From Actinobaculum massiliense (GTDB taxonomy: Bacteria; Actinomycetota; Actinomycetes; Actinomycetales; Actinomycetaceae), in contig NZ_LN881717.1 in assembly GCF_001457435.1 (NCBI RefSeq), forward strand, positions 815,896-879,895: a DNA stretch of 64,000 nt, given 5' to 3'. The first letter of the stretch is position 1; the number at the start of each line of letters is the position of its first letter. A program made the translations under genes and the position numbers. This document shows positions 1 to 64,000 of this stretch, piece after piece. A model generated the notes under the pieces. The model was not told where the DNA came from and did no database searches. It saw only the letters and a list, made by a program, of their open reading frames with translations.

Positions 1-2509
1 GATCGCGGGATCGTTGCACCTACCCGGGCGTGAAGCTCGCTTCGGCGAGTGGCCGGACTGGGTTCCGGGAAAGCTCAAGCAGGTCCTGGCCGATCGGGGA
101 ATTGCTCGCCCCTGGATCCACCAGACGGTAGCCGCGAACCTCATCCACGGATCGGTCCATACCGTCGTCGCCACCGGAACGGGATCGGGCAAATCTCTTA
201 CAGCCTGGATACCCATGATTGCCGAGATGCTAGAGGCTCGCGCGGAAGGCACACTGACTACCGTTGCCCGAACGCCGCGAGAGTACAGCGCGCGCGAAGC
301 TTTCGGTCTGCGCCCCACCTGCCTGTATCTAGCGCCCACCAAAGCCCTCGTCGCCGATCAGCTTTCGACTTTGCAGGAGATTCTCCACGCCGTTGATCCC
401 TCGCTTTCCGCGGTCACTGTAGATGGAGATGCCGAGCCCGCCGCTCGCTCCTTTGCTCGAGACTACGCGGACTTTGTGCTCTCGAATCCTGATTTCATCC
501 ATCACGCTCTGCTTCCTTCCCACCCGCGCTGGACCCGGGTGCTCCGCGGCTTGCGCCTCATTGTGATTGACGAGTTTCACTCCTATCGGGGAATGTTCGG
601 CGCACACGTGGCCCACGTGGCACGCCGCCTGCTACGCATCGCCCGCCACTACGGTGCCCGGCCCACGGTGGTGTTTTTATCCGCTACCGTGGCTCAGCCC
701 GCTCGCGCGGCCGAACGTTTCTTGGGTGAAGCATTCGGGCCGATAAGTATCGTTGAAAAGGACGGCTCGCCCGCCGCCGCCAAAGATGTTCTGCTGTGGC
801 GTTGCCGCACCGTTGAACGGGGAACCGACGAGCCCCAGGCCCTAGAAGGACCCGCTCCGAACGAGGGAGCATCGGATTCGGATGAAGGAATAGCCGCTCC
901 GGGCAAGGGAGAAACTTCACTGAGCAAGGAGCCGAAGCGGAAACCTCTTGCCGAGCTTCCGCGCCGCTCCGCAAATCTCGAGGCGGGCGAAATCACGGCC
1001 CGGATTGTAGCGGCGGGCGGTCGGGAACTGACGTTTGTGCGTTCCCGGCCGGGCACCGAGAGGGTGGCAGAAATCGCCCGCGAATACCTGCACGAACTGG
1101 CTCCCGATCTGGCGGGGTGCGTTGCCGCGTACCGGGGCGGGTACTTACCCGAAGAGCGGCGGGCGCTCGAGGCGCAGTTACGTAGCGGGACCCTGCGCGG
1201 ACTTGCCACCACCAGCGCCCTGGAACTGGGAATTGATATTTCTGGTTTAGACGCCGTGGTTCTTTGTGGTTGGCCTGGTACCCACGCCTCCTTCTTCCAG
1301 CAACTCGGCCGCGCTGGGCGTGGCGGACACGATGGCTTAGGCATCTTCATCGGCCGCGATAATCCCCTCGACCAATACCTCCTCAGCCATCCCGACGCGA
1401 TCACCGCGAGCAGCCACGAGGCAAATGTTTTCGATCCCCTCAATCCGAATGTCCTCCTTCCCCAGCTGTGCGCCGCCGCGGCCGAGCTTGCCCTCACCGC
1501 CTCCGACGCCCGAATCTTTGGTCTTTCTTCCACCGCTCTTTTCGCCGACCTCACCGCCCAAGGACTACTGAAAAAACGGCCGAATGGTTGGTTCTGGAAC
1601 ACCTCAACCGGAGTGAGCGCCCACGACGTTGTGGATCTGCGCGGCGGGGGAACTACCGTCTCGATTATTGAGAAGAATACCGGTAGCCTCTTGGGCACGG
1701 TGGATTCCTCGCGCGCCGACACCACAGTTTTCCCGGGCGCCATCTATATCCATCAGGGCGTTCCCTTTGAGGTGGAGGCGCTTTCCGATGAGGTAGCGTT
1801 AGTAAAACGGCGCGACGTCGATGAACTTCGCACCTACCCACGCCAAGAGAGCCGAGTGGAGATTATCCGCACCCTCGAGGAGCGCCAGACGGAGATCGGG
1901 GTATGGGCGAGGGGCGAGGTGCTCGTCAGTTCACGCGTTGTCGGTTATGACGTTCGCCGTGCGCGGGACGGAATGTACCTGGGATTCGTCCCTCTTTCCA
2001 TGCCGCTACGCGAATTGCGCACCGCCGGAACCTGGTGGACGATCAGCCGCGAGGCCATTGAGGAAGCTGGGGTGCTCCCCGCGGATCTACCCGGCGGACT
2101 GCACGGAGCCGAACACGCATCCATCGCCATGCTTCCGCTCTTTGCCACCTGCGATCGCTGGGATCTAGGAGGGCTCTCCACCGAATATCACTCGGACACC
2201 GGGCGAGCCACGGTCATTGTGCATGACGCGATTCCGGGCGGATCAGGATGCGCGGCCCGCGGCTTCGAAGCAAATCTTGAGTGGATCGAGGCCACCCTGG
2301 ATTTGGTACGCAGCTGCCCGTGCGAAAGCGGCTGCCCGCGTTGCATCCAATCCCCCAAATGCGGCAACAATAACGAGCCGCTATCCAAGCCGGGAGCCAT
2401 TGCCCTCCTCAGCCGCCTGGAGGAGGCTCTGTGGAGTTCAAAGGATATTCTTCGCTCCAACTCCGCCGGCCAAACAGGCGGCGGCGCACCCCTTACTCCT
2501 GATTTTTAG
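1..2509 (+). CDS. DEAD/DEAH-box helicase with C-terminal DUF1998 (5' partial)
   Basis: Superfamily 2 helicase of the MrfA/YprA type, a DNA repair or unwinding ATPase. The reading frame is open to the left edge, so the true start lies outside the window; the first internal start is a TTG at 14. Visible motifs are Walker A (GTGSGKS, about residue 55), DEFH in place of DEAD/DEAH (VIDEFHS), SAT (FLSATVA), and the helicase C lobe ending QLGRAGRGG. The C-terminal third carries the cysteine cluster CPCESGCPRCIQSPKCG typical of DUF1998. A charged, low-complexity insert (about residues 275-320) separates the two RecA lobes. It faces the TadE-like gene tail to tail, and the two stop codons overlap. In actinobacteria this helicase habitually sits beside the Tad locus, hence the family name helicase/secretion neighbourhood. 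A functional link to pili is unproven. Confidence 0.93.
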   Translation, partial: IAGSLHLPGREARFGEWPDWVPGKLKQVLADRGIARPWIHQTVAANLIHGSVHTVVATGTGSGKSLTAWIPMIAEMLEARAEGTLTTVARTPREYSAREAFGLRPTCLYLAPTKALVADQLSTLQEILHAVDPSLSAVTVDGDAEPAARSFARDYADFVLSNPDFIHHALLPSHPRWTRVLRGLRLIVIDEFHSYRGMFGAHVAHVARRLLRIARHYGARPTVVFLSATVAQPARAAERFLGEAFGPISIVEKDGSPAAAKDVLLWRCRTVERGTDEPQALEGPAPNEGASDSDEGIAAPGKGETSLSKEPKRKPLAELPRRSANLEAGEITARIVAAGGRELTFVRSRPGTERVAEIAREYLHELAPDLAGCVAAYRGGYLPEERRALEAQLRSGTLRGLATTSALELGIDISGLDAVVLCGWPGTHASFFQQLGRAGRGGHDGLGIFIGRDNPLDQYLLSHPDAITASSHEANVFDPLNPNVLLPQLCAAAAELALTASDARIFGLSSTALFADLTAQGLLKKRPNGWFWNTSTGVSAHDVVDLRGGGTTVSIIEKNTGSLLGTVDSSRADTTVFPGAIYIHQGVPFEVEALSDEVALVKRRDVDELRTYPRQESRVEIIRTLEERQTEIGVWARGEVLVSSRVVGYDVRRARDGMYLGFVPLSMPLRELRTAGTWWTISREAIEEAGVLPADLPGGLHGAEHASIAMLPLFATCDRWDLGGLSTEYHSDTGRATVIVHDAIPGGSGCAARGFEANLEWIEATLDLVRSCPCESGCPRCIQSPKCGNNNEPLSKPGAIALLSRLEEALWSSKDILRSNSAGQTGGGAPLTPDF

Positions 2510-2964
2510 CCGCTATCGACCGGCCCTGCCCGCGCTTGGAGGCGTAGCGTAAAGACCGGGAAGAGCGGCACTTTCTTTTCGGCCTCGACCGTGACCATCT
2601 CCCCGCTAAGCGAGCATGAGCTCAAGTCCGCGCCGCCCAAGCGCGCGGTGGCCCGCGAAACATCGCAGGCCTGCTCTATGGGGAGCGCTTGGTTAATGAC
2701 CCGATCGGCAACCTGAAGTGCTGAAATATCGGCGATCGCGCGCACCTCGCCGCGAATGCCCATACCACTAAGAATTCCCAAACCAAGCAAAAGTCCGGCA
2801 ATAACAGCGCCGATAGCGCCCAAGACCAGCACGGTCCCCGCACCTTCTTCGGCGCGCGCCCGCTCGTTCACATCACGAATAATCCCCCGTCGCGTTTCAA
2901 CCGATTCGATTCCTGCCGGCCGGCCCGCAACGCTCCTGTCGGCCACCGGTAAGAGGCCACTCAT
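2506..2964 (-). CDS. TadE-like minor pilin, Rv3654c type
   Basis: 152-aa membrane protein of the helicase/secretion-neighbourhood TadE-like family. A charged cytoplasmic N-terminus ends in RARAEEGAGTVLVLGA, a class III prepilin-like segment with Glu just before a single membrane helix (about residues 45-70). A roughly 80-residue exported domain follows with two cysteines (QACDVS and LSSCSL) that could form a disulfide. Its ATG overlaps the stop of the preceding TadE gene by 4 nt (ATGA), so the two are translationally coupled, and this overlap supports the chosen start. Expected role: minor pilin or assembly component of the Flp/Tad pilus. Assignment rests on sequence pattern plus location between the helicase and the pilin. 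Confidence 0.85.
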   Translation of the reverse strand: MSGLLPVADRSVAGRPAGIESVETRRGIIRDVNERARAEEGAGTVLVLGAIGAVIAGLLLGLGILSGMGIRGEVRAIADISALQVADRVINQALPIEQACDVSRATARLGGADLSSCSLSGEMVTVEAEKKVPLFPVFTLRLQARAGPVDSG

Positions 2965-3323
2965 TCGAGCGCCCCCGGCTCGAGGTCAACAATATTCTCG
3001 GCTCGAAGCGTGATTCCGAAGGGAGCAAGAACTCCCGTCGCTCGTTTTTCGACCGTGACTCGGGCGCGCTCCCCCATGGTTTCCACGCTCATAGAGGCAC
3101 CGGGCGGTAGTCCTTGGCTCGAAAGCTCGCTCGCACTTCTCCCGCGCGCGGCCATCACCGCTATCTCCCGGCTCGCGTCTTGAACTTCAAAGTACTGCAC
3201 CGCGGTAAAGAGCGTTCCGAGAGCAAATACGAGCACGCCAACCAAGGCGAGCATTCCGATCGCGATTTCCGCCGTTACCATTCCCGCCTCGCACCGCCGC
3301 GAGGCACCAAGTTCCCTTCCCAT
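2961..3323 (-). CDS. TadE family minor pilin
   Basis: 120-aa TadE-like pseudopilin. The N-terminal RRCEAGMVTAEIAIGMLALV joins a basic stretch to a hydrophobic helix with the conserved Glu near the start of the helix, as in TadE and Flp prepilins processed by a TadV-type peptidase. The rest is a short extracytoplasmic beta-rich domain with no cysteine. A purine-rich AAGGAAG lies upstream of the ATG at 3323. It is followed with a 4-nt overlap by the second TadE-like gene and preceded by the Flp-like pilin gene, so the three form one minus-strand pilin block interrupted by hairpins. No TadG, TadV or Rcp gene is in the window. Confidence 0.85.
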   Translation of the reverse strand: MGRELGASRRCEAGMVTAEIAIGMLALVGVLVFALGTLFTAVQYFEVQDASREIAVMAARGRSASELSSQGLPPGASMSVETMGERARVTVEKRATGVLAPFGITLRAENIVDLEPGALE

Positions 3324-3498
3324 CCTCGCTTCTTCCTTGTTTCCTGTTTACTGCCCGCCCATCGCTATGCGACCGCACTCTCGCTGTGAGGCGGCCCGGG
3401 ATCGCGCGCCGCCGCGCATGCGGATGGAGGCGCACCCGCACCTCCACCCGACATCAGCAACAAGCCACACACCTGCGCGCTAAGTTGCCCGGTCACGG

Positions 3499-3580
3499 GC
3501 GGATGGGAAGGGAGGGATTTGCGTGCCGCTCCCTTCCCACCCGCATTGCTAGTAAATCCTGAAGCCCGGAAAAGCCGGGC
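3499..3580 (-). terminator. Two hairpins between pilin and TadE genes
   Basis: The 271-nt gap between the Flp-like pilin and TadE holds two inverted repeats. One has 6-bp arms GCCCGG/CCGGGC (3564-3569 with 3575-3580), just after the pilin stop. The other has 11-bp arms TGGGAAGGGAG/CTCCCTTCCCA (3504-3514 with 3529-3539). Neither has a clear T tract on the minus strand. They may stabilise the pilin mRNA or partly terminate it so that pilin exceeds minor pilin output; this is inference. Confidence 0.45.
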
Positions 3581-3594
3581 CCGGGAGTCGAAAA

Positions 3595-3774
3595 CTAAAG
3601 ACGAAAGATCGACTTGAAGAAGTCGGCGATGAGGTCCTTAAACCAATCCTGCTTGGAGAGCCAGAGCAGGATCGAGGCAATGCCTGTTGCACCAACTGTT
3701 CCTACCGCGTACTCCGCCGTCGTCATTCCTTCTTCACTCGACTGCGCGCCGAAGGTTAGAAATTCCTTGTTCAT
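3595..3774 (-). CDS. Short Flp-like pilin (DUF4244 type)
   Basis: 59-aa protein, MNKEFLTFGAQSSEEGMTTA onward, with the pilin-type motif EEGMTTAEYAVGTVGATGIA followed by one hydrophobic helix and an amphipathic tail rich in Phe and Lys. This is the pattern of DUF4244 / Flp pilins, where the prepilin peptidase would cut after the Gly before Met-Thr-Thr-Ala-Glu-Tyr. I chose the ATG at 3774 because AAGGGGA lies 8 nt upstream; a longer in-frame extension to 3867 lacks a ribosome site and is rich in unlikely residues. Likely the major structural subunit of the Tad pilus encoded here. Confidence 0.85.
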   Translation of the reverse strand: MNKEFLTFGAQSSEEGMTTAEYAVGTVGATGIASILLWLSKQDWFKDLIADFFKSIFRL

Positions 3775-4003
3775 TTTTATCCCCTTTGTGGTGAGTAGCC
3801 GCCTGGGCGGCATCAAAATTGTTTTAGGCTCCTGGTGGCGCCCGCACTCAGGCTTCCTTATTCGCAAGGGGAACTCGATAGGGAGGTAGGAATCTGTGGA
3901 TGGCTACCCCACCGAAGCGTTCTGTGGACACAACAAAGCCGCCATTCCACGTGGCGGGAGCGGCGGCGTCGTCGAAAATTATAAATAAGATTTGCATTTA
4001 CAT

Positions 4004-4966
4004 CTATTCGCGTGAAACCACCGAGAGGAAATCGAGGACCACGCGAGTGAAGTCATCTGGCGCCTCTTCGGGAACGAAAAAACCCGCGCCAGGGATCGTC
4101 ACCAGCCGCCAGCCGGCGTTGGTGTAAGTAGCGTCTTCAGACCAGTCATGCTCGCTCTGGGCGGGATCGCGCATGCCGCGCACCGCCCAAACCGGTTGGC
4201 TAATCGGCTCGGAAAGCGCTCGCATCCAGGCCCGTCCGCGCGCCGTCGCGAAAATACGCAAGCGGGCGGCCATCTGTTCGGCCTGCACATTCGCGGCTTC
4301 GGGAAGCAACATCGCATCCGTATAGAGGGCAGCCTGCCCGGCCGCTCCCTCCTGCGAATCCACCGCCTGCGGCGCCGAAAGGCTCGTCAGGAACTCGCGC
4401 ATCTTCTCCGGTTCCTGCAAGCTCTTGGGCGCGGGATACCCTCCGCGCCAGGCAAACAGCCAACCCAGGTGCTTCGCCGAAACGCCTCGCACCCCGCGCA
4501 AGCCCCGCAACCCGCGCAAACCACCGCGCCGCGAGCGCGGGTGAGGAGCGGAAACCGTCATAATCGCGCGCACCATATGCGGCGCCAAACGGGCGGCACC
4601 CCAGGCAGCCGCGCCACTCGTTCCGTGTGCCACGATGACCAGCGAAGATGCTCCCAGGGACTCACCCAGAGAAACGAGGTCTTGCGCTAGCGTCTTGGGA
4701 TCAACGAGGTCGGTGGTCTTATCGGAGCCTCCCGCCCCGCGCATATCCACTGCCGCCACCTCAAAGCCGGCCTGCGCAATTTTCTCAATTTGGTGGCGCC
4801 AGGCCCACCAGTATTCGGGGTATCCGTGAACTAGGAGCACGAGGGGCCGGTCAGCGCGAAACTGACCGGCGTGCGCCAGATGAAACTGCGTGCCGTTCGC
4901 GGTGACGAAGCGATGCTCCCAGGGTCCGGGAAGCCACACACAGGAATTATCGACGGTGGTAGTCAT
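4004..4966 (-). CDS. Alpha/beta-hydrolase-fold protein, probably catalytically degenerate
   Basis: 320 aa, resembling the epoxide hydrolase / haloalkane dehalogenase branch: oxyanion-hole HGYPE (residues 47-51), DMRGAGGSD (74-82), a cap region and a C-terminal PEEAPDDF block. Aligning VAHGTSGAAAW without gaps to the usual VGHDWGGAIAW puts Gly115 where the nucleophilic Asp or Ser belongs, and the usual GHF histidine is replaced by Phe in GAGFFVPEEAP. A shifted elbow using Ser117 (GTSGA) is possible, but the missing His remains. It is the last gene of a minus-strand pair: its ATG touches the stop of the upstream acidic membrane protein (shared base at 4966). An alpha/beta hydrolase is often linked to actinobacterial Tad loci. 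Role unknown, possibly binding rather than catalysis. Confidence 0.8.
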   Translation of the reverse strand: MTTTVDNSCVWLPGPWEHRFVTANGTQFHLAHAGQFRADRPLVLLVHGYPEYWWAWRHQIEKIAQAGFEVAAVDMRGAGGSDKTTDLVDPKTLAQDLVSLGESLGASSLVIVAHGTSGAAAWGAARLAPHMVRAIMTVSAPHPRSRRGGLRGLRGLRGVRGVSAKHLGWLFAWRGGYPAPKSLQEPEKMREFLTSLSAPQAVDSQEGAAGQAALYTDAMLLPEAANVQAEQMAARLRIFATARGRAWMRALSEPISQPVWAVRGMRDPAQSEHDWSEDATYTNAGWRLVTIPGAGFFVPEEAPDDFTRVVLDFLSVVSRE

Positions 4967-6180
4967 TACTCGGCGTCAGAGACCAGCAATTCCCGCGCGG
5001 TCTGGGCGGCGGCACGCTTTGCCGCGCGCTTGCGGGCGCCATGGGCGGCCAGGCCAATCACGAAGATGACGATGCCAAACACCAGGAAGCGACCCCAGAG
5101 CAGATCGCGGTAGAGGTGCGCGGTGACGTTGTCGATAATCACGTGGTTGAGCGAAGCGGTCACGCGCGCCCACAGCACCGGAACGTGGAGGGCGAGCTTG
5201 GGGAAGAAGAGCCCCACCGCCGCGCCCAGCGCGATGACAATGCCGAAGAATTGCGCGCCGAAGCTCGAACGCCGTGCCAGCAACGCCACGATAATGAGTG
5301 CGGCCACCCCGCCGAGGAGCTCCAGGATCGGCCCGAGGACCATCGGCGTCACCTGGTTGAGTGCCGGATCCGTGAGCTCGGCTTCGGTGAGCGGATGCGC
5401 CAGGCGTAGCGCCTCCATGCCGTTGGAGAGCAGGTACCAAGCCACCGGCAACAAGAGCAGAGTGACCAGCGTGACCCACACGTGGGTCCAGCCGCGGCCC
5501 TTTGGCTCCTCCGGAACCTCAGGCTCGCTGCTCTCAATGGTGGCCCACTGGGCCATGCGATCCTGCGCCTCAGATTCCACCGGCGGGTACTGCACGGTAA
5601 ACGCGGAATCATCGGCATACGGCTGTTCCTGCACGCGGTAGGGGCTGGTGGCGGGCGCCTCCGGCTCATTTACCTGGGAGCGCGGAGCCTCGGGAACCCC
5701 GGCCGCCTGGCCGAGCGTGGCGTATTCGCGCGTATGCCCGTAATCGGCCTGCGCCTCGAATGGCGCGGTCTGCTGAGCGGGCGCCGCGTAGCGAGCCTCA
5801 TCACCCGCCTCGGCCGGAGCCTGCTGCGCGACGGCTTCCGGAGCGGTGGCCTCCCGCGCGGCGGTCTCCTGCGCCTCGAAATAAGGAACCTCGTCACGGG
5901 TAGCCGTATCCGTGGTGTTCGGCTCGGGGGCCGGATCGTCGGCAACGGGGCCATCAGCACCGTAGGCGGGAGCTACAGAATCGGCGGGCTCATCCTCGAA
6001 AATCGGCGTATCCAGGGCGTTTTCCGCCTCAACGGGCCGATTTTCCTCCGGCAATTGCGCGCCGAAAGTTTCCGCGCCGGGTTCACTGGCAGGCACCTGC
6101 TCCTCAATTGGCTCGAGGAAGTCCTCGCCGTCAAGCGGCCGCGGGTGTTGCTGGTTGTACGGATCGTTGGGAGTTGACAC
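4966..6180 (-). CDS. Acidic, Pro-rich membrane protein with four C-terminal helices
   Basis: 404 aa starting with GTG at 6180, preceded at 5-nt spacing by AGGAGG; the longer open frame to 6444 lacks this and is rejected. The first 240 or so residues are acidic and rich in Ala, Pro, Glu and Gln (low complexity, likely disordered and cytoplasmic). Then come four hydrophobic helices: VTLLLLPVAWYLL, ILELLGGVAALIIVALL, FFGIVIALGAAVGLFF and FLVFGIVIFVIGLAA, ending in a basic tail. No enzymatic motif is visible. It is divergent from the CpaE gene and co-directional with the degenerate hydrolase. Function unknown. Confidence 0.85.
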   Translation of the reverse strand: MSTPNDPYNQQHPRPLDGEDFLEPIEEQVPASEPGAETFGAQLPEENRPVEAENALDTPIFEDEPADSVAPAYGADGPVADDPAPEPNTTDTATRDEVPYFEAQETAAREATAPEAVAQQAPAEAGDEARYAAPAQQTAPFEAQADYGHTREYATLGQAAGVPEAPRSQVNEPEAPATSPYRVQEQPYADDSAFTVQYPPVESEAQDRMAQWATIESSEPEVPEEPKGRGWTHVWVTLVTLLLLPVAWYLLSNGMEALRLAHPLTEAELTDPALNQVTPMVLGPILELLGGVAALIIVALLARRSSFGAQFFGIVIALGAAVGLFFPKLALHVPVLWARVTASLNHVIIDNVTAHLYRDLLWGRFLVFGIVIFVIGLAAHGARKRAAKRAAAQTARELLVSDAE

Positions 6181-6435
6181 TGTTCCTCCTAAGTTTTCTC
6201 TGCCACGAGAATACGCGACATTTCGCGCCCCGTGCGCAATAGCGGCGGTGTTTTGCGGAGTTTTTGTCTCAAGATTCTCAATATAAACACGGTTGTCAGA
6301 GTTCTTTTCCGTTTGACCGTTTGCGGAGTAGCGGTTGTGGATCCGGAGCGTTCCACAGATCGCCAAGCGTCGTGGTTTTCCACAGTTTTCGACGGCGACG
6401 TCGCACTTCGTGCCTTTTGGCGCAAAACTCCAACC

Positions 6436-7503
6436 ATGGAACAACGAGCAACACGTGCTTTCGACACGGTTTCTTTAATCGCCCACAACCCGGCCACCGT
6501 GCAAGAAGTTGATCGCGTTGGCGAACTTGCCGGCATTAACGTCAAGCATCCGCGCGATGGGCTTCGCGCCAGCGCGGCCGTGCTGCGCCTGGAAGAAGTT
6601 CCCGGCTCGCGGGTGCGAGTTCGGGCGAGTTTCCATCCCGCTTACGCACCGTATTTCGCGGCCGGCCACATTGTTTTGGAGCTTCCAAATCAGGCGGAAG
6701 ATTTGCTTGAGCTAATGCTGGCCGCGGGCTCCACTCGCCGCGGAATGACCATCGGGGTGATCGGCGCTCACGGCGGTGCCGGCACCACCACCGTGGCCTG
6801 TTGGATCGCGGCTTTGGCGCGTGGGCCGCGAGCGCTGATTGACCTCGATCCGCAGTCCGCGGGGCTACTGACCTGTTTGGGTATGGCGCAAACAAGCGGT
6901 TTGCGCTGGCCGGATATTCCCGAATCCGCCGGGGTTCTGGTTCCCGGGCGGCTTTCCCAAGCCCTCCCCTCCAAGGATTTCTTCCGAGTTCTTTCCGCTG
7001 ACGAGCGCGGGGCCGTAAACGCAAATGGTTCGGCTGGGCGGCGCGCCATTGATGCGCTCTCCCAGGCGAATGACGTCACCATCTTGGACCTACCTCGCCG
7101 GGCACTTGATCCGGCAACCGAATGCTCCCAGTGGCTCGAATGGTGCGACCATCTGGTGCTGGTGGCCGCGGCGGGTCAGGAGAAAAGCATGCGTCAAACT
7201 CGCGCCGCTCTGGCAGCACTCTCCTCCTTGCCAATTCTGGCGGTTCGATGCAAAACCAAGATGGAATGCGCAGCTTTCGGGCAGGAGATAGGCCAAGACG
7301 CGCACCCGATTCGCGAGCTTCGAAATCTCGACGCCGATATTCGCCACGGCCTGGCCGTCGGCAAACGCTCACGCTCCGCAACCTATCGAGATATGGAAGC
7401 CCTGACGCGGCTCGTAACCGCGGAGGGCTCCGGGCGCGGCGGCGCGGAGGCGGGGCTGGTGACCGGATCACGCTCTCGCGCCTCCGAACGCGAGGTGGCA
7501 TGA
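6436..7503 (+). CDS. CpaE-like P-loop ATPase of the Tad locus
   Basis: 355 aa from ATG 6436 (an in-frame extension back to 6232 exists but reads like non-coding sequence). It has an N-terminal receiver-like region, then a MinD/ParA-type domain with a deviant Walker A motif GAHGGAGTTTVA and LIDLDPQSAGL as the switch. Canonical KGGxGKT lysines are replaced: GGAGTTT has no Lys at the usual place, as in many actinobacterial CpaE/Rv3660c proteins. CpaE-type proteins localise the Tad machine at the inner membrane. First gene of a four-gene operon; its stop overlaps the ATG of the TadA ATPase. The 255-nt upstream region separates it from the divergent membrane-protein gene and presumably holds both promoters. 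Confidence 0.88.
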   Translation: MEQRATRAFDTVSLIAHNPATVQEVDRVGELAGINVKHPRDGLRASAAVLRLEEVPGSRVRVRASFHPAYAPYFAAGHIVLELPNQAEDLLELMLAAGSTRRGMTIGVIGAHGGAGTTTVACWIAALARGPRALIDLDPQSAGLLTCLGMAQTSGLRWPDIPESAGVLVPGRLSQALPSKDFFRVLSADERGAVNANGSAGRRAIDALSQANDVTILDLPRRALDPATECSQWLEWCDHLVLVAAAGQEKSMRQTRAALAALSSLPILAVRCKTKMECAAFGQEIGQDAHPIRELRNLDADIRHGLAVGKRSRSATYRDMEALTRLVTAEGSGRGGAEAGLVTGSRSRASEREVA

Positions 7504-8675
7504 GCGCGCGCGGCGAAGCACATCGCCACGAGGTTCCGCGCTGGGTGCGAGTGGGGCTAGCACGCGGGGAAAGCACAGGAGACCTCATTGCCCGAGCCGA
7601 TCCAGAAGCGGTGGGCGCCCGCGATATCCTCAACCAGGGCCGGCGCCTACGCGCGGTCGCCAGCGGGTTTGGCCCTGAGCTCCAGCAGCTGTTCGACGAT
7701 CCGAGCGTCACCGACGTGCTCATTAACGGCACCGCGGGAGCGTGGGTGGATCGCGGGCACGGGCTCGAGCGTGCCCGGGCCCTCAGCTCCCGGATTGCTA
7801 CCGCAAGCGATGCGCGCGCATTGGCGGTTCGCCTTGCCGCGGCCGCGGGTCAGCGTCTGGACGACGCCGCCCCGATTGCGGACGGAACTTTTGAGGGAGG
7901 TCTGCGCCTGCACGCGGTTCTCCCGCCGTTGGCTGCCGAGGGCGCGCTCATTTCTCTGCGCACCCAGCGCGCAATCACCTTCTCTCTCGATGCGCTAACT
8001 AGCAACGGCATGGTGCCAAGAACGCTGCGACCAGTGATCGACGCGCTGATCTCCCAGCGCGCCAATGTGATGATTTCCGGGGCGACCGGTTCGGGGAAAA
8101 CCACGCTTTTAGCGGCGCTTCTTGGGGAAGTACCCGCCACCGAGCGCATTCTCATTATCGAGGAGTCTGCCGAGCTACGCCCTCATCACCCGCATGCCGT
8201 CCACCTCCAGGTGCGCCACGCGAATGTGCAGGGCGCCGGCGAGGTGTCGATGAGCGAGCTGGTCCGCGCGGCGATGCGAATGCGCCCGGATCGCATCGTG
8301 CTCGGCGAGTGCCGCGGAGCTGAGGTGCGTGACGTCCTCTCCGCGCTCAACACCGGCCACGAAGGCGGCTGGACCACGATTCACGCCAACTCGGCCCTTG
8401 ACGTTCCGGCTCGTCTCACCGCTCTCGGAGCACTCGCGGGGATGGGAGAAGTGGTGGTCGCCGCGCAGGCCGCGAGTGCTCTGGACGCCGTAATTCACGT
8501 GGAGCGGCGGGGTTCTCAGCGCACAATTGCGCAGATTGCAACGTTGAGCCGCGAAGGTTCCCAGCTCAACGCTCTCACGGCTTTGCGGGTGGAAAACTCG
8601 GGAAAAATCACCACCGGTACCGGATGGAGCCACCTTGCCTCTCGCCTAGGGCTAACGGAGGCAGGTGCTCCGTGA
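7500..8675 (+). CDS. tadA: TadA/CpaF-type secretion ATPase
   Basis: 391 aa. VirB11/CpaF family hexameric ATPase that powers Flp pilus assembly at the cytoplasmic face. N-terminal domain with FDDPSVTDVLINGTAGAWVD; Walker A ISGATGSGKTTLL; Asp box IEESAELRPHHPHAVHL; Walker B region MRPDRIVLGECRGAEVRDVLSALNTGH; His box GWTTIHANS. I use the ATG at 7500, which overlaps the CpaE stop (ATGA), instead of the long upstream in-frame extension. The downstream TadB start again overlaps by 4 nt. Somewhat shorter at the N-terminus than Caulobacter CpaF, as usual for the actinobacterial helicase/secretion-neighbourhood ATPases. Confidence 0.95.
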   Translation: MSARGEAHRHEVPRWVRVGLARGESTGDLIARADPEAVGARDILNQGRRLRAVASGFGPELQQLFDDPSVTDVLINGTAGAWVDRGHGLERARALSSRIATASDARALAVRLAAAAGQRLDDAAPIADGTFEGGLRLHAVLPPLAAEGALISLRTQRAITFSLDALTSNGMVPRTLRPVIDALISQRANVMISGATGSGKTTLLAALLGEVPATERILIIEESAELRPHHPHAVHLQVRHANVQGAGEVSMSELVRAAMRMRPDRIVLGECRGAEVRDVLSALNTGHEGGWTTIHANSALDVPARLTALGALAGMGEVVVAAQAASALDAVIHVERRGSQRTIAQIATLSREGSQLNALTALRVENSGKITTGTGWSHLASRLGLTEAGAP

Positions 8676-9442
8676 TCGTTATTCTCGCACTTTTTATCCT
8701 GCTGGTCTGGCTCTATTCTTCCACTCCTCACTCCAGCTCCCGGGCGAGGCCCGGGGCGCCAGATACGCGGCGTACCACATTCGGATTGCGACGTCGGCGT
8801 CGCGAATTAGCACCGCAAAACACCCCGGTACGCGGATCGAAACGCCCGGAGCGCGGATCGAAACGCCCGGCAAGCAACGCAAAACGACTGGCGCGCGGTA
8901 CGGATATCGGGATGCTCGCCGCGGAGGCGGCCGCGCGGATGCGCTCAGGAGCGAGTACCGAAGATGCTTGGCGTAAAACGGTGGCGCGGATCGGAGTCCC
9001 GCAACCGGCCGGAGGCGAACTCGACGACGTCGGTGTTCCGCGAGCACTTCGCCATCTCTGGCAGGGCGCAAGAACAAAACGGCACCGCAAGAAAAACATT
9101 TCCCTCAACGGGATTCCGCCCGTCGTAGCGGTCTGCCGGCTCTCCCATCTCACCGGAGCCAGCGCCGCGGATGTTCTTGAGGCGTGCGCGGAAGGGATCA
9201 GCGACGCCGCCCGGGCCGCGGCGGAGCGCAATATCGCCCTGGCCGGACCGCTCTCGAGCTCCAAGATACTGGCTTTTCTCCCCGTTATTGGTCTATTTTT
9301 GGCCATCGCCTTCGGCTCTGATCCCATTGCATTTCTCTTCGGGTCTCCATTCGGCCTCGTCTGCTTGGCTGCATCCCTTCTCGCGGAGCTTGCCGGCATC
9401 GTCTGGACCCGCAAACTCGTGGCGAAAGCGGCTACCGTATGA
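8672..9442 (+). CDS. TadB-like inner-membrane platform protein
   Basis: 256 aa from a GTG at 8672 overlapping the tadA stop (GTGA). One N-terminal membrane helix, a very basic linker with a tandem 7-residue repeat (RGSKRPE/RGSKRPA), a GspF-like cytoplasmic domain (LAAEAAARMRSGASTEDAW and onward), then two C-terminal helices (ILAFLPVIGLFLAIAF and LVCLAASLLAELAGIVW). Shorter than proteobacterial TadB, matching the compact actinobacterial versions (Rv3658c type). It would form the membrane platform with TadC and contact the ATPase. Translation appears coupled on both sides. Confidence 0.85.
   Translation: MIVILALFILLVWLYSSTPHSSSRARPGAPDTRRTTFGLRRRRRELAPQNTPVRGSKRPERGSKRPASNAKRLARGTDIGMLAAEAAARMRSGASTEDAWRKTVARIGVPQPAGGELDDVGVPRALRHLWQGARTKRHRKKNISLNGIPPVVAVCRLSHLTGASAADVLEACAEGISDAARAAAERNIALAGPLSSSKILAFLPVIGLFLAIAFGSDPIAFLFGSPFGLVCLAASLLAELAGIVWTRKLVAKAATV
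8831..8872 (+). repeat. 21-bp tandem duplication inside tadB-like gene
   Basis: Two copies of CGCGGATCGAAACGCCCGG start at 8831 and 8852 (period 21 bp, in frame), giving the peptide repeat RGSKRPE-RGSKRPA in the basic linker after the first membrane helix. The reading frame is kept, so copy number could vary without inactivating the gene. Confidence 0.85.
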
Positions 9443-9972
9443 CTCTTCTCCTCGGGCTTTGGATTTTCATCCTTGCCGCCACTTACACCGCCACAGCGGT
9501 TTTCCGCCGTACGGCTCCGTGCCGCCCGAATCCGCTTCCGGCTTCAGACCCGGCCACTCTGGCCGATTTGGCTCGCGCCGCGCTCCTCTCGGGCGCCTCC
9601 TTGCCCGCCGCGCTCGAAGCGGTGGATACGGCGACGGGAGAAGAATGCACTGCCACCGGGCTGGCCCTCACCGCGCGACTGCTGGTGTTAGGCAGCCCGT
9701 GGGAGGAGGCATGGGCGCACGTCCCTCCCCGTTGCGCACTCCTGCGCGACGCACTCGAACCCTCATGGGAGGACGGCGCGGCACCCGTCCCGCTCCTGAC
9801 CCGTGCCGCCACCAGCTACCGTTCCCAACGATCGCATTTGGCGCGCGAGGCGGCCGCGGAACTCGGGACACGCCTGGTCCTTCCCCTCACCCTCTGTTTT
9901 CTCCCGGCATTTATTTTCTTAGGAGTGGTGCCGGTAATTGCCTCGGCGGGCCTGGCATTCTTCGGCTCCTAG
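9439..9972 (+). CDS. TadC-like inner-membrane protein
   Basis: 177 aa; ATG at 9439 overlaps the TadB stop (ATGA). N-terminal hydrophobic segment (LLLGLWIFILAATYTATAVF), a GspF-like core with LARAALLSGASLPAALEAVD and LGSPWEEAWAHVP, and C-terminal helices (LVLPLTLCFLPAFIFLGVVPVIASAGLAFF). Equivalent to Rv3657c-type short TadC proteins. Last gene of the cpaE-tadA-tadB-tadC operon. The 257-nt gap that follows is AT-richer and should contain the tad terminator and the crp promoter, but no strong hairpin was found there. Confidence 0.82.
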   Translation: MTLLLGLWIFILAATYTATAVFRRTAPCRPNPLPASDPATLADLARAALLSGASLPAALEAVDTATGEECTATGLALTARLLVLGSPWEEAWAHVPPRCALLRDALEPSWEDGAAPVPLLTRAATSYRSQRSHLAREAAAELGTRLVLPLTLCFLPAFIFLGVVPVIASAGLAFFGS

Positions 9973-10229
9973 GCCACAAACGGCTATCTATCGCCGAAAA
10001 GTGGCCTCAAGTTTCTCGGCGACCGGCGTCTTCGAATCCGCTTGCGAAACATTTTCCCTTTTTGCCTCCTTATTTTTTGCGGGCAAATTCCAACTTTTTT
10101 GCTTCTTTCATGAGCGATAAGTCACCATTTCCCCCGTAATTTTGGCAAGATGTGAGTTGTAACGTATCGCGGCACCGTGTGCTGCGATCTTGAGATGACC
10201 GTCTGTTGTTACTCAGAAAGTAGGATGCG

Positions 10230-10907
10230 ATGGATATAGAAGTTTTGAGTTCGGTTCCGCTTTTCAAGGACCTCAACCAGGAAGACCTCTCGGGCCTCGG
10301 CTCCATGATGAGCGAAACCTCGATTAAGCGCGGGGAGAGCCTCTTCCACGAGGGCGATGAAGGCGACCGCCTCTACATTATTACCGAGGGCAAGGTGAAG
10401 CTTAGCCACACGTCCGACGACGGACGCGAAAACCTCATCGCCGTCCTTGGTCCGGGTGAAGTGATTGGCGAGCTTTCGCTTTTCGATTTGGGACCGCGTT
10501 CTTCTACCGTCACGGCTATCGCTCCAACCAAGCTCTTCTCGCTTGCTCATCGCGATATGAAGACTTTCATTCGCGAGCATCCTGAACTTGCAATTTCCAT
10601 GTTGCGCGAGCTTTCTCGCCGCCTGCGCGCGACCAACGAAAATATGGCTGATCTCGTCTTCTCAGACGTTCCCGGCCGAGTGGCGAAGGCCCTGCTCGAC
10701 CTCGCCAACCGCTTCGGTGAGCGCACTCCCGAAGGAATCTTCGTGGCGCATGATCTGACTCAGGAAGAGCTTGCGCACCTGGTAGGCGCCTCGCGTGAGA
10801 CCGTCAACAAGTCTCTGGCTGATTTTGTTTCGCGCGGATGGATTCGCCTGGAGGGCCGCGCGGTTCTCCTCATTGAGATCGGCCGTTTGCAGCGCCGCGC
10901 CCACTAG
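10230..10907 (+). CDS. Crp/Fnr-family transcription regulator (GlxR/Crp type)
   Basis: 225 aa. N-terminal cyclic-nucleotide-binding domain with GDRLYIITEGKVKLSH and the phosphate-binding cassette GEVIGELSLFDLGPRSSTVTA (Glu and Arg that contact cAMP are present, with Ser-Ser after the Arg). C-terminal winged helix with LTQEELAHLVGASRETVNKSLADF. Length and layout match actinobacterial Crp/GlxR (about 225 aa), global regulators of carbon and energy metabolism. Monocistronic, followed by an extraordinary perfect hairpin at 11001. The Crp gene near ponA/whiB is conserved synteny with mycobacteria (Rv3676 region). I saw no convincing TGTGA-N6-TCACA site next to it. Confidence 0.93.
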   Translation: MDIEVLSSVPLFKDLNQEDLSGLGSMMSETSIKRGESLFHEGDEGDRLYIITEGKVKLSHTSDDGRENLIAVLGPGEVIGELSLFDLGPRSSTVTAIAPTKLFSLAHRDMKTFIREHPELAISMLRELSRRLRATNENMADLVFSDVPGRVAKALLDLANRFGERTPEGIFVAHDLTQEELAHLVGASRETVNKSLADFVSRGWIRLEGRAVLLIEIGRLQRRAH

Positions 10908-11000
10908 CGCGAACGCAAAGCGTAGCGACCTGCCGAATGGTTCAAAACGCGAATATATAGCGTAAATATTCTGCTCGCCGCGGCTCATTCCCGGCGCGCT

Positions 11001-11054
11001 TGAGAAATGAAGGTTGTGGGTGGAAAGCGTTCCACCCACAACCTTCATTTCTCA
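11001..11054. repeat. 25-bp perfect inverted repeat with 4-nt loop
   Basis: Arms at 11001-11025 and 11030-11054 are exactly complementary, with loop AGCG. The arm begins TGAGAAATGAAGG and ends GTGGGTGGAA. It lies between the crp stop and the convergent TPR gene, where a bidirectional terminator is expected. It has no long T tract on either side and is much longer than a usual terminator stem, so a mobile-element relic or an RNA-processing hairpin is also possible. Confidence 0.9.
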
Positions 11055-11082
11055 TGTGGGCAATATGCCCACCAACTAGTGA

Positions 11083-11601
11083 TCACACGCCGCCAAAGTC
11101 CTCGGCGTCGAGGATCTGCCCCACGAGCGCGCCCGCCTCCTGCTCCGCGGCCGCTAGTCCCCGCCTGACCTCCTCGGGGGATGGAGCATTCAAACCGGAT
11201 GCGGGCACCTCAACCGAAGAATCCTCTATTTGTGCGGAAAACGCCAGGATCGCGCGTTCATACATTTCCACCGCAACTAGTTTTCCTCCGCTGGCCGCCC
11301 CGGCCCGCGCAACCAAGAGCAGGGCGAACGCTTCCCATGGGCTCTTCGTGGCCCCGAGAGTTGTGGCCGCGTCCTGGGCGTAGGCGAGGGCACGCGAAAA
11401 CTCGGAATTATCGAGAGCTAGTTGCGCCAGACGTAACTCCACACGAGCCTCCGCGGCCAAGCCTTCTTGAGTGTACGGGAAGGGAATAAGCCCAAGGGCC
11501 TCCTCAAATAGCTCTCGGGCGGGGTCGGTCGCGCCCGTAGTCAGAGCACATTCGCCCGCTTTCTCAAGAACCAGAGGTACGTCGAGGCTGACCCGGCGCG
11601 T
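11083..11601 (-). pseudogene. C-terminal part of the TPR protein, in a shifted frame
   Basis: Open frame whose translated part upstream of position 11460 runs VPLVLEKAGECALTTG, then DPARELFEEALGLIPFPYTQ, and on into LAAEARVELRLAQLALDNSEF. This is the natural continuation of the TPR protein encoded at 11541-12617 but in the -1 frame. Only a TTG at 11460 could start it independently, with no Shine-Dalgarno sequence. Restoring one base near 11590 would join the two into a single protein of about 511 aa (start 12617, stop 11083). Its end is Glu/Asp-rich (ILDAEDFGGV). Best read as the 3' half of a broken or frameshift-regulated gene. Confidence 0.75.
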
Positions 11602-12617
11602 TCCCTTCTCTCGTACACCGCGGCCGCCCGGGTATAGGAATCCTGTGCACTGGTGAGATCACCGGCCTCCACCAGCCAATCTCCCAGGCGTGAAAAAACC
11701 TCGAATTTTTCGACGTCGGTGCAACCGTCAAGCGCCCGCGCACTTTGCCGTAGTGATTCCACACTTTCTTTGATCTGTCCGCAGGTGCGCTGGGCCCGGG
11801 CGAGGAATCGTAGTGCCCGCGAGCGCACCGAGGAAGGTAGCGCCTGGACCTGTGCGCCGGTGGCGCGCTGGAATACCTCCAGCGTCTCGATTGCCTCGTC
11901 ATTCATTCCCAGCTCGACCAAGCATTCACCCCTTGCCGCTTGAATGCGTAGCGAACCGGCGAGGCGATCCTCACGCAAAAGGCTAAGCTCTCCAGCCTGG
12001 TTATAGAGCAAAAGAGCATCGGCGTACTTGCCGCGCCCGCGGAGGTGATCGCCCAGTTCCGTTAGGTGGAGGGCTTGACGCTCCCGGTGTCGCGCATCGC
12101 GCGGCTCCGCATTCACGGCTTTCTGATGAGTGTCAAGAGCGGCGGAAATCTCGCCGCAGTCCACACAGGCGCGGGCTAAGGCGGTGAGGGACCGGGTATG
12201 GAGAACGAGCTCTTTGCTTTCGCTGAAAATATGAGCTGCCTCGGTAAGCGGACTAACCGCCGCGAGTGCATAGCCCGCCGCCAAGTAGGCCTCACCGAGC
12301 TCGACCAAGCATTGTCCGAGAACTGAGGGGGTCGTATCCGAGTTTTCTCTACCCGGAGCCCAGCTCTCCGACCATTGTCCACCGCTGGCCTCCGGGCCAC
12401 CGTTGTCCGCCAGGGTCTCACCGACCTTCGGATCCTCGCTCGGATCCGCGCCCACTAAATCTGAGCCAGCCACCATCGGGTCCACTCCGCGGGCGAGATC
12501 CACCGCTCGTTTGTAGCTCGCAATGCCGAAAAGGTACTCGCCGCGCGCAATATCAGCGCGAGCACTGCTGAGCGCCCGCGCCAGGCTCGAGCGCGCTTCT
12601 TCGGACTGCCCGCTCAT
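11541..12617 (-). CDS. Tetratricopeptide-repeat protein (frameshifted, N-terminal part)
   Basis: About 358 aa from ATG 12617 (AGAGGAAG just upstream; a TTG at 12641 is less likely). Built from helix-turn-helix TPR-like units, for example CLVELGEAYLAAGYALAAVS, LTALARACVDCGEISAALDT and LTELGDHLRGRGKYADALLLYN; no signal peptide or catalytic motif. The frame closes after STYLWFLRKRANVL, where a sensible TPR continuation exists one frame over (see 11083-11601). No canonical slippery heptamer followed by a structure is evident at the junction, so a one-base deletion or a sequencing error is more likely than programmed frameshifting. Function unknown; convergent with crp and next to tRNA-Pro. Confidence 0.8.
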   Translation of the reverse strand: MSGQSEEARSSLARALSSARADIARGEYLFGIASYKRAVDLARGVDPMVAGSDLVGADPSEDPKVGETLADNGGPEASGGQWSESWAPGRENSDTTPSVLGQCLVELGEAYLAAGYALAAVSPLTEAAHIFSESKELVLHTRSLTALARACVDCGEISAALDTHQKAVNAEPRDARHRERQALHLTELGDHLRGRGKYADALLLYNQAGELSLLREDRLAGSLRIQAARGECLVELGMNDEAIETLEVFQRATGAQVQALPSSVRSRALRFLARAQRTCGQIKESVESLRQSARALDGCTDVEKFEVFSRLGDWLVEAGDLTSAQDSYTRAAAVYERRERAGSASTYLWFLRKRANVL

Positions 12618-12676
12618 CTTCCTCCTCTTTCCCCGGCCCAAAGTCTTCTCAGCCAGGCTAGAGCAGAGAACAAAAC

Positions 12677-12706
12677 AAAGGGCCGAGGAAAACTCCTCGG
12701 CCCTTT
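12677..12706 (-). terminator. Rho-independent terminator after tRNA-Pro
   Basis: Perfect 13-bp stem AAAGGGCCGAGGA / TCCTCGGCCCTTT with a 4-nt loop, followed on the minus strand by GTTTTGTTC. It begins 7 nt below the 3' end of the tRNA. Confidence 0.88.
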
Positions 12707-12712
12707 AGTTCG

Positions 12713-12786
<74 letters not shown>

Positions 12787-12891
12787 ATTGGCAACTCGAT
12801 CATAATAGCCGAAATCCGCCCACGTACCTAAGTTCTGTGGCGTGATACACGGCGCAAATTCCCCGGGTGCCAGCAAACGATGCTTGCGCAC

Positions 12892-13881
12892 CTATCGGGC
12901 CACTACCCGCACCTCAAGAAGAACAGCTTCCGGCGGCCGTAATGCTCGCACCGGTACCCACGGAGATGTTCCCAATCCGGTGGGCAAATCAACATACATT
13001 TCGCCGGGAAGCGCCACCACTCCACCCTCGCCGCGTAGCGGCTCATCACCGGTATCGGGCCAGGCAAACAGACCTGAATCGAGCCGGTTAGGCAAATCGC
13101 AGTTGGTGGTGAGCGAACCAATAACCGGCAAAGCCAGTTGTCCGCCGTGCGTGTGGCCCGTCAACACAAGGTCACGCCCATCGTCCTTCATTGCATTGAG
13201 CGTGCGCTGGTAGGGAGCGTGTGCCAACCCAATCCGCAGGCGAGGTTCATCTTCGGCGTCATCCCCCGGAGGGAAAGCGTCGTAGAAGAGATGCGGATCG
13301 TCAACTCCAACCAGGTCAAGATCCCATTCAGCCGCCCTCATCCGCGCCCGACGATTATTGAGGTCCGCCCAACCGCGGTCGGCGAAGGCCGCGGCCATTT
13401 CCGCATAGGGCAAATCCCGGGCTCGATCCGGAGCGTGGCTCGAAGCCTCGCCGGTGCCTTGGTACCGGCTCTTCACCAGGTAGAGGAAAGGATTGAGCTT
13501 GGGCCGCGGCGAAAAGTAATCATTGGAGCCAAAAACGAAGGCACCGGGCAACCCGGCAAATGGCTCTAGTGCGTAGAGCAAAGCCTCAAGCGCGTGGGCG
13601 GAGGAAAGGTTATCGCCGGTCAGAGCGATAAAATCCGGATCTTCCTGCGCCAAAGACCGAATGAAATCTATCTTTCGCGCCTGGCAAGCCAGCAGGTGAA
13701 TATCGGTCAGGTGTATAACTCGGAGTGGCCGGAGATCATCCCCCGCCGGCTCCTCGCGTAGTAGCGTCACGCTACGCCGCTGTAGGCGGTAGGCACACGC
13801 CTCGACGGCGGCGCCCGCGGCCACCGCCGCTCCGCCCAACACGGCAAGGCCGGCCGCGCGCCGCACGGTTCGCATTTTCAT
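12892..13881 (-). CDS. Membrane-anchored metallophosphoesterase
   Basis: About 329 aa. Calcineurin-like phosphoesterase with metal ligands in DIH (HLTDIHLLA), GDN (ALTGDNLSS), a GSND motif (VFGSNDYFS, usual GNH/GNHD replaced), LAHAP and GHTHGGQ. A basic N-terminus is followed by a hydrophobic stretch AAGLAVLGGAAVAAGAAVEA, so it is probably anchored with the enzyme outside. I prefer the ATG at 13881 because AGGAG is 9 nt upstream; the open frame extends to 13953, only 8 nt from the penicillin-binding-protein stop. Same arrangement as Rv3682-Rv3683 in mycobacteria. Substrate unknown; YkuE/UDP-2,3-diacylglucosamine-pyrophosphatase-like hydrolases are the closest pattern. Confidence 0.88.
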   Translation of the reverse strand: MKMRTVRRAAGLAVLGGAAVAAGAAVEACAYRLQRRSVTLLREEPAGDDLRPLRVIHLTDIHLLACQARKIDFIRSLAQEDPDFIALTGDNLSSAHALEALLYALEPFAGLPGAFVFGSNDYFSPRPKLNPFLYLVKSRYQGTGEASSHAPDRARDLPYAEMAAAFADRGWADLNNRRARMRAAEWDLDLVGVDDPHLFYDAFPPGDDAEDEPRLRIGLAHAPYQRTLNAMKDDGRDLVLTGHTHGGQLALPVIGSLTTNCDLPNRLDSGLFAWPDTGDEPLRGEGGVVALPGEMYVDLPTGLGTSPWVPVRALRPPEAVLLEVRVVAR

Positions 13882-13961
13882 CTGCATATTCTCCTGCCTT
13901 GATTCACCCGGACCCGCCGGCCGCAACGGCGCTGTCGCGAGAAATTCCGACATCCCGGCGC

Positions 13962-16190
13962 CTAGTCAGTCGGCTCGTCCTCATACTCCACCGGCTCTTC
14001 CGCCGGCGGCTCTTCAACGGGCTCTTCCTCGTACTCGGGCTCTTCCTCGGTGTAACGCGGAGCCGGTTGCCGTTGCGGAAGCGGCTCCGTTGTTACATTC
14101 CGGGACGCCGGGTTCGGGAATGGAGTGGGCGGAGTGCCCGCCAGCGCCCGACTGTTGTAGGAGGAGAAGATCGTGGCCGGGAACAAACCGCCGTAGACCT
14201 CGTGGTAGTAACGACCCTTGATGACCGAATCGAACATCGAGATATTGCCCTCGATATGGCCCTGCCACACGGAGGTGGCCAGGTCCGGGGTGAATCCGAC
14301 GAACCAGGCGTGCCAGTCATCGTTGGCGGTACCCGTCTTTCCGGCCACCGCTCGTCCGTCACGAATTTGCGCGTTCTTTCCGGTTCCGCCGGGAGCAACT
14401 ACCTTCTCCAGCACTTCCGTTGCCTGGCGGGCAACATCCGGCTCGAGTACCTGCTCGCACTTGGGCGAGCGGCTGGCGATAACCTCTCCGTTCTGATTCT
14501 CAATCGAGGTGTAGCTCATTGCATCGCAACGGGTGCCATCATTGGCGAGGGTCGCACCCGCCACCGCCATCGATAGCGGGGTTACTTCGTTGGCGCCAAG
14601 CACCAGGGGCGGGCCGTAATTCCACTTGCCGTCCGGGTTGCCCATGCGAACGCCCATCTTTTCCGCGGTGCCGATAATGTCGCACAGATCCACTTCCATG
14701 GCCATATGCGCGGCGCCGCCGTTAATGGAGTTCTTGATCGCGTATTCCACCGTATTGCGCCCACCGGGCCAGCCGAGGTTAGACACGTGCCATGCCGCGC
14801 TACCCTGCACCGGCTCGCAGGAAGCATGGAATGAATTGCGCGGATAGGTGGTATCAGCATTGAGTGAAACAACGTCATGCGCGGAATGGCCGGTTCGGAT
14901 CCACTCCACCAGCGTAAAGATCTTGAAAGCTGAACCGGTCTGGAAACCGGATCCACCACCCATATTCTTCCCCACGTTCACATTGACCTGTGTCATGCGA
15001 TCGTCGGTTTCATTCGGAGTGCCGAAGCGCGTATTTTGCGCCATTGAGACGATATGCCCGGTGCCCGGCTGGACGCTGGTGAGTGCCGCCTCAATACCCG
15101 ATGGGTCGTCAACCGGCTGCTGTTCAACCACCGAATCGTAGGCTTGTTGCTGCTTCACCGGGTCCAGGGTGGTGTGGATGACGAGGCCGCCGCGGTAGAG
15201 CTGGCGGGTGCGGTCAGAGGCATCCTTGCCCCACGATTCATCCTGGAGCAAATCCTTGACCACGTATTCGCAGAAGTAAGCCGAGATACCAGCCGCTCCG
15301 CAACCGGCGGGCTGAGTGGAAATGTGGAGAGTGTCTTCCACCGGAACCCGGACTCCGGCGTCGTACTCTTCCTGCGTAATGTAGCCGTCACGCAACATCG
15401 TCGACAGCACCACGTTGCGCCGCTCAAAAGCGTTCTCCGGATGCTTGGCCGGATCCCACTTCGCCGGGTTCTGCGTGATACCCGCGAGGGTGGCCGCCTC
15501 GATGTAATTGAGGTCCTTCGCAGACTTGGAGAAGTAATGTTGCGCGGCAACTTCCACGCCGTATTGCGAGGGGCCGAACTGCACCAGGTTGAGGTAACCG
15601 GTGAGAATTTCGTCTTTCGTCATCGTCTTTTCGACGGCGACGGCGTAGCGGGCCTCGTTGATTTTTCGCGGGTAAGTTTGCTCGGTGGCACTGCGAATCA
15701 TATCCTCGTCGCCGCGAATGCGGCCCTGCTCCACCATCGAGTTCTTCACGTACTGCTGGGTGATCGACGATCCACCCGAGGTTCCACCGGTAACAATATT
15801 TGAGGCGAGGGCACCCAAGGTTCCCTGCACGTCAATGCCGTGATGCTCGTAGAAGCGGCGGTCCTCAATCGCCACCGCGGCGTCCTTCATTGGTTGCGCG
15901 ATTTGATCCGAAGAGACGACGATGCGGTTCTCGGCGAAGAAACGCGCGATCACCGATCCGTCCGCCGCCAAAAGCACGGACTGTTCAGACGGTTCGGTAA
16001 ACCCGAGATCGTCCGGAACTTCCTCGAAAACCCCCGTTACCGCATTAACCGCGGTTCCCGCGCTCATTGCGAAGGGCAGGGCCAACCCGGCAACGAGGAT
16101 TCCTCCCCCGGTAATGGCCAGGATTAGCGCCAGCAAAAGGGTGCCAATTTGCGCACCGGTAGCCTGCGAAGCAAGACGGTTGTTCGACAT
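13962..16190 (-). CDS. ponA: Bifunctional penicillin-binding protein (class A, PonA type)
   Basis: 742 aa. Peptidoglycan glycosyltransferase plus D,D-transpeptidase at the outer face of the membrane. One N-terminal helix (LLLALILAITGGGILVAGLA); GT51 domain with EDRRFYEHHGID, GGSSITQQYVKN and EILTGYLNLVQFG; transpeptidase domain with the SxxK serine (GSAFKIFT), SxN (KNSINGG) and KTG (AGKTGTANDDWHAWFVG). It ends in a Pro/Glu tail (EEEPEYEEEPVEEPPAEE) in place of the PASTA domain of mycobacterial PonA2. Divergent from whiB across 263 nt. Co-oriented with the phosphoesterase, which begins just after its stop. Confidence 0.96.
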   Translation of the reverse strand: MSNNRLASQATGAQIGTLLLALILAITGGGILVAGLALPFAMSAGTAVNAVTGVFEEVPDDLGFTEPSEQSVLLAADGSVIARFFAENRIVVSSDQIAQPMKDAAVAIEDRRFYEHHGIDVQGTLGALASNIVTGGTSGGSSITQQYVKNSMVEQGRIRGDEDMIRSATEQTYPRKINEARYAVAVEKTMTKDEILTGYLNLVQFGPSQYGVEVAAQHYFSKSAKDLNYIEAATLAGITQNPAKWDPAKHPENAFERRNVVLSTMLRDGYITQEEYDAGVRVPVEDTLHISTQPAGCGAAGISAYFCEYVVKDLLQDESWGKDASDRTRQLYRGGLVIHTTLDPVKQQQAYDSVVEQQPVDDPSGIEAALTSVQPGTGHIVSMAQNTRFGTPNETDDRMTQVNVNVGKNMGGGSGFQTGSAFKIFTLVEWIRTGHSAHDVVSLNADTTYPRNSFHASCEPVQGSAAWHVSNLGWPGGRNTVEYAIKNSINGGAAHMAMEVDLCDIIGTAEKMGVRMGNPDGKWNYGPPLVLGANEVTPLSMAVAGATLANDGTRCDAMSYTSIENQNGEVIASRSPKCEQVLEPDVARQATEVLEKVVAPGGTGKNAQIRDGRAVAGKTGTANDDWHAWFVGFTPDLATSVWQGHIEGNISMFDSVIKGRYYHEVYGGLFPATIFSSYNSRALAGTPPTPFPNPASRNVTTEPLPQRQPAPRYTEEEPEYEEEPVEEPPAEEPVEYEDEPTD

Positions 16191-16453
16191 ACCTCCAAGA
16201 ATACGTGCGAATTGGGGCCGGTGTTGTGCTCTGTTTCTCTCGTGTCCCGGGAAAGTTCCCCGCTCCGCCCTCGCCTCCTCCCAGAGGGTGAGAAGGCAAC
16301 GCCAAAATAAACCAAACTCAATAGAATTAGAGACAGTAGAATCTTTGACTTTGCCGCATTGTAGCGAGACAAGTAAAGTAACTACTCAGGATAAGGTGCC
16401 GACGGCCTTTGACCGAGTGCACGAGGATTGGGTAGCCAGAGCAAGGAAGGCAC

Positions 16454-16774
16454 ATGACGCAAGTTTCGCAGCACTCTAGCTGGACTGCTTACGCCTCCTG
16501 CGCTACCAACGATCCGGACGCGCTCTTCGTTCGCGGCGCCGCCCAGCGCCAGGCCCGCCAGATTTGCTTCACCTGCCCGGTCCGCCTGTTCTGTTTAGCC
16601 GATGCCCTCGATAACAATATGGATTTCGGAGTTTGGGGAGGCCTGACGGAACGTGAGCGGCGGGCAGTCCTACGCAAGCATCCCAACGAAGATAATTGGT
16701 ATCGCCATATCACCCAGGGCACCGATAGCCTGGCCCAATCCCTGCGTGAGGGCCCGCCTAGCCGGCGTGCTTAG
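16454..16774 (+). CDS. WhiB-family iron-sulfur regulator (WhiB4-like)
   Basis: 106 aa. Four cysteines that ligate a [4Fe-4S] cluster: Cys16, Cys38, Cys41 and Cys47 (C-X21-C-X2-C-X5-C), then the family turn GVWGGLT and a basic ERERRAVLRK stretch. WhiB proteins are nitric oxide/oxygen-sensing transcription factors found only in actinobacteria and their phages. Its place beside a class A PBP, a phosphoesterase and a Crp gene mirrors whiB4 in mycobacteria, which supports WhiB4 over other WhiB subfamilies. Start ATG 16454 lies 9 nt after AAGGCAC; the upstream region is AT-rich. Confidence 0.93.
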   Translation: MTQVSQHSSWTAYASCATNDPDALFVRGAAQRQARQICFTCPVRLFCLADALDNNMDFGVWGGLTERERRAVLRKHPNEDNWYRHITQGTDSLAQSLREGPPSRRA

Positions 16775-16877
16775 GATCTCCGCGCAGAGAACTGGCGGCC
16801 GGCCAACCAACCGCGCTAGGGTAGATCGCCCTATAATTTCCCTCGTTCCTAAAACAGCTTTATCTTCGGAGGTCCTC

Positions 16878-17336
16878 ATGACCATCAGCCAGCGGTTGAA
16901 CGAACTTGGCCTTGACCTACCGCCCGTCGCCGCTCCGGTTGCCGCCTACGTACCGGCTAAGAACACCGGCGCCACGATCCGCACCTCGGGCCAGCTTCCC
17001 CTGGTCGACGGCGCACTACCCGCCACCGGGAAGGTGGGCGCAAGCGTAACTCCCGATTCCGCCTATAACTACGCCCGCATCGCGGCGCTGAATGCCCTGG
17101 CGGCGGCCGCCGATATCGCCGGCGGCCTCGACCAGATTTCCGGCACCGAACACGTCACCGTCTTTATCGCTTCTGCCCCGGATTTCACCGATCAGCCAGC
17201 GGTTGCAAACGGAGCCTCTGACCTCTTCGGCGATATTTTTGGCGATGCCGGCCTGCACACCCGCTCAGCCGTTGGAGTAGCGGTTCTTCCGCTCGACGCA
17301 CCGGTGGAAGTCGAGGTCGTTTTCACCCTCGCCTAG
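16878..17336 (+). CDS. RidA/YjgF family protein
   Basis: 152 aa from ATG 16878, preceded by CGGAGG at 5-nt spacing; longer in-frame extension back to 16653 overlaps whiB and is rejected. RidA fold with [41 protein letters not shown] and [22 protein letters not shown]. It belongs to the longer actinobacterial YjgF group (about 150 aa, Rv3678c-like), which lacks the clear catalytic Arg block of enamine-deaminating RidA, so activity on reactive imines is uncertain. Sits immediately after whiB, again as in mycobacteria. Confidence 0.9.
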
Positions 17337-17471
17337 GCCCGGATACAGTCCGCCCAGGATCCACGCATCCAAAAGTGCACAGTCGCAAATACGCACAGCG
17401 ACAATGTGCCCGGAAGTATTGGTTCCCATTCGGTCTGGGTACCAAACTAGGACCTCTCACGTGCCACAGCG

Positions 17472-18407
17472 CTAGAACCGGCCGCGCTCCTCGTGCCCGG
17501 CGTGTGCCTCCGGCTCGAACTGGAAAGTAGAGTGCTGCACATCGAAATGCTCGGAGAGGCATCCTTGCACGGCGTCCAACATGGCCGGAACTCGCCCGTC
17601 GGCAAAGGCGGCGTCGTCGGCAACAATATGCGCCGAAACCACCGGAGTGCCGGTGCCCACCGACCACAGGTGAAGGTCATGCACGCGCACCACGCCTTCT
17701 AAACCGCTGATATGTTCGCGCACGGTTTCAACGCTCATGCCGGCGGGCGCCCCTTCCAAGAGTACGTGGCTGGCGTCGCGAACCAGCACCCAGCCGGCGC
17801 GGAGCATAAGCGCGGCAACAATGAGCGACGCGATGGCGTCCGCGTGCACCCACTGCGTGGTGACGATAATGAGACCCGCCACGGCGGTGCCGATAAAACC
17901 GTAGAGATCGGTCAAGATGTGCTGGTAAGCCCCGCGAATATTGAGCGACTGCCGGTTGGCGCGGGCCAGTAGCGCGGTAGCAATAACGTTGACGACGATC
18001 CCCGCCAGGGCGGTGAAGACGACGGCCCAGCCGGCCACCACGGGAGGCACGAAGAATCGGCGGACGGCTTCCACCGCAATAATGAGCCCGAGCACCAGTA
18101 GCGTGACACCATTGGCCAAGCCGGATAGGATCTCCGCACGCTCCAAGCCGTAGGTCCAGCGCCCGGTGGCCGGGCGAACCACCACGTAGCTCACCCAGAT
18201 GGCGATCGCGATGGCACCGGCGTCGGTCAGCATATGCGCCGCGTCAGAGAGCAAGGCGAGCGAATTGGAGAGGAAGGCGATGACGACCTCGCCCACCATG
18301 AAGACGACGAGGACGCTCAGCGCCCCCCACAGGTAGCGGCGATCCGCATCGACTGAAACGCCGTGCGAATGCGCGTGCGCGGAATGATTGCTGTGGTCGG
18401 TGCTCAC
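17472..18407 (-). CDS. Cation diffusion facilitator (CzcD-like Zn/Co exporter)
   Basis: 311 aa. Proton-coupled export of divalent metal, most likely Zn. His-rich N-terminus DHSNHSAHAHSHGVS, six membrane helices, and paired metal sites HxxxD in helix 2 (DAAHMLTDAG) and helix 5 (YQHILTDLYG), the zinc-type arrangement; C-terminal ferredoxin-like domain with VHDLHLWSVGTGTPVVSAH and a His-containing tail (HAGHEERG). GTG at 18407 is the start, with TGGAGG just upstream; an ATG at 18434 would overlap aroB. Lies 19 nt after aroB on the same strand, so the two are probably cotranscribed. Confidence 0.93.
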   Translation of the reverse strand: MSTDHSNHSAHAHSHGVSVDADRRYLWGALSVLVVFMVGEVVIAFLSNSLALLSDAAHMLTDAGAIAIAIWVSYVVVRPATGRWTYGLERAEILSGLANGVTLLVLGLIIAVEAVRRFFVPPVVAGWAVVFTALAGIVVNVIATALLARANRQSLNIRGAYQHILTDLYGFIGTAVAGLIIVTTQWVHADAIASLIVAALMLRAGWVLVRDASHVLLEGAPAGMSVETVREHISGLEGVVRVHDLHLWSVGTGTPVVSAHIVADDAAFADGRVPAMLDAVQGCLSEHFDVQHSTFQFEPEAHAGHEERGRF

Positions 18408-18426
18408 TTTTCCTCCATTTATCGGT

Positions 18427-19566
18427 TTACCCAAGCTGTTCGCTCAAGAACGCCTCAATTTGCGCGGCGGAAACCGCGCGGGAATACGAACCTTGCGCGA
18501 AAAGACGCAAGGCTCCGATTCCGTCTTGGAAAACAAATCTGATCTGGCCGCCCGCCGCCTTTTTATCGTGTTTCATGGCAGCCATAATCGCCTGGACGCT
18601 CACCCCATCCGGGATCTGGGTGGGCAACCCAATCGCCGCTAGCAACCGCTCCAGACGGAGTTGGTCAGCGGCCGAAATATATCCGAAACCCACGCCCAGG
18701 CGCGCCTGCAAGTTCAATCCCACCGCCACGCACTCCCCGTGCGCCCACCGATAGTTGAGCGCGGCCTCCAGGGCTCGGCCAATGGTGTGGCCCAAATTGA
18801 GGCCCATGCGGCGGTTACCTTCATGCACATCGGACTGCACGAAATCCTGTTTGATCTGAGCATTTCGCCGCGCGGTGTATTCGGCAAGATCGGCGTCGCG
18901 CACAAATTCTTCCGGGCCCATTCCCCGATTTACAAAGGCATCTTCCAGGCGCGCGAAGAAATCCGCGTCGGCAATGCAAGCGTGCTTGACGGTTTCAGCC
19001 ATTCCGTCGCAAATCTTCGGAGCATCGAGGCTGGCCCAGGTGGCGATATCGATAAGCACGGCCCGCGGTTGGTGGAAAGCGCCAATCAGATTTGTGGCCG
19101 CGGGGGTGTCGACGGCGGTTTTCCCGCCGATCGCCGCATCTGCCGCCCCCACCAGGGTGGTGGAGTAGCTGACGTAGGGAATGCCGCGGGTGAAGGTAGC
19201 CGCGATGAAGCCCGCCAGATCGGTGACGACGCCGCCGCCCACCGCCACAATAACGCTGTCGCGATTGAAGCCAGCGGCAATCATTGCGTCTTCCAGCTGC
19301 TCCTTGGTGGCACGGGTCTTGTTTTCCTCTCCGGCGGAGAAAACAAAAATCTCTGCACCGCGCCCCGAGTTACGAAGCATCTGCCTGATTGCCCCGGCCT
19401 TGAGGCGCGCCACATTGGAATCGGTAATAATGGCAACTCGGCGAGCGGCAAGCTCTGGACCGGCGAGGATTTGCCCGAGCTCATCTTCCAGATCGCGCCC
19501 AATAACCAGCGGATACGATTCATCCACCACGCGCTTGAGGTCAATGCTCATGCGGGTTACGGTCAC
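18427..19566 (-). CDS. aroB: 3-dehydroquinate synthase
   Basis: 379 aa. Converts DAHP to 3-dehydroquinate in the shikimate pathway, using NAD and Zn. Hallmarks are VGGGVVTDLAGFIAATFTRG, PTTLVGAADAAIGGKTAVDT-like text (STTLVGAADAAIGGKTAVD), DGMAETVKHACI and LNLGHTIGRALEA with the metal-binding His. I use the GTG at 19566, which has GGAGG at 4-nt spacing. aroK and aroC, its usual partners, are not adjacent. The 275 nt upstream, up to the TrmH-family gene, show no clear gene or hairpin. Confidence 0.95.
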   Translation of the reverse strand: MTVTRMSIDLKRVVDESYPLVIGRDLEDELGQILAGPELAARRVAIITDSNVARLKAGAIRQMLRNSGRGAEIFVFSAGEENKTRATKEQLEDAMIAAGFNRDSVIVAVGGGVVTDLAGFIAATFTRGIPYVSYSTTLVGAADAAIGGKTAVDTPAATNLIGAFHQPRAVLIDIATWASLDAPKICDGMAETVKHACIADADFFARLEDAFVNRGMGPEEFVRDADLAEYTARRNAQIKQDFVQSDVHEGNRRMGLNLGHTIGRALEAALNYRWAHGECVAVGLNLQARLGVGFGYISAADQLRLERLLAAIGLPTQIPDGVSVQAIMAAMKHDKKAAGGQIRFVFQDGIGALRLFAQGSYSRAVSAAQIEAFLSEQLG

Positions 19567-19841
19567 GGTTCCTCCCTGCGAACTGGTACGTGGCGGCCGC
19601 GCTGACCGCCGCGGTTTCCTCAATGCTCGAGTTTCCCTCAATCATCGAACTAGTGAACCGGCTGAGTGCCGGTACCGGCACGTGTTCACCGGCGCTTATC
19701 TGCCGATCCTACCCTGGTTAATTCCCCTCAGGCCGCCGCGCTCCCCTCAGACCTGATCTGAAGAATTCACGGAGAAGGCCCGCCTAGCTATCCCAGCGAA
19801 CCGGCGCGTTCGCGGCGCCAGAAAGCTACTACGGCCTAGCA

Positions 19842-20588
19842 CTATTCGCCCGGGAAACCGGGATCGAGGTGCTGCAAGGCCCAGGTGTGCATGGCAATAG
19901 CGGCCGCCGCCGCCACGTTCATGGAGCGGGTTGAGCCGTACTGCACAATTTCCACCGCCCGCGGGCAACGCCCGAGCAAATCCGCGGAAATTCCGCTCGA
20001 TTCCTGGCCAAACACCAACACGCACTTTTCCGGAAGCTCGGTGGTTTCAATCGGGGTGGCACCCTCCTGATTGTCGATTGCCACTAGCTCATAGCCATTT
20101 TCTTGAGCCCACTCTTCCAGGCCCGCCGGCTCCGCGTGATAGTACATATTCAGGTATCGATCGGTCACCAGGGCGCCGCGCTTATTCCACTTGTGGCGGC
20201 CCACAATATGCACACCAGCGGCGTTGAAAGCGTTTGCGCTACGCACGATCGACCCAATATTGAGGTCGTGCTGAAGATTCTCAATGGCGATATGCAGGGG
20301 CGAACGATGCGTATCAAGTTCGGCTTTAATCGCCTCTACCGTCCAGTAGCGATAACGGTCGACGACGTTGCGGTGGTCTCCGTTGGCCAAAAGCTCTGGA
20401 TCGAGGCGCGGATCATCGGGCCAGGGCAGCGGGTGCGGCCCTACACCCACCGTGCGCTTTTCACCATAGGGCGAGCCTCCACTTGCCGGAAGCACTCCTT
20501 CCGGCAAGGCCTCGGAATCAGATGGGCTGGCGTTATCTGCCACCGGCCGCGCTACGGCGTCGTCGTTCACTACCTTTTTGGAATCCAC
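19842..20588 (-). CDS. TrmH/SpoU-family RNA methyltransferase
   Basis: 248 aa. SPOUT-class SAM-dependent 2'-O-methyltransferase. Motif 1 NLQHDLNIGSIVRSANAFNA (with the catalytic Asn and Arg), motif 2 CVLVFGQESSGIS and motif 3 EIVQYGSTRSMNVAAAAAIA forming the knotted SAM pocket. An N-terminal extension of about 80 residues (SDSEALPEGVLPASGGSPYG and PHPLPWPDDPRLDPELL) is typical of actinobacterial homologues with an rRNA or tRNA ribose target not predictable here. Stand-alone on the minus strand. Confidence 0.9.
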   Translation of the reverse strand: MDSKKVVNDDAVARPVADNASPSDSEALPEGVLPASGGSPYGEKRTVGVGPHPLPWPDDPRLDPELLANGDHRNVVDRYRYWTVEAIKAELDTHRSPLHIAIENLQHDLNIGSIVRSANAFNAAGVHIVGRHKWNKRGALVTDRYLNMYYHAEPAGLEEWAQENGYELVAIDNQEGATPIETTELPEKCVLVFGQESSGISADLLGRCPRAVEIVQYGSTRSMNVAAAAAIAMHTWALQHLDPGFPGE

Positions 20589-20652
20589 CTCACCACCCTA
20601 AGCTACTCGTGCGCCTTTGACCCGCTCGAGCCGGGTGGCGTTCGCCGCGTGG

Positions 20653-21417
20653 CTAGCGCCCAGAAAGCGAGGGGCCCGCGACCTTGCGCACCAACCACCG
20701 CGGGGCCACCCGGGCCACCCCAACCAACATTTTGTAAAGCCAGCCTGGAGTCACGAGCACCCGCCCGCGCCGGCAGGCCTCAATTGCGGCTTGGGCAACC
20801 TGCTCGGCCGGTACAAAGGCAATCTCCGGCCACTGGCTCGCATCAACCTCGGAGCGGCGATGGAAATCCGTGTGGATCAAGCCCGGCGTCACCGCCGTCA
20901 CCGATACCCCGTGCGGTGTAAGCTCGGTGGCCAGGCCCTCGCTAAACGTGCGCACCCAGGCCTTATGCGCCGAATAGGTTCCCTGGGCGGTCACGGAAGT
21001 CATGGACGAAACGTTGATAATTCCCCCGTAGCCGCGCCGGCGAAATTCTGCCGCCGCGTAATGGCAGGTAATCATCACCGCGCGCACCATAACGTTGAGC
21101 GCGTTCTCCTCTTTTTCGAGCTCGCCCTCGGAAAACTCCTGCCCGAGCCCAAAACCGGCGTTATTTACCAGCAAACCAATGGGCTTCTCGGTATCCGCTA
21201 CCCGCTGGCCGACCTTAATCGCGTCCTCGCGCTTCGACAGGTCCGCCGCAAGTACCTCCACTTTTACGGCCGCCACCTGGCGGATTTCCTCCGCGATCTT
21301 TTCCAGTGTCTCCGCCCCGCGCGCAACCAGCACGAGGTCGTTGCGTTCGGCGGCAAGTTGCCACGCAAATTCGAGGCCTAACCCGGAGCTAGCGCCGGTA
21401 ATAAGTGCAGTTCCCAT
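20653..21417 (-). CDS. Short-chain dehydrogenase/reductase
   Basis: 254 aa starting MGTALITGASSGLG at 21417. Classical SDR: nucleotide-binding TGASSGLG, AADLSKRED, NNAGFG, catalytic Ser in NVSSMTS and YxxxK as YSAHK. The DltE/YqjQ-like C-terminal part (PRWLVRKVAGPS) suggests a membrane-associated reductase with unknown substrate. The long open frame above 21417 is a shadow overlapping the lipoprotein gene. Overlaps the 3' end of that small lipoprotein gene by 40 nt in another frame, an arrangement that may couple their translation or show that the lipoprotein tail is altered. Confidence 0.9.
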   Translation of the reverse strand: MGTALITGASSGLGLEFAWQLAAERNDLVLVARGAETLEKIAEEIRQVAAVKVEVLAADLSKREDAIKVGQRVADTEKPIGLLVNNAGFGLGQEFSEGELEKEENALNVMVRAVMITCHYAAAEFRRRGYGGIINVSSMTSVTAQGTYSAHKAWVRTFSEGLATELTPHGVSVTAVTPGLIHTDFHRRSEVDASQWPEIAFVPAEQVAQAAIEACRRGRVLVTPGWLYKMLVGVARVAPRWLVRKVAGPSLSGR

Positions 21418-21692
21418 AGAGACAGAATACCTAGCTGAGAGCTTTTTGCCGGGCTTGCCCGGGGCGGGCGAGCTAGCCCAGCTTCCGGGGCTGGCGGGCC
21501 CGCAGGGCAACCATAGAAGCCGCCGTAGCCGCCAGCCTTAGCCGTTGCGCGAGCATGCTCCACATCCATTGTTATCGCCTCTAGGGCCTGGCACGACTCC
21601 GCCCGCTTTTCTTCCGCGCTCTTACCGCATCCGACAACAGACACTGAGAGCAAGGCAGCTAGCACCATTGCAAAGATTCTTTTCCCACGCAT
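21378..21692 (-). CDS. Small putative lipoprotein
   Basis: 104 aa from ATG 21692, with AGGAGG eight nt upstream (a start at 21722 also exists). Signal peptide MRGKRIFAMVLAALLSVSVV followed by GCGKSAEE, a lipobox-like V-V-G-C. The mature part starts acidic and helical (KRAESCQALEAITMDVEHAR) but turns into a Gly/Pro/Ala stretch from about residue 60 that overlaps the SDR start; the tail composition looks like out-of-frame reading, so a frameshift near 21550 is possible. Function unknown. Confidence 0.6.
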   Translation of the reverse strand: MRGKRIFAMVLAALLSVSVVGCGKSAEEKRAESCQALEAITMDVEHARATAKAGGYGGFYGCPAGPPAPEAGLARPPRASPAKSSQLGILSLWELHLLPALAPG

Positions 21693-21931
21693 AACAAAAA
21701 CCTCCTGCGTGTGTTGCACCATCTCACCCGGTTGCGATTGTGTTTATTAAACCGCATGAGGTGGGTTTTGGGGAGGGTCTCCCCGCAGGTTCGTGAGCCG
21801 TCTTTGGCAAGTTCTTTATCCGTGTATCGCGTGGGCGCGAATTCGCGTTCTTCGAAAACGGATCACCGGCCGGGCCGCAAGCTAATACCAAGAGCAGAAG
21901 AGCTAATGGCGAAAGCAGATAGAATGGCCGG

Positions 21932-22801
21932 GTGCGTATCGCAACCTGGAATATCAACTCAATTCGCGCCCGCGCCGAGCGGGCACTGGGCGTTCTGGAC
22001 CGCTGGGATCTAGACGTTTTGCTCCTGCAAGAAACCAAGTGCAAGCCGGAGCAGTTCCCCGCCGAGCCATTCGAGGCCGCGGGTTACCAGGTAGCGGCCG
22101 CCGGCCTGAACCAGTGGAACGGGGTGGCGATTATTTCGCGCATCGGGCTAGACAACGTGGAAATTGGTTTTCCCGGCCAGCCCGGTTTCGCGAAGGAGGA
22201 CGGCGCCGGCGCGCTACTTAGCGAGCCGGTTGTGGAGGCGCGCGCGATTCGAGCCCGGGTTGGCACCGGGTCGCGCGGAATCGACGTCTGGAGCCTTTAC
22301 ATCCCCAACGGGCGTTCCTACAACGATCCGCATTTCAGGTACAAGCTGGAGTTCCTGCGCAGGCTTCGCGCCGCGGTCGGCGAACAGCTTGCCGCTGATC
22401 CCGCCCGCCGAATCCTGCTTGCCGGGGACTGGAACGTCGCGCCCGAAGATACCGACGTGTGGGATATTGATTTCTTCCGCAATGACGTGGGCATGTACGT
22501 GACCGACGAAGAGCGAGCGGTGTTCAATGCCTTTGGAAAACCCGGAACCGGCACGGAGGGCGATTTCGCCGGCCCCGCGCTCACCGAGCTCACGCGCGGT
22601 GCGGACGGGGCCGACTATACGTTCTGGGATTACCAGCGCCTACGTTTCCCGAAAAATCACGGAATGCGCATCGATTTCGGGTGGGCTAGCCCGGAGCTCG
22701 CCGATCTCTTCGCCGCGGCTCACATCGACCGCGATGAGCGCAAGGGTAAGGGTGCTTCCGATCACGTACCGGTGATTATGGAGTTCGATGCCGAAGCCTA
22801 G
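21932..22801 (+). CDS. xthA: Exodeoxyribonuclease III (AP endonuclease)
   Basis: 289 aa. Class II AP endonuclease / 3'-5' exonuclease in base excision repair. The GTG at 21932 opens the classical MRIATWNINSIRAR; then LLLQETKCKP (metal Glu), VWSLYIPNG, LLAGDWNVAPEDTDVWD, DYTFWDYQRLRFPKNHGMRI and the catalytic His in KGASDHVPVIMEF. Complete at normal length. No good ribosome site precedes the GTG, so translation may be weak. Divergent from the lipoprotein gene (239 nt between). Confidence 0.95.
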   Translation: MRIATWNINSIRARAERALGVLDRWDLDVLLLQETKCKPEQFPAEPFEAAGYQVAAAGLNQWNGVAIISRIGLDNVEIGFPGQPGFAKEDGAGALLSEPVVEARAIRARVGTGSRGIDVWSLYIPNGRSYNDPHFRYKLEFLRRLRAAVGEQLAADPARRILLAGDWNVAPEDTDVWDIDFFRNDVGMYVTDEERAVFNAFGKPGTGTEGDFAGPALTELTRGADGADYTFWDYQRLRFPKNHGMRIDFGWASPELADLFAAAHIDRDERKGKGASDHVPVIMEFDAEA

Positions 22802-22831
22802 CGCCGCCGTATTCCGGCTTAGCTACCGCTT

Positions 22832-23605
22832 CTAGAGAAGGCCAACCACCTCGGCGATCGACTCATGGATGTACTCGGGGCGGAACGGAAAGGTGCCCAT
22901 GTCCTCCCGGCTCGACGAACCACTCAAAACGAGGTGAGTTTGTAGCCCTGCTTCCATGCCGCACAGAATATCCGTATCCATTCGGTCACCCACCAGCGCG
23001 GTTTCTTCCGAATGGGCACCGATTCTGTTCAGGCCATTGCGCAACATGATTGGGTTCGGCTTCCCCACGTAGTAAGGTTGGCGTCCGGTGGCGGCGGTAA
23101 TCATGGCGGCCACCGCTCCGGTAGCGGGAATCGGGCCGTGCTCGGAGGGGCCGGTCACGTCCGGATTCGTGGCTATAAAACGCGCACCGCGGTCAATCAG
23201 GCGGATTGCGGTGGTCAGTGCCTCAATCGAATACGTGCGAGTTTCGCCTAGCACTACCACTTCGGGATTCACGTTCGTCATAACGAACCCGGCGTTATAC
23301 ATCGCCGTCGTGAGCCCCGCTTCACCCACCACGTAAGCACGTTTGTTTTCCACCTGCTGAGCGAGGAAAATCGCGGTCGCGGATGCTGACGTCCAGATAT
23401 TTTCCTCCGGAACCTCCAAACCCGCGGCCTGCAGACGCGCGGAGAGATCGCGGCGGGTGAAGATCGAATTGTTCGTGAGGACGAGGTAGGGATATTCCTT
23501 CTCCTGCAGGGTGGTGAGGAACTCCGCCGCGCCAGGGAGTGCGACCTCCTCGTGAATGAGGACGCCGTCCATGTCAGTGAGCCAATTCTTGATTTCACGT
23601 GTCAT
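22832..23605 (-). CDS. HAD-IIA family sugar-phosphatase (NagD-like)
   Basis: 257 aa. HAD phosphatase with motif I DMDGVLIHE (nucleophile Asp and acid Asp), motif II VLTNNS, motif III Lys in GKPNPIM and motif IV VGDRMDTDI. The C2 cap segment between II and III (VVLGETRTYS) identifies the NagD subclass. Substrate is likely a small phosphorylated metabolite. Last gene of the minus-strand run that includes serS and sdaA, 85 nt after sdaA. Confidence 0.92.
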   Translation of the reverse strand: MTREIKNWLTDMDGVLIHEEVALPGAAEFLTTLQEKEYPYLVLTNNSIFTRRDLSARLQAAGLEVPEENIWTSASATAIFLAQQVENKRAYVVGEAGLTTAMYNAGFVMTNVNPEVVVLGETRTYSIEALTTAIRLIDRGARFIATNPDVTGPSEHGPIPATGAVAAMITAATGRQPYYVGKPNPIMLRNGLNRIGAHSEETALVGDRMDTDILCGMEAGLQTHLVLSGSSSREDMGTFPFRPEYIHESIAEVVGLL

Positions 23606-23690
23606 GGTTTAACCATACGCAAGGCAGGCGGCGAAGAGGTTTTAATTCTTGACGACGGCGTGCTTAGCTACGCCGGAACGAATAACGAAT

Positions 23691-25049
23691 CTAGGCGCAA
23701 GGCACGTTGCGAGCCAGCCCGCCGAGCGATGTTTCGCGATAGTTCAGGTGCATATCCTTACCGGTTTCGTACATCGTCTCGATTACCTCATCGAGCCCTA
23801 CCTTCGGATCCGTATCGCGCAGCATAGCGAGGGCGGCCGCATTGACGGCCTTCACCGCCCCCATGGCGTTACGCTCGATGCACGGGACTTGAACCTGGCC
23901 GTTCACCGGATCGCAGGTAAGACCAAGGTTATGCTCCATGCCGATTTCTGCGGCACTGCACACCTGCAACGGCGTCGCTCCCCGTAACTCCGCGTAGGCG
24001 CCGGCCGCCATCGAGGAGGCGACCCCCACTTCACCCTGGCAACCTACCTCGGCCGCGGAAAGCGACGCGTTCATTTTATAAAGCGCGCCGATGACCGCCG
24101 CGGTAAGGAAGAACCGGCCGCGAGTCTCTTCATCGCTGGGACCGAAGAATTCGTCGTAATAGGCCATGACCGCCGGGCACACCCCGCAGGCGCCATTGGT
24201 CGGTGAGGTCACCACGCGCCCACCCGCGGCGTTCTCTTCATTCACCGCCATGGCGTACATATTCAGCCAAGACATGGCGATGAGCGGATCGTCTGTATTG
24301 CGTTGAGGCAAAATGCGTTGCGCGAGTGCTTTTGCCCGGCGCGGAACCTGGAGCGGGCCGGGAAGCACGCCGTCGGTGGTAATGCCGCGGTCAATGTCCT
24401 CCCGCATCACCTCCCAGATGCGGCGCAGGTGCCCGCGCACCTCGTCCTCGCTTCGCGCCGCAACCTCATTGCGCCACTGCATCTCAGAAATAGAGATCCC
24501 GTCGCGCTCGCAGTATGCCAGCACATCTTTCGCGTTGCGATAGGGATAGGGAACCGAGACCGTATCCTCGGAAACGACGCCAAGATGCTCGGCGTCGACG
24601 ATGAACCCACCACCAATGGAATAGAAGGTGTTGGCATAGAGCTCTTCCGTGCCAGCGTAGGCGGTGATTCTCATGCCGTTTTCGTGGAGCGGAAGCATTT
24701 CCGCGTTGAAGCGAATAGCCTCCTCCGGGAAATCGACTTCCCTCCGTCCGCTCAGCGACAGTCGGCCGGTCGCGCGCACGCGCGCGAGGAATGCCGGAAT
24801 ACCGTCGATATCCACGGTATCCGGTATTTTCCCGGCCAGTCCGAGCGTCACCGCGACGTCGGTGTTGTGCCCGCGTCCGGTTGCCGAGAGCGAACCGTAC
24901 AGGTCGACGACGACGCTCGTCGCCACCTCGAGCAATCCTTGGTTCTCTAATTCATCGACAAACTGCTTCCCGATTTTCATCGGGCCGAGGGTATGCGAGC
25001 TGGAGGGCCCGATACCGATTTTGAACATGTCTACGACGCTGACAAACAA
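23691..25049 (-). CDS. sdaA: L-serine ammonia-lyase, iron-sulfur dependent
   Basis: 452 aa, single-chain SdaA (beta and alpha parts fused). Deaminates L-serine to pyruvate and ammonia with a [4Fe-4S] cluster. It begins with [20 protein letters not shown]; cluster-cysteine regions [35 protein letters not shown] and [16 protein letters not shown] are all present, and it ends in an unpaired C-terminal Cys (VPCA), the residue reported as autoinhibitory in related enzymes. Start is a TTG only 4 nt after the serS stop without a Shine-Dalgarno sequence, so it is likely translated by coupling with serS. Confidence 0.95.
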
Positions 25050-25053
25050 ATTT

Positions 25054-26325
25054 CTACCGAATCGGCTCGATTACTTCCATTCCGCCCATGTAGGGTCGCA
25101 AAGCTTCGGGAATGTACAGGCTCCCGTCTTTCTGCTGATGGTTTTCGAACATCGCCACCAACCAGCGGGTGGTGGCGAGCGTGCCATTGAGGGTGGCAAC
25201 CTGACGATTGCCCTGCTCCGTCCTCTCGCGGATATTGAGGCGCCGCGCCTGGTAGGTGGTGCAGTTGGAGGTGGAGGTGACTTCCATATAGCGATTCTGG
25301 GTGGGCAACCACGCTTCGCAATCGAACTTCTGCGCGGCGGAGGAGCCCAGGTCACCGGCCGCAATATTGAGTACGTGGATGGGAAGCTCCACCTTGGCGA
25401 GCATTTCCTTTTCCATCGCCAGCAGGCGCTGGTGCTCCGCCTCGGCATCCTCCTGCTTGCAGAAGACGAACATTTCGACTTTGTTGAACTGGTGAACGCG
25501 AATGATTCCGCGCGTATCCTTGCCGTACGATCCCGCTTCACGACGGTAGCAGGCCGAGAATCCGGAGTAGCGAATTGGGCCGGCGCTCAGATCCAGGATT
25601 TCATCCTTGTGGTAGCCCGCCAGCGCCACTTCCGAGGTACCCACCAGGTACTGATCATCGGCATTGAGGTAATAGATCTCATCCGAATGCTCGCCCAGGA
25701 AGCCGGTACCGGCCATAATGTCCGGGTTGACGATCGTCGGCGTATTCATGAGGACGTACCCGCGCTCACGCGCCTGATCCATCGCCATATTGAACAGTGC
25801 CCACTCGAGCCGCGCGCCCACGCCCTTCATGTAGTAGAAGCGCGAACCGGAAACCTTGGCGCCGCGTTCCATATCGACGGCGTCGAACCTCTCTGCAACG
25901 TCCAGGTGATCTTTCGGCTCAAAACCCTCGGCCGCGAAATCACGCGGAGTGCCGATCACCTCGATCTCTTCGGATTTTGATTCGTCGCCCGCCGGTACGC
26001 CGTCGAGAACAACATTTTCAATCACCGCATTGGCGCGCTTAGCCGCCTCTTCTGCCTCCGCGGCGACCGCTTCGAGCTCTTTCACGCGGTCGGAAAGCTG
26101 CTTGGCTTCGGCAATAATCGCCGGGCGTTCTTCCTTGGACGCCTTAGAGATGGAGCGGGACACCTCGTTCTGCCTACCGCGCGCGGTCTCAAATTCCGCG
26201 AGCGCCGAGCGCCGCTCCACGTCTGCTTCCAGTAGAGCGTCTACCGTGGCGGGGTCGTTACCTCGCTTGAGTTGCGACTGACGAATTAACTCCGGATTTT
26301 CCCGAACGAGCCGAATATCAAGCAT
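25054..26325 (-). CDS. serS: Serine-tRNA ligase
   Basis: 423 aa from ATG 26325 (AAGGAG at 4-nt spacing). Class II synthetase: N-terminal coiled-coil tRNA-binding arm (VERRSALAEFETARGRQNEV and AEEAAKRANAVIENV), motif 1 region, motif 2 CYRREAGSYGKDTRGIIRVH and motif 3 NGTLATTRWLVAMFENHQ. Normal length and intact. Located inside a serine metabolism block (regulator and D-serine genes upstream, L-serine deaminase downstream), unusual company for a housekeeping synthetase. Confidence 0.97.
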   Translation of the reverse strand: MLDIRLVRENPELIRQSQLKRGNDPATVDALLEADVERRSALAEFETARGRQNEVSRSISKASKEERPAIIAEAKQLSDRVKELEAVAAEAEEAAKRANAVIENVVLDGVPAGDESKSEEIEVIGTPRDFAAEGFEPKDHLDVAERFDAVDMERGAKVSGSRFYYMKGVGARLEWALFNMAMDQARERGYVLMNTPTIVNPDIMAGTGFLGEHSDEIYYLNADDQYLVGTSEVALAGYHKDEILDLSAGPIRYSGFSACYRREAGSYGKDTRGIIRVHQFNKVEMFVFCKQEDAEAEHQRLLAMEKEMLAKVELPIHVLNIAAGDLGSSAAQKFDCEAWLPTQNRYMEVTSTSNCTTYQARRLNIRERTEQGNRQVATLNGTLATTRWLVAMFENHQQKDGSLYIPEALRPYMGGMEVIEPIR

Positions 26326-26445
26326 GTCTCTCCTTGGCACTTTCGCGCTATTGCGGGTGAACCCGCCGTTTTCCACTTCGTATACTCTAGCGCGTTCGGT
26401 GCTTCTTCCCGCCTCAAAAGCACAAAATCACTGCTATCTGTTCTA

Positions 26446-27144
26446 TTAGGCGCGCACCTGGCGAAGATAACGGTAAATTGAGGGTTCGGAAATCTGCAAC
26501 GCTCCGGCCAAATCCGCGACAGCTCCCTTCAACTGGAAGAATCCACCATCATCGAGGAGCTTGACCACCGCGAGCCTGTCCTCCGCCGAATAGTGATCGA
26601 CGGTGACCGGCCGGGTTGCCAGAGCCGTTCGAATGGCACCACTCGTGATATCCGCGATTGAGGTCGAGAGCGTTTCCGAGCCTTCGGTCGCCTGAAGTTT
26701 GGTAGGGCCATCTTCGCCCGCGAAAAATGCTTCGGCAATTTCGCCGGTGAGTTTTTCGAGGGACTTAAGAAGGGTTTGGTCAGCATTTATGCAAAGCATC
26801 CCAACAATGCGAGACTCGCGGCGGATGAAATAGGTGGCCGAGCGCAGATGCGAAGCCCCCGTGGAACTGAGCGCGGAATACCCGGTTACGTAGGGCCGCT
26901 GATCTGCTTTCCCGGCGCGTAGTACCCGTAGCATGAGGTCGGTGGCAGGAGACCCCACTTTACGGCCAGATACGTGGCTGTTTGCGATGGCGACCACCGA
27001 CGCATCCAAGTCTGCAACGTCGTGTAGTACCACTTCCGTGGTAGGGCCGAGGGCCGCACCTAGAAAATCCACCAGGGGTGCAAAACGCGCCACGTATTGA
27101 GAATCGGTGAGTGACTCCACCTTAGATGCGGCAACCGCGGCCAT
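26446..27144 (-). CDS. YheO/DauR-like PAS-helix-turn-helix regulator
   Basis: 232 aa from ATG 27144 (GGAGGGAGG upstream). N-terminal YheO-like PAS domain: LVDFLGAALGPTTEVVLHDV, SHVSGRKVGSPATDLML, ATYFIRRESRIVGMLCINAD; C-terminal DauR-type helix-turn-helix with AVVKLLDDGGFFQLKGAVAD and ISEPSIYRYLRQVR. DauR represses D-arginine catabolic genes in Pseudomonas; a D-amino-acid-responsive role is consistent with the adjacent dsdA and permease genes here. Co-directional, 127 nt downstream of dsdA. Ligand is inferred. Confidence 0.88.
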   Translation of the reverse strand: MAAVAASKVESLTDSQYVARFAPLVDFLGAALGPTTEVVLHDVADLDASVVAIANSHVSGRKVGSPATDLMLRVLRAGKADQRPYVTGYSALSSTGASHLRSATYFIRRESRIVGMLCINADQTLLKSLEKLTGEIAEAFFAGEDGPTKLQATEGSETLSTSIADITSGAIRTALATRPVTVDHYSAEDRLAVVKLLDDGGFFQLKGAVADLAGALQISEPSIYRYLRQVRA

Positions 27145-27214
27145 GGTTTTTCCTCCCTCCACGCCCGGCTACGTAGCGAGGCGCCATTTAGCCGAACGCC
27201 AATCTTTCGTTGAT

Positions 27215-27268
27215 GCGGGCGGGCGGTAAGGCTCGCCTACCACCCGCCCGCGTGAGCGTCTTCAGGCG
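27215..27268 (-). terminator. Strong G/C hairpins after dsdA
   Basis: GCGGGCGGG at 27215-27223 pairs with CCCGCCCGC at 27243-27251 with further pairing inside (GGTA/TACC); a second small stem (GAGCGTC/GGCGCTC) lies at 27254-27271. Both are just below the dsdA stop (27272). No T tract follows, so this is an attenuator or factor-dependent end at best, limiting read-through into the regulator gene. Confidence 0.45.
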
Positions 27269-27271
27269 CTC

Positions 27272-28624
27272 TTACATGTAGGATTCACCTTTCGCTATGT
27301 ATGAATCCATTTCTTCAGCGGGAACCATATTTCCACCGGTTACCCATCCCAGGTGAATGGCGTTCGCCAAGCGCTCATCGGTCAGGCCGGTGCGCTCGCG
27401 GTACTCGCGCGCGGATTCTCCCAGCAGATGCGCCGGGCCGGCGAATGCCGTAGCCGACGAAGGCTCGATCCGCAAATCCTCGCTACCGGCGAGCAGCGCC
27501 ACCAAGCGATACATTTCGGGATCTTCGACCGTGTAGTAGCCGTCAATCAGGTATTGCATGTGACGCCCGACAAAAGCAGACGGGCGACCGCAAGCCAGAC
27601 CGTCCGCGGCGGTCACGTTATCAATTCCGAAATCTTGTACCGCGAGGGCATCGTGCTCGCCAGTCATCACCCCCAGCATCATCGAGGGGCAGTGCGTGGG
27701 TTCGGCGAAAATACAGCGCACGTTATCGCCAAACACGGACTTCAGACCGAAAGCCACGCCGCCGGGACCACCGCCGACGCCGCAGGGCAGGTACGCGATG
27801 AGGGGATGATCGGCGTCAATTCGTACGTCGTAGGCCTGGAATTGCCCGGCCAGCCGCGCCCCGGAAACCGCGTAGCCGAGGAACAGCGAGGTGGAATTCT
27901 CGTCGTCCACAAAATACATGGTGGGATCCGACTCAGACTGCTTGCGCCCCTCAGCAACCGCCACCGAATAGTCGGATTCGTATTCAACCACGGTCACGCC
28001 GTGGGAACGAAGCTTATCCTTCTTCCACTGGCGTGCATCCGCGGACATGTGCACGAAGGCTTGGAAGCCCAGTTGCGCGCTCATGATTCCAATCGAAAGG
28101 CCGAGATTTCCGGTGGAGCCTACCGCCACCTTGTAGCCGCTAAAGAGTTCTCGCGCCTGGGCAGAATCGAGCTTCCGGTAATCGTCCTCGAGGGTGATCA
28201 GACCCGCTTCGAGAGCGATTTCCTCCGCGTGCTTGAGAACCTCATACACCCCACCACGAGCCTTAATTGACCCTGAAATCGGTAGGTGGGAATCGAGCTT
28301 TGCCCACAGCTGTCCGGGAATCTCAATTCCAAAATGGGATTGCAGTTTTTCCTGGAAGTTAGGCACACAGACCACAGGCGATTCAAGAATTCCCGCCGTA
28401 CGCTGGGCGTCGGGGAATACCTGCGCGAGGTAGGGCGCCCATCGCTTGAGCCGGTCGCGCGCATCCTCGATGTCCGCCCGGGTCAGACCAACGTGTTTGA
28501 TTCCCTCTTCTGCCGGTTTAACCTGCGGATTGAACCAGTCGGTCTTCTCGTTCTTCATAAGCGTGTCGATCTTGGGGAATTCCTTTACCCACTGCGAAAT
28601 GTCTTTTCCGAGGACTTCGGTCAT
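27272..28624 (-). CDS. dsdA: D-serine ammonia-lyase
   Basis: 450 aa. PLP enzyme turning D-serine into pyruvate and ammonia. PLP lysine in SGSIKARGG, the phosphate-binding loop [15 protein letters not shown], and [18 protein letters not shown]-terminal [11 protein letters not shown]. Full length compared with E. coli DsdA (about 440 aa). Lies 88 nt downstream of the GntP-type permease, as in dsdXA operons, so they probably form one transcript for D-serine uptake and breakdown. Confidence 0.95.
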
Positions 28625-28712
28625 GTCAATTACTCCTTCGTATATCTGAGCTACTTATTTACTGCACGGGCTAGGCGCCCGGTTACCTGAAAACGGACGA
28701 GGGAAGAATGTT

Positions 28713-30155
28713 CTAAATGAAGATGTGCACGACAAGCACACACACCAGTGCCACCAGCGAGGCAATGGTGGTTCCCACCGTGAGAGTCTTCAGCGCGGTG
28801 CCCACCTCGATTCCCATGTATTCCTTGTAAAGCCAGAACAGGGAGTCGGTCACGTGCGTAAGACCCATTGCGCCCGCACCGACGGCGAGAACCAGGATGG
28901 CCGGGTTCAGGTCAGGATTAGCTGCCAGCATCGGCAATACAATGCCCGCCGCGGAAATCATGGCAACGGTCGCCGACCCCACGGCGAAATGGAGTACCAG
29001 GGCGATAAGCCACGCGATAATAATCGGACTCACCGGCAGGCCGCCGAGAGCATCGGCTAGCGCGGGAGCTACACCCGATTCCATGAGAACCGCGTTGAAA
29101 GCACCGCCGGCACCAATAATGAGGAGCACACCGCCAATCGGAGCGAAGCTGGAATCCGTAATTGATGACAGCTTCTCCAACCGCACGCCGCGCCGCAAAC
29201 CGAGTGACCAGTACGCGAAAACCACCGACAGGAGTAGTGCAACAATCGGGTGCCCCACGAGCTCGAAAACTTGCCGCACGCCGTTACCGTCCGCCAGCAC
29301 CGCGTCCGCGATGGTCTTGGCGACCATGAGAAGAAGGGGAAGCAGAATGGTAAAGAGTGTGATTCCGAAGCCGGGCAAGTTCTTCCCGTCATCGTCACTA
29401 CCCGTCGCCGCCTCGCTCGATTCGGACGCGGTTACGGCGCTGAACGCCACCGATGCGTCGCCACCGCCCACGCGACCAGAAACACCTTCCTTGACGGTCG
29501 CGGCGTTAACTTCGGCCTTGGCTTCGTGATGCGCCATGCGCCGATCCGCAAAACGCATGAAGAGCGGACCACCGATCAGAGACGTCGGGATAGCGACCAG
29601 AAGACCAAGAATAATGACCTGACCAATATCCGCTCCCAAGGTGTTGGAAATTGCGGTAGCGGCTGGGTGAGGCGGAATGAGGCAGTGTACACACATAAGC
29701 GAAACGATCAGCGGGACGCCGATTCGCAAGCGACTCATTCCCGCTTCGCGAGCCACCACGAAGACGAGCGGTACCAGTAGAACAAAACCAACTTCAACGA
29801 AGACCGGAATGCCAGCGATCAAGCCCAGAAGCGACATCACGATCGGAGCGCGCTTCTGGCCGAAAACGTTGAGCATGGAGGTTGCCAACCGTTCGGCACC
29901 TCCCGAGACCTCGAGCATTTTGCCGAGCACCGCACCGAAGCCGATGATCAGCACCAGGAAGCCGAGGGTTCCGCCAACACCGTCTTCCAGAAGCTGGCCA
30001 ATATCGCCGAGCCCCACTCCGGTAACAAGCGCAACCGCAATGGCGGCAATAGTCAGCGCCAGTGAACCGTGCATCTTTAGCGCAACAATCAGTATGACAA
30101 TAAGCAGGATAGCGGCGATAAGCACCGTAACCAGCCCCGCGGTTGAGGTGACCAT
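28713..30155 (-). CDS. GntP-family permease, likely D-serine transporter (DsdX-like)
   Basis: 480 aa. Gluconate:H+ symporter family with about 12 hydrophobic segments; PIVMSLLGLIAGIPVFVEVGFVLLVPLVFV and CVHCLIPPHPAATAIS regions and GSATVAMISAAGIVLPMLA are characteristic. A long cytoplasmic loop after the sixth helix (AHHEAKAEVNAATVKEGVSG to TGSDDDGKNLPG) is Ser/Ala/Asp-rich. By family it could carry gluconate or another hydroxyacid, but direct adjacency to dsdA points to D-serine. No gluconate kinase is nearby. Confidence 0.9.
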   Translation of the reverse strand: MVTSTAGLVTVLIAAILLIVILIVALKMHGSLALTIAAIAVALVTGVGLGDIGQLLEDGVGGTLGFLVLIIGFGAVLGKMLEVSGGAERLATSMLNVFGQKRAPIVMSLLGLIAGIPVFVEVGFVLLVPLVFVVAREAGMSRLRIGVPLIVSLMCVHCLIPPHPAATAISNTLGADIGQVIILGLLVAIPTSLIGGPLFMRFADRRMAHHEAKAEVNAATVKEGVSGRVGGGDASVAFSAVTASESSEAATGSDDDGKNLPGFGITLFTILLPLLLMVAKTIADAVLADGNGVRQVFELVGHPIVALLLSVVFAYWSLGLRRGVRLEKLSSITDSSFAPIGGVLLIIGAGGAFNAVLMESGVAPALADALGGLPVSPIIIAWLIALVLHFAVGSATVAMISAAGIVLPMLAANPDLNPAILVLAVGAGAMGLTHVTDSLFWLYKEYMGIEVGTALKTLTVGTTIASLVALVCVLVVHIFI

Positions 30156-30251
30156 AGAATCTCCCTAACGAGTGGAACGTCTTTGTTTCTTCAAGCACAC
30201 TCGTGGCCGTCTGCGCGTGGTTAGCTCGTCTCACGGCCCCCAAGAAGCTCT

Positions 30252-30280
30252 CGATAATACTTTATTATCGTGACGATAAT
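30252..30280 (-). promoter_or_regulatory. CGATAAT palindrome upstream of D-serine operon
   Basis: ATTATCG (30264-30270), TGA spacer, CGATAAT (30274-30280), a perfect 7-bp inverted repeat; a third copy, CGATAAT, lies at 30252-30258. About 100 nt upstream of the permease start in an AT-rich patch of an otherwise GC-rich genome. Plausible operator for the DauR-like regulator; binding is inference. Confidence 0.55.
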
Positions 30281-30410
30281 TTTTCTAGCCCCTGGCGAGA
30301 GTGATTTTGTTCAGGTTCCATCCCGCCCCGGTTACCGCCCACACGAACCCTCGCCACACGGTTACCGTTACCTGCTCGCGCCTATAGAAGCCGCGACGAA
30401 GGGAGCAGAG

Positions 30411-30500
30411 CGCGGAAGGCCGGCGAGGAAAGCGAAGCACGGAAGAGCGGCGAACGTGGCAAACCACGGAAGGCCGGCGAACTCCGCAAAGCGTGGAAGA
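30411..30500. repeat. 27-bp tandem repeat (minisatellite), about 3.4 units
   Basis: Units at 30411-30437, 30438-30464, 30465-30491 and a partial at 30492-30500; core CACGGAAGGCCGGCGAAC. A more degenerate unit may precede (30385-30410). Period is a multiple of three and both strands stay open: plus strand gives HGRAANVAN/HGRPANSAK-type nonapeptides, though no credible start or function exists for that frame. The final partial unit supplies the GGAAG ribosome site of the next gene. With the palindrome at 30252 this fills the 353-nt intergenic region. Confidence 0.8.
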
Positions 30501-30508
30501 ATAAACCC

Positions 30509-31420
30509 ATGGCAATGAAGCGGCTGGAATCAGATTCTCTTTCATTTACGCACTCCATCGCGGTGGTGGCTGCCGACGGACAAATGACGTATCGCGATAA
30601 CGACACCGCTCTGGTGTGGCCACTTGCCTCGGTGACGAAGCCGCTTGCCGCCTGGGGCGTGCTGGTAGCTATTGAGCGGGGGTTGGTCGACCTCGATGAT
30701 CGCGTCGAACCATTTGACGTGACGGTTTGCGCACTTCTCGCCCACGCTTCGGGGCTTCCGGTCGACGGGCAGTTCCGACGCCGCATCGACGGCGCCATTC
30801 GAACCACTGGCTACGTGCATGGGCAAAGATCCGATATGGGGCGGACCTGGGGCCCGGACTCGGATGAGCCTATTACTCCCCCACGCTATCAACCCTATGA
30901 ACGCCGCATCTACTCAAACTACGGCTATGAGGTTCTGGCCAGATTCGTTGAACGTCGCGTGAAAATGCCGATTGGCGCCTGGACGGAAAGCCAGGTATTC
31001 CGCCCGCTCGGCATGGTTTCCTCCACACTTCCTGGCTCACCCGCCCACGGCGCTTTTTCCAATGTGCAAGACCTGCGCCTCTTCGTGCGCGAACTCATGA
31101 ATCCGCGCCTTATCTCTCCGGATCTAGCCGCCTACGCCCAATCCGTTCAGTACAGCGGATTGCCAGGGATTCTTCCCGGTTACGGCATGCAGAAGAATAA
31201 TGCCTGGGGCCTGGGAGTAGAGATTCGCGACTCGAAGCAACCACACTGGCTCGCGGAAGGATTCTCGCCGCGTACTTTCGGACATTTCGGCATCTCGGGT
31301 TCGTTTATCTGGGTGGATCCAGATTTGGGCAAAGCCGGGATTTTCCTGGGCGACCACAAGTTTGGGCGCGAACACTCCCACGCCTGGCCGGCGATCACCG
31401 CGGAGATGCGAACGAAGTAG
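30509..31420 (+). CDS. Beta-lactamase-fold serine hydrolase
   Basis: 303 aa, class C beta-lactamase / esterase family (COG1680). Catalytic Ser-x-x-Lys as SVTK (about residue 42), Tyr-x-Asn as YSN, and HFGISGS taking the place of the KTG/HxG motif. LLAHASGLPVDG is a further family signature. No signal peptide, so cytoplasmic; the substrate could be an ester or D-amino-acid-containing peptide. Two ATGs (30509 and 30515) are possible. It neighbours the D-serine operon divergently, which makes a D-aminopeptidase-like role attractive but unproven. Confidence 0.88.
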   Translation: MAMKRLESDSLSFTHSIAVVAADGQMTYRDNDTALVWPLASVTKPLAAWGVLVAIERGLVDLDDRVEPFDVTVCALLAHASGLPVDGQFRRRIDGAIRTTGYVHGQRSDMGRTWGPDSDEPITPPRYQPYERRIYSNYGYEVLARFVERRVKMPIGAWTESQVFRPLGMVSSTLPGSPAHGAFSNVQDLRLFVRELMNPRLISPDLAAYAQSVQYSGLPGILPGYGMQKNNAWGLGVEIRDSKQPHWLAEGFSPRTFGHFGISGSFIWVDPDLGKAGIFLGDHKFGREHSHAWPAITAEMRTK

Positions 31421-31460
31421 GGCGCCGTTTTGGGGCCGTGATAAGCAGAGTAAAAATCGA

Positions 31461-31472
31461 TGACAGGTGTCA
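31461..31472. promoter_or_regulatory. TGACAGGTGTCA inverted repeat
   Basis: Five-base arms around GG in the 197-nt gap before the ABC permease gene; possible operator for the LuxR-type response regulator of that module. Short enough to be chance. Confidence 0.3.
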
Positions 31473-31617
31473 CGGCAAAGAAATGACGCGCGAGACTTCG
31501 CCGGTTTCCCTTCTTCTTCAAGAATGAGTAGTGCCAGAGAAGGTAGCGAGCGCGTAGCGAGGACACATTGGCGAGAGCCGCGAAACGTCTAAGCCACGTT
31601 CTTGAAAGGAACCAACC

Positions 31618-32487
31618 ATGTCCGAGTCCATCACCTCCGTCAAACCAGAAGACCCCACCCCCACGCTCACCTCGCCACGCGAGGTAAAAGGATTCAGCCC
31701 CTCCAGCACCCCGCGGCCAGGCCAGGGTTACTGGGCTATGGTGAGCGGCCAATTCCCAAGCACCGTGCTCTACCCGGGCATGACGGCATTTTCCATTGGC
31801 CTACCCATCATCATGTACTTCATGTTCGGTACCTTCCAGAACTACTCAACCGAAATCATGGGTCGCGGAAATGTAGCCGCCATGGTGATGTTCCAGTTAG
31901 GTAGCTGGGGTGCGTTCCTCGCTGCGGCATCGATGGGCGCCGCCGTCGGCATTGAAAGGACAGCCGGGTGGACCCGACAACTATCCCTCACGCCGGCGAC
32001 GTCGCTCACCTACTTCGCCGTCAAAGTCACCCTCGCGGTCTGCAGCGCCGCGCTCTCCATCGTGGTTCTCCTCGCCGTGGGCGCGATCTTCAATGCCCGG
32101 GCCGAGTGGTGGGTGTGGATCGCCGTCCCGCTGACTACTCTCGCCTGCTGCATCGTGCCGGCAATTATGGGCTTGGCAATTGGGTACATGGTGAGGTCGG
32201 ACGCCGCCTACGGAATTATCGGCGGTGGTTCCGCCATCCTCGGATTCCTCTCCGGCACCTTTATGCAGGTGGAATCCATGCCGAAATTCTTCCAGACCAT
32301 CGCCCCTTACACGCCGCTTTACGGCATGACGCACCTATCTTCTTATCCCCTCTACAACGAAATGAGCCCTGTTTCCGGCCTGATGGATACCGACTTCAAC
32401 TGGGGTTGGGTGGTGAGCAGCGCGGTTTGGGCGATTATCTCCGCCATCGCCGCCCTCTGGCGCATCCGCCGCTCTCGCAACCGCTGA
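31618..32487 (+). CDS. ABC-2 type transporter permease, orphan
   Basis: 289 aa. Ser/Pro/Thr-rich N-terminus, then six hydrophobic helices with the ABC2 pattern (FSIGLPIIMYFMFGT, AAMVMFQLGSWGAFLAAASMG, ERTAGWTRQLSLTP, YGIIGGGSAILGFLSGTF, YGMTHL). Homologues form a set: ATPase, permease, DesK-like kinase, LuxR-type regulator, thought to pump out toxic peptides or lipids. The ATPase gene that should precede it is absent; only 197 nt separate it from the previous gene. A shared ATPase elsewhere or loss of function are both possible. AAGGAACCAACC precedes the ATG. Confidence 0.85.
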   Translation: MSESITSVKPEDPTPTLTSPREVKGFSPSSTPRPGQGYWAMVSGQFPSTVLYPGMTAFSIGLPIIMYFMFGTFQNYSTEIMGRGNVAAMVMFQLGSWGAFLAAASMGAAVGIERTAGWTRQLSLTPATSLTYFAVKVTLAVCSAALSIVVLLAVGAIFNARAEWWVWIAVPLTTLACCIVPAIMGLAIGYMVRSDAAYGIIGGGSAILGFLSGTFMQVESMPKFFQTIAPYTPLYGMTHLSSYPLYNEMSPVSGLMDTDFNWGWVVSSAVWAIISAIAALWRIRRSRNR

Positions 32488-32869
32488 TCTGGGCACTCTC
32501 AGCGAACAGGCCAACGAGGCCATTGCCCACACGATCCGCGAGGCGGCGGCAAATATTGTTCACCACTCGACGGCGCGGCGGGTGAGGTTGACCTTCTTCC
32601 CGGGTGGCGTTTCCATCGAGGACGACGGACGTACCCGCCGCTCGCCGTCGGCACTCGCCGTGAATCAGCAAAGGGCCGGCACCGGCTTGGAATCGCTGGC
32701 GAATCGCGTACGTGCGGCGGGCGGGCAACTCGCCCATGGCCGCACCGCGAACGGCTGGCGGGTGGAGGCCAGCGGTTTCCCTGAGAACCGGGAAAGGCCC
32801 ACGTCCACTAAAAACAGATTAGTAATCTCGCGGAGGTGGGGACATGGAAATTCGCATTCTCGTCGTTGA
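32488..32869 (+). pseudogene. Histidine kinase remnant (HATPase domain only)
   Basis: Immediately after the permease stop, one frame reads LGTLSEQANEAIAHTIREAA, ANIVHHSTARRVRLTFF, GVSIEDDGR, GTGLESLANRVRAAGGQLAH and GWRVEASGFPEN. These are the N box, the D-x-G box and the G2 box of a DesK/LiaS-type kinase C-terminal domain. The membrane helices and the phosphoacceptor His domain, which should be 250 or more residues upstream, are missing: the fragment abuts the permease tail in another frame. It has no start codon with a ribosome site. It overlaps the response regulator start by 26 nt, the ancestral arrangement. A deletion joining permease and kinase is the simplest explanation. Confidence 0.85.
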
Positions 32870-33542
32870 CGATCAAGCGCTTATCCGCGGCGCTCTGGCG
32901 ATGATGCTGGATCTGGAAAGCGGAATCGAAGTGGTGGGCCAAGCCGCGGACGGCCTAGAAGCGTTGAAAACGTTGGAAAATCTAGCGTCGGCGGCAGTAG
33001 CGGCGGACTCAACGGCGTCCGGTGCGGGCGCAACAGCAGCTACCGCTGACAATTCGGCTACTCAGGCGGATCCTCCCGTGGATGTGATTCTGGCGGATAT
33101 TGAGATGCCGAACTTGGACGGAATTGCTCTGACGGAAAAGATCCACGCCACCTACCCGAATATCCGAGTGCTCGTGGTTACCACTTTTGGGCGACCGGGG
33201 TATCTGCGCCGCGCACTGGAGGCGGGAGCCGCGGGATTCATTGTGAAAGATTCGCCAGCCAAATCTTTGGTGGACGCGATCCGCAAAGTGGCCGATGGGC
33301 GGCTGGTCATCGACCCCGAGCTGGCGGCAGAATCTCTAGCCGCCGGGAATGATCCCCTGACCGACCGCGAGCGCGATGCCCTGCGCGAGGTCGAGCGCGG
33401 AGGGACCGCGGCTCAAATTGCCGAACGTTTGCATCTTTCGCCCGGAACTGTGCGCAATCACCTCTCGGCGGCAATCCAGAAAACCGGCACCGGTTCGCGG
33501 GTGGAGGCAGCGCGGCTGGCTCGAAATAACGGCTGGCTGTAG
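32844..33542 (+). CDS. LuxR/NarL-family response regulator with insert
   Basis: 232 aa. Receiver domain with VVDDQALIRGALAMML, phosphoacceptor Asp in ILADIEMPNLDGI, VVTTFG and Lys in FIVKDS; C-terminal LuxR helix-turn-helix LTDRERDALREVERGGTAAQIAERLHLSPG. Between helix 2 and strand 3 sits about 30 residues rich in Ala, Ser, Thr and Asp (ASAAVAADSTASGAGATAAT...), absent from normal regulators. GGAGGTGGGGAC precedes the ATG. Its cognate kinase is reduced to a fragment, so it is either orphan or cross-activated. Confidence 0.93.
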   Translation: MEIRILVVDDQALIRGALAMMLDLESGIEVVGQAADGLEALKTLENLASAAVAADSTASGAGATAATADNSATQADPPVDVILADIEMPNLDGIALTEKIHATYPNIRVLVVTTFGRPGYLRRALEAGAAGFIVKDSPAKSLVDAIRKVADGRLVIDPELAAESLAAGNDPLTDRERDALREVERGGTAAQIAERLHLSPGTVRNHLSAAIQKTGTGSRVEAARLARNNGWL

Positions 33543-33562
33543 CCGGCCAGGACTCGCCACCG

Positions 33563-33601
33563 CGCCCGCTCTGGCAACCGCCCGCTCTGGCAACCGCCCG
33601 C
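33563..33601. repeat. 16-bp tandem repeat, 2.4 units
   Basis: CGCCCGCTCTGGCAAC at 33563-33578 and 33579-33594, then CGCCCGC, directly behind the response regulator stop and before the terminator. Non-coding. Confidence 0.85.
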
Positions 33602-33612
33602 AAAAGTACGGC

Positions 33613-33655
33613 AAAACCCCGGCCCGCGCCGAAAATGGCGCAGAGCCGGGGTTTT
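33613..33655. terminator. Bidirectional terminator
   Basis: AAAACCCCGGC (33613-33623) pairs with GCCGGGGTTTT (33645-33655), with an inner GCGCC/GGCGC stem. A and T runs flank both arms, suiting both converging genes (response regulator and dehydrogenase). Confidence 0.9.
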
Positions 33656-33671
33656 CGTTAGCTAGCTATCG

Positions 33672-34757
33672 CTAGTTTTCGCCTTCGCCCTTGGTGGAGA
33701 CCAGGATCTTTACCTGATCCTCATTGTGGTGAATGAGGGTCTCGAAGCCCTTCTCTACAAGATCTTCCACATTGATCTTGCCAGTGATGAACGGCTTGAG
33801 ATCAATCTTTCCGGAGGCAACCATTTCAATCGTCTTCGGGTGGGTGTTCACATAAGCAATAACACCGCGAACATCGATTTCCTTCATAACCACCGAGTGC
33901 ATGTCGATTTCGGGGCGATGACCCCAGATCGACATATTCACCAGGATGCCGCGCGGGCCGAGGGCTCCGATCAGCTGGTTGAGCACGACGTCGACGGAGG
34001 TGCACTCGAAGGCAAGATCTGCACCCTTGCCGTCCGTGAGCTTCTTCGTCTCTTCGACGATGTCTACCTCGTTCGGATCCCAGGCGTAGTCCACATGTGC
34101 TCCCTCAAGAGCCATCTCGCGGCGCTTGGGGGAAAGCTCGGAAACGGCAACCGTGCAACCCTGCGCCTTAAGCACCGCCGCACATAGCACGCCGATCGGG
34201 CCGGCGCCACCGACTACCGCGAACTGGCCCTTCTTCGCCTCGCCACGATCAACCACTCCGTGCACCGCTACCGACAGCGGCTCAATGAGCGCGGCCTGGT
34301 CGAGCGGGATCGAATCCGGGATCTTGTGGATCCAGCGTTCCTTGACGACGATGTTCTCCGCGAGACCGCCGCCGCCTCCGCCAAGGCCGATGAAGTTCAT
34401 ATCCTTCGACAGGTGGTATGTGGTGGATTCCGGACCGGTGTCCACCTCGTCGTAAATCAAGTAGGGCTCAACCACTACGTGATCGCCGGGCTTGACGCTT
34501 TCGACACCCTCGCCCACTTCAGCCACGACACCGGACATCTCGTGTCCGAGCGTGACCGGGGATTCTTCTCCGGAAATCGGATGCGGGCTACCCTGCGGAG
34601 GGCAGAAGATAGGACCGTCGAGATATTCGTGTAGGTCCGTGCCGCAAATGCCGCACCAGGCCACATCCACGCGAACGGTTCCCGGCTTTAGCTCCTGTGG
34701 TTCGATATCTTCGATGCGAATATCGTGATTACCGTAGTAACGCGCTGCTTTCATCAT
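33672..34757 (-). CDS. 2,3-butanediol dehydrogenase-type Zn alcohol dehydrogenase
   Basis: 361 aa, medium-chain dehydrogenase. Catalytic zinc ligands in WCGICGTDLHEY and LGHEMSGVV plus Glu in ALIEPLSVAVHG; NAD site GGAGPIGVLCAAV. The lobe that normally holds four structural-zinc cysteines reads VEPYLIYDEVDTGPESTTYH with no cysteine, a feature I recall from butanediol dehydrogenases of corynebacteria. Expected reaction: interconversion of acetoin and 2,3-butanediol, disposing of pyruvate-derived carbon and NADH. Monocistronic; two adjacent ATGs (34757 and 34754) follow AAGGAAG. Confidence 0.92.
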   Translation of the reverse strand: MMKAARYYGNHDIRIEDIEPQELKPGTVRVDVAWCGICGTDLHEYLDGPIFCPPQGSPHPISGEESPVTLGHEMSGVVAEVGEGVESVKPGDHVVVEPYLIYDEVDTGPESTTYHLSKDMNFIGLGGGGGGLAENIVVKERWIHKIPDSIPLDQAALIEPLSVAVHGVVDRGEAKKGQFAVVGGAGPIGVLCAAVLKAQGCTVAVSELSPKRREMALEGAHVDYAWDPNEVDIVEETKKLTDGKGADLAFECTSVDVVLNQLIGALGPRGILVNMSIWGHRPEIDMHSVVMKEIDVRGVIAYVNTHPKTIEMVASGKIDLKPFITGKINVEDLVEKGFETLIHHNEDQVKILVSTKGEGEN

Positions 34758-34959
34758 CTTCCTTTTCTATTGCGTTGCGGCGGCATCCTTGCCCGCCAGC
34801 TAGCAAGCAAAATACTAAGCCCACTACCAGGCCATTAGCCCTATTTTTCGCTCTTCGATAACAAACACGAAACTTCAACTACCCAGCTAGTTGCCACAGG
34901 TTCGCGCGCTAGGTTCCACAGCAAAGCTCAGCCCGCACCTCAGCGCATAGATGTTTTAC

Positions 34960-35865
34960 TTAGTAGTAGAGCAAGTAGTCAGGGGCGTTCGCGAAGGTGA
35001 GAGGTATATCCTTGCCATCCACATGCAATACCGCGTTGCGTTGCACCATCGACCCATTGCTTACCACCATTTCTGAGGTGATCGAGCCGGATGCTTTGTC
35101 GTACTCGAAATTGTCGTCGTAGCCCTTCACCAGGACTTTGTCGTTATAGAGCCTCACCCCACCGGAAATCGGCTCCATTTTTGAGTAAGAAACCGGACCA
35201 TCATAGGGCGGCATACCGGCGATAATTCCGCCCGCACGCTGTTCGCTCCCACGCTGCATAAGCGACATGCTCTTCGCAACGTTCCTATTCGCATCGTAGA
35301 AGACCAGCATGTCCTCGCTAAACGAAGGAACCGCTGCCCGCACCAAGACTGCCGTTACCGGAGTGTTTTCGATATTCGTGCGCGTCCACACCTCAATTCG
35401 GCATCGCGATTCTGGATAGCGAGGATCATCGCTGATGTAAAGATCAGCGCCCGCCGGCTTAGAAAACTGCATATTCGTATTGATCCCGGGGGAATGGGTC
35501 TCGATATCCCGGCAAAGATCAGGTACCTGGATTGGCCCAGCCATGAGCTCACTCATAGTGAGAGCGGGTTTCGCCAGGCCATTTTCGCGGCCGATAGGAG
35601 CGGAGGACGGCTGCGACGTCGTCGGCGAAACGCTTCCGCTCGGGGAGGACTCACCTTCCTCTCCTTCATTCGCCGACTCCGCGGCTCCCTCGCTTGGCAA
35701 CTGCGAGGCCGCCGGGGAAGAAGGCGTAGCGCCGGCTCCCGCGTCACTTCGCGCCGGCGAAATCACAAAGAACCAGACCAAGATCGCCGCGGCAATCAAA
35801 AGACAACTTCCCGCAACCACGTACATCGCGCTGTTTTTACGATCCTGCGCACCATTTCCAGCCAT
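34960..35865 (-). CDS. Membrane-anchored protein of unknown function
   Basis: 301 aa from ATG 35865 (GGGAG 8 nt upstream; a start at 35901 is possible). A short cytoplasmic N-terminus, one helix (AMYVVAGSCLLIAAAILVWF), an extracytoplasmic Ser/Pro/Glu-rich linker (about residues 45-105), then a roughly 190-residue domain with two cysteines (DLCRDI, SRCRIEVW), probably disulfide-bonded. DUF3558-like N-terminal pattern (C-x... RCRIEVW) is a weak resemblance only. Neighbours give no clue; transcribed alone. Confidence 0.8.
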   Translation of the reverse strand: MAGNGAQDRKNSAMYVVAGSCLLIAAAILVWFFVISPARSDAGAGATPSSPAASQLPSEGAAESANEGEEGESSPSGSVSPTTSQPSSAPIGRENGLAKPALTMSELMAGPIQVPDLCRDIETHSPGINTNMQFSKPAGADLYISDDPRYPESRCRIEVWTRTNIENTPVTAVLVRAAVPSFSEDMLVFYDANRNVAKSMSLMQRGSEQRAGGIIAGMPPYDGPVSYSKMEPISGGVRLYNDKVLVKGYDDNFEYDKASGSITSEMVVSNGSMVQRNAVLHVDGKDIPLTFANAPDYLLYY

Positions 35866-36044
35866 TCGAAGCGCTCCCTTCTCGCGTCCCTCGGCCGACA
35901 CTCAATTATTACCAGACCCCTCCGACACAAAAATTGAGCATCAGACAAGAGCTTGCGCTCCTGCCCGATGCTCAATCCCTTCCCGCAAAATTTACTTCCG
36001 CATGCGGCGCCTTTCTCTCCTACTGGCGATCGACGGCAGGCGTG

Positions 36045-36101
36045 CTACCCCTGGGGACGGATGATCAGCCCGTCCACAATGCTCCGCGTTCCTCCGTCCA
36101 T
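36045..36101 (-). other. 18-codon ORF repeating the amidase C-terminal end
   Basis: Starts 4 nt after the amidase stop: MDGGTRSIVDGLIIRPQG. Its end copies the amidase tail PLITRPQG, and the DNA matches at about 20 of 26 positions around CGTCC-CAGGGGTA. Reads as a small tandem duplication of the gene's 3' end; translation is unproven. Confidence 0.5.
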
Positions 36102-36105
36102 TGCG

Positions 36106-37683
36106 TTACCCCTGCGGACGGGTAATCAACGGCCAGGGATCTGCAATTTCGAGCACCCTGGCGATGCGGAGCAGTAGCGCTTCTTGGCCCGGCATCACCG
36201 CGCCAAAATGCACCCCGAAGGGCAGCTCAATCAGGTCGGCGTCGTCGTCGCGCGCCTCGACGCCCGCGGGAAGCACGCCGTCGGAATCGCTTTCCGCTCG
36301 GAACTCCCCCCGGCGGATCGGCTCGCGATGGAGCGGCACGGAAATCGCCGCGGGGCCGAAAATGTTCCACGAACTCGTCCAGGGCGTGTACTCGCACTGG
36401 CGCTCGAAATCGCGCGCGGGATCGTCGAGGAGCTCCATCCACCCCGGCTCGACCACCGGCTTGCCGAGCGACGGGGTGAGGATAACGTCGAAGTTCTTGA
36501 AGGCTTCGCCCAGCTGGCGCGCCACTTTTTGAACGCCAGCCTCCGCCGCCATGTAGTCCGCGACGCCGATGCTCTTGCCCGATTCGTGGAGCCAGCGGGT
36601 GAGCGGTTTGAGGTCGCCCAGGCGCTCCGGGGGGATCGGTATCGACGCCGCACCTCCCTGCCACACCGGCATGAACGTGGCCCATTCATTGGGGCCGATG
36701 GGGCGCGGAACGGGCTGTGTGACGGCGCCGAATTGGCGAAGAATCCCGACGGCGCGGTCCACCGCGTTCAAACAGCCCGGATGAATATTCGTATCAACGT
36801 TGAGTGGTTCGGTGAGGATGCCGACGCGCAGGCCCTCCAGGACGCGCGGACCCGGCTCCGACTCGGCGCGCAAGATCTGCAGATACGAGTATTCACGCGG
36901 GTAGGGGAAGTCATCGCCGGGGCGCACGCGGGCGATCACATCGAGGCCCGCCGCCACGTCCGCTACCGTGCGGGCGAGGATTCCGTCCGTTGCCAGGCCA
37001 ACTCCGGCGTTTCCGAACGGCCCGGGCGAGACGAGGCCGCGAGTGGGTTTGAAGCCGATAATTCCGCACGACGCCGCGGGAATACGGCAGGATCCTCCGC
37101 CGTCATTACCGTGTGCAATAGGCACAACCCCGCTGGCGACGGCGGCTGCCGCGCCGCCACTTGATCCACCGGCGGTGCGCCGCAAATCCCAGGGTGTGCG
37201 CGCCGGCGTCTTGCCCGCCGGTTCGGTATAGGCGGGAAATGCAAACTCGGGGACGTTGGTTTTGCCGATCGTGACGGTGCCCGCATCGAGAATATCCTGT
37301 GCCACGCCGTCGGTATGGTCGGCGATATTGCCGGCCATAATCGGGCTTCCAAATTCGAGCGGGAGGCCTTCAACGGCGGTGACGTCCTTAATGGGGAATG
37401 GAACCCCGAGGAGCGGGCGAGCATCTGGGCCAGCTTCGCGAGGGTTTTGCGCTGAAGCGCGCGTGGAGAGTTCCGCCCGGGCCGCCTCCGCCTGGCGCAG
37501 TGAAAGCTCTTCCGCATAGAAAGCAAAAGCCCCCACGGTTGCGCCCGGCCCGTGGGCGCGATCCAAGACCCTCTCGGTGTGCTCCACCGGATCGATCCGA
37601 CCCACCTTCATCTGCTCTGCCAGCTCCAGTGCTGACATATCGAGCGGATCTTTATTCCCGGGTTCAAACGCGCTTTCGATCAT
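36106..37683 (-). CDS. Amidase signature family hydrolase
   Basis: 525 aa. Ser-cisSer-Lys amidase: Lys in PFPIKDVTAV, cis-Ser and Ser in TAGGSSGGAAAAVASG and GGGSCRIPAASCGIIGFKPTRG. Closest in layout to broad amidases (AmiC/6-aminohexanoate type), distinct from GatA, because gatB/gatC are absent. Substrate cannot be told from sequence. Cytoplasmic, no signal peptide. Lies behind a strong terminator that separates it from clpB and is followed by a micro-ORF copying its tail. Confidence 0.92.
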   Translation of the reverse strand: MIESAFEPGNKDPLDMSALELAEQMKVGRIDPVEHTERVLDRAHGPGATVGAFAFYAEELSLRQAEAARAELSTRASAQNPREAGPDARPLLGVPFPIKDVTAVEGLPLEFGSPIMAGNIADHTDGVAQDILDAGTVTIGKTNVPEFAFPAYTEPAGKTPARTPWDLRRTAGGSSGGAAAAVASGVVPIAHGNDGGGSCRIPAASCGIIGFKPTRGLVSPGPFGNAGVGLATDGILARTVADVAAGLDVIARVRPGDDFPYPREYSYLQILRAESEPGPRVLEGLRVGILTEPLNVDTNIHPGCLNAVDRAVGILRQFGAVTQPVPRPIGPNEWATFMPVWQGGAASIPIPPERLGDLKPLTRWLHESGKSIGVADYMAAEAGVQKVARQLGEAFKNFDVILTPSLGKPVVEPGWMELLDDPARDFERQCEYTPWTSSWNIFGPAAISVPLHREPIRRGEFRAESDSDGVLPAGVEARDDDADLIELPFGVHFGAVMPGQEALLLRIARVLEIADPWPLITRPQG

Positions 37684-37715
37684 GCATTGAGCTTACCCGG
37701 CGTCGGCATGTAAAA

Positions 37716-37748
37716 GAGGGGCTGGGTTGCGTTGCAACCCAGCCCCTC
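37716..37748 (-). terminator. Terminator of clpB
   Basis: Perfect 15-bp stem GAGGGGCTGGGTTGC / GCAACCCAGCCCCTC with a 3-nt loop, followed on the minus strand by TTTTA; 74 nt below the clpB stop. Confidence 0.92.
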
Positions 37749-37822
37749 GGTCCGCTTAGGTAGCAGCCGGAGCACTTATGTAGCGGCCAGCCGCTGAGAT
37801 AGCGAACGCCCTACCCCTCTGA

Positions 37823-40588
37823 TTAGGCTTCGGTTTCCTCGCCGGCCGGAGCAGTTGACCCACCGTCGACTTCCTGGCCGTCCGGACCCTCATCGATAAC
37901 CGATACGCCGATTTTATCTGGCTTCACTGCGGTAACGCTCAAGCCGTGCTTACGCTGGCCGCCAGAGCCCGCGGTGCTCGAGTTGTCACTGGCTCCTTCG
38001 CTCGCGCCCGGTTCGGGCAGATCCACGCGCACGGTATCGCCGTCTTCCACGTGGCCGGCCAGGATCTCACGCGCCAGCTGATCGCCAATTTCGCGTTGGA
38101 TGAGGCGGCGTAGCGGGCGGGCACCGTATGCCGGATCGTAGCCGTCGAGCGTAAGGTACTCGCGCGCGGCCGGCGTGACATCCAGGTGAATTCGACGCTC
38201 AGCCAGGCGCCGCTCGAGTTGCGAAACTTGCAGATCCACGATCTGGCCAATTTGCTCCATCGAGAGCGGACGGAAGATCACGATATCGTCCAGACGATTA
38301 AGGAACTCGGGCTTGAAGTGCCCGCGCACCTCCGCCATCACTGCGTCGTCTTTCTGCTCGTCCGCCAGAGCCGGATTGGCTAGCGCTGCCGACCCAAGGT
38401 TGGAGGTCATAACCAGAATCGTATTGCGGAAGTCCACCGTGCGGCCTTGCCCGTCGGTGAGGCGTCCGTCGTCGAGCACCTGCAACAACACATCGAAGAC
38501 GTCCGGGTGAGCCTTCTCCACCTCGTCGAGCAGGATCACCGAATACGGGCGCCGCCGCACAGCCTCCGTGAGCTGGCCACCCTCCTCGTAACCGACGTAC
38601 CCCGGAGGCGAGCCAATCAGCCGGGAAACCGTGTGCTTTTCGGCGTACTCAGACATATCGATGCGAACCATCGCGCGCTCATCGTCAAATAGGAACTCCG
38701 CGAGAGCCTTCGCCAGTTCGGTTTTTCCAACGCCGGTGGGGCCAAGGAACATGAAGGACCCATCGGGCCGATTCGGATCCGCGACCCCCGCCCGCGAGCG
38801 GCGAACGGCGTCCGAAACGGTACGCACGGCCTGCTCTTGGCCAATAAGGCGCCTACCGATTTCCTCTTCCAGGTGGAGGAGCTTCTCGGTTTCACCCTGC
38901 AGGAGCTTGCCTACCGGTACGCCGGTCCACGCACCCACAACTTCCGCGATTTCCTCCGCGTCCACGCGCTCGGCCACCATGGGTTCATTCGAGCCCGCGG
39001 TTCCCGAGCTTGCGCCGGCACGCTCGGCTTCTTCAGCTTCTTCAATCTCGCGTTGCACGCGCGGGATATCGCTGTTTTGGAGCCGGCCCGCGTCCTCAAA
39101 CCGGCCATCACGGATTGCTAGTTCCAGCTGGGTGCGCAAATCATCGAGTTCCACGCGCAAATCGCCGACCCGGTTACGCCCCGCCTTTTCCGCTTCCCAA
39201 CGTCCATTGAGCGAGGCAAGTTCCTCACGCTTATCGGCCAGCTCGCCGCGAATTTCCTCCAATCGCTCCAAAGTGGCCGCGTCAGGATCTTCCATATCGG
39301 CGAGGTACGACTCCTCCATCGTCAAGCGGTCCACCTGGCGTTGCAGAGTATCGATTTCCTCGGGGGACGAATCGAGTTCCATACGCAGGCGCGAAGCGGC
39401 TTCATCAATAAGGTCAATCGCCTTGTCCGGTAGCTGGCGGCCGCTGATGTAGCGGTCCGATAGCTGGGCAGCTGCAACCAGTGCGCCGTCCGTAATCGTG
39501 ACCTTGTGGTGCGCCTCGTACTTCGGGGCGATGCCGCGCAAAATCGTCACGGTATCTTCCACCGAGGGCTCCCCCACATAGACCTGCTGGAAGCGCCGTT
39601 CGAGCGCGGGATCCGTCTCCACATGTTCGCGGTACTCGTCCAAGGTGGTGGCGCCAATCAGGCGCAGTTCGCCGCGGGCCAGCATCGGCTTAAGCATATT
39701 GCCCGCGTCCATCGCGCCTTCCGAACCACCTCCGGCACCCACAATGGTGTGGATTTCGTCGATGAACGTGACGATCTCGCCGTTCGCATCCTTGATTTCA
39801 TTGAGCACGGCCTTAAAGCGCTCCTCGAATTCGCCGCGATACTTTGCGCCCGCAACCATCGATGCCACATCGAGCTGTACGAGGCGCTTGCCGCGAAGCG
39901 ACTCGGGGACGTCTCCATCCACCATGCGCTGGGCTAGGCCTTCCACGATCGCAGTCTTTCCTACGCCAGGTTCGCCGATAAGCACCGGGTTATTCTTTGT
40001 GCGCCGAGAGAGCACCTGGATCACGCGGCGAATCTCCGAATCGCGGCCCACCACCGGATCCATCTTTCCTTCACGCGCGGTTTGCGTCAGGTCCTGCCCG
40101 TACTTTTCCAGGGCTTTAAACGTTCCCTCGGGGTCAGGCGAATCTACGTGCGCCGAGCCGCGGACGGTAGGGAGCGCAGCCGAAAGTGCCTCGTGCGTAG
40201 CACCCTCGTGTTGCAAAATCTCCCCCGCCTGCGATTGTGACTGGGCGATGGCAAGAAGCAGGTGCTCGGAAGATATATACGAATCACCAAGCGCGGTGGC
40301 TTCCTGGCCGGCCTGGGTCAAAACTTGCGCAAGCGTGCGCGCGGCTTGCGGGCTTTGCACCGATGATCCGCTCGTGGCCGGGAGCGCCGAGCGCGCACCA
40401 TTTACGCGATTACTAATTTTTGCGCGGTTAGCCCCCACCGCTTCGAGTAGAGCCACCGCCACTCCGCCGTCTTGCGTAAGCAGAGCCGAAAGCAAATGAA
40501 GCGGCTCCACCTGCGGATTGCCCGCTTCCGTCGCCAGACGCACCGCTTCCGCGAGCGCCTCCTGCGACTTCGTTGTGTACTTGTCCAT
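37823..40588 (-). CDS. clpB: ATP-dependent disaggregase ClpB
   Basis: 921 aa from ATG 40588 (GAAGGAG upstream). Hsp100 that rescues aggregated proteins with DnaK. N domain ([20 protein letters not shown]), NBD1 Walker [14 protein letters not shown] and Walker B TFIDEIHT, coiled-coil middle domain ([20 protein letters not shown]...), NBD2 Walker [14 protein letters not shown], sensor region [20 protein letters not shown], and C-terminal oligomerisation part. The tail after about residue 870 is longer than in E. coli, Ser/Gly/Asp-rich and acidic ([20 protein letters not shown]). The long in-frame upstream extension to 40828 is not part of ClpB. A HAIR operator upstream indicates HspR heat-shock repression. 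Confidence 0.97.
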
Positions 40589-40660
40589 AAAATCTCCTTC
40601 ACAAGCCGGCCGCATCGAGGTGGCCGACCCTTTTGTATCCGCTCTATGAACGCCACTCAG

Positions 40661-40681
40661 GTTGAGTCTATTCCGCTCAAG
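40661..40681. promoter_or_regulatory. HAIR element (HspR operator)
   Basis: GTTGAGT-N7-GCTCAAG, one mismatch per half from the CTTGAGT-N7-ACTCAAG consensus, 73 nt upstream of clpB. An additional half-site TTGAGTT is at 40686-40692. HspR binds HAIR boxes in actinobacteria to repress dnaK and clpB. Confidence 0.9.
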
Positions 40682-40691
40682 TTTTTTGAGT

Positions 40692-40795
40692 TGGGCCACG
40701 GCTACTTCCACTCTGTACGCAGGGACGAAATGGCACCCAAGACATTGGACTATGGCTACTTCTCCTCCGCATCTAGGAGCGGAGCACACCCAAGA
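40692..40795 (-). repeat. Diverged 53/54-bp direct repeat upstream of clpB
   Basis: Unit 1 (40692-40742) and unit 2 (40746-40795) share GGCTACTTC near one end and CACCCAAGA at the other. On the minus strand both stay in one open frame that gives ESWVCSAPRCGGEVAIVQ and LGCHFVPAYRVEVAVAQ, each with cysteines and an EVA-V-Q end. No start codon with ribosome site was found, so coding is doubtful. Confidence 0.65.
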
Positions 40796-40857
40796 CTCTT
40801 GCATTCCCTCAAACCTGGTCCGGTGCACGGCCTCCCACCATGAGACGCAGTCAGCGG

Positions 40858-40969
40858 CTTCACTTCGGTGTGGGGATATGTGCAGATACCCGCATGGACG
40901 TGCACGTATATCCGCCGTGAAGTGGAGGGGCCGGCCGGAACCCTCCTCCCTGCGCGCTGAGGCCGGCCC
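40858..40969. repeat. Imperfect inverted repeats in the clpB-nei gap
   Basis: CTTCACTTCGG (40858-40868) through GGATATGTGCA faces TGCACGTATATCC and CCGTGAAGTGGAG (40901-40926), an imperfect hairpin with a 16-nt loop. Next to it GGGCCGGCC (40928-40936) pairs exactly with GGCCGGCCC (40961-40969). Together with the HAIR box and the 53-bp repeat these account for most of the 527-nt non-coding gap. Confidence 0.6.
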
Positions 40970-41115
40970 GATTCCTGCTTTATGAACCGATGCACGGCTG
41001 CGCTTGAGCTGGCCTTATGCAGGCGCGAGGCTCGGAGCGGGGTCAGACTGCTCGGCTAGGCGTCGGAGCAGGCAGGCCAGCTATACTCTGGAGCGTCTCC
41101 AAGGAACGGAAAGCA

Positions 41116-42243
41116 ATGCCTGAAGGTCACTCGATTCATCGCCACGCAAGAATCCTTACCGAGCTATATGCCGGGCGAATTGTACACACGTCTTCGCCGC
41201 AAGGGCGGTTCGATGCAGGTGCGCAATTGTTGGACGGCTTGGTAGCCGGCCGGGCTCAGGCATGGGGGAAGCATCTGCTCTGGCCTTTTCTTTCCCCCGC
41301 GCAGTTTGAGGAGCTCTGCGCAACCGGCGCCGACGAGGAATTTAGGGCAACCGATCCACGCCCAACAACCGGCCCCGGCCAGCCAAACAACCAAAGCCAA
41401 GCAACCGTCCCCGGCATGGTAGGCGAGTCAAATATCCCCTGCCGGGCATCCCGAGCGGGCGAAGAAAGCATTCGCCTTGGAGATGAGCGCGCCGTATGGC
41501 TCCAGATTCACCTTGGACTCTACGGAAAATGGGCCTTTGCCGGCGAGGCCGTGGAAGGGCTTGGCGGAGCGGGGATTCGTCTCGCACCGGCGGAAGACTC
41601 CGGAATGATGGCGGTTATGCGCCGCGCCACCGACCATGGGCGCGATATGACCACTTCTCTAGCCGATCCGAGCGGGGCGCAAGATCTCATTCCTACTGCC
41701 ACCACGCGCCTGCGGATCGAGGGGGAAGCGTCGGTCGCCCAACTCACTGGGCCGGCACAATGCAACATCCTCACCGGTGCAGAAGTTCTCGAAAAAATCG
41801 CCAACTTGGGCCCGGATCCCATTCGCAACGAGCCAGGAGACCGCAAGCGCTTTATTACCGCGGCGCGTGGGCGGAAAATCCCCGCCGGGCAAGCCGTAAT
41901 GGATCAGTCGGTAGTTGCCGGGCCTGGCAATATTTATCGCGCGGAATGCCTCTGGCACGTGGGAATCTCCCCGCACCGCGCCGCTGATCGAGTCTCGGCT
42001 AAACGCTGGGGTGAGCTATGGGATGACCTTTCCGCGTACATGAAAAAGGACATCGACACCGGAATCATCATCACGATTCCACCCGAGTACCAGCCCGATC
42101 CGATTCCAGACGACGACCCGGAGCTTTCTCGGTTTGTGGCGTACCACCGCACCGGTAAGCCGTGCGTGCGGTGTGGAGCGAAAATATCTGAGGCCAAAAT
42201 GGCCGGGCGACGTCTTTTCTGGTGCCCGAGCTGCCAGCGATAG
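41116..42243 (+). CDS. Fpg/Nei-family DNA glycosylase, enlarged (Nei2-like)
   Basis: 375 aa from ATG 41116 (AAGGAACGG upstream), giving the canonical N-terminus MPEGHSIHRHA in which Pro2 and Glu3 are catalytic. DNA-binding helix-two-turn-helix DQSVVAGPGNIYRAECLWH and C-terminal zinc finger CVRCGAKIS...FWCPSCQR (C-X2-C-X16-C-X2-C). Typical Nei2 is about 255-270 aa; here two inserts account for roughly 100 extra residues: a Pro/Gln/Asn-rich one after ATGADEEFRATDPRP and one after GMMAVMRRATDHGRD. Role: removal of oxidised pyrimidines in base excision repair. Confidence 0.92.
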   Translation: MPEGHSIHRHARILTELYAGRIVHTSSPQGRFDAGAQLLDGLVAGRAQAWGKHLLWPFLSPAQFEELCATGADEEFRATDPRPTTGPGQPNNQSQATVPGMVGESNIPCRASRAGEESIRLGDERAVWLQIHLGLYGKWAFAGEAVEGLGGAGIRLAPAEDSGMMAVMRRATDHGRDMTTSLADPSGAQDLIPTATTRLRIEGEASVAQLTGPAQCNILTGAEVLEKIANLGPDPIRNEPGDRKRFITAARGRKIPAGQAVMDQSVVAGPGNIYRAECLWHVGISPHRAADRVSAKRWGELWDDLSAYMKKDIDTGIIITIPPEYQPDPIPDDDPELSRFVAYHRTGKPCVRCGAKISEAKMAGRRLFWCPSCQR

Positions 42244-42415
42244 AGTCCCGACCGGGCCGTGGACGAGCACAGCATTGTATCTCACCCTTCCACCCCTCCG
42301 ACGCTATCCATCGCGCCGCGCCGACGCCATTCTGCCATCGCATTTTCACCTTCCCGCCTCTCGCCGGCATCACAGTTGGCGGCACGCATAATCGCGAGCG
42401 CGCTAACCTGGATGC

Positions 42416-42928
42416 ATGTCCAAGAAGAAGCACGCGGCGGGAGGAACGCCGGCGATTAACACGCTAGAAAAAGCCGGGATTCATTTCGAGGAGCTCGAGT
42501 ACGAGCACGCCGAGCACATGGAGCACGGTTACGCGCTCGACTCGGCTGAAGTGATGGGCCTGGATCCGGCCACGGTGTTCAAGACACTCATGACCACAGT
42601 CGATGGCAAACCTGTAGTCGCGGTGGTCCCCGCAACCGGGATGCTCAACTTGAAATCGCTCGCGAAAGCGGCCGGTGGCAAGAAAGCAGCGATGATGGCG
42701 CCGGAAGATGCAGAGCGGCGAACCGGGTACGTAACGGGCGGAATTTCGCCGCTGGGGCAGAAGATTGCTTCCCCCACCTTCATCGACGAGTCAGCACGCG
42801 AACTGGATACCATGCTTGTCTCGGGTGGCAAGCGAACGCTTTCCGTGCGGGTAAAACCTGACGATTTGGTAAAAATCGTCCCCAAAGGCGCCTTCGCGGC
42901 CATCGCAGATTTTTCGCGCCACTTCTAA
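42416..42928 (+). CDS. ybaK: Cys-tRNA(Pro) deacylase YbaK
   Basis: 170 aa, YbaK/EbsC trans-editing family. Lys in TVFKTLMT (catalytic), GKPVVAVVPATGMLNLKSLAKAAGGK, TGYVTGGISPLGQK and SGGKRTLSVRVKPDDLV are diagnostic. Clears tRNA(Pro) mischarged with cysteine. First ATG at 42416 with no strong ribosome site. Stand-alone. Confidence 0.95.
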   Translation: MSKKKHAAGGTPAINTLEKAGIHFEELEYEHAEHMEHGYALDSAEVMGLDPATVFKTLMTTVDGKPVVAVVPATGMLNLKSLAKAAGGKKAAMMAPEDAERRTGYVTGGISPLGQKIASPTFIDESARELDTMLVSGGKRTLSVRVKPDDLVKIVPKGAFAAIADFSRHF

Positions 42929-43114
42929 CTTTGCAGTCGCTTTAGGCGGGAAATTGCAGTTGTGTTAGGCAGAAAACCGCAGGTGCTCTCTTCGCAAACT
43001 CGTAATTGCGTCCAGCGGAAAATTGCCTCTGAGCTACGGCATCACGCAGTGGGCGAACTAGACTGGCCACAACGCAGGCCCGCGAACCACCCGCGGAGCC
43101 GATTGGAGGTAGCA

Positions 43115-43441
43115 ATGGCATTTTGGGGACGACGTACCGACTCGTCGCGACGCGGCTCGAGTGAGGAAGACGGCGTGGACGATGGCGCACCTGCACCCGG
43201 CGGTATCCCCGGATCGGGCGCGGTGCCTTCGAACGGTCCTGGCGATGCCTCACCGGCCGGCACTGAGTATTCCGCGCTCTACGGCAAGCATCGCGGGGAT
43301 CACCACGGAGGCTACGACTTCGGTGGGTATGTGCCCGGCGAAGATTACTTGCCGAAGAAGCGCCGCGAAGAGGCCATGCACGTCCTCTTCGGCGTGGCAC
43401 TCGTCGTGATGTTTGCACTCATCCTTTATTTCATTCTCTAG
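43115..43441 (+). CDS. Small tail-anchored membrane protein
   Basis: 108 aa from ATG 43115 (TTGGAGG upstream; the frame open from 42962 is not used). Hydrophilic, Gly/Ser/Asp-rich (DSSRRGSSEEDGVDDG), then TEYSALYGKHRGDHHGGYDF, and one C-terminal helix VLFGVALVVMFALILYFIL ending at the terminus. Function unknown; only a C-terminal membrane anchor is clear. Confidence 0.8.
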   Translation: MAFWGRRTDSSRRGSSEEDGVDDGAPAPGGIPGSGAVPSNGPGDASPAGTEYSALYGKHRGDHHGGYDFGGYVPGEDYLPKKRREEAMHVLFGVALVVMFALILYFIL

Positions 43442-43487
43442 CCCGCCGCGCGGGTTGTAGCTTCGTCGAAAGATTTTGCCCGTTGCC

Positions 43488-44570
43488 TCAGCGGCGCGGA
43501 CCGCGCTCGAGTTCGGCCGTGTCCACGTACCACGGTCCGTGGCGTAAATGGTCCATGCTGAGTTCTTCCGAAAAAATACGCGCTAGCTCCCGCGTTTCGG
43601 CGGAGCCGGTCAGACCGGTGGCCTCGGGGAGATCAACCTCGAGCGATGCCGCCAGCAAGCGCACAATATCCGCGGGCGTCCAGCCGAAACTAGCAAGCGC
43701 GCGCATGGTCACGGCGCCATCGCGCTTAGCCAACCGGCGCCCTTCCAAATTGAAGACCATCGGCACATGGAAATATTGCGGGGTGGCGAACCCCAGGAGG
43801 TGCTGCAAATGCACCTGGCGCGGAGTGGATGCCAGCAAATCCGCCCCGCGGGTCACCTCACGAATGTCTGCTTCAGCATCATCCACGACGGAGACGAAAT
43901 TATAGGAAAACGCGCCATCCCCGCGACGAATCACAAAGTCGTCCACCACGCCGATGTAGTTACCGAGAATTTCGTCCCGAATCTCCAGCTCACGCACACT
44001 TGAGCGTAGCCGCAAAGCCGGGCCGCGATTCATTCCGGCCAGCTTGGCTCGCCCTTGGGCGCGTTGTTCTCCGCTCAGATCACGGCAGGTGCCGGGATAA
44101 ACGCCCGGGGTGCCATTGGGCGCGCTCGCCGCCTCAGCAAGATCCTTGCGGGTGCAGTAGCACTCGTAGAGCAAACCCGCCTCACGGAGCCTTTCGAACT
44201 CGCACTCATAGAGATTCCCGCGTTCGCTTTGGTACTGCACCGGCTCATTCCAGGTAAGGCCAATAGCCGCCAGATCAGCCAGTTGAGAGCGGGCATATTC
44301 AGACCGTGAACGCTCGACGTCCAGGTCCTCAACGCGCATAACGAAACCGCGCCCGTGGCGCTGAGCAAACGCCCAGGCCAGCAAAGCCGTGCGCAGGTTT
44401 CCAAGGTGAAAATCCCCGGTGGGGCTCGGCGCATACCGTCCATTCCCGGCAACCAGCGAACCGCTCGGCGCATTTTCTCCCTGAAGCTCCGGCGCTTCGT
44501 CCGTATCACTCACGGCCCGCGTAGCCTCCTCGGCTATCTCACTCGCCGCCCGCATAGCCGCCTCGTCCAT
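43488..44570 (-). CDS. gluQ: Glutamyl-Q tRNA(Asp) synthetase
   Basis: 360 aa from ATG 44570, 16 nt below the pepC stop. GluRS catalytic core without anticodon-binding domain: GRYAPSPTGDFHLGNLRTALLAW (HLGN for HIGH), Zn site CYCTRKDL...YPGTCR, and LAKRDGA for KMSKS. Such proteins attach glutamate to queuosine-34 of tRNA(Asp). The first 45 residues are an acidic/Ala-rich extension (AASEIAEEATRAVSDTDEAP). Directly downstream of pepC paralogue 1. Confidence 0.93.
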   Translation of the reverse strand: MDEAAMRAASEIAEEATRAVSDTDEAPELQGENAPSGSLVAGNGRYAPSPTGDFHLGNLRTALLAWAFAQRHGRGFVMRVEDLDVERSRSEYARSQLADLAAIGLTWNEPVQYQSERGNLYECEFERLREAGLLYECYCTRKDLAEAASAPNGTPGVYPGTCRDLSGEQRAQGRAKLAGMNRGPALRLRSSVRELEIRDEILGNYIGVVDDFVIRRGDGAFSYNFVSVVDDAEADIREVTRGADLLASTPRQVHLQHLLGFATPQYFHVPMVFNLEGRRLAKRDGAVTMRALASFGWTPADIVRLLAASLEVDLPEATGLTGSAETRELARIFSEELSMDHLRHGPWYVDTAELERGPRR

Positions 44571-44586
44571 CTCGTTCACCGCCTCT

Positions 44587-45978
44587 CTACTGCCCCACCG
44601 GATCCCATACCGGCAAGACTGTTTCCGGAGCCTCGGGAGCAAAAGCCTCCGCAACCTCACGCGGCACCGACTCGCGCGGCACGGTGATGCCAAAAACGTA
44701 CTGGTCAAACCAGGAATCATTCATAGTGTAGAAGCCAGCGTCGCCGCGATCTGTGCCCCAGGAGTTTTCAATCCGCCAGCGCCGCGGGCGAAGCGCAGTC
44801 TGCGTGTTTTCCATACGCCCGTCCGAACTCGTCCCCCCGCCGTCTTTCGCGGAGACTTCTCGATCCCCAGCACCGGCGTCCACCAGATCCACCCCGGTAA
44901 ACGCCATAATGTGGGTGAGGCGAGCCTCGTGCAACTCGAGCATCTGCGCCTTGGTCAGCGCCGTATCAATGCCGTAGGTGGAATCGTATGCGTAGAGATT
45001 CGCGTCCCAAATACCACGTTTGCCGTCGAGCTGGTGCTTCACATCGCAGGCCATCCACACCGGGCGACCCGCCTGAAGCTCGCGAATCGCGACCTCTTTA
45101 AGCGTCTGAACCGGAACATTGACGAATACAAAATCGCGCCCTGCGATATTCTGCTTGCCGTCCACCCGGTAACGCACTCCGCGCGGGTGTCGCGGATCGT
45201 CCACAATTTGCACGTAATCTCCGAGATCACCGAGGTATTTTTCGGCAAACTGGCGCGGCGTGAACAGGCCCTCACGGTGGAAGGCGTGATCGTCATCTTC
45301 CCACTGCCAGATAAACTCGCGGGGTGGGGCACCCAGGTGAATCGCCAGCACGCGGTAGGTTTGCCGTAGCGCCTCCGCGCGAATCGCCTCACGCGCGCTC
45401 CCCGACGCGGCAGCGCGAATGTCCCGCGCCGCACGCCTCATGAGCACCCTGAGCGTCTCGTTCATTGCGTCCGTGTTCGACGACGAATCTGTTTCCGGCA
45501 TGGCGTAATCGGGCACCGCGCCGTATTTACGCACCAGGCCTTCGAAGAAATACCAGTATCCGCCATCCCAAATCGGTTCGCGCAACCAGAAGACGACCTC
45601 GCGATCATCGGCGGGGCGCTCGGCCAAGCGATCCATATTCCCCAAGAAAGTATTAGCTTTCTCGAGTTTGTCGAAGAACTGCAGATAAACGTGCGAAAAC
45701 TGGAAGTTCTTCACCCCAATTTCCTTTGCCACCCGCCCGCGCAGCACGTTGTAGCTGGCGAACATCCAGCACCGTCCAGATTTCTTCTGGTTCGTCGCTT
45801 CTCCGGTGGGGATCTTAATGGAGACGCTAGGGTCTATCGCGTTGATAATCTCGCGATCTTCAGCGACCTTATTAATCGGCGTTTGCGTCACCGCGTTCTG
45901 CACCAGGCGCGCGGCGCGATCCGCCGCGAAATCCCCGGCCCACTCCGCGATTTCTTCTTCCGTTACGCTCTTTTGCAT
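44587..45978 (-). CDS. pepC: Aminopeptidase C (C1B), paralogue 1
   Basis: 463 aa, bleomycin-hydrolase family. Oxyanion Gln and catalytic Cys in NQKKSGRCWMF, His in LTHIMAFTGVD, Asn in WRIENSWGTD. A cytosolic hexameric exo-peptidase that trims N-terminal residues. Compared with the two paralogues nearby (46131 and 49096) it has an extra segment of about 25 residues between His and Asn (AGAGDREVSAKDGGGTSSDGR...). Upstream sequence GGAGGCGC precedes the ATG. Followed by gluQ. Confidence 0.95.
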   Translation of the reverse strand: MQKSVTEEEIAEWAGDFAADRAARLVQNAVTQTPINKVAEDREIINAIDPSVSIKIPTGEATNQKKSGRCWMFASYNVLRGRVAKEIGVKNFQFSHVYLQFFDKLEKANTFLGNMDRLAERPADDREVVFWLREPIWDGGYWYFFEGLVRKYGAVPDYAMPETDSSSNTDAMNETLRVLMRRAARDIRAAASGSAREAIRAEALRQTYRVLAIHLGAPPREFIWQWEDDDHAFHREGLFTPRQFAEKYLGDLGDYVQIVDDPRHPRGVRYRVDGKQNIAGRDFVFVNVPVQTLKEVAIRELQAGRPVWMACDVKHQLDGKRGIWDANLYAYDSTYGIDTALTKAQMLELHEARLTHIMAFTGVDLVDAGAGDREVSAKDGGGTSSDGRMENTQTALRPRRWRIENSWGTDRGDAGFYTMNDSWFDQYVFGITVPRESVPREVAEAFAPEAPETVLPVWDPVGQ

Positions 45979-46130
45979 TCCCAGCGCCTCCTTCTATTAG
46001 CGCGCCCGTGCCGCACCTTCACCAAGCCGTGGCCTAGCGACCCGTGCCGCACCTTCACGAAACCGAGCACTGGCGCACCATGTGCCGAGCCCAACTAGGC
46101 CAATTTTTAACACACCACGACGCGTCCCGA

Positions 46131-47576
46131 CTAAGCCAAAATATCCCAGGCCGGTAGCAACCGCGCGTCGGGATCATCAATGCCCGCACGCCACTGCTCA
46201 GGAACGGCGTCGTTCTTCACCACGACAACGTAGGTATGCGCCTCCACCCACTCATCCGAGACGGTGACGAAGCCCTTGTCTCCGTTATCTTCTCCCCAAG
46301 AATTCTCAATCCGCCAGCGCAGTGGCTGGCCGGATTCGTCCAGGTCAACGCCGGTAAATGCCATGGCATGCGTGGGCATATAACCGAGCGTGGAGAGCCC
46401 GGCGAGGTTCTCCAGGCTGGTGTCCACGCCGTAAATACCCGCCTCGTCGAAAAGCCCCGGCGTACCGATTCCCTTCTTACGGTCCATCTCCTTGCTCACG
46501 TCGCATGCCATCCACACCGGCTCGCCAGCTCGTAGCGTGGCGAGCGTTGCTTCGCGTAGCGTGTCCATCGACACAACATGGAAAACCTGCGGGTATCCCG
46601 CCATACTCTCGCGCCGGTCGACGGCGTAGGCCTGGCCGACTTCCAAGCGCGGATCAACAAGGAGCGTCACGTATTCGCCAATATCGGGAACGGCCTTTTG
46701 CGCGAACTCCTGCGGGGTTAGCACGCCCTCACGATGGAATTCCCCGTCCTTGTCTTCCCACTGCCACATGAACTGCTGGGGCGGGGTGCCCAGGTGGATC
46801 CGTAGGATCCGATACACATCGGCGAGTGCCGCTTCACGGATATCACCCCGCGCCTCCGGCTGCGCGTGATGGATTTCCCAGGCGGCGCGGCGAAGACGGC
46901 GGCAAATCACGCTATCCATTTCAGTGGTGTTCGGGCTCGACTCGGTTTCCGGCATGGCGTACTTCGGAACAGCGCCGTACTTTTGCACCAGCGCGGCGAA
47001 GGACTCCCACCAGCCGCCGTCGTAAACAGGGTTTTCCAAAATCGTGGCCACAACCCGCGCGGCGCGCTCGATCCAGCTATCCGTGGCGCAATTGCCGCTC
47101 GCGTTATCGGCGCCCGGCTCAATTTCGTTGGCCGACTTCCCGGCGAATTTCGCTCCGACGTCGGACACCAAAAACTCACCGGGGAAAGGTGCGTCCGCGA
47201 GGTCGCAAATATTGCGCAGGAAGACGTTCGCCTTTTCGAGAAGGTCGAAGAACTGCAGGTAGGCGAAGGAAAACTCAAATTTCTTCAGGCCGGTTTCCTT
47301 GAAAACTTCGGGGCGACCGGCCGCGTTATAACCCGCGAACATCCAGCAACGGCCGGACTTTTCCTGGTTCGTCACGTCCCAGGCGTCGATTTTTAGGGAG
47401 AAACTGGCGCCGCTGAGCGCGGTGGCCTTGGCGTGGTCCTGAGCCACATCGGCAAGCGCATTCTGGGTGAGCGCGTTCTGGGCAATTCGCGCCTGCGGAT
47501 CCGCGGAAAATGCCTCCGCCCACGCCTCAAGTTGCGTGCTCGTAATTGCGGTGTTTGCGCTCTGCTGGGCGCCCAT
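46131..47576 (-). CDS. pepC: Aminopeptidase C (C1B), paralogue 2
   Basis: 481 aa. Catalytic set NQEKSGRCWMF, THAMAFTGVD, WRIENSWGED. It differs from its neighbours by Asn-Leu-rich N-terminus (LTQNALADVAQDHAKATALS), a roughly 40-residue insert after NICDLADAPFP (VGAKFAGKSANEIEPGADNAS), and by loss of a conserved hydrophobic end. Same strand as paralogue 1, 152 nt upstream. All active-site residues are kept, so it should be active, perhaps with altered specificity. Confidence 0.93.
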   Translation of the reverse strand: MGAQQSANTAITSTQLEAWAEAFSADPQARIAQNALTQNALADVAQDHAKATALSGASFSLKIDAWDVTNQEKSGRCWMFAGYNAAGRPEVFKETGLKKFEFSFAYLQFFDLLEKANVFLRNICDLADAPFPGEFLVSDVGAKFAGKSANEIEPGADNASGNCATDSWIERAARVVATILENPVYDGGWWESFAALVQKYGAVPKYAMPETESSPNTTEMDSVICRRLRRAAWEIHHAQPEARGDIREAALADVYRILRIHLGTPPQQFMWQWEDKDGEFHREGVLTPQEFAQKAVPDIGEYVTLLVDPRLEVGQAYAVDRRESMAGYPQVFHVVSMDTLREATLATLRAGEPVWMACDVSKEMDRKKGIGTPGLFDEAGIYGVDTSLENLAGLSTLGYMPTHAMAFTGVDLDESGQPLRWRIENSWGEDNGDKGFVTVSDEWVEAHTYVVVVKNDAVPEQWRAGIDDPDARLLPAWDILA

Positions 47577-47976
47577 ATATGCCTCCGTTTACTAGTTCTT
47601 CGCCGACGCCGCGCGACTCAATCGCTCTGCCGCGCGGTTCTTGAAACGCACTGGCATGGTACCGCGCAGCTCCGACAGCCTAAAGCGAATCGTCTGGATC
47701 GCGCGCACTCTCACGCTTTCGCGAAGCACTCCGCTGCCGCTTTGGCGCCGCGATCCGCTACCGGATTGGCTCTGCACTCGCCCGCCCGGTCTTTCAGGCC
47801 GCCCGCCTGGTTCTCGGTTTTTTCAGAGAATAATTTCCTCAACTTGATCCCAACACAGGGCGCGCCTTCCGCAATTCCATACGTGCCAGCCGCACATTGA
47901 GGCATTTCCACTCCAGCCGTGGCCGAGCGGCGGCGTCGGGAAACAAACGAAGGCGCGCGCCGCGAGGGAGGTTTGG
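47577..47976. other. 400-nt divergent intergenic region
   Basis: Between pepC paralogue 2 (minus) and the epimerase (plus). The middle has an AT-rich patch near 47815-47840 (TTTTTTCAGAGAATAATTTCC). I found no convincing gene, hairpin or operator. It presumably holds both promoters. Confidence 0.5.
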
Positions 47977-48978
47977 ATGCAAGACGCAGAGATAACGCAA
48001 CACAAGTGGATCGTGACCGGCACGGAGGGGTTCCTCGGCAACACAATCGTGCGGCGCCTCTTCGAAGCGGGGGCCCGCGTGCGCGCGGGGGTTTACCCGG
48101 ACCGCGAGCCGGAATCGCTCGCGGGCATCGAGTGCGAAAAGTTCTACGCAGACATCACCGATCCCGCAGACGTTGCGCGGCTGTTCGACGGCGCCGGCGC
48201 AGATACGTTCATTATCCACTGCGCGGGCATTGTTTCCATTGCCAATCAGGTGCGCCGCGAGGTGCGCTCAGTCAATGTTGGCGGAACCCGAAACATTGTT
48301 TACGCCTGCCGTGAGCACAGCGTAGCGCGACTGGTGTACACCAGTAGCGTCCACGCTTTGCCCGAGGATGACGGCATTATCACCGAAACGAAGGACATTA
48401 CGCCCGCGCAAGTCGTGGGTGAATACGCCAAGACAAAGGCCGAGGGCACGCGGCTGGTGCTCGATGCGGAGAACATTGATCGCGTCGTTGTTCACCCCTC
48501 CGGGATCCTTGGCCCGGGTGATTATGGGGACGGTCATCTCACTCGCCTCATTCGCGACCTTATGAACGGCCGGCTCACCTCGATTGTGAACGGCGGTTAC
48601 GACTTTGCGGATGTGCGGGATATTGCGGATGCGTGCATTGCCGCCGCCTACCGCGGGCGCAACGGAGAAAACTACATCCTCAACGGCACCGAAACTTCGA
48701 TTCGCGAGATGAGTGACCTCGTGTGCAAGACAATTGGCAGGAAGCGCACTCCCACCGTTTTGCCCACCTGGTTTGCCAAGCTCACCGCCCCCGCGGCTGA
48801 GCTCTGGTACAAACTGCGCGGAACCGCGCCGCTTTACACCCGCTATTCGCTCTATACCCTGCAGGCCCCGGCACAGTTCAGCCATGCCAAAGCCTCAGCT
48901 GAGCTCGGCTACAGCACGCGCCCGGTGGAAGAAACCATTGTGGATACCGTGCGTTGGATCCAAAAGCACCCGCAATAG
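47977..48978 (+). CDS. NAD-dependent epimerase/dehydratase-family protein
   Basis: 333 aa, extended SDR. NAD-binding TGTEGFLGN, ADITDPADV, CAGIVSI, VYTSSVHALP, and YAKTKAEG (YxxxK). Resembles 3-beta-HSD/dihydroflavonol-reductase-like proteins; no sugar-pathway partner is nearby, so the substrate is unknown. GGGAGG precedes ATG 47977. Ends at a strong terminator shared with the converging pepC paralogue 3. Insertion of this gene between pepC copies separates paralogues 2 and 3. Confidence 0.9.
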   Translation: MQDAEITQHKWIVTGTEGFLGNTIVRRLFEAGARVRAGVYPDREPESLAGIECEKFYADITDPADVARLFDGAGADTFIIHCAGIVSIANQVRREVRSVNVGGTRNIVYACREHSVARLVYTSSVHALPEDDGIITETKDITPAQVVGEYAKTKAEGTRLVLDAENIDRVVVHPSGILGPGDYGDGHLTRLIRDLMNGRLTSIVNGGYDFADVRDIADACIAAAYRGRNGENYILNGTETSIREMSDLVCKTIGRKRTPTVLPTWFAKLTAPAAELWYKLRGTAPLYTRYSLYTLQAPAQFSHAKASAELGYSTRPVEETIVDTVRWIQKHPQ

Positions 48979-49034
48979 GCCGCGATTACCTCCGGGGCGC
49001 GAAGTATTCTGCGGAACACGACGCCGTAATGAAT

Positions 49035-49076
49035 ACGCCGGTGGGGCGGGCCGCAAGCAACCCGCCCCACCGGCGT
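49035..49076. terminator. Strong terminator after epimerase
   Basis: Perfect 16-bp stem ACGCCGGTGGGGCGGG / CCCGCCCCACCGGCGT with a 10-nt loop; plus-strand tail TTGTTTTAG. Also faces the 3' end of pepC paralogue 3. Confidence 0.92.
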
Positions 49077-49095
49077 TTGTTTTAGTCGCGGAACC

Positions 49096-50406
49096 TTAGG
49101 CCAGCGATCCCATTGGGTCCCAGGCCGGGAGCACCGCCGGCTCGGAATCGAGGGCCGCCAAGTATTCCTCGGGCAGGCGGCTCTTGGGCACAGCAATCTC
49201 GAAGACGTGCTGGTCGAACCAGGAATCGTTCATGGTCCAGAAACCCTTATCGCCCATGCCGTCGCCCCACGAGTTTTCGATGCGCCAGCGGCGCGGGGAG
49301 CCGGCCTCGTCCAGATCCACGCCGGTGAACACCATAGCGTGCGTCATCATGGATTCGCCAAAGCGTAGCTCATCGGCCTTGGACATCTCGAGGTCAATTC
49401 CGTAGGTACCCTCGTAGTCGAAGAGCTTGCCGTCCCAGATACCGCGGTCGCGATCGGACTGCTTGCCGGTATCGCAGCCCATCCACACCGGGTGGCCTTC
49501 CTTGAGCTGCTCAATCACGGCGGTGCGAATAACCTCAATCGGAACGTTCAGGTACGTCACTGGCTTGGCGCCCACCACATTGCCCAGACGGTCCACTGTG
49601 TAGAGCTTGCCGTATTCGTTGCGCGGATCGTTGACCACGCACACCAGTTCGCTCAGATCTGGCAGGTACTTATGCGCGAACTCGAGCGGCGTCATCTCGC
49701 CCTCGCGGTGGAATTCTCCGTCCTTGTTCTCCCACTGCCACACGAACTTCTGGGGCGGGGTGCCCAGGTGAATCGCCAGCACGCGGTAAATCTGCTCCAT
49801 CACCGAAGCGCGCACGGCATCGCGCTCGGCCGCCTCGGCGGCGCGAATATCACGCGCTCCGCGGCGCAGCAGCATCTCCAGGGTGCGGTTCATCGCCGAG
49901 GTATTGGAGCTCGACTCGGTTTCCGGCATGGCGTACTTGGGCACCACGCCGTACTTTTCCACCAGCGCCACGAACATATTCCACTGCCCGCCGTCGCCAA
50001 TCGGATCGGAAAGCAGGTAGTGGACGGTGCGGTTATCCACATCCTCCTCGGCCAGGTCGATCATCGAGGAAAGGAAGTAGTTCGCCTTCTCCAATTTGTC
50101 CCAGAAATGCTGGTAAGCCTGCGAGAACTCGAACTTCTCCAGCCCAGTCTCTTCGTAAACAGCGTTCTTGAGGCTATTGAGCCCCGAGAAAAGCCAGCAC
50201 CGCCCCGATTTCTTCTGGTTGGTAATCGGCCACTTGTCCACCTTGACAGACATCGTGGGGTCGATCGAGTTAATGACCTCGCGATCCTCGGCAACCTTAG
50301 TAATCGGCGTTTGCGTCACCGCGTTCTGCGCGATGCGCGCGGCCGGATCCGCCTCGAACTTCTCCGCAAAATTCTGAATGACTTCCGGGCTAAGAGCCTG
50401 CGCCAT
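49096..50406 (-). CDS. pepC: Aminopeptidase C (C1B), paralogue 3
   Basis: 436 aa from ATG 50406 (GGAAGGTGG upstream; the frame open to 50484 is not used). Catalytic NQKKSGRCWLF, MTHAMVFTGVD and WRIENSWGDG. The most canonical and shortest of the three PepC copies, without either insert, so likely the ancestral housekeeping copy. Strong conserved blocks with the others include VPKYAMPETESSSNT and AIHLGTPPQKFVWQWENKDG. Divergent from the HNH nuclease gene. Confidence 0.95.
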   Translation of the reverse strand: MAQALSPEVIQNFAEKFEADPAARIAQNAVTQTPITKVAEDREVINSIDPTMSVKVDKWPITNQKKSGRCWLFSGLNSLKNAVYEETGLEKFEFSQAYQHFWDKLEKANYFLSSMIDLAEEDVDNRTVHYLLSDPIGDGGQWNMFVALVEKYGVVPKYAMPETESSSNTSAMNRTLEMLLRRGARDIRAAEAAERDAVRASVMEQIYRVLAIHLGTPPQKFVWQWENKDGEFHREGEMTPLEFAHKYLPDLSELVCVVNDPRNEYGKLYTVDRLGNVVGAKPVTYLNVPIEVIRTAVIEQLKEGHPVWMGCDTGKQSDRDRGIWDGKLFDYEGTYGIDLEMSKADELRFGESMMTHAMVFTGVDLDEAGSPRRWRIENSWGDGMGDKGFWTMNDSWFDQHVFEIAVPKSRLPEEYLAALDSEPAVLPAWDPMGSLA

Positions 50407-50635
50407 GGTCCACCTTCCGTGTTTTGGTTTTATTACCGACGACGCCGCCGCTTCGCGGTGCCCGGCCGCGGCTGGGCCAGGCAATGCGCGCGGAGGCGCA
50501 AACAGTGGCCAGTCTAATCCGTTGCGCCGCGCCGGGCCGGAACTGGGCTTTGATAGTGAGCGATCTCAGCTTCTGCCCCCGCGCACGCCACCAACCCCCG
50601 CGCGCGAACGGCCAAGAAATCGATATCCTGGTGCA

Positions 50636-51514
50636 ATGGCGAAAACTTTCCGCGGTAACTCTGATGGCCCTTCCGGATATCGATCGGGGAAATCCACTTC
50701 GGGCGGGACCGGAGCCTCGGCAAACTCCGGCAACAATCGCCCCAAATGGATGCAACCGCCCTCGCGCGAACAGCAACGGCGGACCCAGCGACGCAACCGG
50801 ATCATCATGTTCGTCGTGGTCGCCGCAATATTCGTCTACCTCATTATCGATTCGGCTAACTGGGATAAACAGGCCGAGCAATTCGAGCAACCCCAAGACT
50901 ATGTTTCCGCCTCCGCACCCTCCGGCGAAGCTCTTTCCGCGGCCAAAAACCTGCGGGAAACCGAACCGACGAACGGGGTGGGATACCGGCGTCAGGAATT
51001 CGGATTCACCGACGATGGTTGGCCGGATCTGGACGGCGACGATTGCAATGAGCGCAATGAAATCCTGGCGCGCGACCTCGCGGGAACCACCTTCTGGGAA
51101 GGCGGGAAGAATCCGCCGCATTGCGTGGTAGGAACCGGAGTGCTTCACGATCCGTATTCGGGCCGGGAGGTGGATTTTGACCGCGCCGCCGATCCGGACG
51201 CGGTGCAGATCGACCACGTGGTGGCACTCTATGATGCTTGGCAAAAAGGCGCCGACGATTGGCAACCGGCCAAGCGCTTCGCCTTCGCCACTGATCCGTT
51301 GAATTTACTCGCCGTGTCCGAGGCCGAAAACGACGATAAGGGCCATCAGGATGCGTCCCAATGGCTCCCGTCCAATGAGAATTTCCGTTGCGAGTACGTG
51401 GCGCGCCAAGTCGGGGTGAAGCAAAAGTACGACATCGGTGCCAGCGCCGCGGAAAAGCAAGCCATGGTTTCCGTGCTCGAGGCCTGCCCGACCCAGGAAC
51501 TCCCCGCCCATTAG
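50636..51514 (+). CDS. Membrane-anchored HNH nuclease-family protein (DUF1524)
   Basis: 292 aa from ATG 50636. Basic, Ser/Gly/Asn-rich cytoplasmic N-terminus, one helix (IIMFVVVAAIFVYLII), then an exported HNH/DUF1524 domain: DCNERNEILARDLA, DFDRAADPDAVQIDHVVALYDAWQKGA, FATDPLNLLAVSEAENDDKGHQDASQWLP and FRCEYVARQVGVKQKY. The His-Val-Val and Asn/Lys-Gly motifs are the metal and catalytic sites. Likely extracellular DNA or RNA degradation for nutrition. Cysteines at DDCNE, PHCVV and FRCEY may be disulfide-bonded. Confidence 0.88.
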   Translation: MAKTFRGNSDGPSGYRSGKSTSGGTGASANSGNNRPKWMQPPSREQQRRTQRRNRIIMFVVVAAIFVYLIIDSANWDKQAEQFEQPQDYVSASAPSGEALSAAKNLRETEPTNGVGYRRQEFGFTDDGWPDLDGDDCNERNEILARDLAGTTFWEGGKNPPHCVVGTGVLHDPYSGREVDFDRAADPDAVQIDHVVALYDAWQKGADDWQPAKRFAFATDPLNLLAVSEAENDDKGHQDASQWLPSNENFRCEYVARQVGVKQKYDIGASAAEKQAMVSVLEACPTQELPAH

Positions 51515-51663
51515 CCAAGCACTTCCCGCGAACAAACCGAGACCGCTCGCCTGCTCAAACTGCCCGCGAGCATCAGGCCCGAGGATCAGGGCCGAGCGCG
51601 TTGCGCTGACAAGGAGCCGGCACAACCAAGCGCGGATCACCGCCTTACGCGAGTAGCGCGGCG

Positions 51664-52554
51664 TTAGGCGCTTTGCGGGGCCCGTACCTTCGCCGGGTGC
51701 CTCCGCACCCTTGGAAAAAGCTTGACCGCGCCGAGCACCAGCAAGAAGATCACGCCGTCCACGAAAGCCATGGCCGCCGAGGTAGCCAGGTCCAACTGCC
51801 AGGCGATAAGGAAGCCAGCGAGCGCGGAGAGCGCAGCGATGGCGATGGTGGCGCAAATAGTGGAGCGCAGGGACGTGGTGAGAAGGAGCGCCGCGGAAGC
51901 CGGCACAATCATCAGGGCAATCACGAGCACCGCGCCGGCGGCATTGAATGCCACCACAACAGTCAGCGAGACCAACAGCATTAAGCCGAGCTCCACCACC
52001 CGTACCGGGAAGCCAATAGTGACCGCGAACTGCCGATCAAAAGTGGAGGTTTTCAGGACTCGGTAGACGACGCCGATGAAGCTGGCGTTCAAGGCCATAA
52101 CCACAATGAGGTGCCACATGGTGCGCGGACCGATGTCGTAGCCGCCAATAATAATGTGCTCGGGGGTAAGGGCCATGAGGTTGAGATCCCCGGTGAGAAC
52201 CGTGTCTTGGCAAATATGCACATTCGCCAACGTCGTCGACAAAAGAAGCACACCGAGCGCGAAAAGCACCGGGAAGATAAGGCCCTGGGAGGCGTCGCCG
52301 GTAATCAGGCCGGTGCGTTGTAGTTTATCCGCCCCGAGCACCACGAGCATTCCCATTAGCGCGGCAAGGATCGCCATAACGGGTGAGCTCGTGGTGCCCG
52401 AGAGGATTGCCCCCACAACGATTCCGGGTAAAACCGCGTGGGACATCGCGTCCACCAGCATGGATTGGTGGCGAAGAACGAGGAAAACTCCGGGTAAGCA
52501 GCAGGTGACGGCCGTGACGACGGCGAGGAGCATCACCGAGACAATAAAACTCAT
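51664..52554 (-). CDS. Metal ABC transporter permease (ABC-3), second
   Basis: 296 aa from ATG 52554 (AAAGG upstream). Eight or nine hydrophobic helices; ABC-3 family signature HQSMLVDAMSHAVLPGIVVG and AAGAVLVIALMIVPASAALLLT. Last gene of a four-gene importer for Mn, Zn or Fe. Lies 4 nt after permease 1, so translation is probably coupled. The frame open above 52554 is not used. Confidence 0.92.
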   Translation of the reverse strand: MSFIVSVMLLAVVTAVTCCLPGVFLVLRHQSMLVDAMSHAVLPGIVVGAILSGTTSSPVMAILAALMGMLVVLGADKLQRTGLITGDASQGLIFPVLFALGVLLLSTTLANVHICQDTVLTGDLNLMALTPEHIIIGGYDIGPRTMWHLIVVMALNASFIGVVYRVLKTSTFDRQFAVTIGFPVRVVELGLMLLVSLTVVVAFNAAGAVLVIALMIVPASAALLLTTSLRSTICATIAIAALSALAGFLIAWQLDLATSAAMAFVDGVIFLLVLGAVKLFPRVRRHPAKVRAPQSA

Positions 52555-52558
52555 GTCG

Positions 52559-53500
52559 CTACCTTTCCTCTTTCGCGCCCGCGCTCTGCAGACGCCTGCG
52601 GCGGCGCGCAACGGCAAAAACCGATCGCTGCGGGGCGAAGAACAGAGAGAAGAGGACGGCGGTGAAAAGGCAGAGCACCACCACCGGGCCGGTGGGGACT
52701 TTGCCCAGGCATACCGAAACATAGGCGCCCGCCCCGCCGGCCAGGCCGCCGAACACTCCGGCCAAGATGATCATGTGGGACATTTTGTTCGTCCACTGCC
52801 GCGCGGCCGCGGCCGGCATAATTGCGAAGGCGACCATGAGAATCAGGCCCACACCTTTAATCCCGATCACGATGGCGAGGGTGGCGATGCCGATAATGAG
52901 AGGGTCGAGGATGCGCGGGGAAAAGCCTTGCACGCGAGCGGAAATCGGGTCGAAAAGCAGGAGTTTTATTTCCTTGAACGCAAGCACTAAAACCGCAACC
53001 ACAAGGGCGCCGAAAATCAGGATTGTTCGCACGTCCACGCCGCGCAAATTCGCCGCGTTGCCGAACATATAACTTTCAATACCACCGCGGTTAGGAAGGC
53101 TTGAGTGGGTGAGCATTCGCATCCCCACCATTCCGCCGCCGTAGAAAAGCGAGAGGCAGATAGCCATGGCGGCGTCGGCCTTGATCTTTGAAATTCTCAC
53201 AATGACGTTGGTAAGAATCGCGGCGAGGGTGGCGGCAATGGCGGCGCCAATAACCAGCACGGTGAGCGAGCGACCATCGGCGTGGAAAACCACGCTGGCA
53301 ACCGTGAAGGCGACGACGACGCCGAGGATCGAGCTGTGACCAATAACGTCGGAGACCAAAGCCTGTTTGCGCAGATAAAGCAGGCAGCCCATGGCTCCCG
53401 AGAAGCATCCGATCAGCACGGTGCCGATCAGCATGGTGCGGAATATGTATGCGCTGAAGAACTCAGCGGGCGGAATGAAATCGAAGAGAGGAAGCGTCAT
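52559..53500 (-). CDS. Metal ABC transporter permease (ABC-3), first
   Basis: 313 aa. Multi-helix ABC-3 permease with RKQALVSDVIGHSSILGVVVA and KGVGLILMVAFAIMPAAAARQW (the metal-channel Asp/His regions). Paralogous to the next gene; Mn/Fe importers of the MntCD/SitCD type often have such a permease pair. Basic tail RRRRRLQSAGAKEER. Ribosome site GGAATACATG just ahead of ATG 53500 is weak; 17 nt after the ATPase gene. Confidence 0.93.
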   Translation of the reverse strand: MTLPLFDFIPPAEFFSAYIFRTMLIGTVLIGCFSGAMGCLLYLRKQALVSDVIGHSSILGVVVAFTVASVVFHADGRSLTVLVIGAAIAATLAAILTNVIVRISKIKADAAMAICLSLFYGGGMVGMRMLTHSSLPNRGGIESYMFGNAANLRGVDVRTILIFGALVVAVLVLAFKEIKLLLFDPISARVQGFSPRILDPLIIGIATLAIVIGIKGVGLILMVAFAIMPAAAARQWTNKMSHMIILAGVFGGLAGGAGAYVSVCLGKVPTGPVVVLCLFTAVLFSLFFAPQRSVFAVARRRRRLQSAGAKEER

Positions 53501-53517
53501 AACATGTATTCCTTGCG

Positions 53518-54339
53518 CTACCTCGCCTCGGGGGCACGCGCCGGAGCGAGGCGCGCCGCGTCAGCATTTGTTGCATCAGCACTTGTTGCGCGGTCGCCAA
53601 TCGCGTCCACATTAATTGCGAGCCCGTATGCTTCCGCCACGTTTTCGGAGGTGAAGGCGTGGTCCACCGGCCCGGCGGCTACGATTTTGCCCGAATTAAG
53701 CAAAACCACCGAGTCGCAAAAATCGCGAACCGTCTGCAAATCGTGGTGCACGATCAGCACGGTTTTCCCCTCTGCCACCAGCTCCTTGAGGATCTTCATA
53801 ATTGCCTGCTGCGAGGCGATATCCACGCCCGCAAAGGGCTCGTCCATGACGCAGAAATCCGGATCTTGCGCCAGCGTGCGCGCCACGAACGTGCGCTGCT
53901 TTTGCCCGCCAGAAAGCTGACTAATTTGCCGATCCGCCAGCTCGGCAATACCCAGCCGTTCCATCGCCCGGGCGGCGATCTCCTTTTCTTTTTTGCCCGG
54001 CCTGCGCAACCAGCCGAGCCGAGAGTAGGTGCCCATTAGCACCACGTCAGCCACCGTCGTCGGGAAATCCCAATCGACCTCGGCAGCCTGCGGCATATAC
54101 CCAATTCGCGAGCGCACCTTCTGCAGCGGCTGGCCGAAAAACTCCACCTTGCCGGCAAGCTTGGGGATCAGTTGGAAGCAAGCCTTAATAATGGTGGATT
54201 TACCCGCACCATTCGGGCCTAGCAACGCCATCACCTGGCCCGGTTCAATTCTCAGCGAGAAATCGTCCACAACGACGCGTTCTCGATAGGCAACACCGAG
54301 ATACTGAATCTCGCAGGCCAGGTGATGGACGTTGGTCAT
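53518..54339 (-). CDS. Metal ABC transporter ATP-binding protein
   Basis: 273 aa. Walker A GPNGAGKSTII, ABC signature LSGGQKQRTFVART, Walker B DFCVMDEPFAGVD, His switch VHHDLQT. IGYMPQAAEVDWDFPTTV is typical of the Mn/Zn importer ATPases (MntB/SitB). Tail has a Thr/Ala/Asp-rich stretch. Cytoplasmic partner of the two permeases. Second gene of the operon, 50 nt after the binding-protein gene. Confidence 0.94.
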   Translation of the reverse strand: MTNVHHLACEIQYLGVAYRERVVVDDFSLRIEPGQVMALLGPNGAGKSTIIKACFQLIPKLAGKVEFFGQPLQKVRSRIGYMPQAAEVDWDFPTTVADVVLMGTYSRLGWLRRPGKKEKEIAARAMERLGIAELADRQISQLSGGQKQRTFVARTLAQDPDFCVMDEPFAGVDIASQQAIMKILKELVAEGKTVLIVHHDLQTVRDFCDSVVLLNSGKIVAAGPVDHAFTSENVAEAYGLAINVDAIGDRATSADATNADAARLAPARAPEAR

Positions 54340-54389
54340 TTTGTTTCTTCCATTGGTAGTCGGTTTGGGAGTGTTGATGGCTCCCGTTT

Positions 54390-55355
54390 TTACTTCTGCG
54401 TTAGCGCCTCAACAATGGCGTCGACGTTGTACTCGAAGGCACCGAGGTAGGTATTGGTAGGAGCCTCGGAGCTGAGCGTGTCCGCGAAGAGCTCCTTATC
54501 GGAAATCTCCACGTGCCAACCCTTTTCCTTTACGGCTTCCTGCAGGTGCTTGATGACCTCGGGGTTCTTCAGATTGTCCTGGAAAATCACCGGAACCTTC
54601 TTGGAGGCGATGAGGTCTGCCAGCTCATTGAGTTCGACGGCGGACATCTCCGACTCGGAGGAAACAAAGTCGGTAGCGTGGATTTCGATACCGAAAGACT
54701 TACCTAGGTAGTTGAAGGCATCGTGGCCGGTAATAAGCACGCGACGCTCTTGCGGGATGGCGTCCAGCTTCTGCTTCGCCTTGGCCTCGGCCTCCTGGAT
54801 CTTGGCGTTGTAAGCATCGGCGTTCTTCTTGTAGGTTTCAGCATTCGCCGGATCGATCTTGCCCAACTTCTCCGCCGTCGCACTCACCACATACTGCCAG
54901 TTATCCGGGGAATTCCACACGTGCGGATCATGCCCCTCGATCTTTCCGTCCTCTTCCCAAGGCAGGAGCTGGTCTTCCGGAATAGCCTCAGCCGCGGGAA
55001 TTTGACGATCGCCCAGCTTACTGAGCTGATCCATCATTTTGTGTTCCATATCGTGGGAGGTCCACACAACCAGATCAGCCTTTTCAATTTCTTCGGTGTC
55101 CTTGGTGGTGAGTTCCTGGGTGTGCGGATCGCCGCCCGGCTTGACGAGCGTGGTGACCTTGGCATCCGGCGCGACGTTCTTGACCACATCCTCAAGGTAG
55201 CCCGTGGTGGCAACGACCTTGAGCGAGGTGGCGGCGCTGGAACTTCCCTCCGCGGAGGGGCCCTTCGAGGCATCGTTCGTGGCACAGCCGGAGAGCGATG
55301 TTAATGCAAGCATGGTAGCCGTCGCGGCGGCGGCAAGCTTGAGTGGCAACTTCAT
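54390..55355 (-). CDS. Metal-binding lipoprotein (SBP, cluster A-I)
   Basis: 321 aa. Lipoprotein signal MKLPLKLAAAATATMLALTS then LSGCATND (lipobox, Cys24). ZnuA/PsaA-like fold: TTLVKPGGDPHTQELT, DHDPHVWNSP-like EGHDPHVWNSPDNW, TGHDAFNYLGKSFGIEIH (three His for metal) and the acid in the C-terminal part. Delivers Mn or Zn (Fe possible) to the permeases. A histidine-rich loop typical of Zn-specific ZnuA is absent, which favours Mn/Fe. First gene of the importer operon. Confidence 0.94.
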   Translation of the reverse strand: MKLPLKLAAAATATMLALTSLSGCATNDASKGPSAEGSSSAATSLKVVATTGYLEDVVKNVAPDAKVTTLVKPGGDPHTQELTTKDTEEIEKADLVVWTSHDMEHKMMDQLSKLGDRQIPAAEAIPEDQLLPWEEDGKIEGHDPHVWNSPDNWQYVVSATAEKLGKIDPANAETYKKNADAYNAKIQEAEAKAKQKLDAIPQERRVLITGHDAFNYLGKSFGIEIHATDFVSSESEMSAVELNELADLIASKKVPVIFQDNLKNPEVIKHLQEAVKEKGWHVEISDKELFADTLSSEAPTNTYLGAFEYNVDAIVEALTQK

Positions 55356-55699
55356 GCGATTCCTTTCAACTTTCCCTACCCGTAAGCCCTGGGTTAGGGG
55401 TGCATTACCTTGGTTGCGATGACAGATTACTGGTTTCTACTGAAAACGACAACCATTCGCATTAACGAGCGCTAATAACAAATTTCAATTAAACTAGAAC
55501 AAGTTCTTCCTAGGCGTAGCCCACGATTTACCCAGCGGACCCACAGCCTCCGCCGGTCTAATATCCTCTGGTCGGCACCAGCATTGCCTGTTTTATTTCA
55601 ATGCAGCTTTTCTGGCCACTTTATATTCCCCCACCTCGGGGACTTAACAAGAATTTTCGATCCCCTCGCGGGGACCTCTGACAACGGAAGGACACCGAC
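55356..55699. promoter_or_regulatory. Importer/FtsX divergent regulatory region with DtxR-like site
   Basis: A DtxR/IdeR-like sequence TTAGGGGTGCATTACCTTG (55394-55412) lies 39 nt above the metal importer start; I count 12 of 19 matches to the IdeR consensus. Metal-sensing repression is therefore plausible. The rest is AT-rich (GAGCGCTAATAACAAATTTC near 55470) and should hold promoters for both directions; nothing else recognised. Confidence 0.45.
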
Positions 55700-57067
55700 G
55701 TGTCTTTTATCGGACGAGCGTGGCGCTACGTCACCCGCAAATGGGTGAAGACCCTGATTATTTTGGGGATTTTAGTGACCATGTCCACCCTGCTCTTCTC
55801 AACTCTGGCAATTAAATCCGCCACCGCCGCGGCCGCCGACCAGGTGGCGGCCAAAACCGGGAAGGGATTCGTTCTAGGCATCAATCCCCGCACGAATATG
55901 GGCACTCCCCGCGGCGCCGGCAATGTTCAGGGAACGGACATTGAAAAAATTGCCGCGCTAGACGGCGTCGAGAATTACGTGAAACGGCAGAACGTCACCG
56001 CGGACTTGGTGGACGCGAAAGCACTGACAACGGGAGCGCAGGACTATGACGCCAAGCGCGCCGAGCAGTTTGGGAACGCCGTGAACGTGTGGGGCGTGAA
56101 TACCACAGAACTGGATAACAACTTCCGCTCCGGCGCGCTCACGCTAACCGCCGGGCGCCACCTCACCGCTGAGGACCACAATAAATCGGTGATCAATGAG
56201 GAGCTCGCCGCCGCGAACGGGCTGAAAATCGGCGATAAGCTCACGCTTCGCGGAAATCCGTACGACGCCGACAATCAGAATAAATCCACCGCGGAGGTAA
56301 CCACCGAGATCGTTGGAATCGTTTCTGGCTCAAATACCGGTCAGGCGAAGCAGCGCAACGAACTCTACGGAAACATTGTTTACACGGACGTCGACACCAC
56401 CCGCGCGCTGTACCAAATGACCCCCGAAAACGAGATCTATCAGGACGCTAATTTCTACGTTTCCAACAATGCAGATTTCGAGTCGGTTGCGAAGGAAGCG
56501 GCCGCGCAGAATATTGATTGGAAGAAATACCAGCTCTCCAAGAGCATGCAGTACTTTTCGGGAATTACCAACTCCATTGAGGGCGTGCGCTCGGTAATGA
56601 ACGCGACCACCATTGCCGCGTTTGTTTTCACCTTTGCCATTCTCTCGCTGGTGCTCTTCCTCTGGCTCAACGAGCGCAAGAAAGAAACCGGCGTTTTGCT
56701 CGCCATTGGGCGCACCAAGGCAAGCATCATCTCGCAATACTTGGCCGAGTTGGTCTTCATCGCGATCCCCGCGGTGGTGGGCGGCTTCTTCCTGGCGCGC
56801 CTGGTGGCAAGCGGGTTCGGCTCCGCCGTCCTGAGCTCCACCAACGCCTCCCTGACCAAGGAGCTCACCGGCGGGCAGCAGATTGCCTCGGATATTGAAT
56901 CGTCGATGTCCGCCAAGACTCTCGATTCGCTTTCGACCGTGGTCGATCCTCGGCTCTTCGTGCCGGTAGCGATCTCCTTGTTCGTTGTGATCGTCGCCTG
57001 CGTGGCGGTGGCCGCTATCCCGCGCCTGCGCAAATCCCCGCGCGCGCTTTTGGTGGATGCACGATGA
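55700..57067 (+). CDS. ABC transporter permease, FtsX/MacB type, first
   Basis: 455 aa from GTG 55700 (GGAAGG upstream). One N-terminal helix (LIILGILVTMSTLLFSTLA), a large extracytoplasmic domain (about 50-300) and three C-terminal helices (FVFTFAILSLVLFLWL, LVFIAIPAVVGGFFLARLV, VAISLFVVIVACVAVAAI). MacB/FtsX topology with ATPase at 58330. Overlaps the next permease by 4 nt. Family members export peptides, lipoproteins or antimicrobials; no sensor kinase is adjacent. Confidence 0.9.
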   Translation: MSFIGRAWRYVTRKWVKTLIILGILVTMSTLLFSTLAIKSATAAAADQVAAKTGKGFVLGINPRTNMGTPRGAGNVQGTDIEKIAALDGVENYVKRQNVTADLVDAKALTTGAQDYDAKRAEQFGNAVNVWGVNTTELDNNFRSGALTLTAGRHLTAEDHNKSVINEELAAANGLKIGDKLTLRGNPYDADNQNKSTAEVTTEIVGIVSGSNTGQAKQRNELYGNIVYTDVDTTRALYQMTPENEIYQDANFYVSNNADFESVAKEAAAQNIDWKKYQLSKSMQYFSGITNSIEGVRSVMNATTIAAFVFTFAILSLVLFLWLNERKKETGVLLAIGRTKASIISQYLAELVFIAIPAVVGGFFLARLVASGFGSAVLSSTNASLTKELTGGQQIASDIESSMSAKTLDSLSTVVDPRLFVPVAISLFVVIVACVAVAAIPRLRKSPRALLVDAR

Positions 57068-58317
57068 GCGCGACGAACGGGATGGATACGGCGGGCGCGA
57101 TGAAGCGGATGAGTACTCCTCAGCGCGCCGGGCTAGCGGTCTCGCGCCGCCCCGCGCGGAGCATCGCGATTTTGCTGGTCATGGGGGTTATTTTCACGGC
57201 GATTGTGGCCCAATCCGGAGTCCGCTCCACCATGGCGCAGGTGCGCGAGAGCATTTCCCGGAACGTCGGGGCGGGTTTTACGGCGACGTCGGACACCGGG
57301 CAGGTTCCGGTCTCGCTGGCGGATACGCTCGCGGCGCTACCCGGCATTTCCGCGCACGCCTTCGAAACGATGACGCAAGCTACTCCGGTCGGCGCCGCGG
57401 CAGTTGCGGCAGGCGGGATCCAGCTCGATGAAGGAGTGGAAAGCGCGGTAACCCTGACGGGGACCACGAATTCGAGTCTAATCCCCGCTTTCCAGGGCGG
57501 GATCTACTCGCTTCAGTCGGGAGAGCACCTGGCGGGCGACCGCCCCGGCGCGCTCATCCATGAAGCCTTTGCCGCTCAGAACAACCTGACTATCGGCTCC
57601 GAGCTGACGCTCGCGCAGGACGGCCGGGGAATTCGCGTCCCCGTGACGGGCATTTTCAGCGGCATTGCGGAAAATGAGACCGGCTTACCGTCGGGTGCTT
57701 CAGAAAATCAGGTGTTTACGCATCTGGGGGCCGCCCAGCAGCTAAACGGGAGCGAGGACGTGACGCTGGCGCGGTTTCTAGTGAACGACGCTGAATCGCT
57801 TCCCACCACCCTGGCGCAGGCACGAGGCACGGCTCCAGACCTCGTCGTCACCGATAACGCACAACAATTTGCGGGCGTTCTTGCCGCTGTCGATAGTGCC
57901 AACCAGATGCTACGAATGCTTCTTTTTGGCATCTGCTTGGGCGGGCTCGGAATGGCTGTGCTCGTCTTGGTTTTCTGGGTTCGCGGAAGAATTCACGAAA
58001 TTGGAATCCTGCTCAGTATCGGTTGCTCAAAGCGGGAGCTGGTGGGCCAGTTCGTGCTCGAAGCCTCCGGGCTGGCCGCGATAGCCACGCTACTGGCCAT
58101 GCTGGCCGGAAATGCGCTGAGTGGGCAACTCGGGGCGTTCATTATTTCGCGGGTTGGCGACGCAACTCTTTCCAGTATCGGCATTTCTTCCCCGCAGATA
58201 CTCAGTATGGTCGCCGGCGTCGGGCTGGGATACCTCGTGGTTCTCGCCGCACTTGCCGCCGCGCTTATGCCAATCATCACTAAAACACCAAAAAGCATTC
58301 TTTCCCAACTTAGTTAG
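57064..58317 (+). CDS. ABC transporter permease, FtsX/MacB type, second
   Basis: 417 aa; ATG 57064 overlaps the first permease's stop (ATGA). Similar to it: one N-terminal helix (SIAILLVMGVIFTAIVAQSG), a long outer domain, and C-terminal helices (LLFGICLGGLGMAVLVLVFW, GLAAIATLLAMLAGNALSG, VAGVGLGYLVVLAALAAALM). The two permeases with one ATPase form a heterodimer-type export pump. A short gap (12 nt) precedes the ATPase gene. Confidence 0.9.
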   Translation: MSATNGMDTAGAMKRMSTPQRAGLAVSRRPARSIAILLVMGVIFTAIVAQSGVRSTMAQVRESISRNVGAGFTATSDTGQVPVSLADTLAALPGISAHAFETMTQATPVGAAAVAAGGIQLDEGVESAVTLTGTTNSSLIPAFQGGIYSLQSGEHLAGDRPGALIHEAFAAQNNLTIGSELTLAQDGRGIRVPVTGIFSGIAENETGLPSGASENQVFTHLGAAQQLNGSEDVTLARFLVNDAESLPTTLAQARGTAPDLVVTDNAQQFAGVLAAVDSANQMLRMLLFGICLGGLGMAVLVLVFWVRGRIHEIGILLSIGCSKRELVGQFVLEASGLAAIATLLAMLAGNALSGQLGAFIISRVGDATLSSIGISSPQILSMVAGVGLGYLVVLAALAAALMPIITKTPKSILSQLS

Positions 58318-58329
58318 GAATTTTCAACC

Positions 58330-58965
58330 ATGTCGATTTTGCAACTTGATCACGTCAGCTATCGCTATAAGGGCATGCCCACAACGGTTCTTTCCAATGT
58401 GTGCGCCGATTTTGAGGCCGGGAAGATTTACGCCATTGAGGGTTCTTCCGGTGCCGGAAAGTCCACTCTTCTCAGTCTGCTGGCAGGGCTCGACACCCCA
58501 ACCGAAGGCGAGGTGCGGTTTGATGGGAAAGATATCCGTGAAGCCGGATACTTCCACCACCGCCGCGAACAGATTTCTTTGATTTTCCAGAGCTACAACT
58601 TGATTGATTACCTCACGCCGCTGGAAAACCTGCGCCTGGTGGATTCAAAGGCAAGCGCCGATACGCTCACTTCGCTTGGCCTGACCCCCGAGGAGATTCG
58701 CCGAAACGTAATGCATCTTTCCGGCGGACAGCAACAGCGCGTAGCAATTGGCCGCGCTCTCGTTTCGCGAGCGCCCGTTATCCTTGCCGATGAGCCCACC
58801 GGCAATCTAGACGAGGAAACCGCCGACGAGGTGATTACGATCCTGCGCGATGCTGCCCACGAGAAGGGCAAATGCGTTTTGGTCGTTACCCACTCGAAGC
58901 AGGTGGCCCGCTCGGCCGACGTTTCGCTTCGCCTTACTAAGCGCAAGCTCGTTGCCTCGCGCTAA
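58330..58965 (+). CDS. ABC transporter ATP-binding protein (LolD/MacB-like)
   Basis: 211 aa, ATP-binding subunit of the two preceding FtsX-type permeases. Walker A GSSGAGKSTLL, Q-loop FQSYNLIDYLTPLENLRL, ABC signature LSGGQQQRVAIGRAL, Walker B VILADEPTGNLDEE, His switch THSKQ. The LSGGQQQR and the LADEPTGNLD pattern mark the MacB/LolD/FtsE family. Normal length. Terminator follows. Confidence 0.95.
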   Translation: MSILQLDHVSYRYKGMPTTVLSNVCADFEAGKIYAIEGSSGAGKSTLLSLLAGLDTPTEGEVRFDGKDIREAGYFHHRREQISLIFQSYNLIDYLTPLENLRLVDSKASADTLTSLGLTPEEIRRNVMHLSGGQQQRVAIGRALVSRAPVILADEPTGNLDEETADEVITILRDAAHEKGKCVLVVTHSKQVARSADVSLRLTKRKLVASR

Positions 58966-59040
58966 GGTCGCCGCGAACCCTCGCGAGCGCATGCCGTCAT
59001 GATAGTTAGCGATGCAACTTGCCTCGCTAGCACAATTGCG

Positions 59041-59078
59041 AAAGGAGCGCGCCAGCTACCCCGCTGGCGCGCTCCTTT
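59041..59078. terminator. Perfect 16-bp terminator
   Basis: AAAGGAGCGCGCCAGC / GCTGGCGCGCTCCTTT with loop TACCCC; tail TTG. Bidirectional, suits both the ABC operon and the oncoming sialidase gene (stop at 59255). Confidence 0.92.
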
Positions 59079-59254
59079 TGTATGTGCTCGGCTCTAACCC
59101 CTCAAGCAGTCATACACGCTGCGGCGGCATTTAACTGAGCTCTGCTCTCAGGGAGCCTTACGCATTCCTCACTGAGGCCAGCGGAACCGTGATTTACCAC
59201 GAAACGCACTGGCGCCCGGCCGATGCCGGTTCCTCAGGAGCTGGAACGCAATCG

Positions 59255-62200
59255 CTACCGCCGGTCTACCGCGGGTGTATCAACGCCATCGCCGTCCCAA
59301 TCGCCCACCAGCACGCGATCGTTCGCGTTGCCGTAGGCGTACACGGCTTCCGCAACTCCGCCGGTGAGCGTGTTGCGAAGGTAGAACTGGTTAGCACGAA
59401 CCACGCCGATGCCATCGACGCCGTCGCCATTCCAATCACCAGCGATCACGCGGTCGCCCGCTTGCCCGTAAGCAAAATCGCGCGTAGAGACGGCGTCGCG
59501 AATGGTGGACTGGAGGTAGAAGTGGTTGCCGCGCACGGCAGCCAGTTCGTCGCAACCGTTGCCGTCGAAGTCACCCGTAACCAACAGGTCGCTAGCTTCT
59601 CCATAGGCGACAACGTAGTCCGCCGCGCCACCGGTCAGCGAATCCTTGACGAATACGCGGTTTCCACGCATCACGGCGACGGTATCGCGGCCATCGCCAT
59701 TCCAGTCACCGACCAGCACAGCGTCGTTCGCGTTGCCGTAGGCAAATTCGAACTGCGCCGCGCCGGTACGGGCGTTCGTGCCGAGGAAGGTGTTCCCACG
59801 GCGCACCATCGGGGTGTCAATTCCATCGCCATCCCAATCGCCGTAGAACAGTTCATCGCCAGCGTTGCCGTAGAACACCGAGCTGTCCGCCTGTCCCCCG
59901 GTCCAAGAGTTCGTGGAAAGAATGCCACGCGGGTTGAGCGGAGCAGGCTTGGCCTGCTCCGGCTCGACCGTAGGTTGAGGTTCGCCGGCGTCGCTCGGCT
60001 CCGGCGTAGGTTCAACCGTGGTCGGTTCCTCGCTCGGCTCGATGGGCTCGATCGGATCAGGCTCCGCCGGAGCCACGATCTTGACGATGGCCTTGGCCGA
60101 AGCGACCTCGCCGTCGGCGTAGGTAACGCGCACCGGCACGGAAATTTCCGAGCCCACCTCGGCTTCAGCGGGAACCTCGACGAGCACCCGTCCGGTGATG
60201 GTGTTAATTGCCGCGTACTCGGGCACCGCGCTCGGATCAACATCCTCCAGTGCGAACCGCGTGCCCTCCGGGGCCTCCACAGCTTCGCCGGCTTCGTTCG
60301 CAAAAGCGACGGGTGCCTTCGCGAGGTGGCCGGGAGCAGCCTCAACCGCCGCGTAAGAAACCTGCGGCTTGGCAACCTTCGGCTCTTCGGGTTCCGGCTG
60401 CGGCTCGGGCTTCGGCGCAGTAAAGACCTGCGCCTCGGCTCCCGAAGCGTACTTATCTTGCGCATCTCCGTAGGTGCCGGTGATCCGCACACGCACGTAA
60501 GCCGCTTCCTTATCTAGGTAGAAGCTGGCCACCTCGGGCGTGTCCGCGAAGCTACCGTCCGCGACCTTCTCGAGAGTATCGGCGGAATCGCCAGCCCACA
60601 GCTCCGCGGTGCGGATGCGCCCGTTGCTGGCATCCTGACGCGGCGCCACGTCCACGCGCACGATGCGCTCGGCCTGGGCCAGCTTGAGGTCCACGTCAAT
60701 GGGGAGTTCTGCGGTCCGACCCCAGGGCGTGTGCCAAATAGTGGAGCGGTTTCCGTCCACCAAATTCGCGGCGGAATTATTTTCGGCAGAGGTTTCGGCC
60801 GGCGGATTTGACGCAAGTTCAACCTGCGTCGCCTCCGGATTTACCTCGCCCTCGCGCACCGCCAGCTTGCCGGTAGCGCGCACCTTCGAGGAAAGATCAC
60901 CGCTTGTCACGGTGGCGGGGAAGCTGTAGTCGCCGTCGCTCGCACCCGCGGGTACCTGCACGGTGACCTCAACCGGCGTCACCCTACCGGGCTCGAGCGC
61001 AGGAAGCTCCACCGCCCCAACCTGCGGCCAACCGGCCGGCACCTGCGGCGTCAGCGTCAGCCCGGTGAGGGCTTGATCGCCCCTGTTCACAAGGTTGTAG
61101 GTAATTTTCGCCTCGCCGCGATGGATGTTCGCTTCCGACGCCGCCGCTCGCACGGGCAGACCCTCAATCCAGGACATCCCGAACTTGGCGAACATAATGT
61201 CATTATTTGGGCCCTCGTACAGAATGCCGTACGAACCATCCTTCAGCGCGGCGAGGGTCGAGTAGGCCATCGGCCCCTGCGCGAAGAGTTTTCCGTCCGA
61301 CCACGTCTGTCCGTCATCGTAGGAAATTCGTAGCAGGCCGTTAACTCGCCCCTGCGCAGAAGAGGACGAGTAAAGCAAGATCTTCGCATCGTCACTACCC
61401 TGCTCAGCGTTCGGGTAGGCGCGAATAATCGAGGCGTTATTGCGGGGATCGGGAAGCTGCTGTTCCACAAAAACCTCGCCGTACGTCTCGCCACCGTCTT
61501 CGGAGATAGCTACCTTGCGGTAGTTGGGGCCGGAAGAGGGCCGCGAGTTCAGCATGAGGCGGCCGTCGGAAAGCTCCACAACCTTGTTTTCATCCATGCC
61601 GGTGCCGACCAGCTTGCCGGCCTTCCAGGTTTCGCCGTCGTCGTCGGAATACACCGAAACCGCGGCGTAATTACGGTTCGCCTCCGTCATGGTGTACTGC
61701 TGGACGAGGCGGCCAGCGTATTTGCCATAACGCATCTGGATTCCCGCGCCAGAGGCGGCGAAGCGGGAACGAATGCTTGGATCATTGGTGATATCCGCGG
61801 TGATTTCGCGCGGCTCGCTCCAGGTAACGCCGTTGTCATCCGAATGGGTGACGGCGGCGTGAAGCGCATTGCGCTGACCCTCATCAGTGCCCGGCTGGGA
61901 ATCTTGGAATCGAACATCGTAGGACTTCACGAAGAAGGCGTGAATACGTCCGGTTTCCCGGTTCACCACGAAAGAGGGATCCGAATAGCCGTACTTATCG
62001 CTAGCGTGGCGAGCGCCGTGACCGGTGGCAATTTCGGTCGGCTTTTCCCACGAGGCTCCGTTGTCCTTGGAAATTCGCAGCACAATCGAGTTCGGGTTGG
62101 GAGAATCTTCGCAAGAATTCGGGCGGCCATCGTAGGCGGCCAACAGCCAACCATTATTTGCCTGGGCGAGCGCCGGAATGCGGTAGCAGGTGTACTTGTC

Positions 62201-62761
62201 ACCCGCGCGAGCCAGACGCACCGGCTCCATATCACCGCGGTCCTTTGCAATTGCGGCCGGATCTTCCTTCTCCCGCACGCCCGGCACAACCTCCACCGGG
62301 TCTTCCTTGGCGGTGATATTGTCCTGTAGCACCGTGGTGCCGGCGCGTTCCTTGGTGGCCTTGTAGGTCACGTACGGTTCCACGCTGCCCGCCTCAACGT
62401 CCGCCTCGCTCACCTTGAGGAAGCCAAATTCGCACGACGCCGACTTTCCCGGCGCCAGGTTCGCCCAGCGACAATTCTTAGCTGCCGTGGTCAGCACATT
62501 CTCCAGATTGGTTTTCGACGGGAATGCGGTGATCGTCTGGCTTGAAATGTTCTTGTATGTGATACGGAACTTGAGGGTATCTCCGGGATGAGCCGGCCCT
62601 TCAAGATCATCAATGCGCTCGAGGGTGAGCGTCATATACTCCTGCGGCGCGGATTCTTCCGCGGGTTGCGCCGTTGCGATCGACGGCGTAGCTACCAGCG
62701 CCAGTGCGGAGAGCAAAGTGACTGCCCCTTTCCACACGCGCCCTTTACGCAATAATTTCAT
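59255..62761 (-). CDS. nanH: Secreted multidomain sialidase
   Basis: 1168 aa. Releases sialic acid from glycans. Signal peptide 1-31 (cut after TPSIATA). Sialidase beta-propeller about 180-530 with YRIP (193-196) and five Asp boxes: SKDNGASW 231, SDDNGVTW 307, SDDDGETW 372, SEDGGETY 420 and SYDDGQTW 480. Then a NEW3-like beta domain (about 540-640), a discoidin/F5-8C-like carbohydrate-binding domain (about 655-785), a Rib-like domain (about 800-905), an acidic Pro/Glu/Thr hinge (EPIEPIEPSEEPTTVEPTPE), and five FG-GAP-like repeats near the C-terminus, each with GDWDGDG- or GDWNGDG-type Asp-rich loops, about 48 residues per unit. No LPXTG anchor. Large host-directed enzyme of Trueperella/Actinomyces type. 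Confidence 0.96.
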   Translation of the reverse strand: MKLLRKGRVWKGAVTLLSALALVATPSIATAQPAEESAPQEYMTLTLERIDDLEGPAHPGDTLKFRITYKNISSQTITAFPSKTNLENVLTTAAKNCRWANLAPGKSASCEFGFLKVSEADVEAGSVEPYVTYKATKERAGTTVLQDNITAKEDPVEVVPGVREKEDPAAIAKDRGDMEPVRLARAGDKYTCYRIPALAQANNGWLLAAYDGRPNSCEDSPNPNSIVLRISKDNGASWEKPTEIATGHGARHASDKYGYSDPSFVVNRETGRIHAFFVKSYDVRFQDSQPGTDEGQRNALHAAVTHSDDNGVTWSEPREITADITNDPSIRSRFAASGAGIQMRYGKYAGRLVQQYTMTEANRNYAAVSVYSDDDGETWKAGKLVGTGMDENKVVELSDGRLMLNSRPSSGPNYRKVAISEDGGETYGEVFVEQQLPDPRNNASIIRAYPNAEQGSDDAKILLYSSSSAQGRVNGLLRISYDDGQTWSDGKLFAQGPMAYSTLAALKDGSYGILYEGPNNDIMFAKFGMSWIEGLPVRAAASEANIHRGEAKITYNLVNRGDQALTGLTLTPQVPAGWPQVGAVELPALEPGRVTPVEVTVQVPAGASDGDYSFPATVTSGDLSSKVRATGKLAVREGEVNPEATQVELASNPPAETSAENNSAANLVDGNRSTIWHTPWGRTAELPIDVDLKLAQAERIVRVDVAPRQDASNGRIRTAELWAGDSADTLEKVADGSFADTPEVASFYLDKEAAYVRVRITGTYGDAQDKYASGAEAQVFTAPKPEPQPEPEEPKVAKPQVSYAAVEAAPGHLAKAPVAFANEAGEAVEAPEGTRFALEDVDPSAVPEYAAINTITGRVLVEVPAEAEVGSEISVPVRVTYADGEVASAKAIVKIVAPAEPDPIEPIEPSEEPTTVEPTPEPSDAGEPQPTVEPEQAKPAPLNPRGILSTNSWTGGQADSSVFYGNAGDELFYGDWDGDGIDTPMVRRGNTFLGTNARTGAAQFEFAYGNANDAVLVGDWNGDGRDTVAVMRGNRVFVKDSLTGGAADYVVAYGEASDLLVTGDFDGNGCDELAAVRGNHFYLQSTIRDAVSTRDFAYGQAGDRVIAGDWNGDGVDGIGVVRANQFYLRNTLTGGVAEAVYAYGNANDRVLVGDWDGDGVDTPAVDRR

Positions 62762-63023
62762 TGGCGTATTTCCTTCTTGTTGGCGTCATTGCCGCTGAGG
62801 CATCGTTGCCTCGCCTGTGCCCGACCGTGCAAATCGTCGGACAAATACGAGAATACAAGACCGGCACTGGCCTCGCATCCGTTTTTGAACATCAGTTCAA
62901 ATTCGCCATTATCGCCGACGAGCACACGTTTTTCGCGTAGCTTCGAGTCCCAAGGGCTTTCGCGTTTCCCAATTCGGCAGGCGCCTCTATCTTCAGACAA
63001 CCTTACGCGGCGCCGGGCGGTAG

Positions 63024-64000
63024 CTAATTCGCGGCCACAAGTTGGCTGAGGAACTCATCCTCGGCGGCACGCGCCTCAAAGGCACTGCCGTCCTCCAGGC
63101 CATTAATAAGAACGCAGAATTCGAGCACGCGGCCCGAGTGCGTCGTCAGCACTCCGGAGAGGGAAACCGTATTGGCCAGCGTTCCGGTTTTCCCGCGGAT
63201 CTTCCCGGCCGTGTCCCCACCCAGCCGCTTATCGAGCGTGCCATTGAGGCCGGAGACCGGCAAACCCGCGCCAATTGCCCCGTAGTCTGGATTCGCCAGA
63301 GTGGCGACGTCATGCACAATTGCGATTTGCAGTGCGGCGGTGACCTTGTTGTCATCCGAGAGTCCCGAATTATCCACCAGGTTCACGCCCTGGAGCGGGT
63401 ATCCGAGTTCTTCTAGCGCTTTTCGGGTGGCCTTCGCCGCCCCCTCGAAGTTCGCCTGTTCCCCGCTTTCTAGAGCCAGCAGGTGCCCGAGGGTTTGCGC
63501 GGTGGTGTTATCAGAAACCGTGAGCATGTATTCGAGGAGCTGACGCACGGTTCCGGATTCAACTCGGCCCACCTCAGCACTTTCCGCGCCGCCGAGCGCC
63601 CCCGGCGCAACCGAGGCCACCTCAATGCCGCGTTCGCGCAGGCGCTGCGCAAAAACTTCGGCCGCGTAGCCGGCCGGATCGGGATGATAGCCACCTTTAT
63701 CTGTATCGCGCGAGGCAAGCACCCCCAGCGGCGCCATCTCCATAATGTAGTGCCGCTTCGCCTCATTCATTGACGGCTCGTAGGCGGGCCCGGAAAACAG
63801 AGTGGCATCAGCGCGCAGATCCACCCCCACAATCCCGCGCTCGCGTAAGGATGCCGCCACTTGGTCTGCTAGATCACCCAGCCCGGCGTGCCCCAGGGCC
63901 GAATGCGGGTCGCCGGCATCGGGCGCCAGAAGGTTATCTCCCCCGCCGACGAGGTAGAGCGTATTGCCCGAGAGCTGCGCCGTCGTCGGGAAACGACGAT
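63024..64000 (-). CDS. dacB: D-alanyl-D-alanine carboxypeptidase, PBP4 (DacB) type, 5' partial
   Basis: At least 325 aa; the frame is open to the right edge, so the N-terminus with the active Ser-x-x-Lys lies outside the window. Visible motifs are Ser-Asp-Asn as VSDNTTAQTL and KTG as RGKTGTLANTVSLSG. Upstream sequence GNTLYLVGGGDNLLAP matches the domain II of PBP4-family proteins. Peptidoglycan carboxypeptidase/endopeptidase, exported. Same strand as the sialidase, which starts 262 nt downstream; that gap has no strong terminator. Confidence 0.93.
   Translation of the reverse strand, partial: RRFPTTAQLSGNTLYLVGGGDNLLAPDAGDPHSALGHAGLGDLADQVAASLRERGIVGVDLRADATLFSGPAYEPSMNEAKRHYIMEMAPLGVLASRDTDKGGYHPDPAGYAAEVFAQRLRERGIEVASVAPGALGGAESAEVGRVESGTVRQLLEYMLTVSDNTTAQTLGHLLALESGEQANFEGAAKATRKALEELGYPLQGVNLVDNSGLSDDNKVTAALQIAIVHDVATLANPDYGAIGAGLPVSGLNGTLDKRLGGDTAGKIRGKTGTLANTVSLSGVLTTHSGRVLEFCVLINGLEDGSAFEARAAEDEFLSQLVAAN

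Follow-up and report, generated by a model that had tools for sequence, protein, structure and literature searches.

The window analysed here is a stretch of 64,000 nucleotides from Actinobaculum massiliense (contig NZ_LN881717.1). Three uninterrupted open reading frames on its reverse strand, P1 (44587–45978, 463 aa), P2 (46131–47576, 481 aa) and P3 (49096–50406, 436 aa), are complete genes for C1B cysteine peptidases. In a profile search with a cut-off of 22 bits they matched PF03051 with scores of 411.7, 369.7 and 548.4 bits, respectively; none of the three matched an NCBIfam model. The start of P3 is most likely the ATG at 50406 and not the TTG at 50484, since a GGAAGG is seen by eye just upstream of that ATG. 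P1 directly precedes gluQRS, the gene of tRNA glutamyl-Q(34) synthetase (43488..44570, reverse strand; GluQRS by NCBIfam), which has a listed reading frame opening at 44720 and an apparent start at ATG 44570, just past the stop of P1. An NAD-dependent epimerase/SDR gene (47977..48978, forward strand) lies between P2 and P3 and stands outside the peptidase set.

Across the genome, which comprises 2.07 Mb in 4 contigs at a completeness of 98.28%, the profile search gave five PF03051 matches, all of them pieces of P1, P2 or P3, and no further gene of this family was found. A promoter scan returned one site where 2.1 were expected. Between 43400 and 51600 of the window there are 20 terminator-like sites, compared with 9.6 expected from shuffles. 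An open reading frame with a GmrSD C-terminal nuclease domain (50378–51514) is located beside P3 on the other strand, and GmrSD-like frames were also noticed by eye near pepC in L035 (7186–8133) and L036 (15952–16812).

Catalytic residues, inserts and predicted folds

An alignment of P1, P2 and P3 shows no variation at the catalytic Gln, Cys, His and Asn. The original prediction of three C1 paralogues at 44587, 46131 and 49096 that keep Gln-Cys, His and Asn is thus confirmed by the reading frames, the PF03051 scores and the alignment. In a wider set of 118 rows, reduced to 81 long-tail and 28 short-tail rows by leaving out nine odd ones, Gln64, Cys70, His356 and Asn378 (P3 numbering) are kept in every row of both groups (81/81 and 28/28).

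Judged by its sequence, P3 is a canonical PepC/bleomycin-hydrolase-like aminopeptidase C (C1B, PF03051), and at this level the family profile, the catalytic residues (C70/H356/N378), the DGGQW motif and the WDPMGSLA tail are all alike. Its sequence matches include human bleomycin hydrolase (7v5l, E 1.3e-116) and 4k7c (E 1.9e-115). Structures of such enzymes include 4k7c (named Aminopeptidase C and titled PepW), 1cb5 and 1gcb. P1 and P2 resemble these enzymes in family profile and catalytic residues, and P2 also in predicted fold, but they lack the full tail and the glutamine of DGGQW. Aminopeptidase C proper is a self-compartmentalised hexamer; here monomer models were predicted for P2 (pLDDT 89.5) and P3 (pLDDT 93.0). 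The model of P2 shows a bleomycin hydrolase fold, superposing on 4k7c with Z 50.9 (432 aligned residues, 2.1 Å) and on human bleomycin hydrolase 1cb5 with Z 48.9; in the PDB ranking of this model papain-fold cathepsins reach a Z of only about 15.

The three-way alignment places an insert of 40 residues in P2 (roughly residues 131–173) and one of 27 residues in P1 (371–397), so that the two unique inserts of the original prediction do exist. Their supposed position near the active-site cleft is not supported for P1, in which the insert falls in the turn between the His- and Asn-carrying strands (356–365 and 371–377 in the P3 model) and presumably lies at the strand end remote from the active site. 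In P2 the insert has pLDDT values of 76, 59, 51 and 61 in successive 10-residue blocks over 131–170, and with such low confidence the model gives it no firm place in the fold. The P2 insert is likely to be a secondary feature, given this low confidence and the shorter version of it that is present in the counterpart from Actinobaculum suis. The second copy of G031, a member of another genus, carries a long insert of its own between two helices (L036 8399–9829; about 46 alignment columns gapped in P3), at a site different from those in P1 and P2.

The C-terminal tail and the residue after DGG

P3 ends in WDPMGSLA, the tail of most relatives examined. The canonical C-terminal arm, WDPMG[SAT]LA, is absent in P1, which ends in WDPVGQ, and in P2, which ends in WDILA; relative to P3 the two tails are shorter by two and three residues, respectively, a key feature that is absent from the original prediction. 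The motif that reads DGGQW in P3 is DGGYW in P1 and DGGWW in P2.

A search of 200 Actinomycetaceae genomes yielded 78 with a PF03051 match and 83 complete genes that were read, six fragments from G028, G130, G167 and G169 being dropped from the counts. The tail is WDPMG[SAT]LA, whether or not it is extended beyond this motif, in 55 of the 83 genes and of another kind in 28; three Bacilli-like genes (G015, G087, G103) and the long-branch G056 are counted in the second group. Gln follows DGG in all 55 genes with the canonical tail and in none of the 28 others, where W (11 genes), Y (9), D (4), F (3) and M (1) are found instead. Both tail kinds occur together in eight genomes, and 19 genomes carry only the other kind. 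All 13 complete PF03051 genes of genus group g3, which has 16 genomes with a match, three of them giving fragments only, are tail-less and single. The PF03051 gene of G028 (L041 5309–6791) is split over two overlapping frames and may be broken or the result of a sequencing error; more incomplete or split genes of the family were observed in g3, in L161 (G167), L154 (G130) and L163 (G169).

In the 118-row set Gln141 is found in 81/81 long-tail rows versus 1/28 short-tail rows. Other positions that differ between the tail groups (P3 numbering) include M144, with the same counts of 81/81 and 1/28, G275, Y285, N287, G310 and M354. The best 80 of 542 relatives, an uneven sample, are represented by 82 rows (L056–L134), of which 74 have the canonical tail and eight do not, one of the latter being L118 at a contig end. 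The link between tail and Gln is weaker across phyla. The residue after DGG is E, E and Q in the short forms of Corynebacterium, and Gln is kept in short- or odd-tailed genes of L116, L124, L. curvatus and L. crispatus. Of the four Lactobacillus short forms, two keep Gln. A phylogeny-aware test of this link gave a median p of 0.5 with three independent pairs on firm branches, and with only three such pairs it cannot reach significance.

Origin and distribution of the copies

The identities between the three proteins are 47% (P1–P2), 55% (P1–P3) and 49% (P2–P3). P3 and the first A. suis copy form a pair (84%), as do P2 and the second one (64%). In a 76-row tree P1, P2, the second A. suis copy (G001b) and the second copy of G031 (G031b) form one clade (100/97), and the members from A. 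suis and G031 are the copies adjacent to gluQRS. The split between P1/P2 and P3 looks older than the genus, since G031, from another genus, also has a related second copy at this locus. The word triplication, used in the original prediction, is therefore misleading; a recent event of that kind is ruled out by identities of 47–55% and by the fact that another genus has a related second copy. The copies do not appear to be unrelated transfers either, and a horizontal gain of P1 and P2 was rejected: the GC contents of P1, P2 and P3 (0.595, 0.609 and 0.603) are near that of the window (0.607), and the locus is common to relatives.

A gluQRS/GltX motif near pepC was seen in 8 of 40 stretches of at least 8 kb, namely the window, L035 and L055 (A. 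suis), L036 (G031), L039 and L057 (G016), L049 (G025) and L052 (G057), the identity of gluQRS outside the window resting on this motif. It directly follows the canonical pepC in G016, G025 and G057 and the short-tail copy in the window, A. suis and G031. We infer that a pepC-gluQRS locus underwent local tandem duplication, which gave rise to the set, and that the copy beside gluQRS diverged.

How often the tail was lost in the Actinobacteria depends on the tree. All actinobacterial short forms fall in one clade in a quick tree of 118 rows (28 short rows, 99 SH-aLRT) and in a 77-row tree (26 short rows, 75/99); the 76-row tree places P1, P2, G001b and G031b with long-tail Actinomycetaceae (80/97). 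AU tests accommodate both a single clade of actinobacterial short forms (p 0.506) and the quartet with the long-tail clade (p 0.546), so that the loss occurred once or perhaps twice. Within the quartet P1 can be grouped with P2 and G001b (p 0.261) or with G031b (p 0.339), and P1 might also be an offshoot of P3, the grouping of P1 with P3 and G001a having a p-AU of 0.194 at an lnL 14.85 lower.

Short-tail C1 peptidases are likewise found as C1B paralogues in Lactobacillus, where they end in WDALQ, WDSMA, WDTLY or WDNIG, and L. curvatus has a tandem pair of a short and a long form. The genes used here are annotated only as C1 family peptidases, with no PepE or PepG name, and probably belong to the PepE/PepG group; PepE and PepG of lactic acid bacteria, members of the same C1B family, are called endopeptidases in passages of PMC2827410. 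The four Lactobacillus/Latilactobacillus short-tail genes fall among the Bacilli rows, beside the long-tail copy of L. curvatus (86/92). A common short-tail clade of 22 actinobacterial and four Lactobacillus rows was rejected (lnL 122 lower, p-AU 3.97e-5), and on these trees the short tails arose separately in Lactobacillus and in Actinobacteria.

Seven loci (the window, L035, L036, L058, L106, L116 and L182) harbour a long-tail copy with a short-tail copy nearby. Five other genomes (G015, G016, G089, G189 and G193) have both kinds at separate places, and closeness is therefore not general. A class-wide search found matches at E≤0.001 in 7 of 394 genomes, the window genome included, six of the seven lying over the profile cut-off; the family is therefore sparse outside the Actinomycetaceae in that sample. 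A third, Bacilli-like C1B group was noticed in genus g15 (L012 of G087, L020 of G103 and L037 of G015), with DGGD and tails of WTTFNPL(L) or WSSFDPL. It clusters with a gene on an Enterococcus faecium plasmid (98/81), which suggests transfer. When P2 and a Bacilli-like copy were searched against plasmids, each matched 16 records, all of less than 60% identity.

Putative functions of the three peptidases

In PepC/Gal6 the C-terminal arm sits in the non-primed part of the cleft and holds the free amino end of the substrate, and only N-terminal residues are removed. The shortened tails of P1 and P2 would leave the cleft open at the non-primed side, as in papain, and longer peptides could then span it, to be cleaved at internal bonds or in short blocks. 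The residue after DGG, which we take to be the equivalent of papain Tyr67, is aromatic in P1 and P2 and in place of Gln may supply an S2–S3 wall where the tail is lost. From these features it seems fairly probable that P3 is a broad aminopeptidase and that P1 and P2 are open-cleft oligo- or endopeptidases. Since P1 and P2 lack the tail reported to restrict PepC to end-trimming, internal cleavage is predicted for both; P1 may retain partial exopeptidase activity because WDPVG is retained and no more than two residues are missing. In the cytosol, P1 and P2 would cut imported oligopeptides into smaller pieces, which P3 would trim to amino acids. That the extra copies are specialised, as originally proposed, agrees with the loss of the tail, the substitutions in the cleft, the purifying selection and the conservation of the catalytic residues, but calling all three aminopeptidases is doubtful when two of them are without the tail reported to set that specificity.

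Passages of PMC3519881 that cite Mata (1999) describe the deletion of four C-terminal residues as turning PepC from an aminopeptidase into an oligopeptidase. As described there, this laboratory change is of the same kind and at the same end of the protein as that in P1 and P2; the engineered PepC is minus four residues, whereas P1 and P2 are natural, are minus two to three and have cleft substitutions in addition.

P1 and P2 could still be exopeptidases with an altered step, in which the shorter arm allows the release of dipeptides or tripeptides and not of single residues. Only two to three tail residues are missing, and a C1 relative from Parabacteroides distasonis, titled a processive dipeptidyl aminopeptidase (5wdk, 5wdl; Pd_dinase in 6w4n), aligns to the P2 model with a Z of about 32. 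However, this alignment covers P2 residues 52–469 at about 20% identity, and the published PepC deletion is titled, as given in PMC3519881, as yielding an oligopeptidase; we regard an altered step as rather unlikely. Long branches, lineage-specific inserts and PF03051 scores below that of P3 might also be expected if P1 and P2 were redundant or decaying copies whose short tails are tolerated drift with no new specificity. This is very unlikely, as P1, P2 and their relatives retain open frames and the catalytic residues, and dN is well below dS between P2 and its A. suis counterpart (0.282 and 1.77, the latter near saturation). Moreover, in 19 Actinomycetaceae genomes (16 if G087, G103 and the odd G056 are set aside) the sole complete PF03051 gene has a non-canonical tail, and the form is therefore maintained on its own.

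The original prediction favoured three aminopeptidases acting on host peptides or collagen fragments or inactivating bleomycin-like drugs. The family does include bleomycin hydrolase, and in passages of PMC6314084 on the proteome of A. massiliense catheter biofilms (data set PXD011327) PepC1, which those passages do not assign to any one copy, is, with PepN, M13 and M20 peptidases, moderately to highly abundant in vivo. Nevertheless, the tail is shortened in two of the three copies, the neighbouring genes examined have no drug or collagen link, and no signal peptide is seen by eye at the start of P1, P2 or P3, which makes a direct attack on host collagen unlikely. Nothing was found in support of the use of collagen or of drug inactivation, and the proposal as a whole appears quite improbable. 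Zinc is said in the same source to be the cofactor of PepC1, which is at odds with a C1B cysteine peptidase.

The preferred reading remains that of one aminopeptidase and two oligo- or endopeptidases. Oligopeptide transporters are among the proteins listed in the biofilm proteome, which, as far as it is presented in those passages of PMC6314084, fits the cytosolic digestion of imported oligopeptides rather than direct collagen attack. On a wider scale, the evidence is about evenly balanced as to whether PepC has repeatedly switched in nature from aminopeptidase to oligo- or endopeptidase by losing its C-terminal arm, with one or more such events in Lactobacillus, one or perhaps two in Actinobacteria, and several tail losses beside a retained long-tail copy. 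Among the titles and abstract openings listed in our literature searches none concerned short-tail PepC in Actinobacteria, weak evidence given that most subscription journals were outside its reach. If such a switch exists, the published laboratory deletion would have arisen more than once in evolution as well, and the bacteria of g3 would be without an ordinary aminopeptidase C of the PF03051 family. Aminopeptidase C and its putative oligopeptidase relatives match the same Pfam family, and a sequence rule combining tail length and the residue after DGG would then separate them. It would also suggest how Actinobaculum digests imported oligopeptides.
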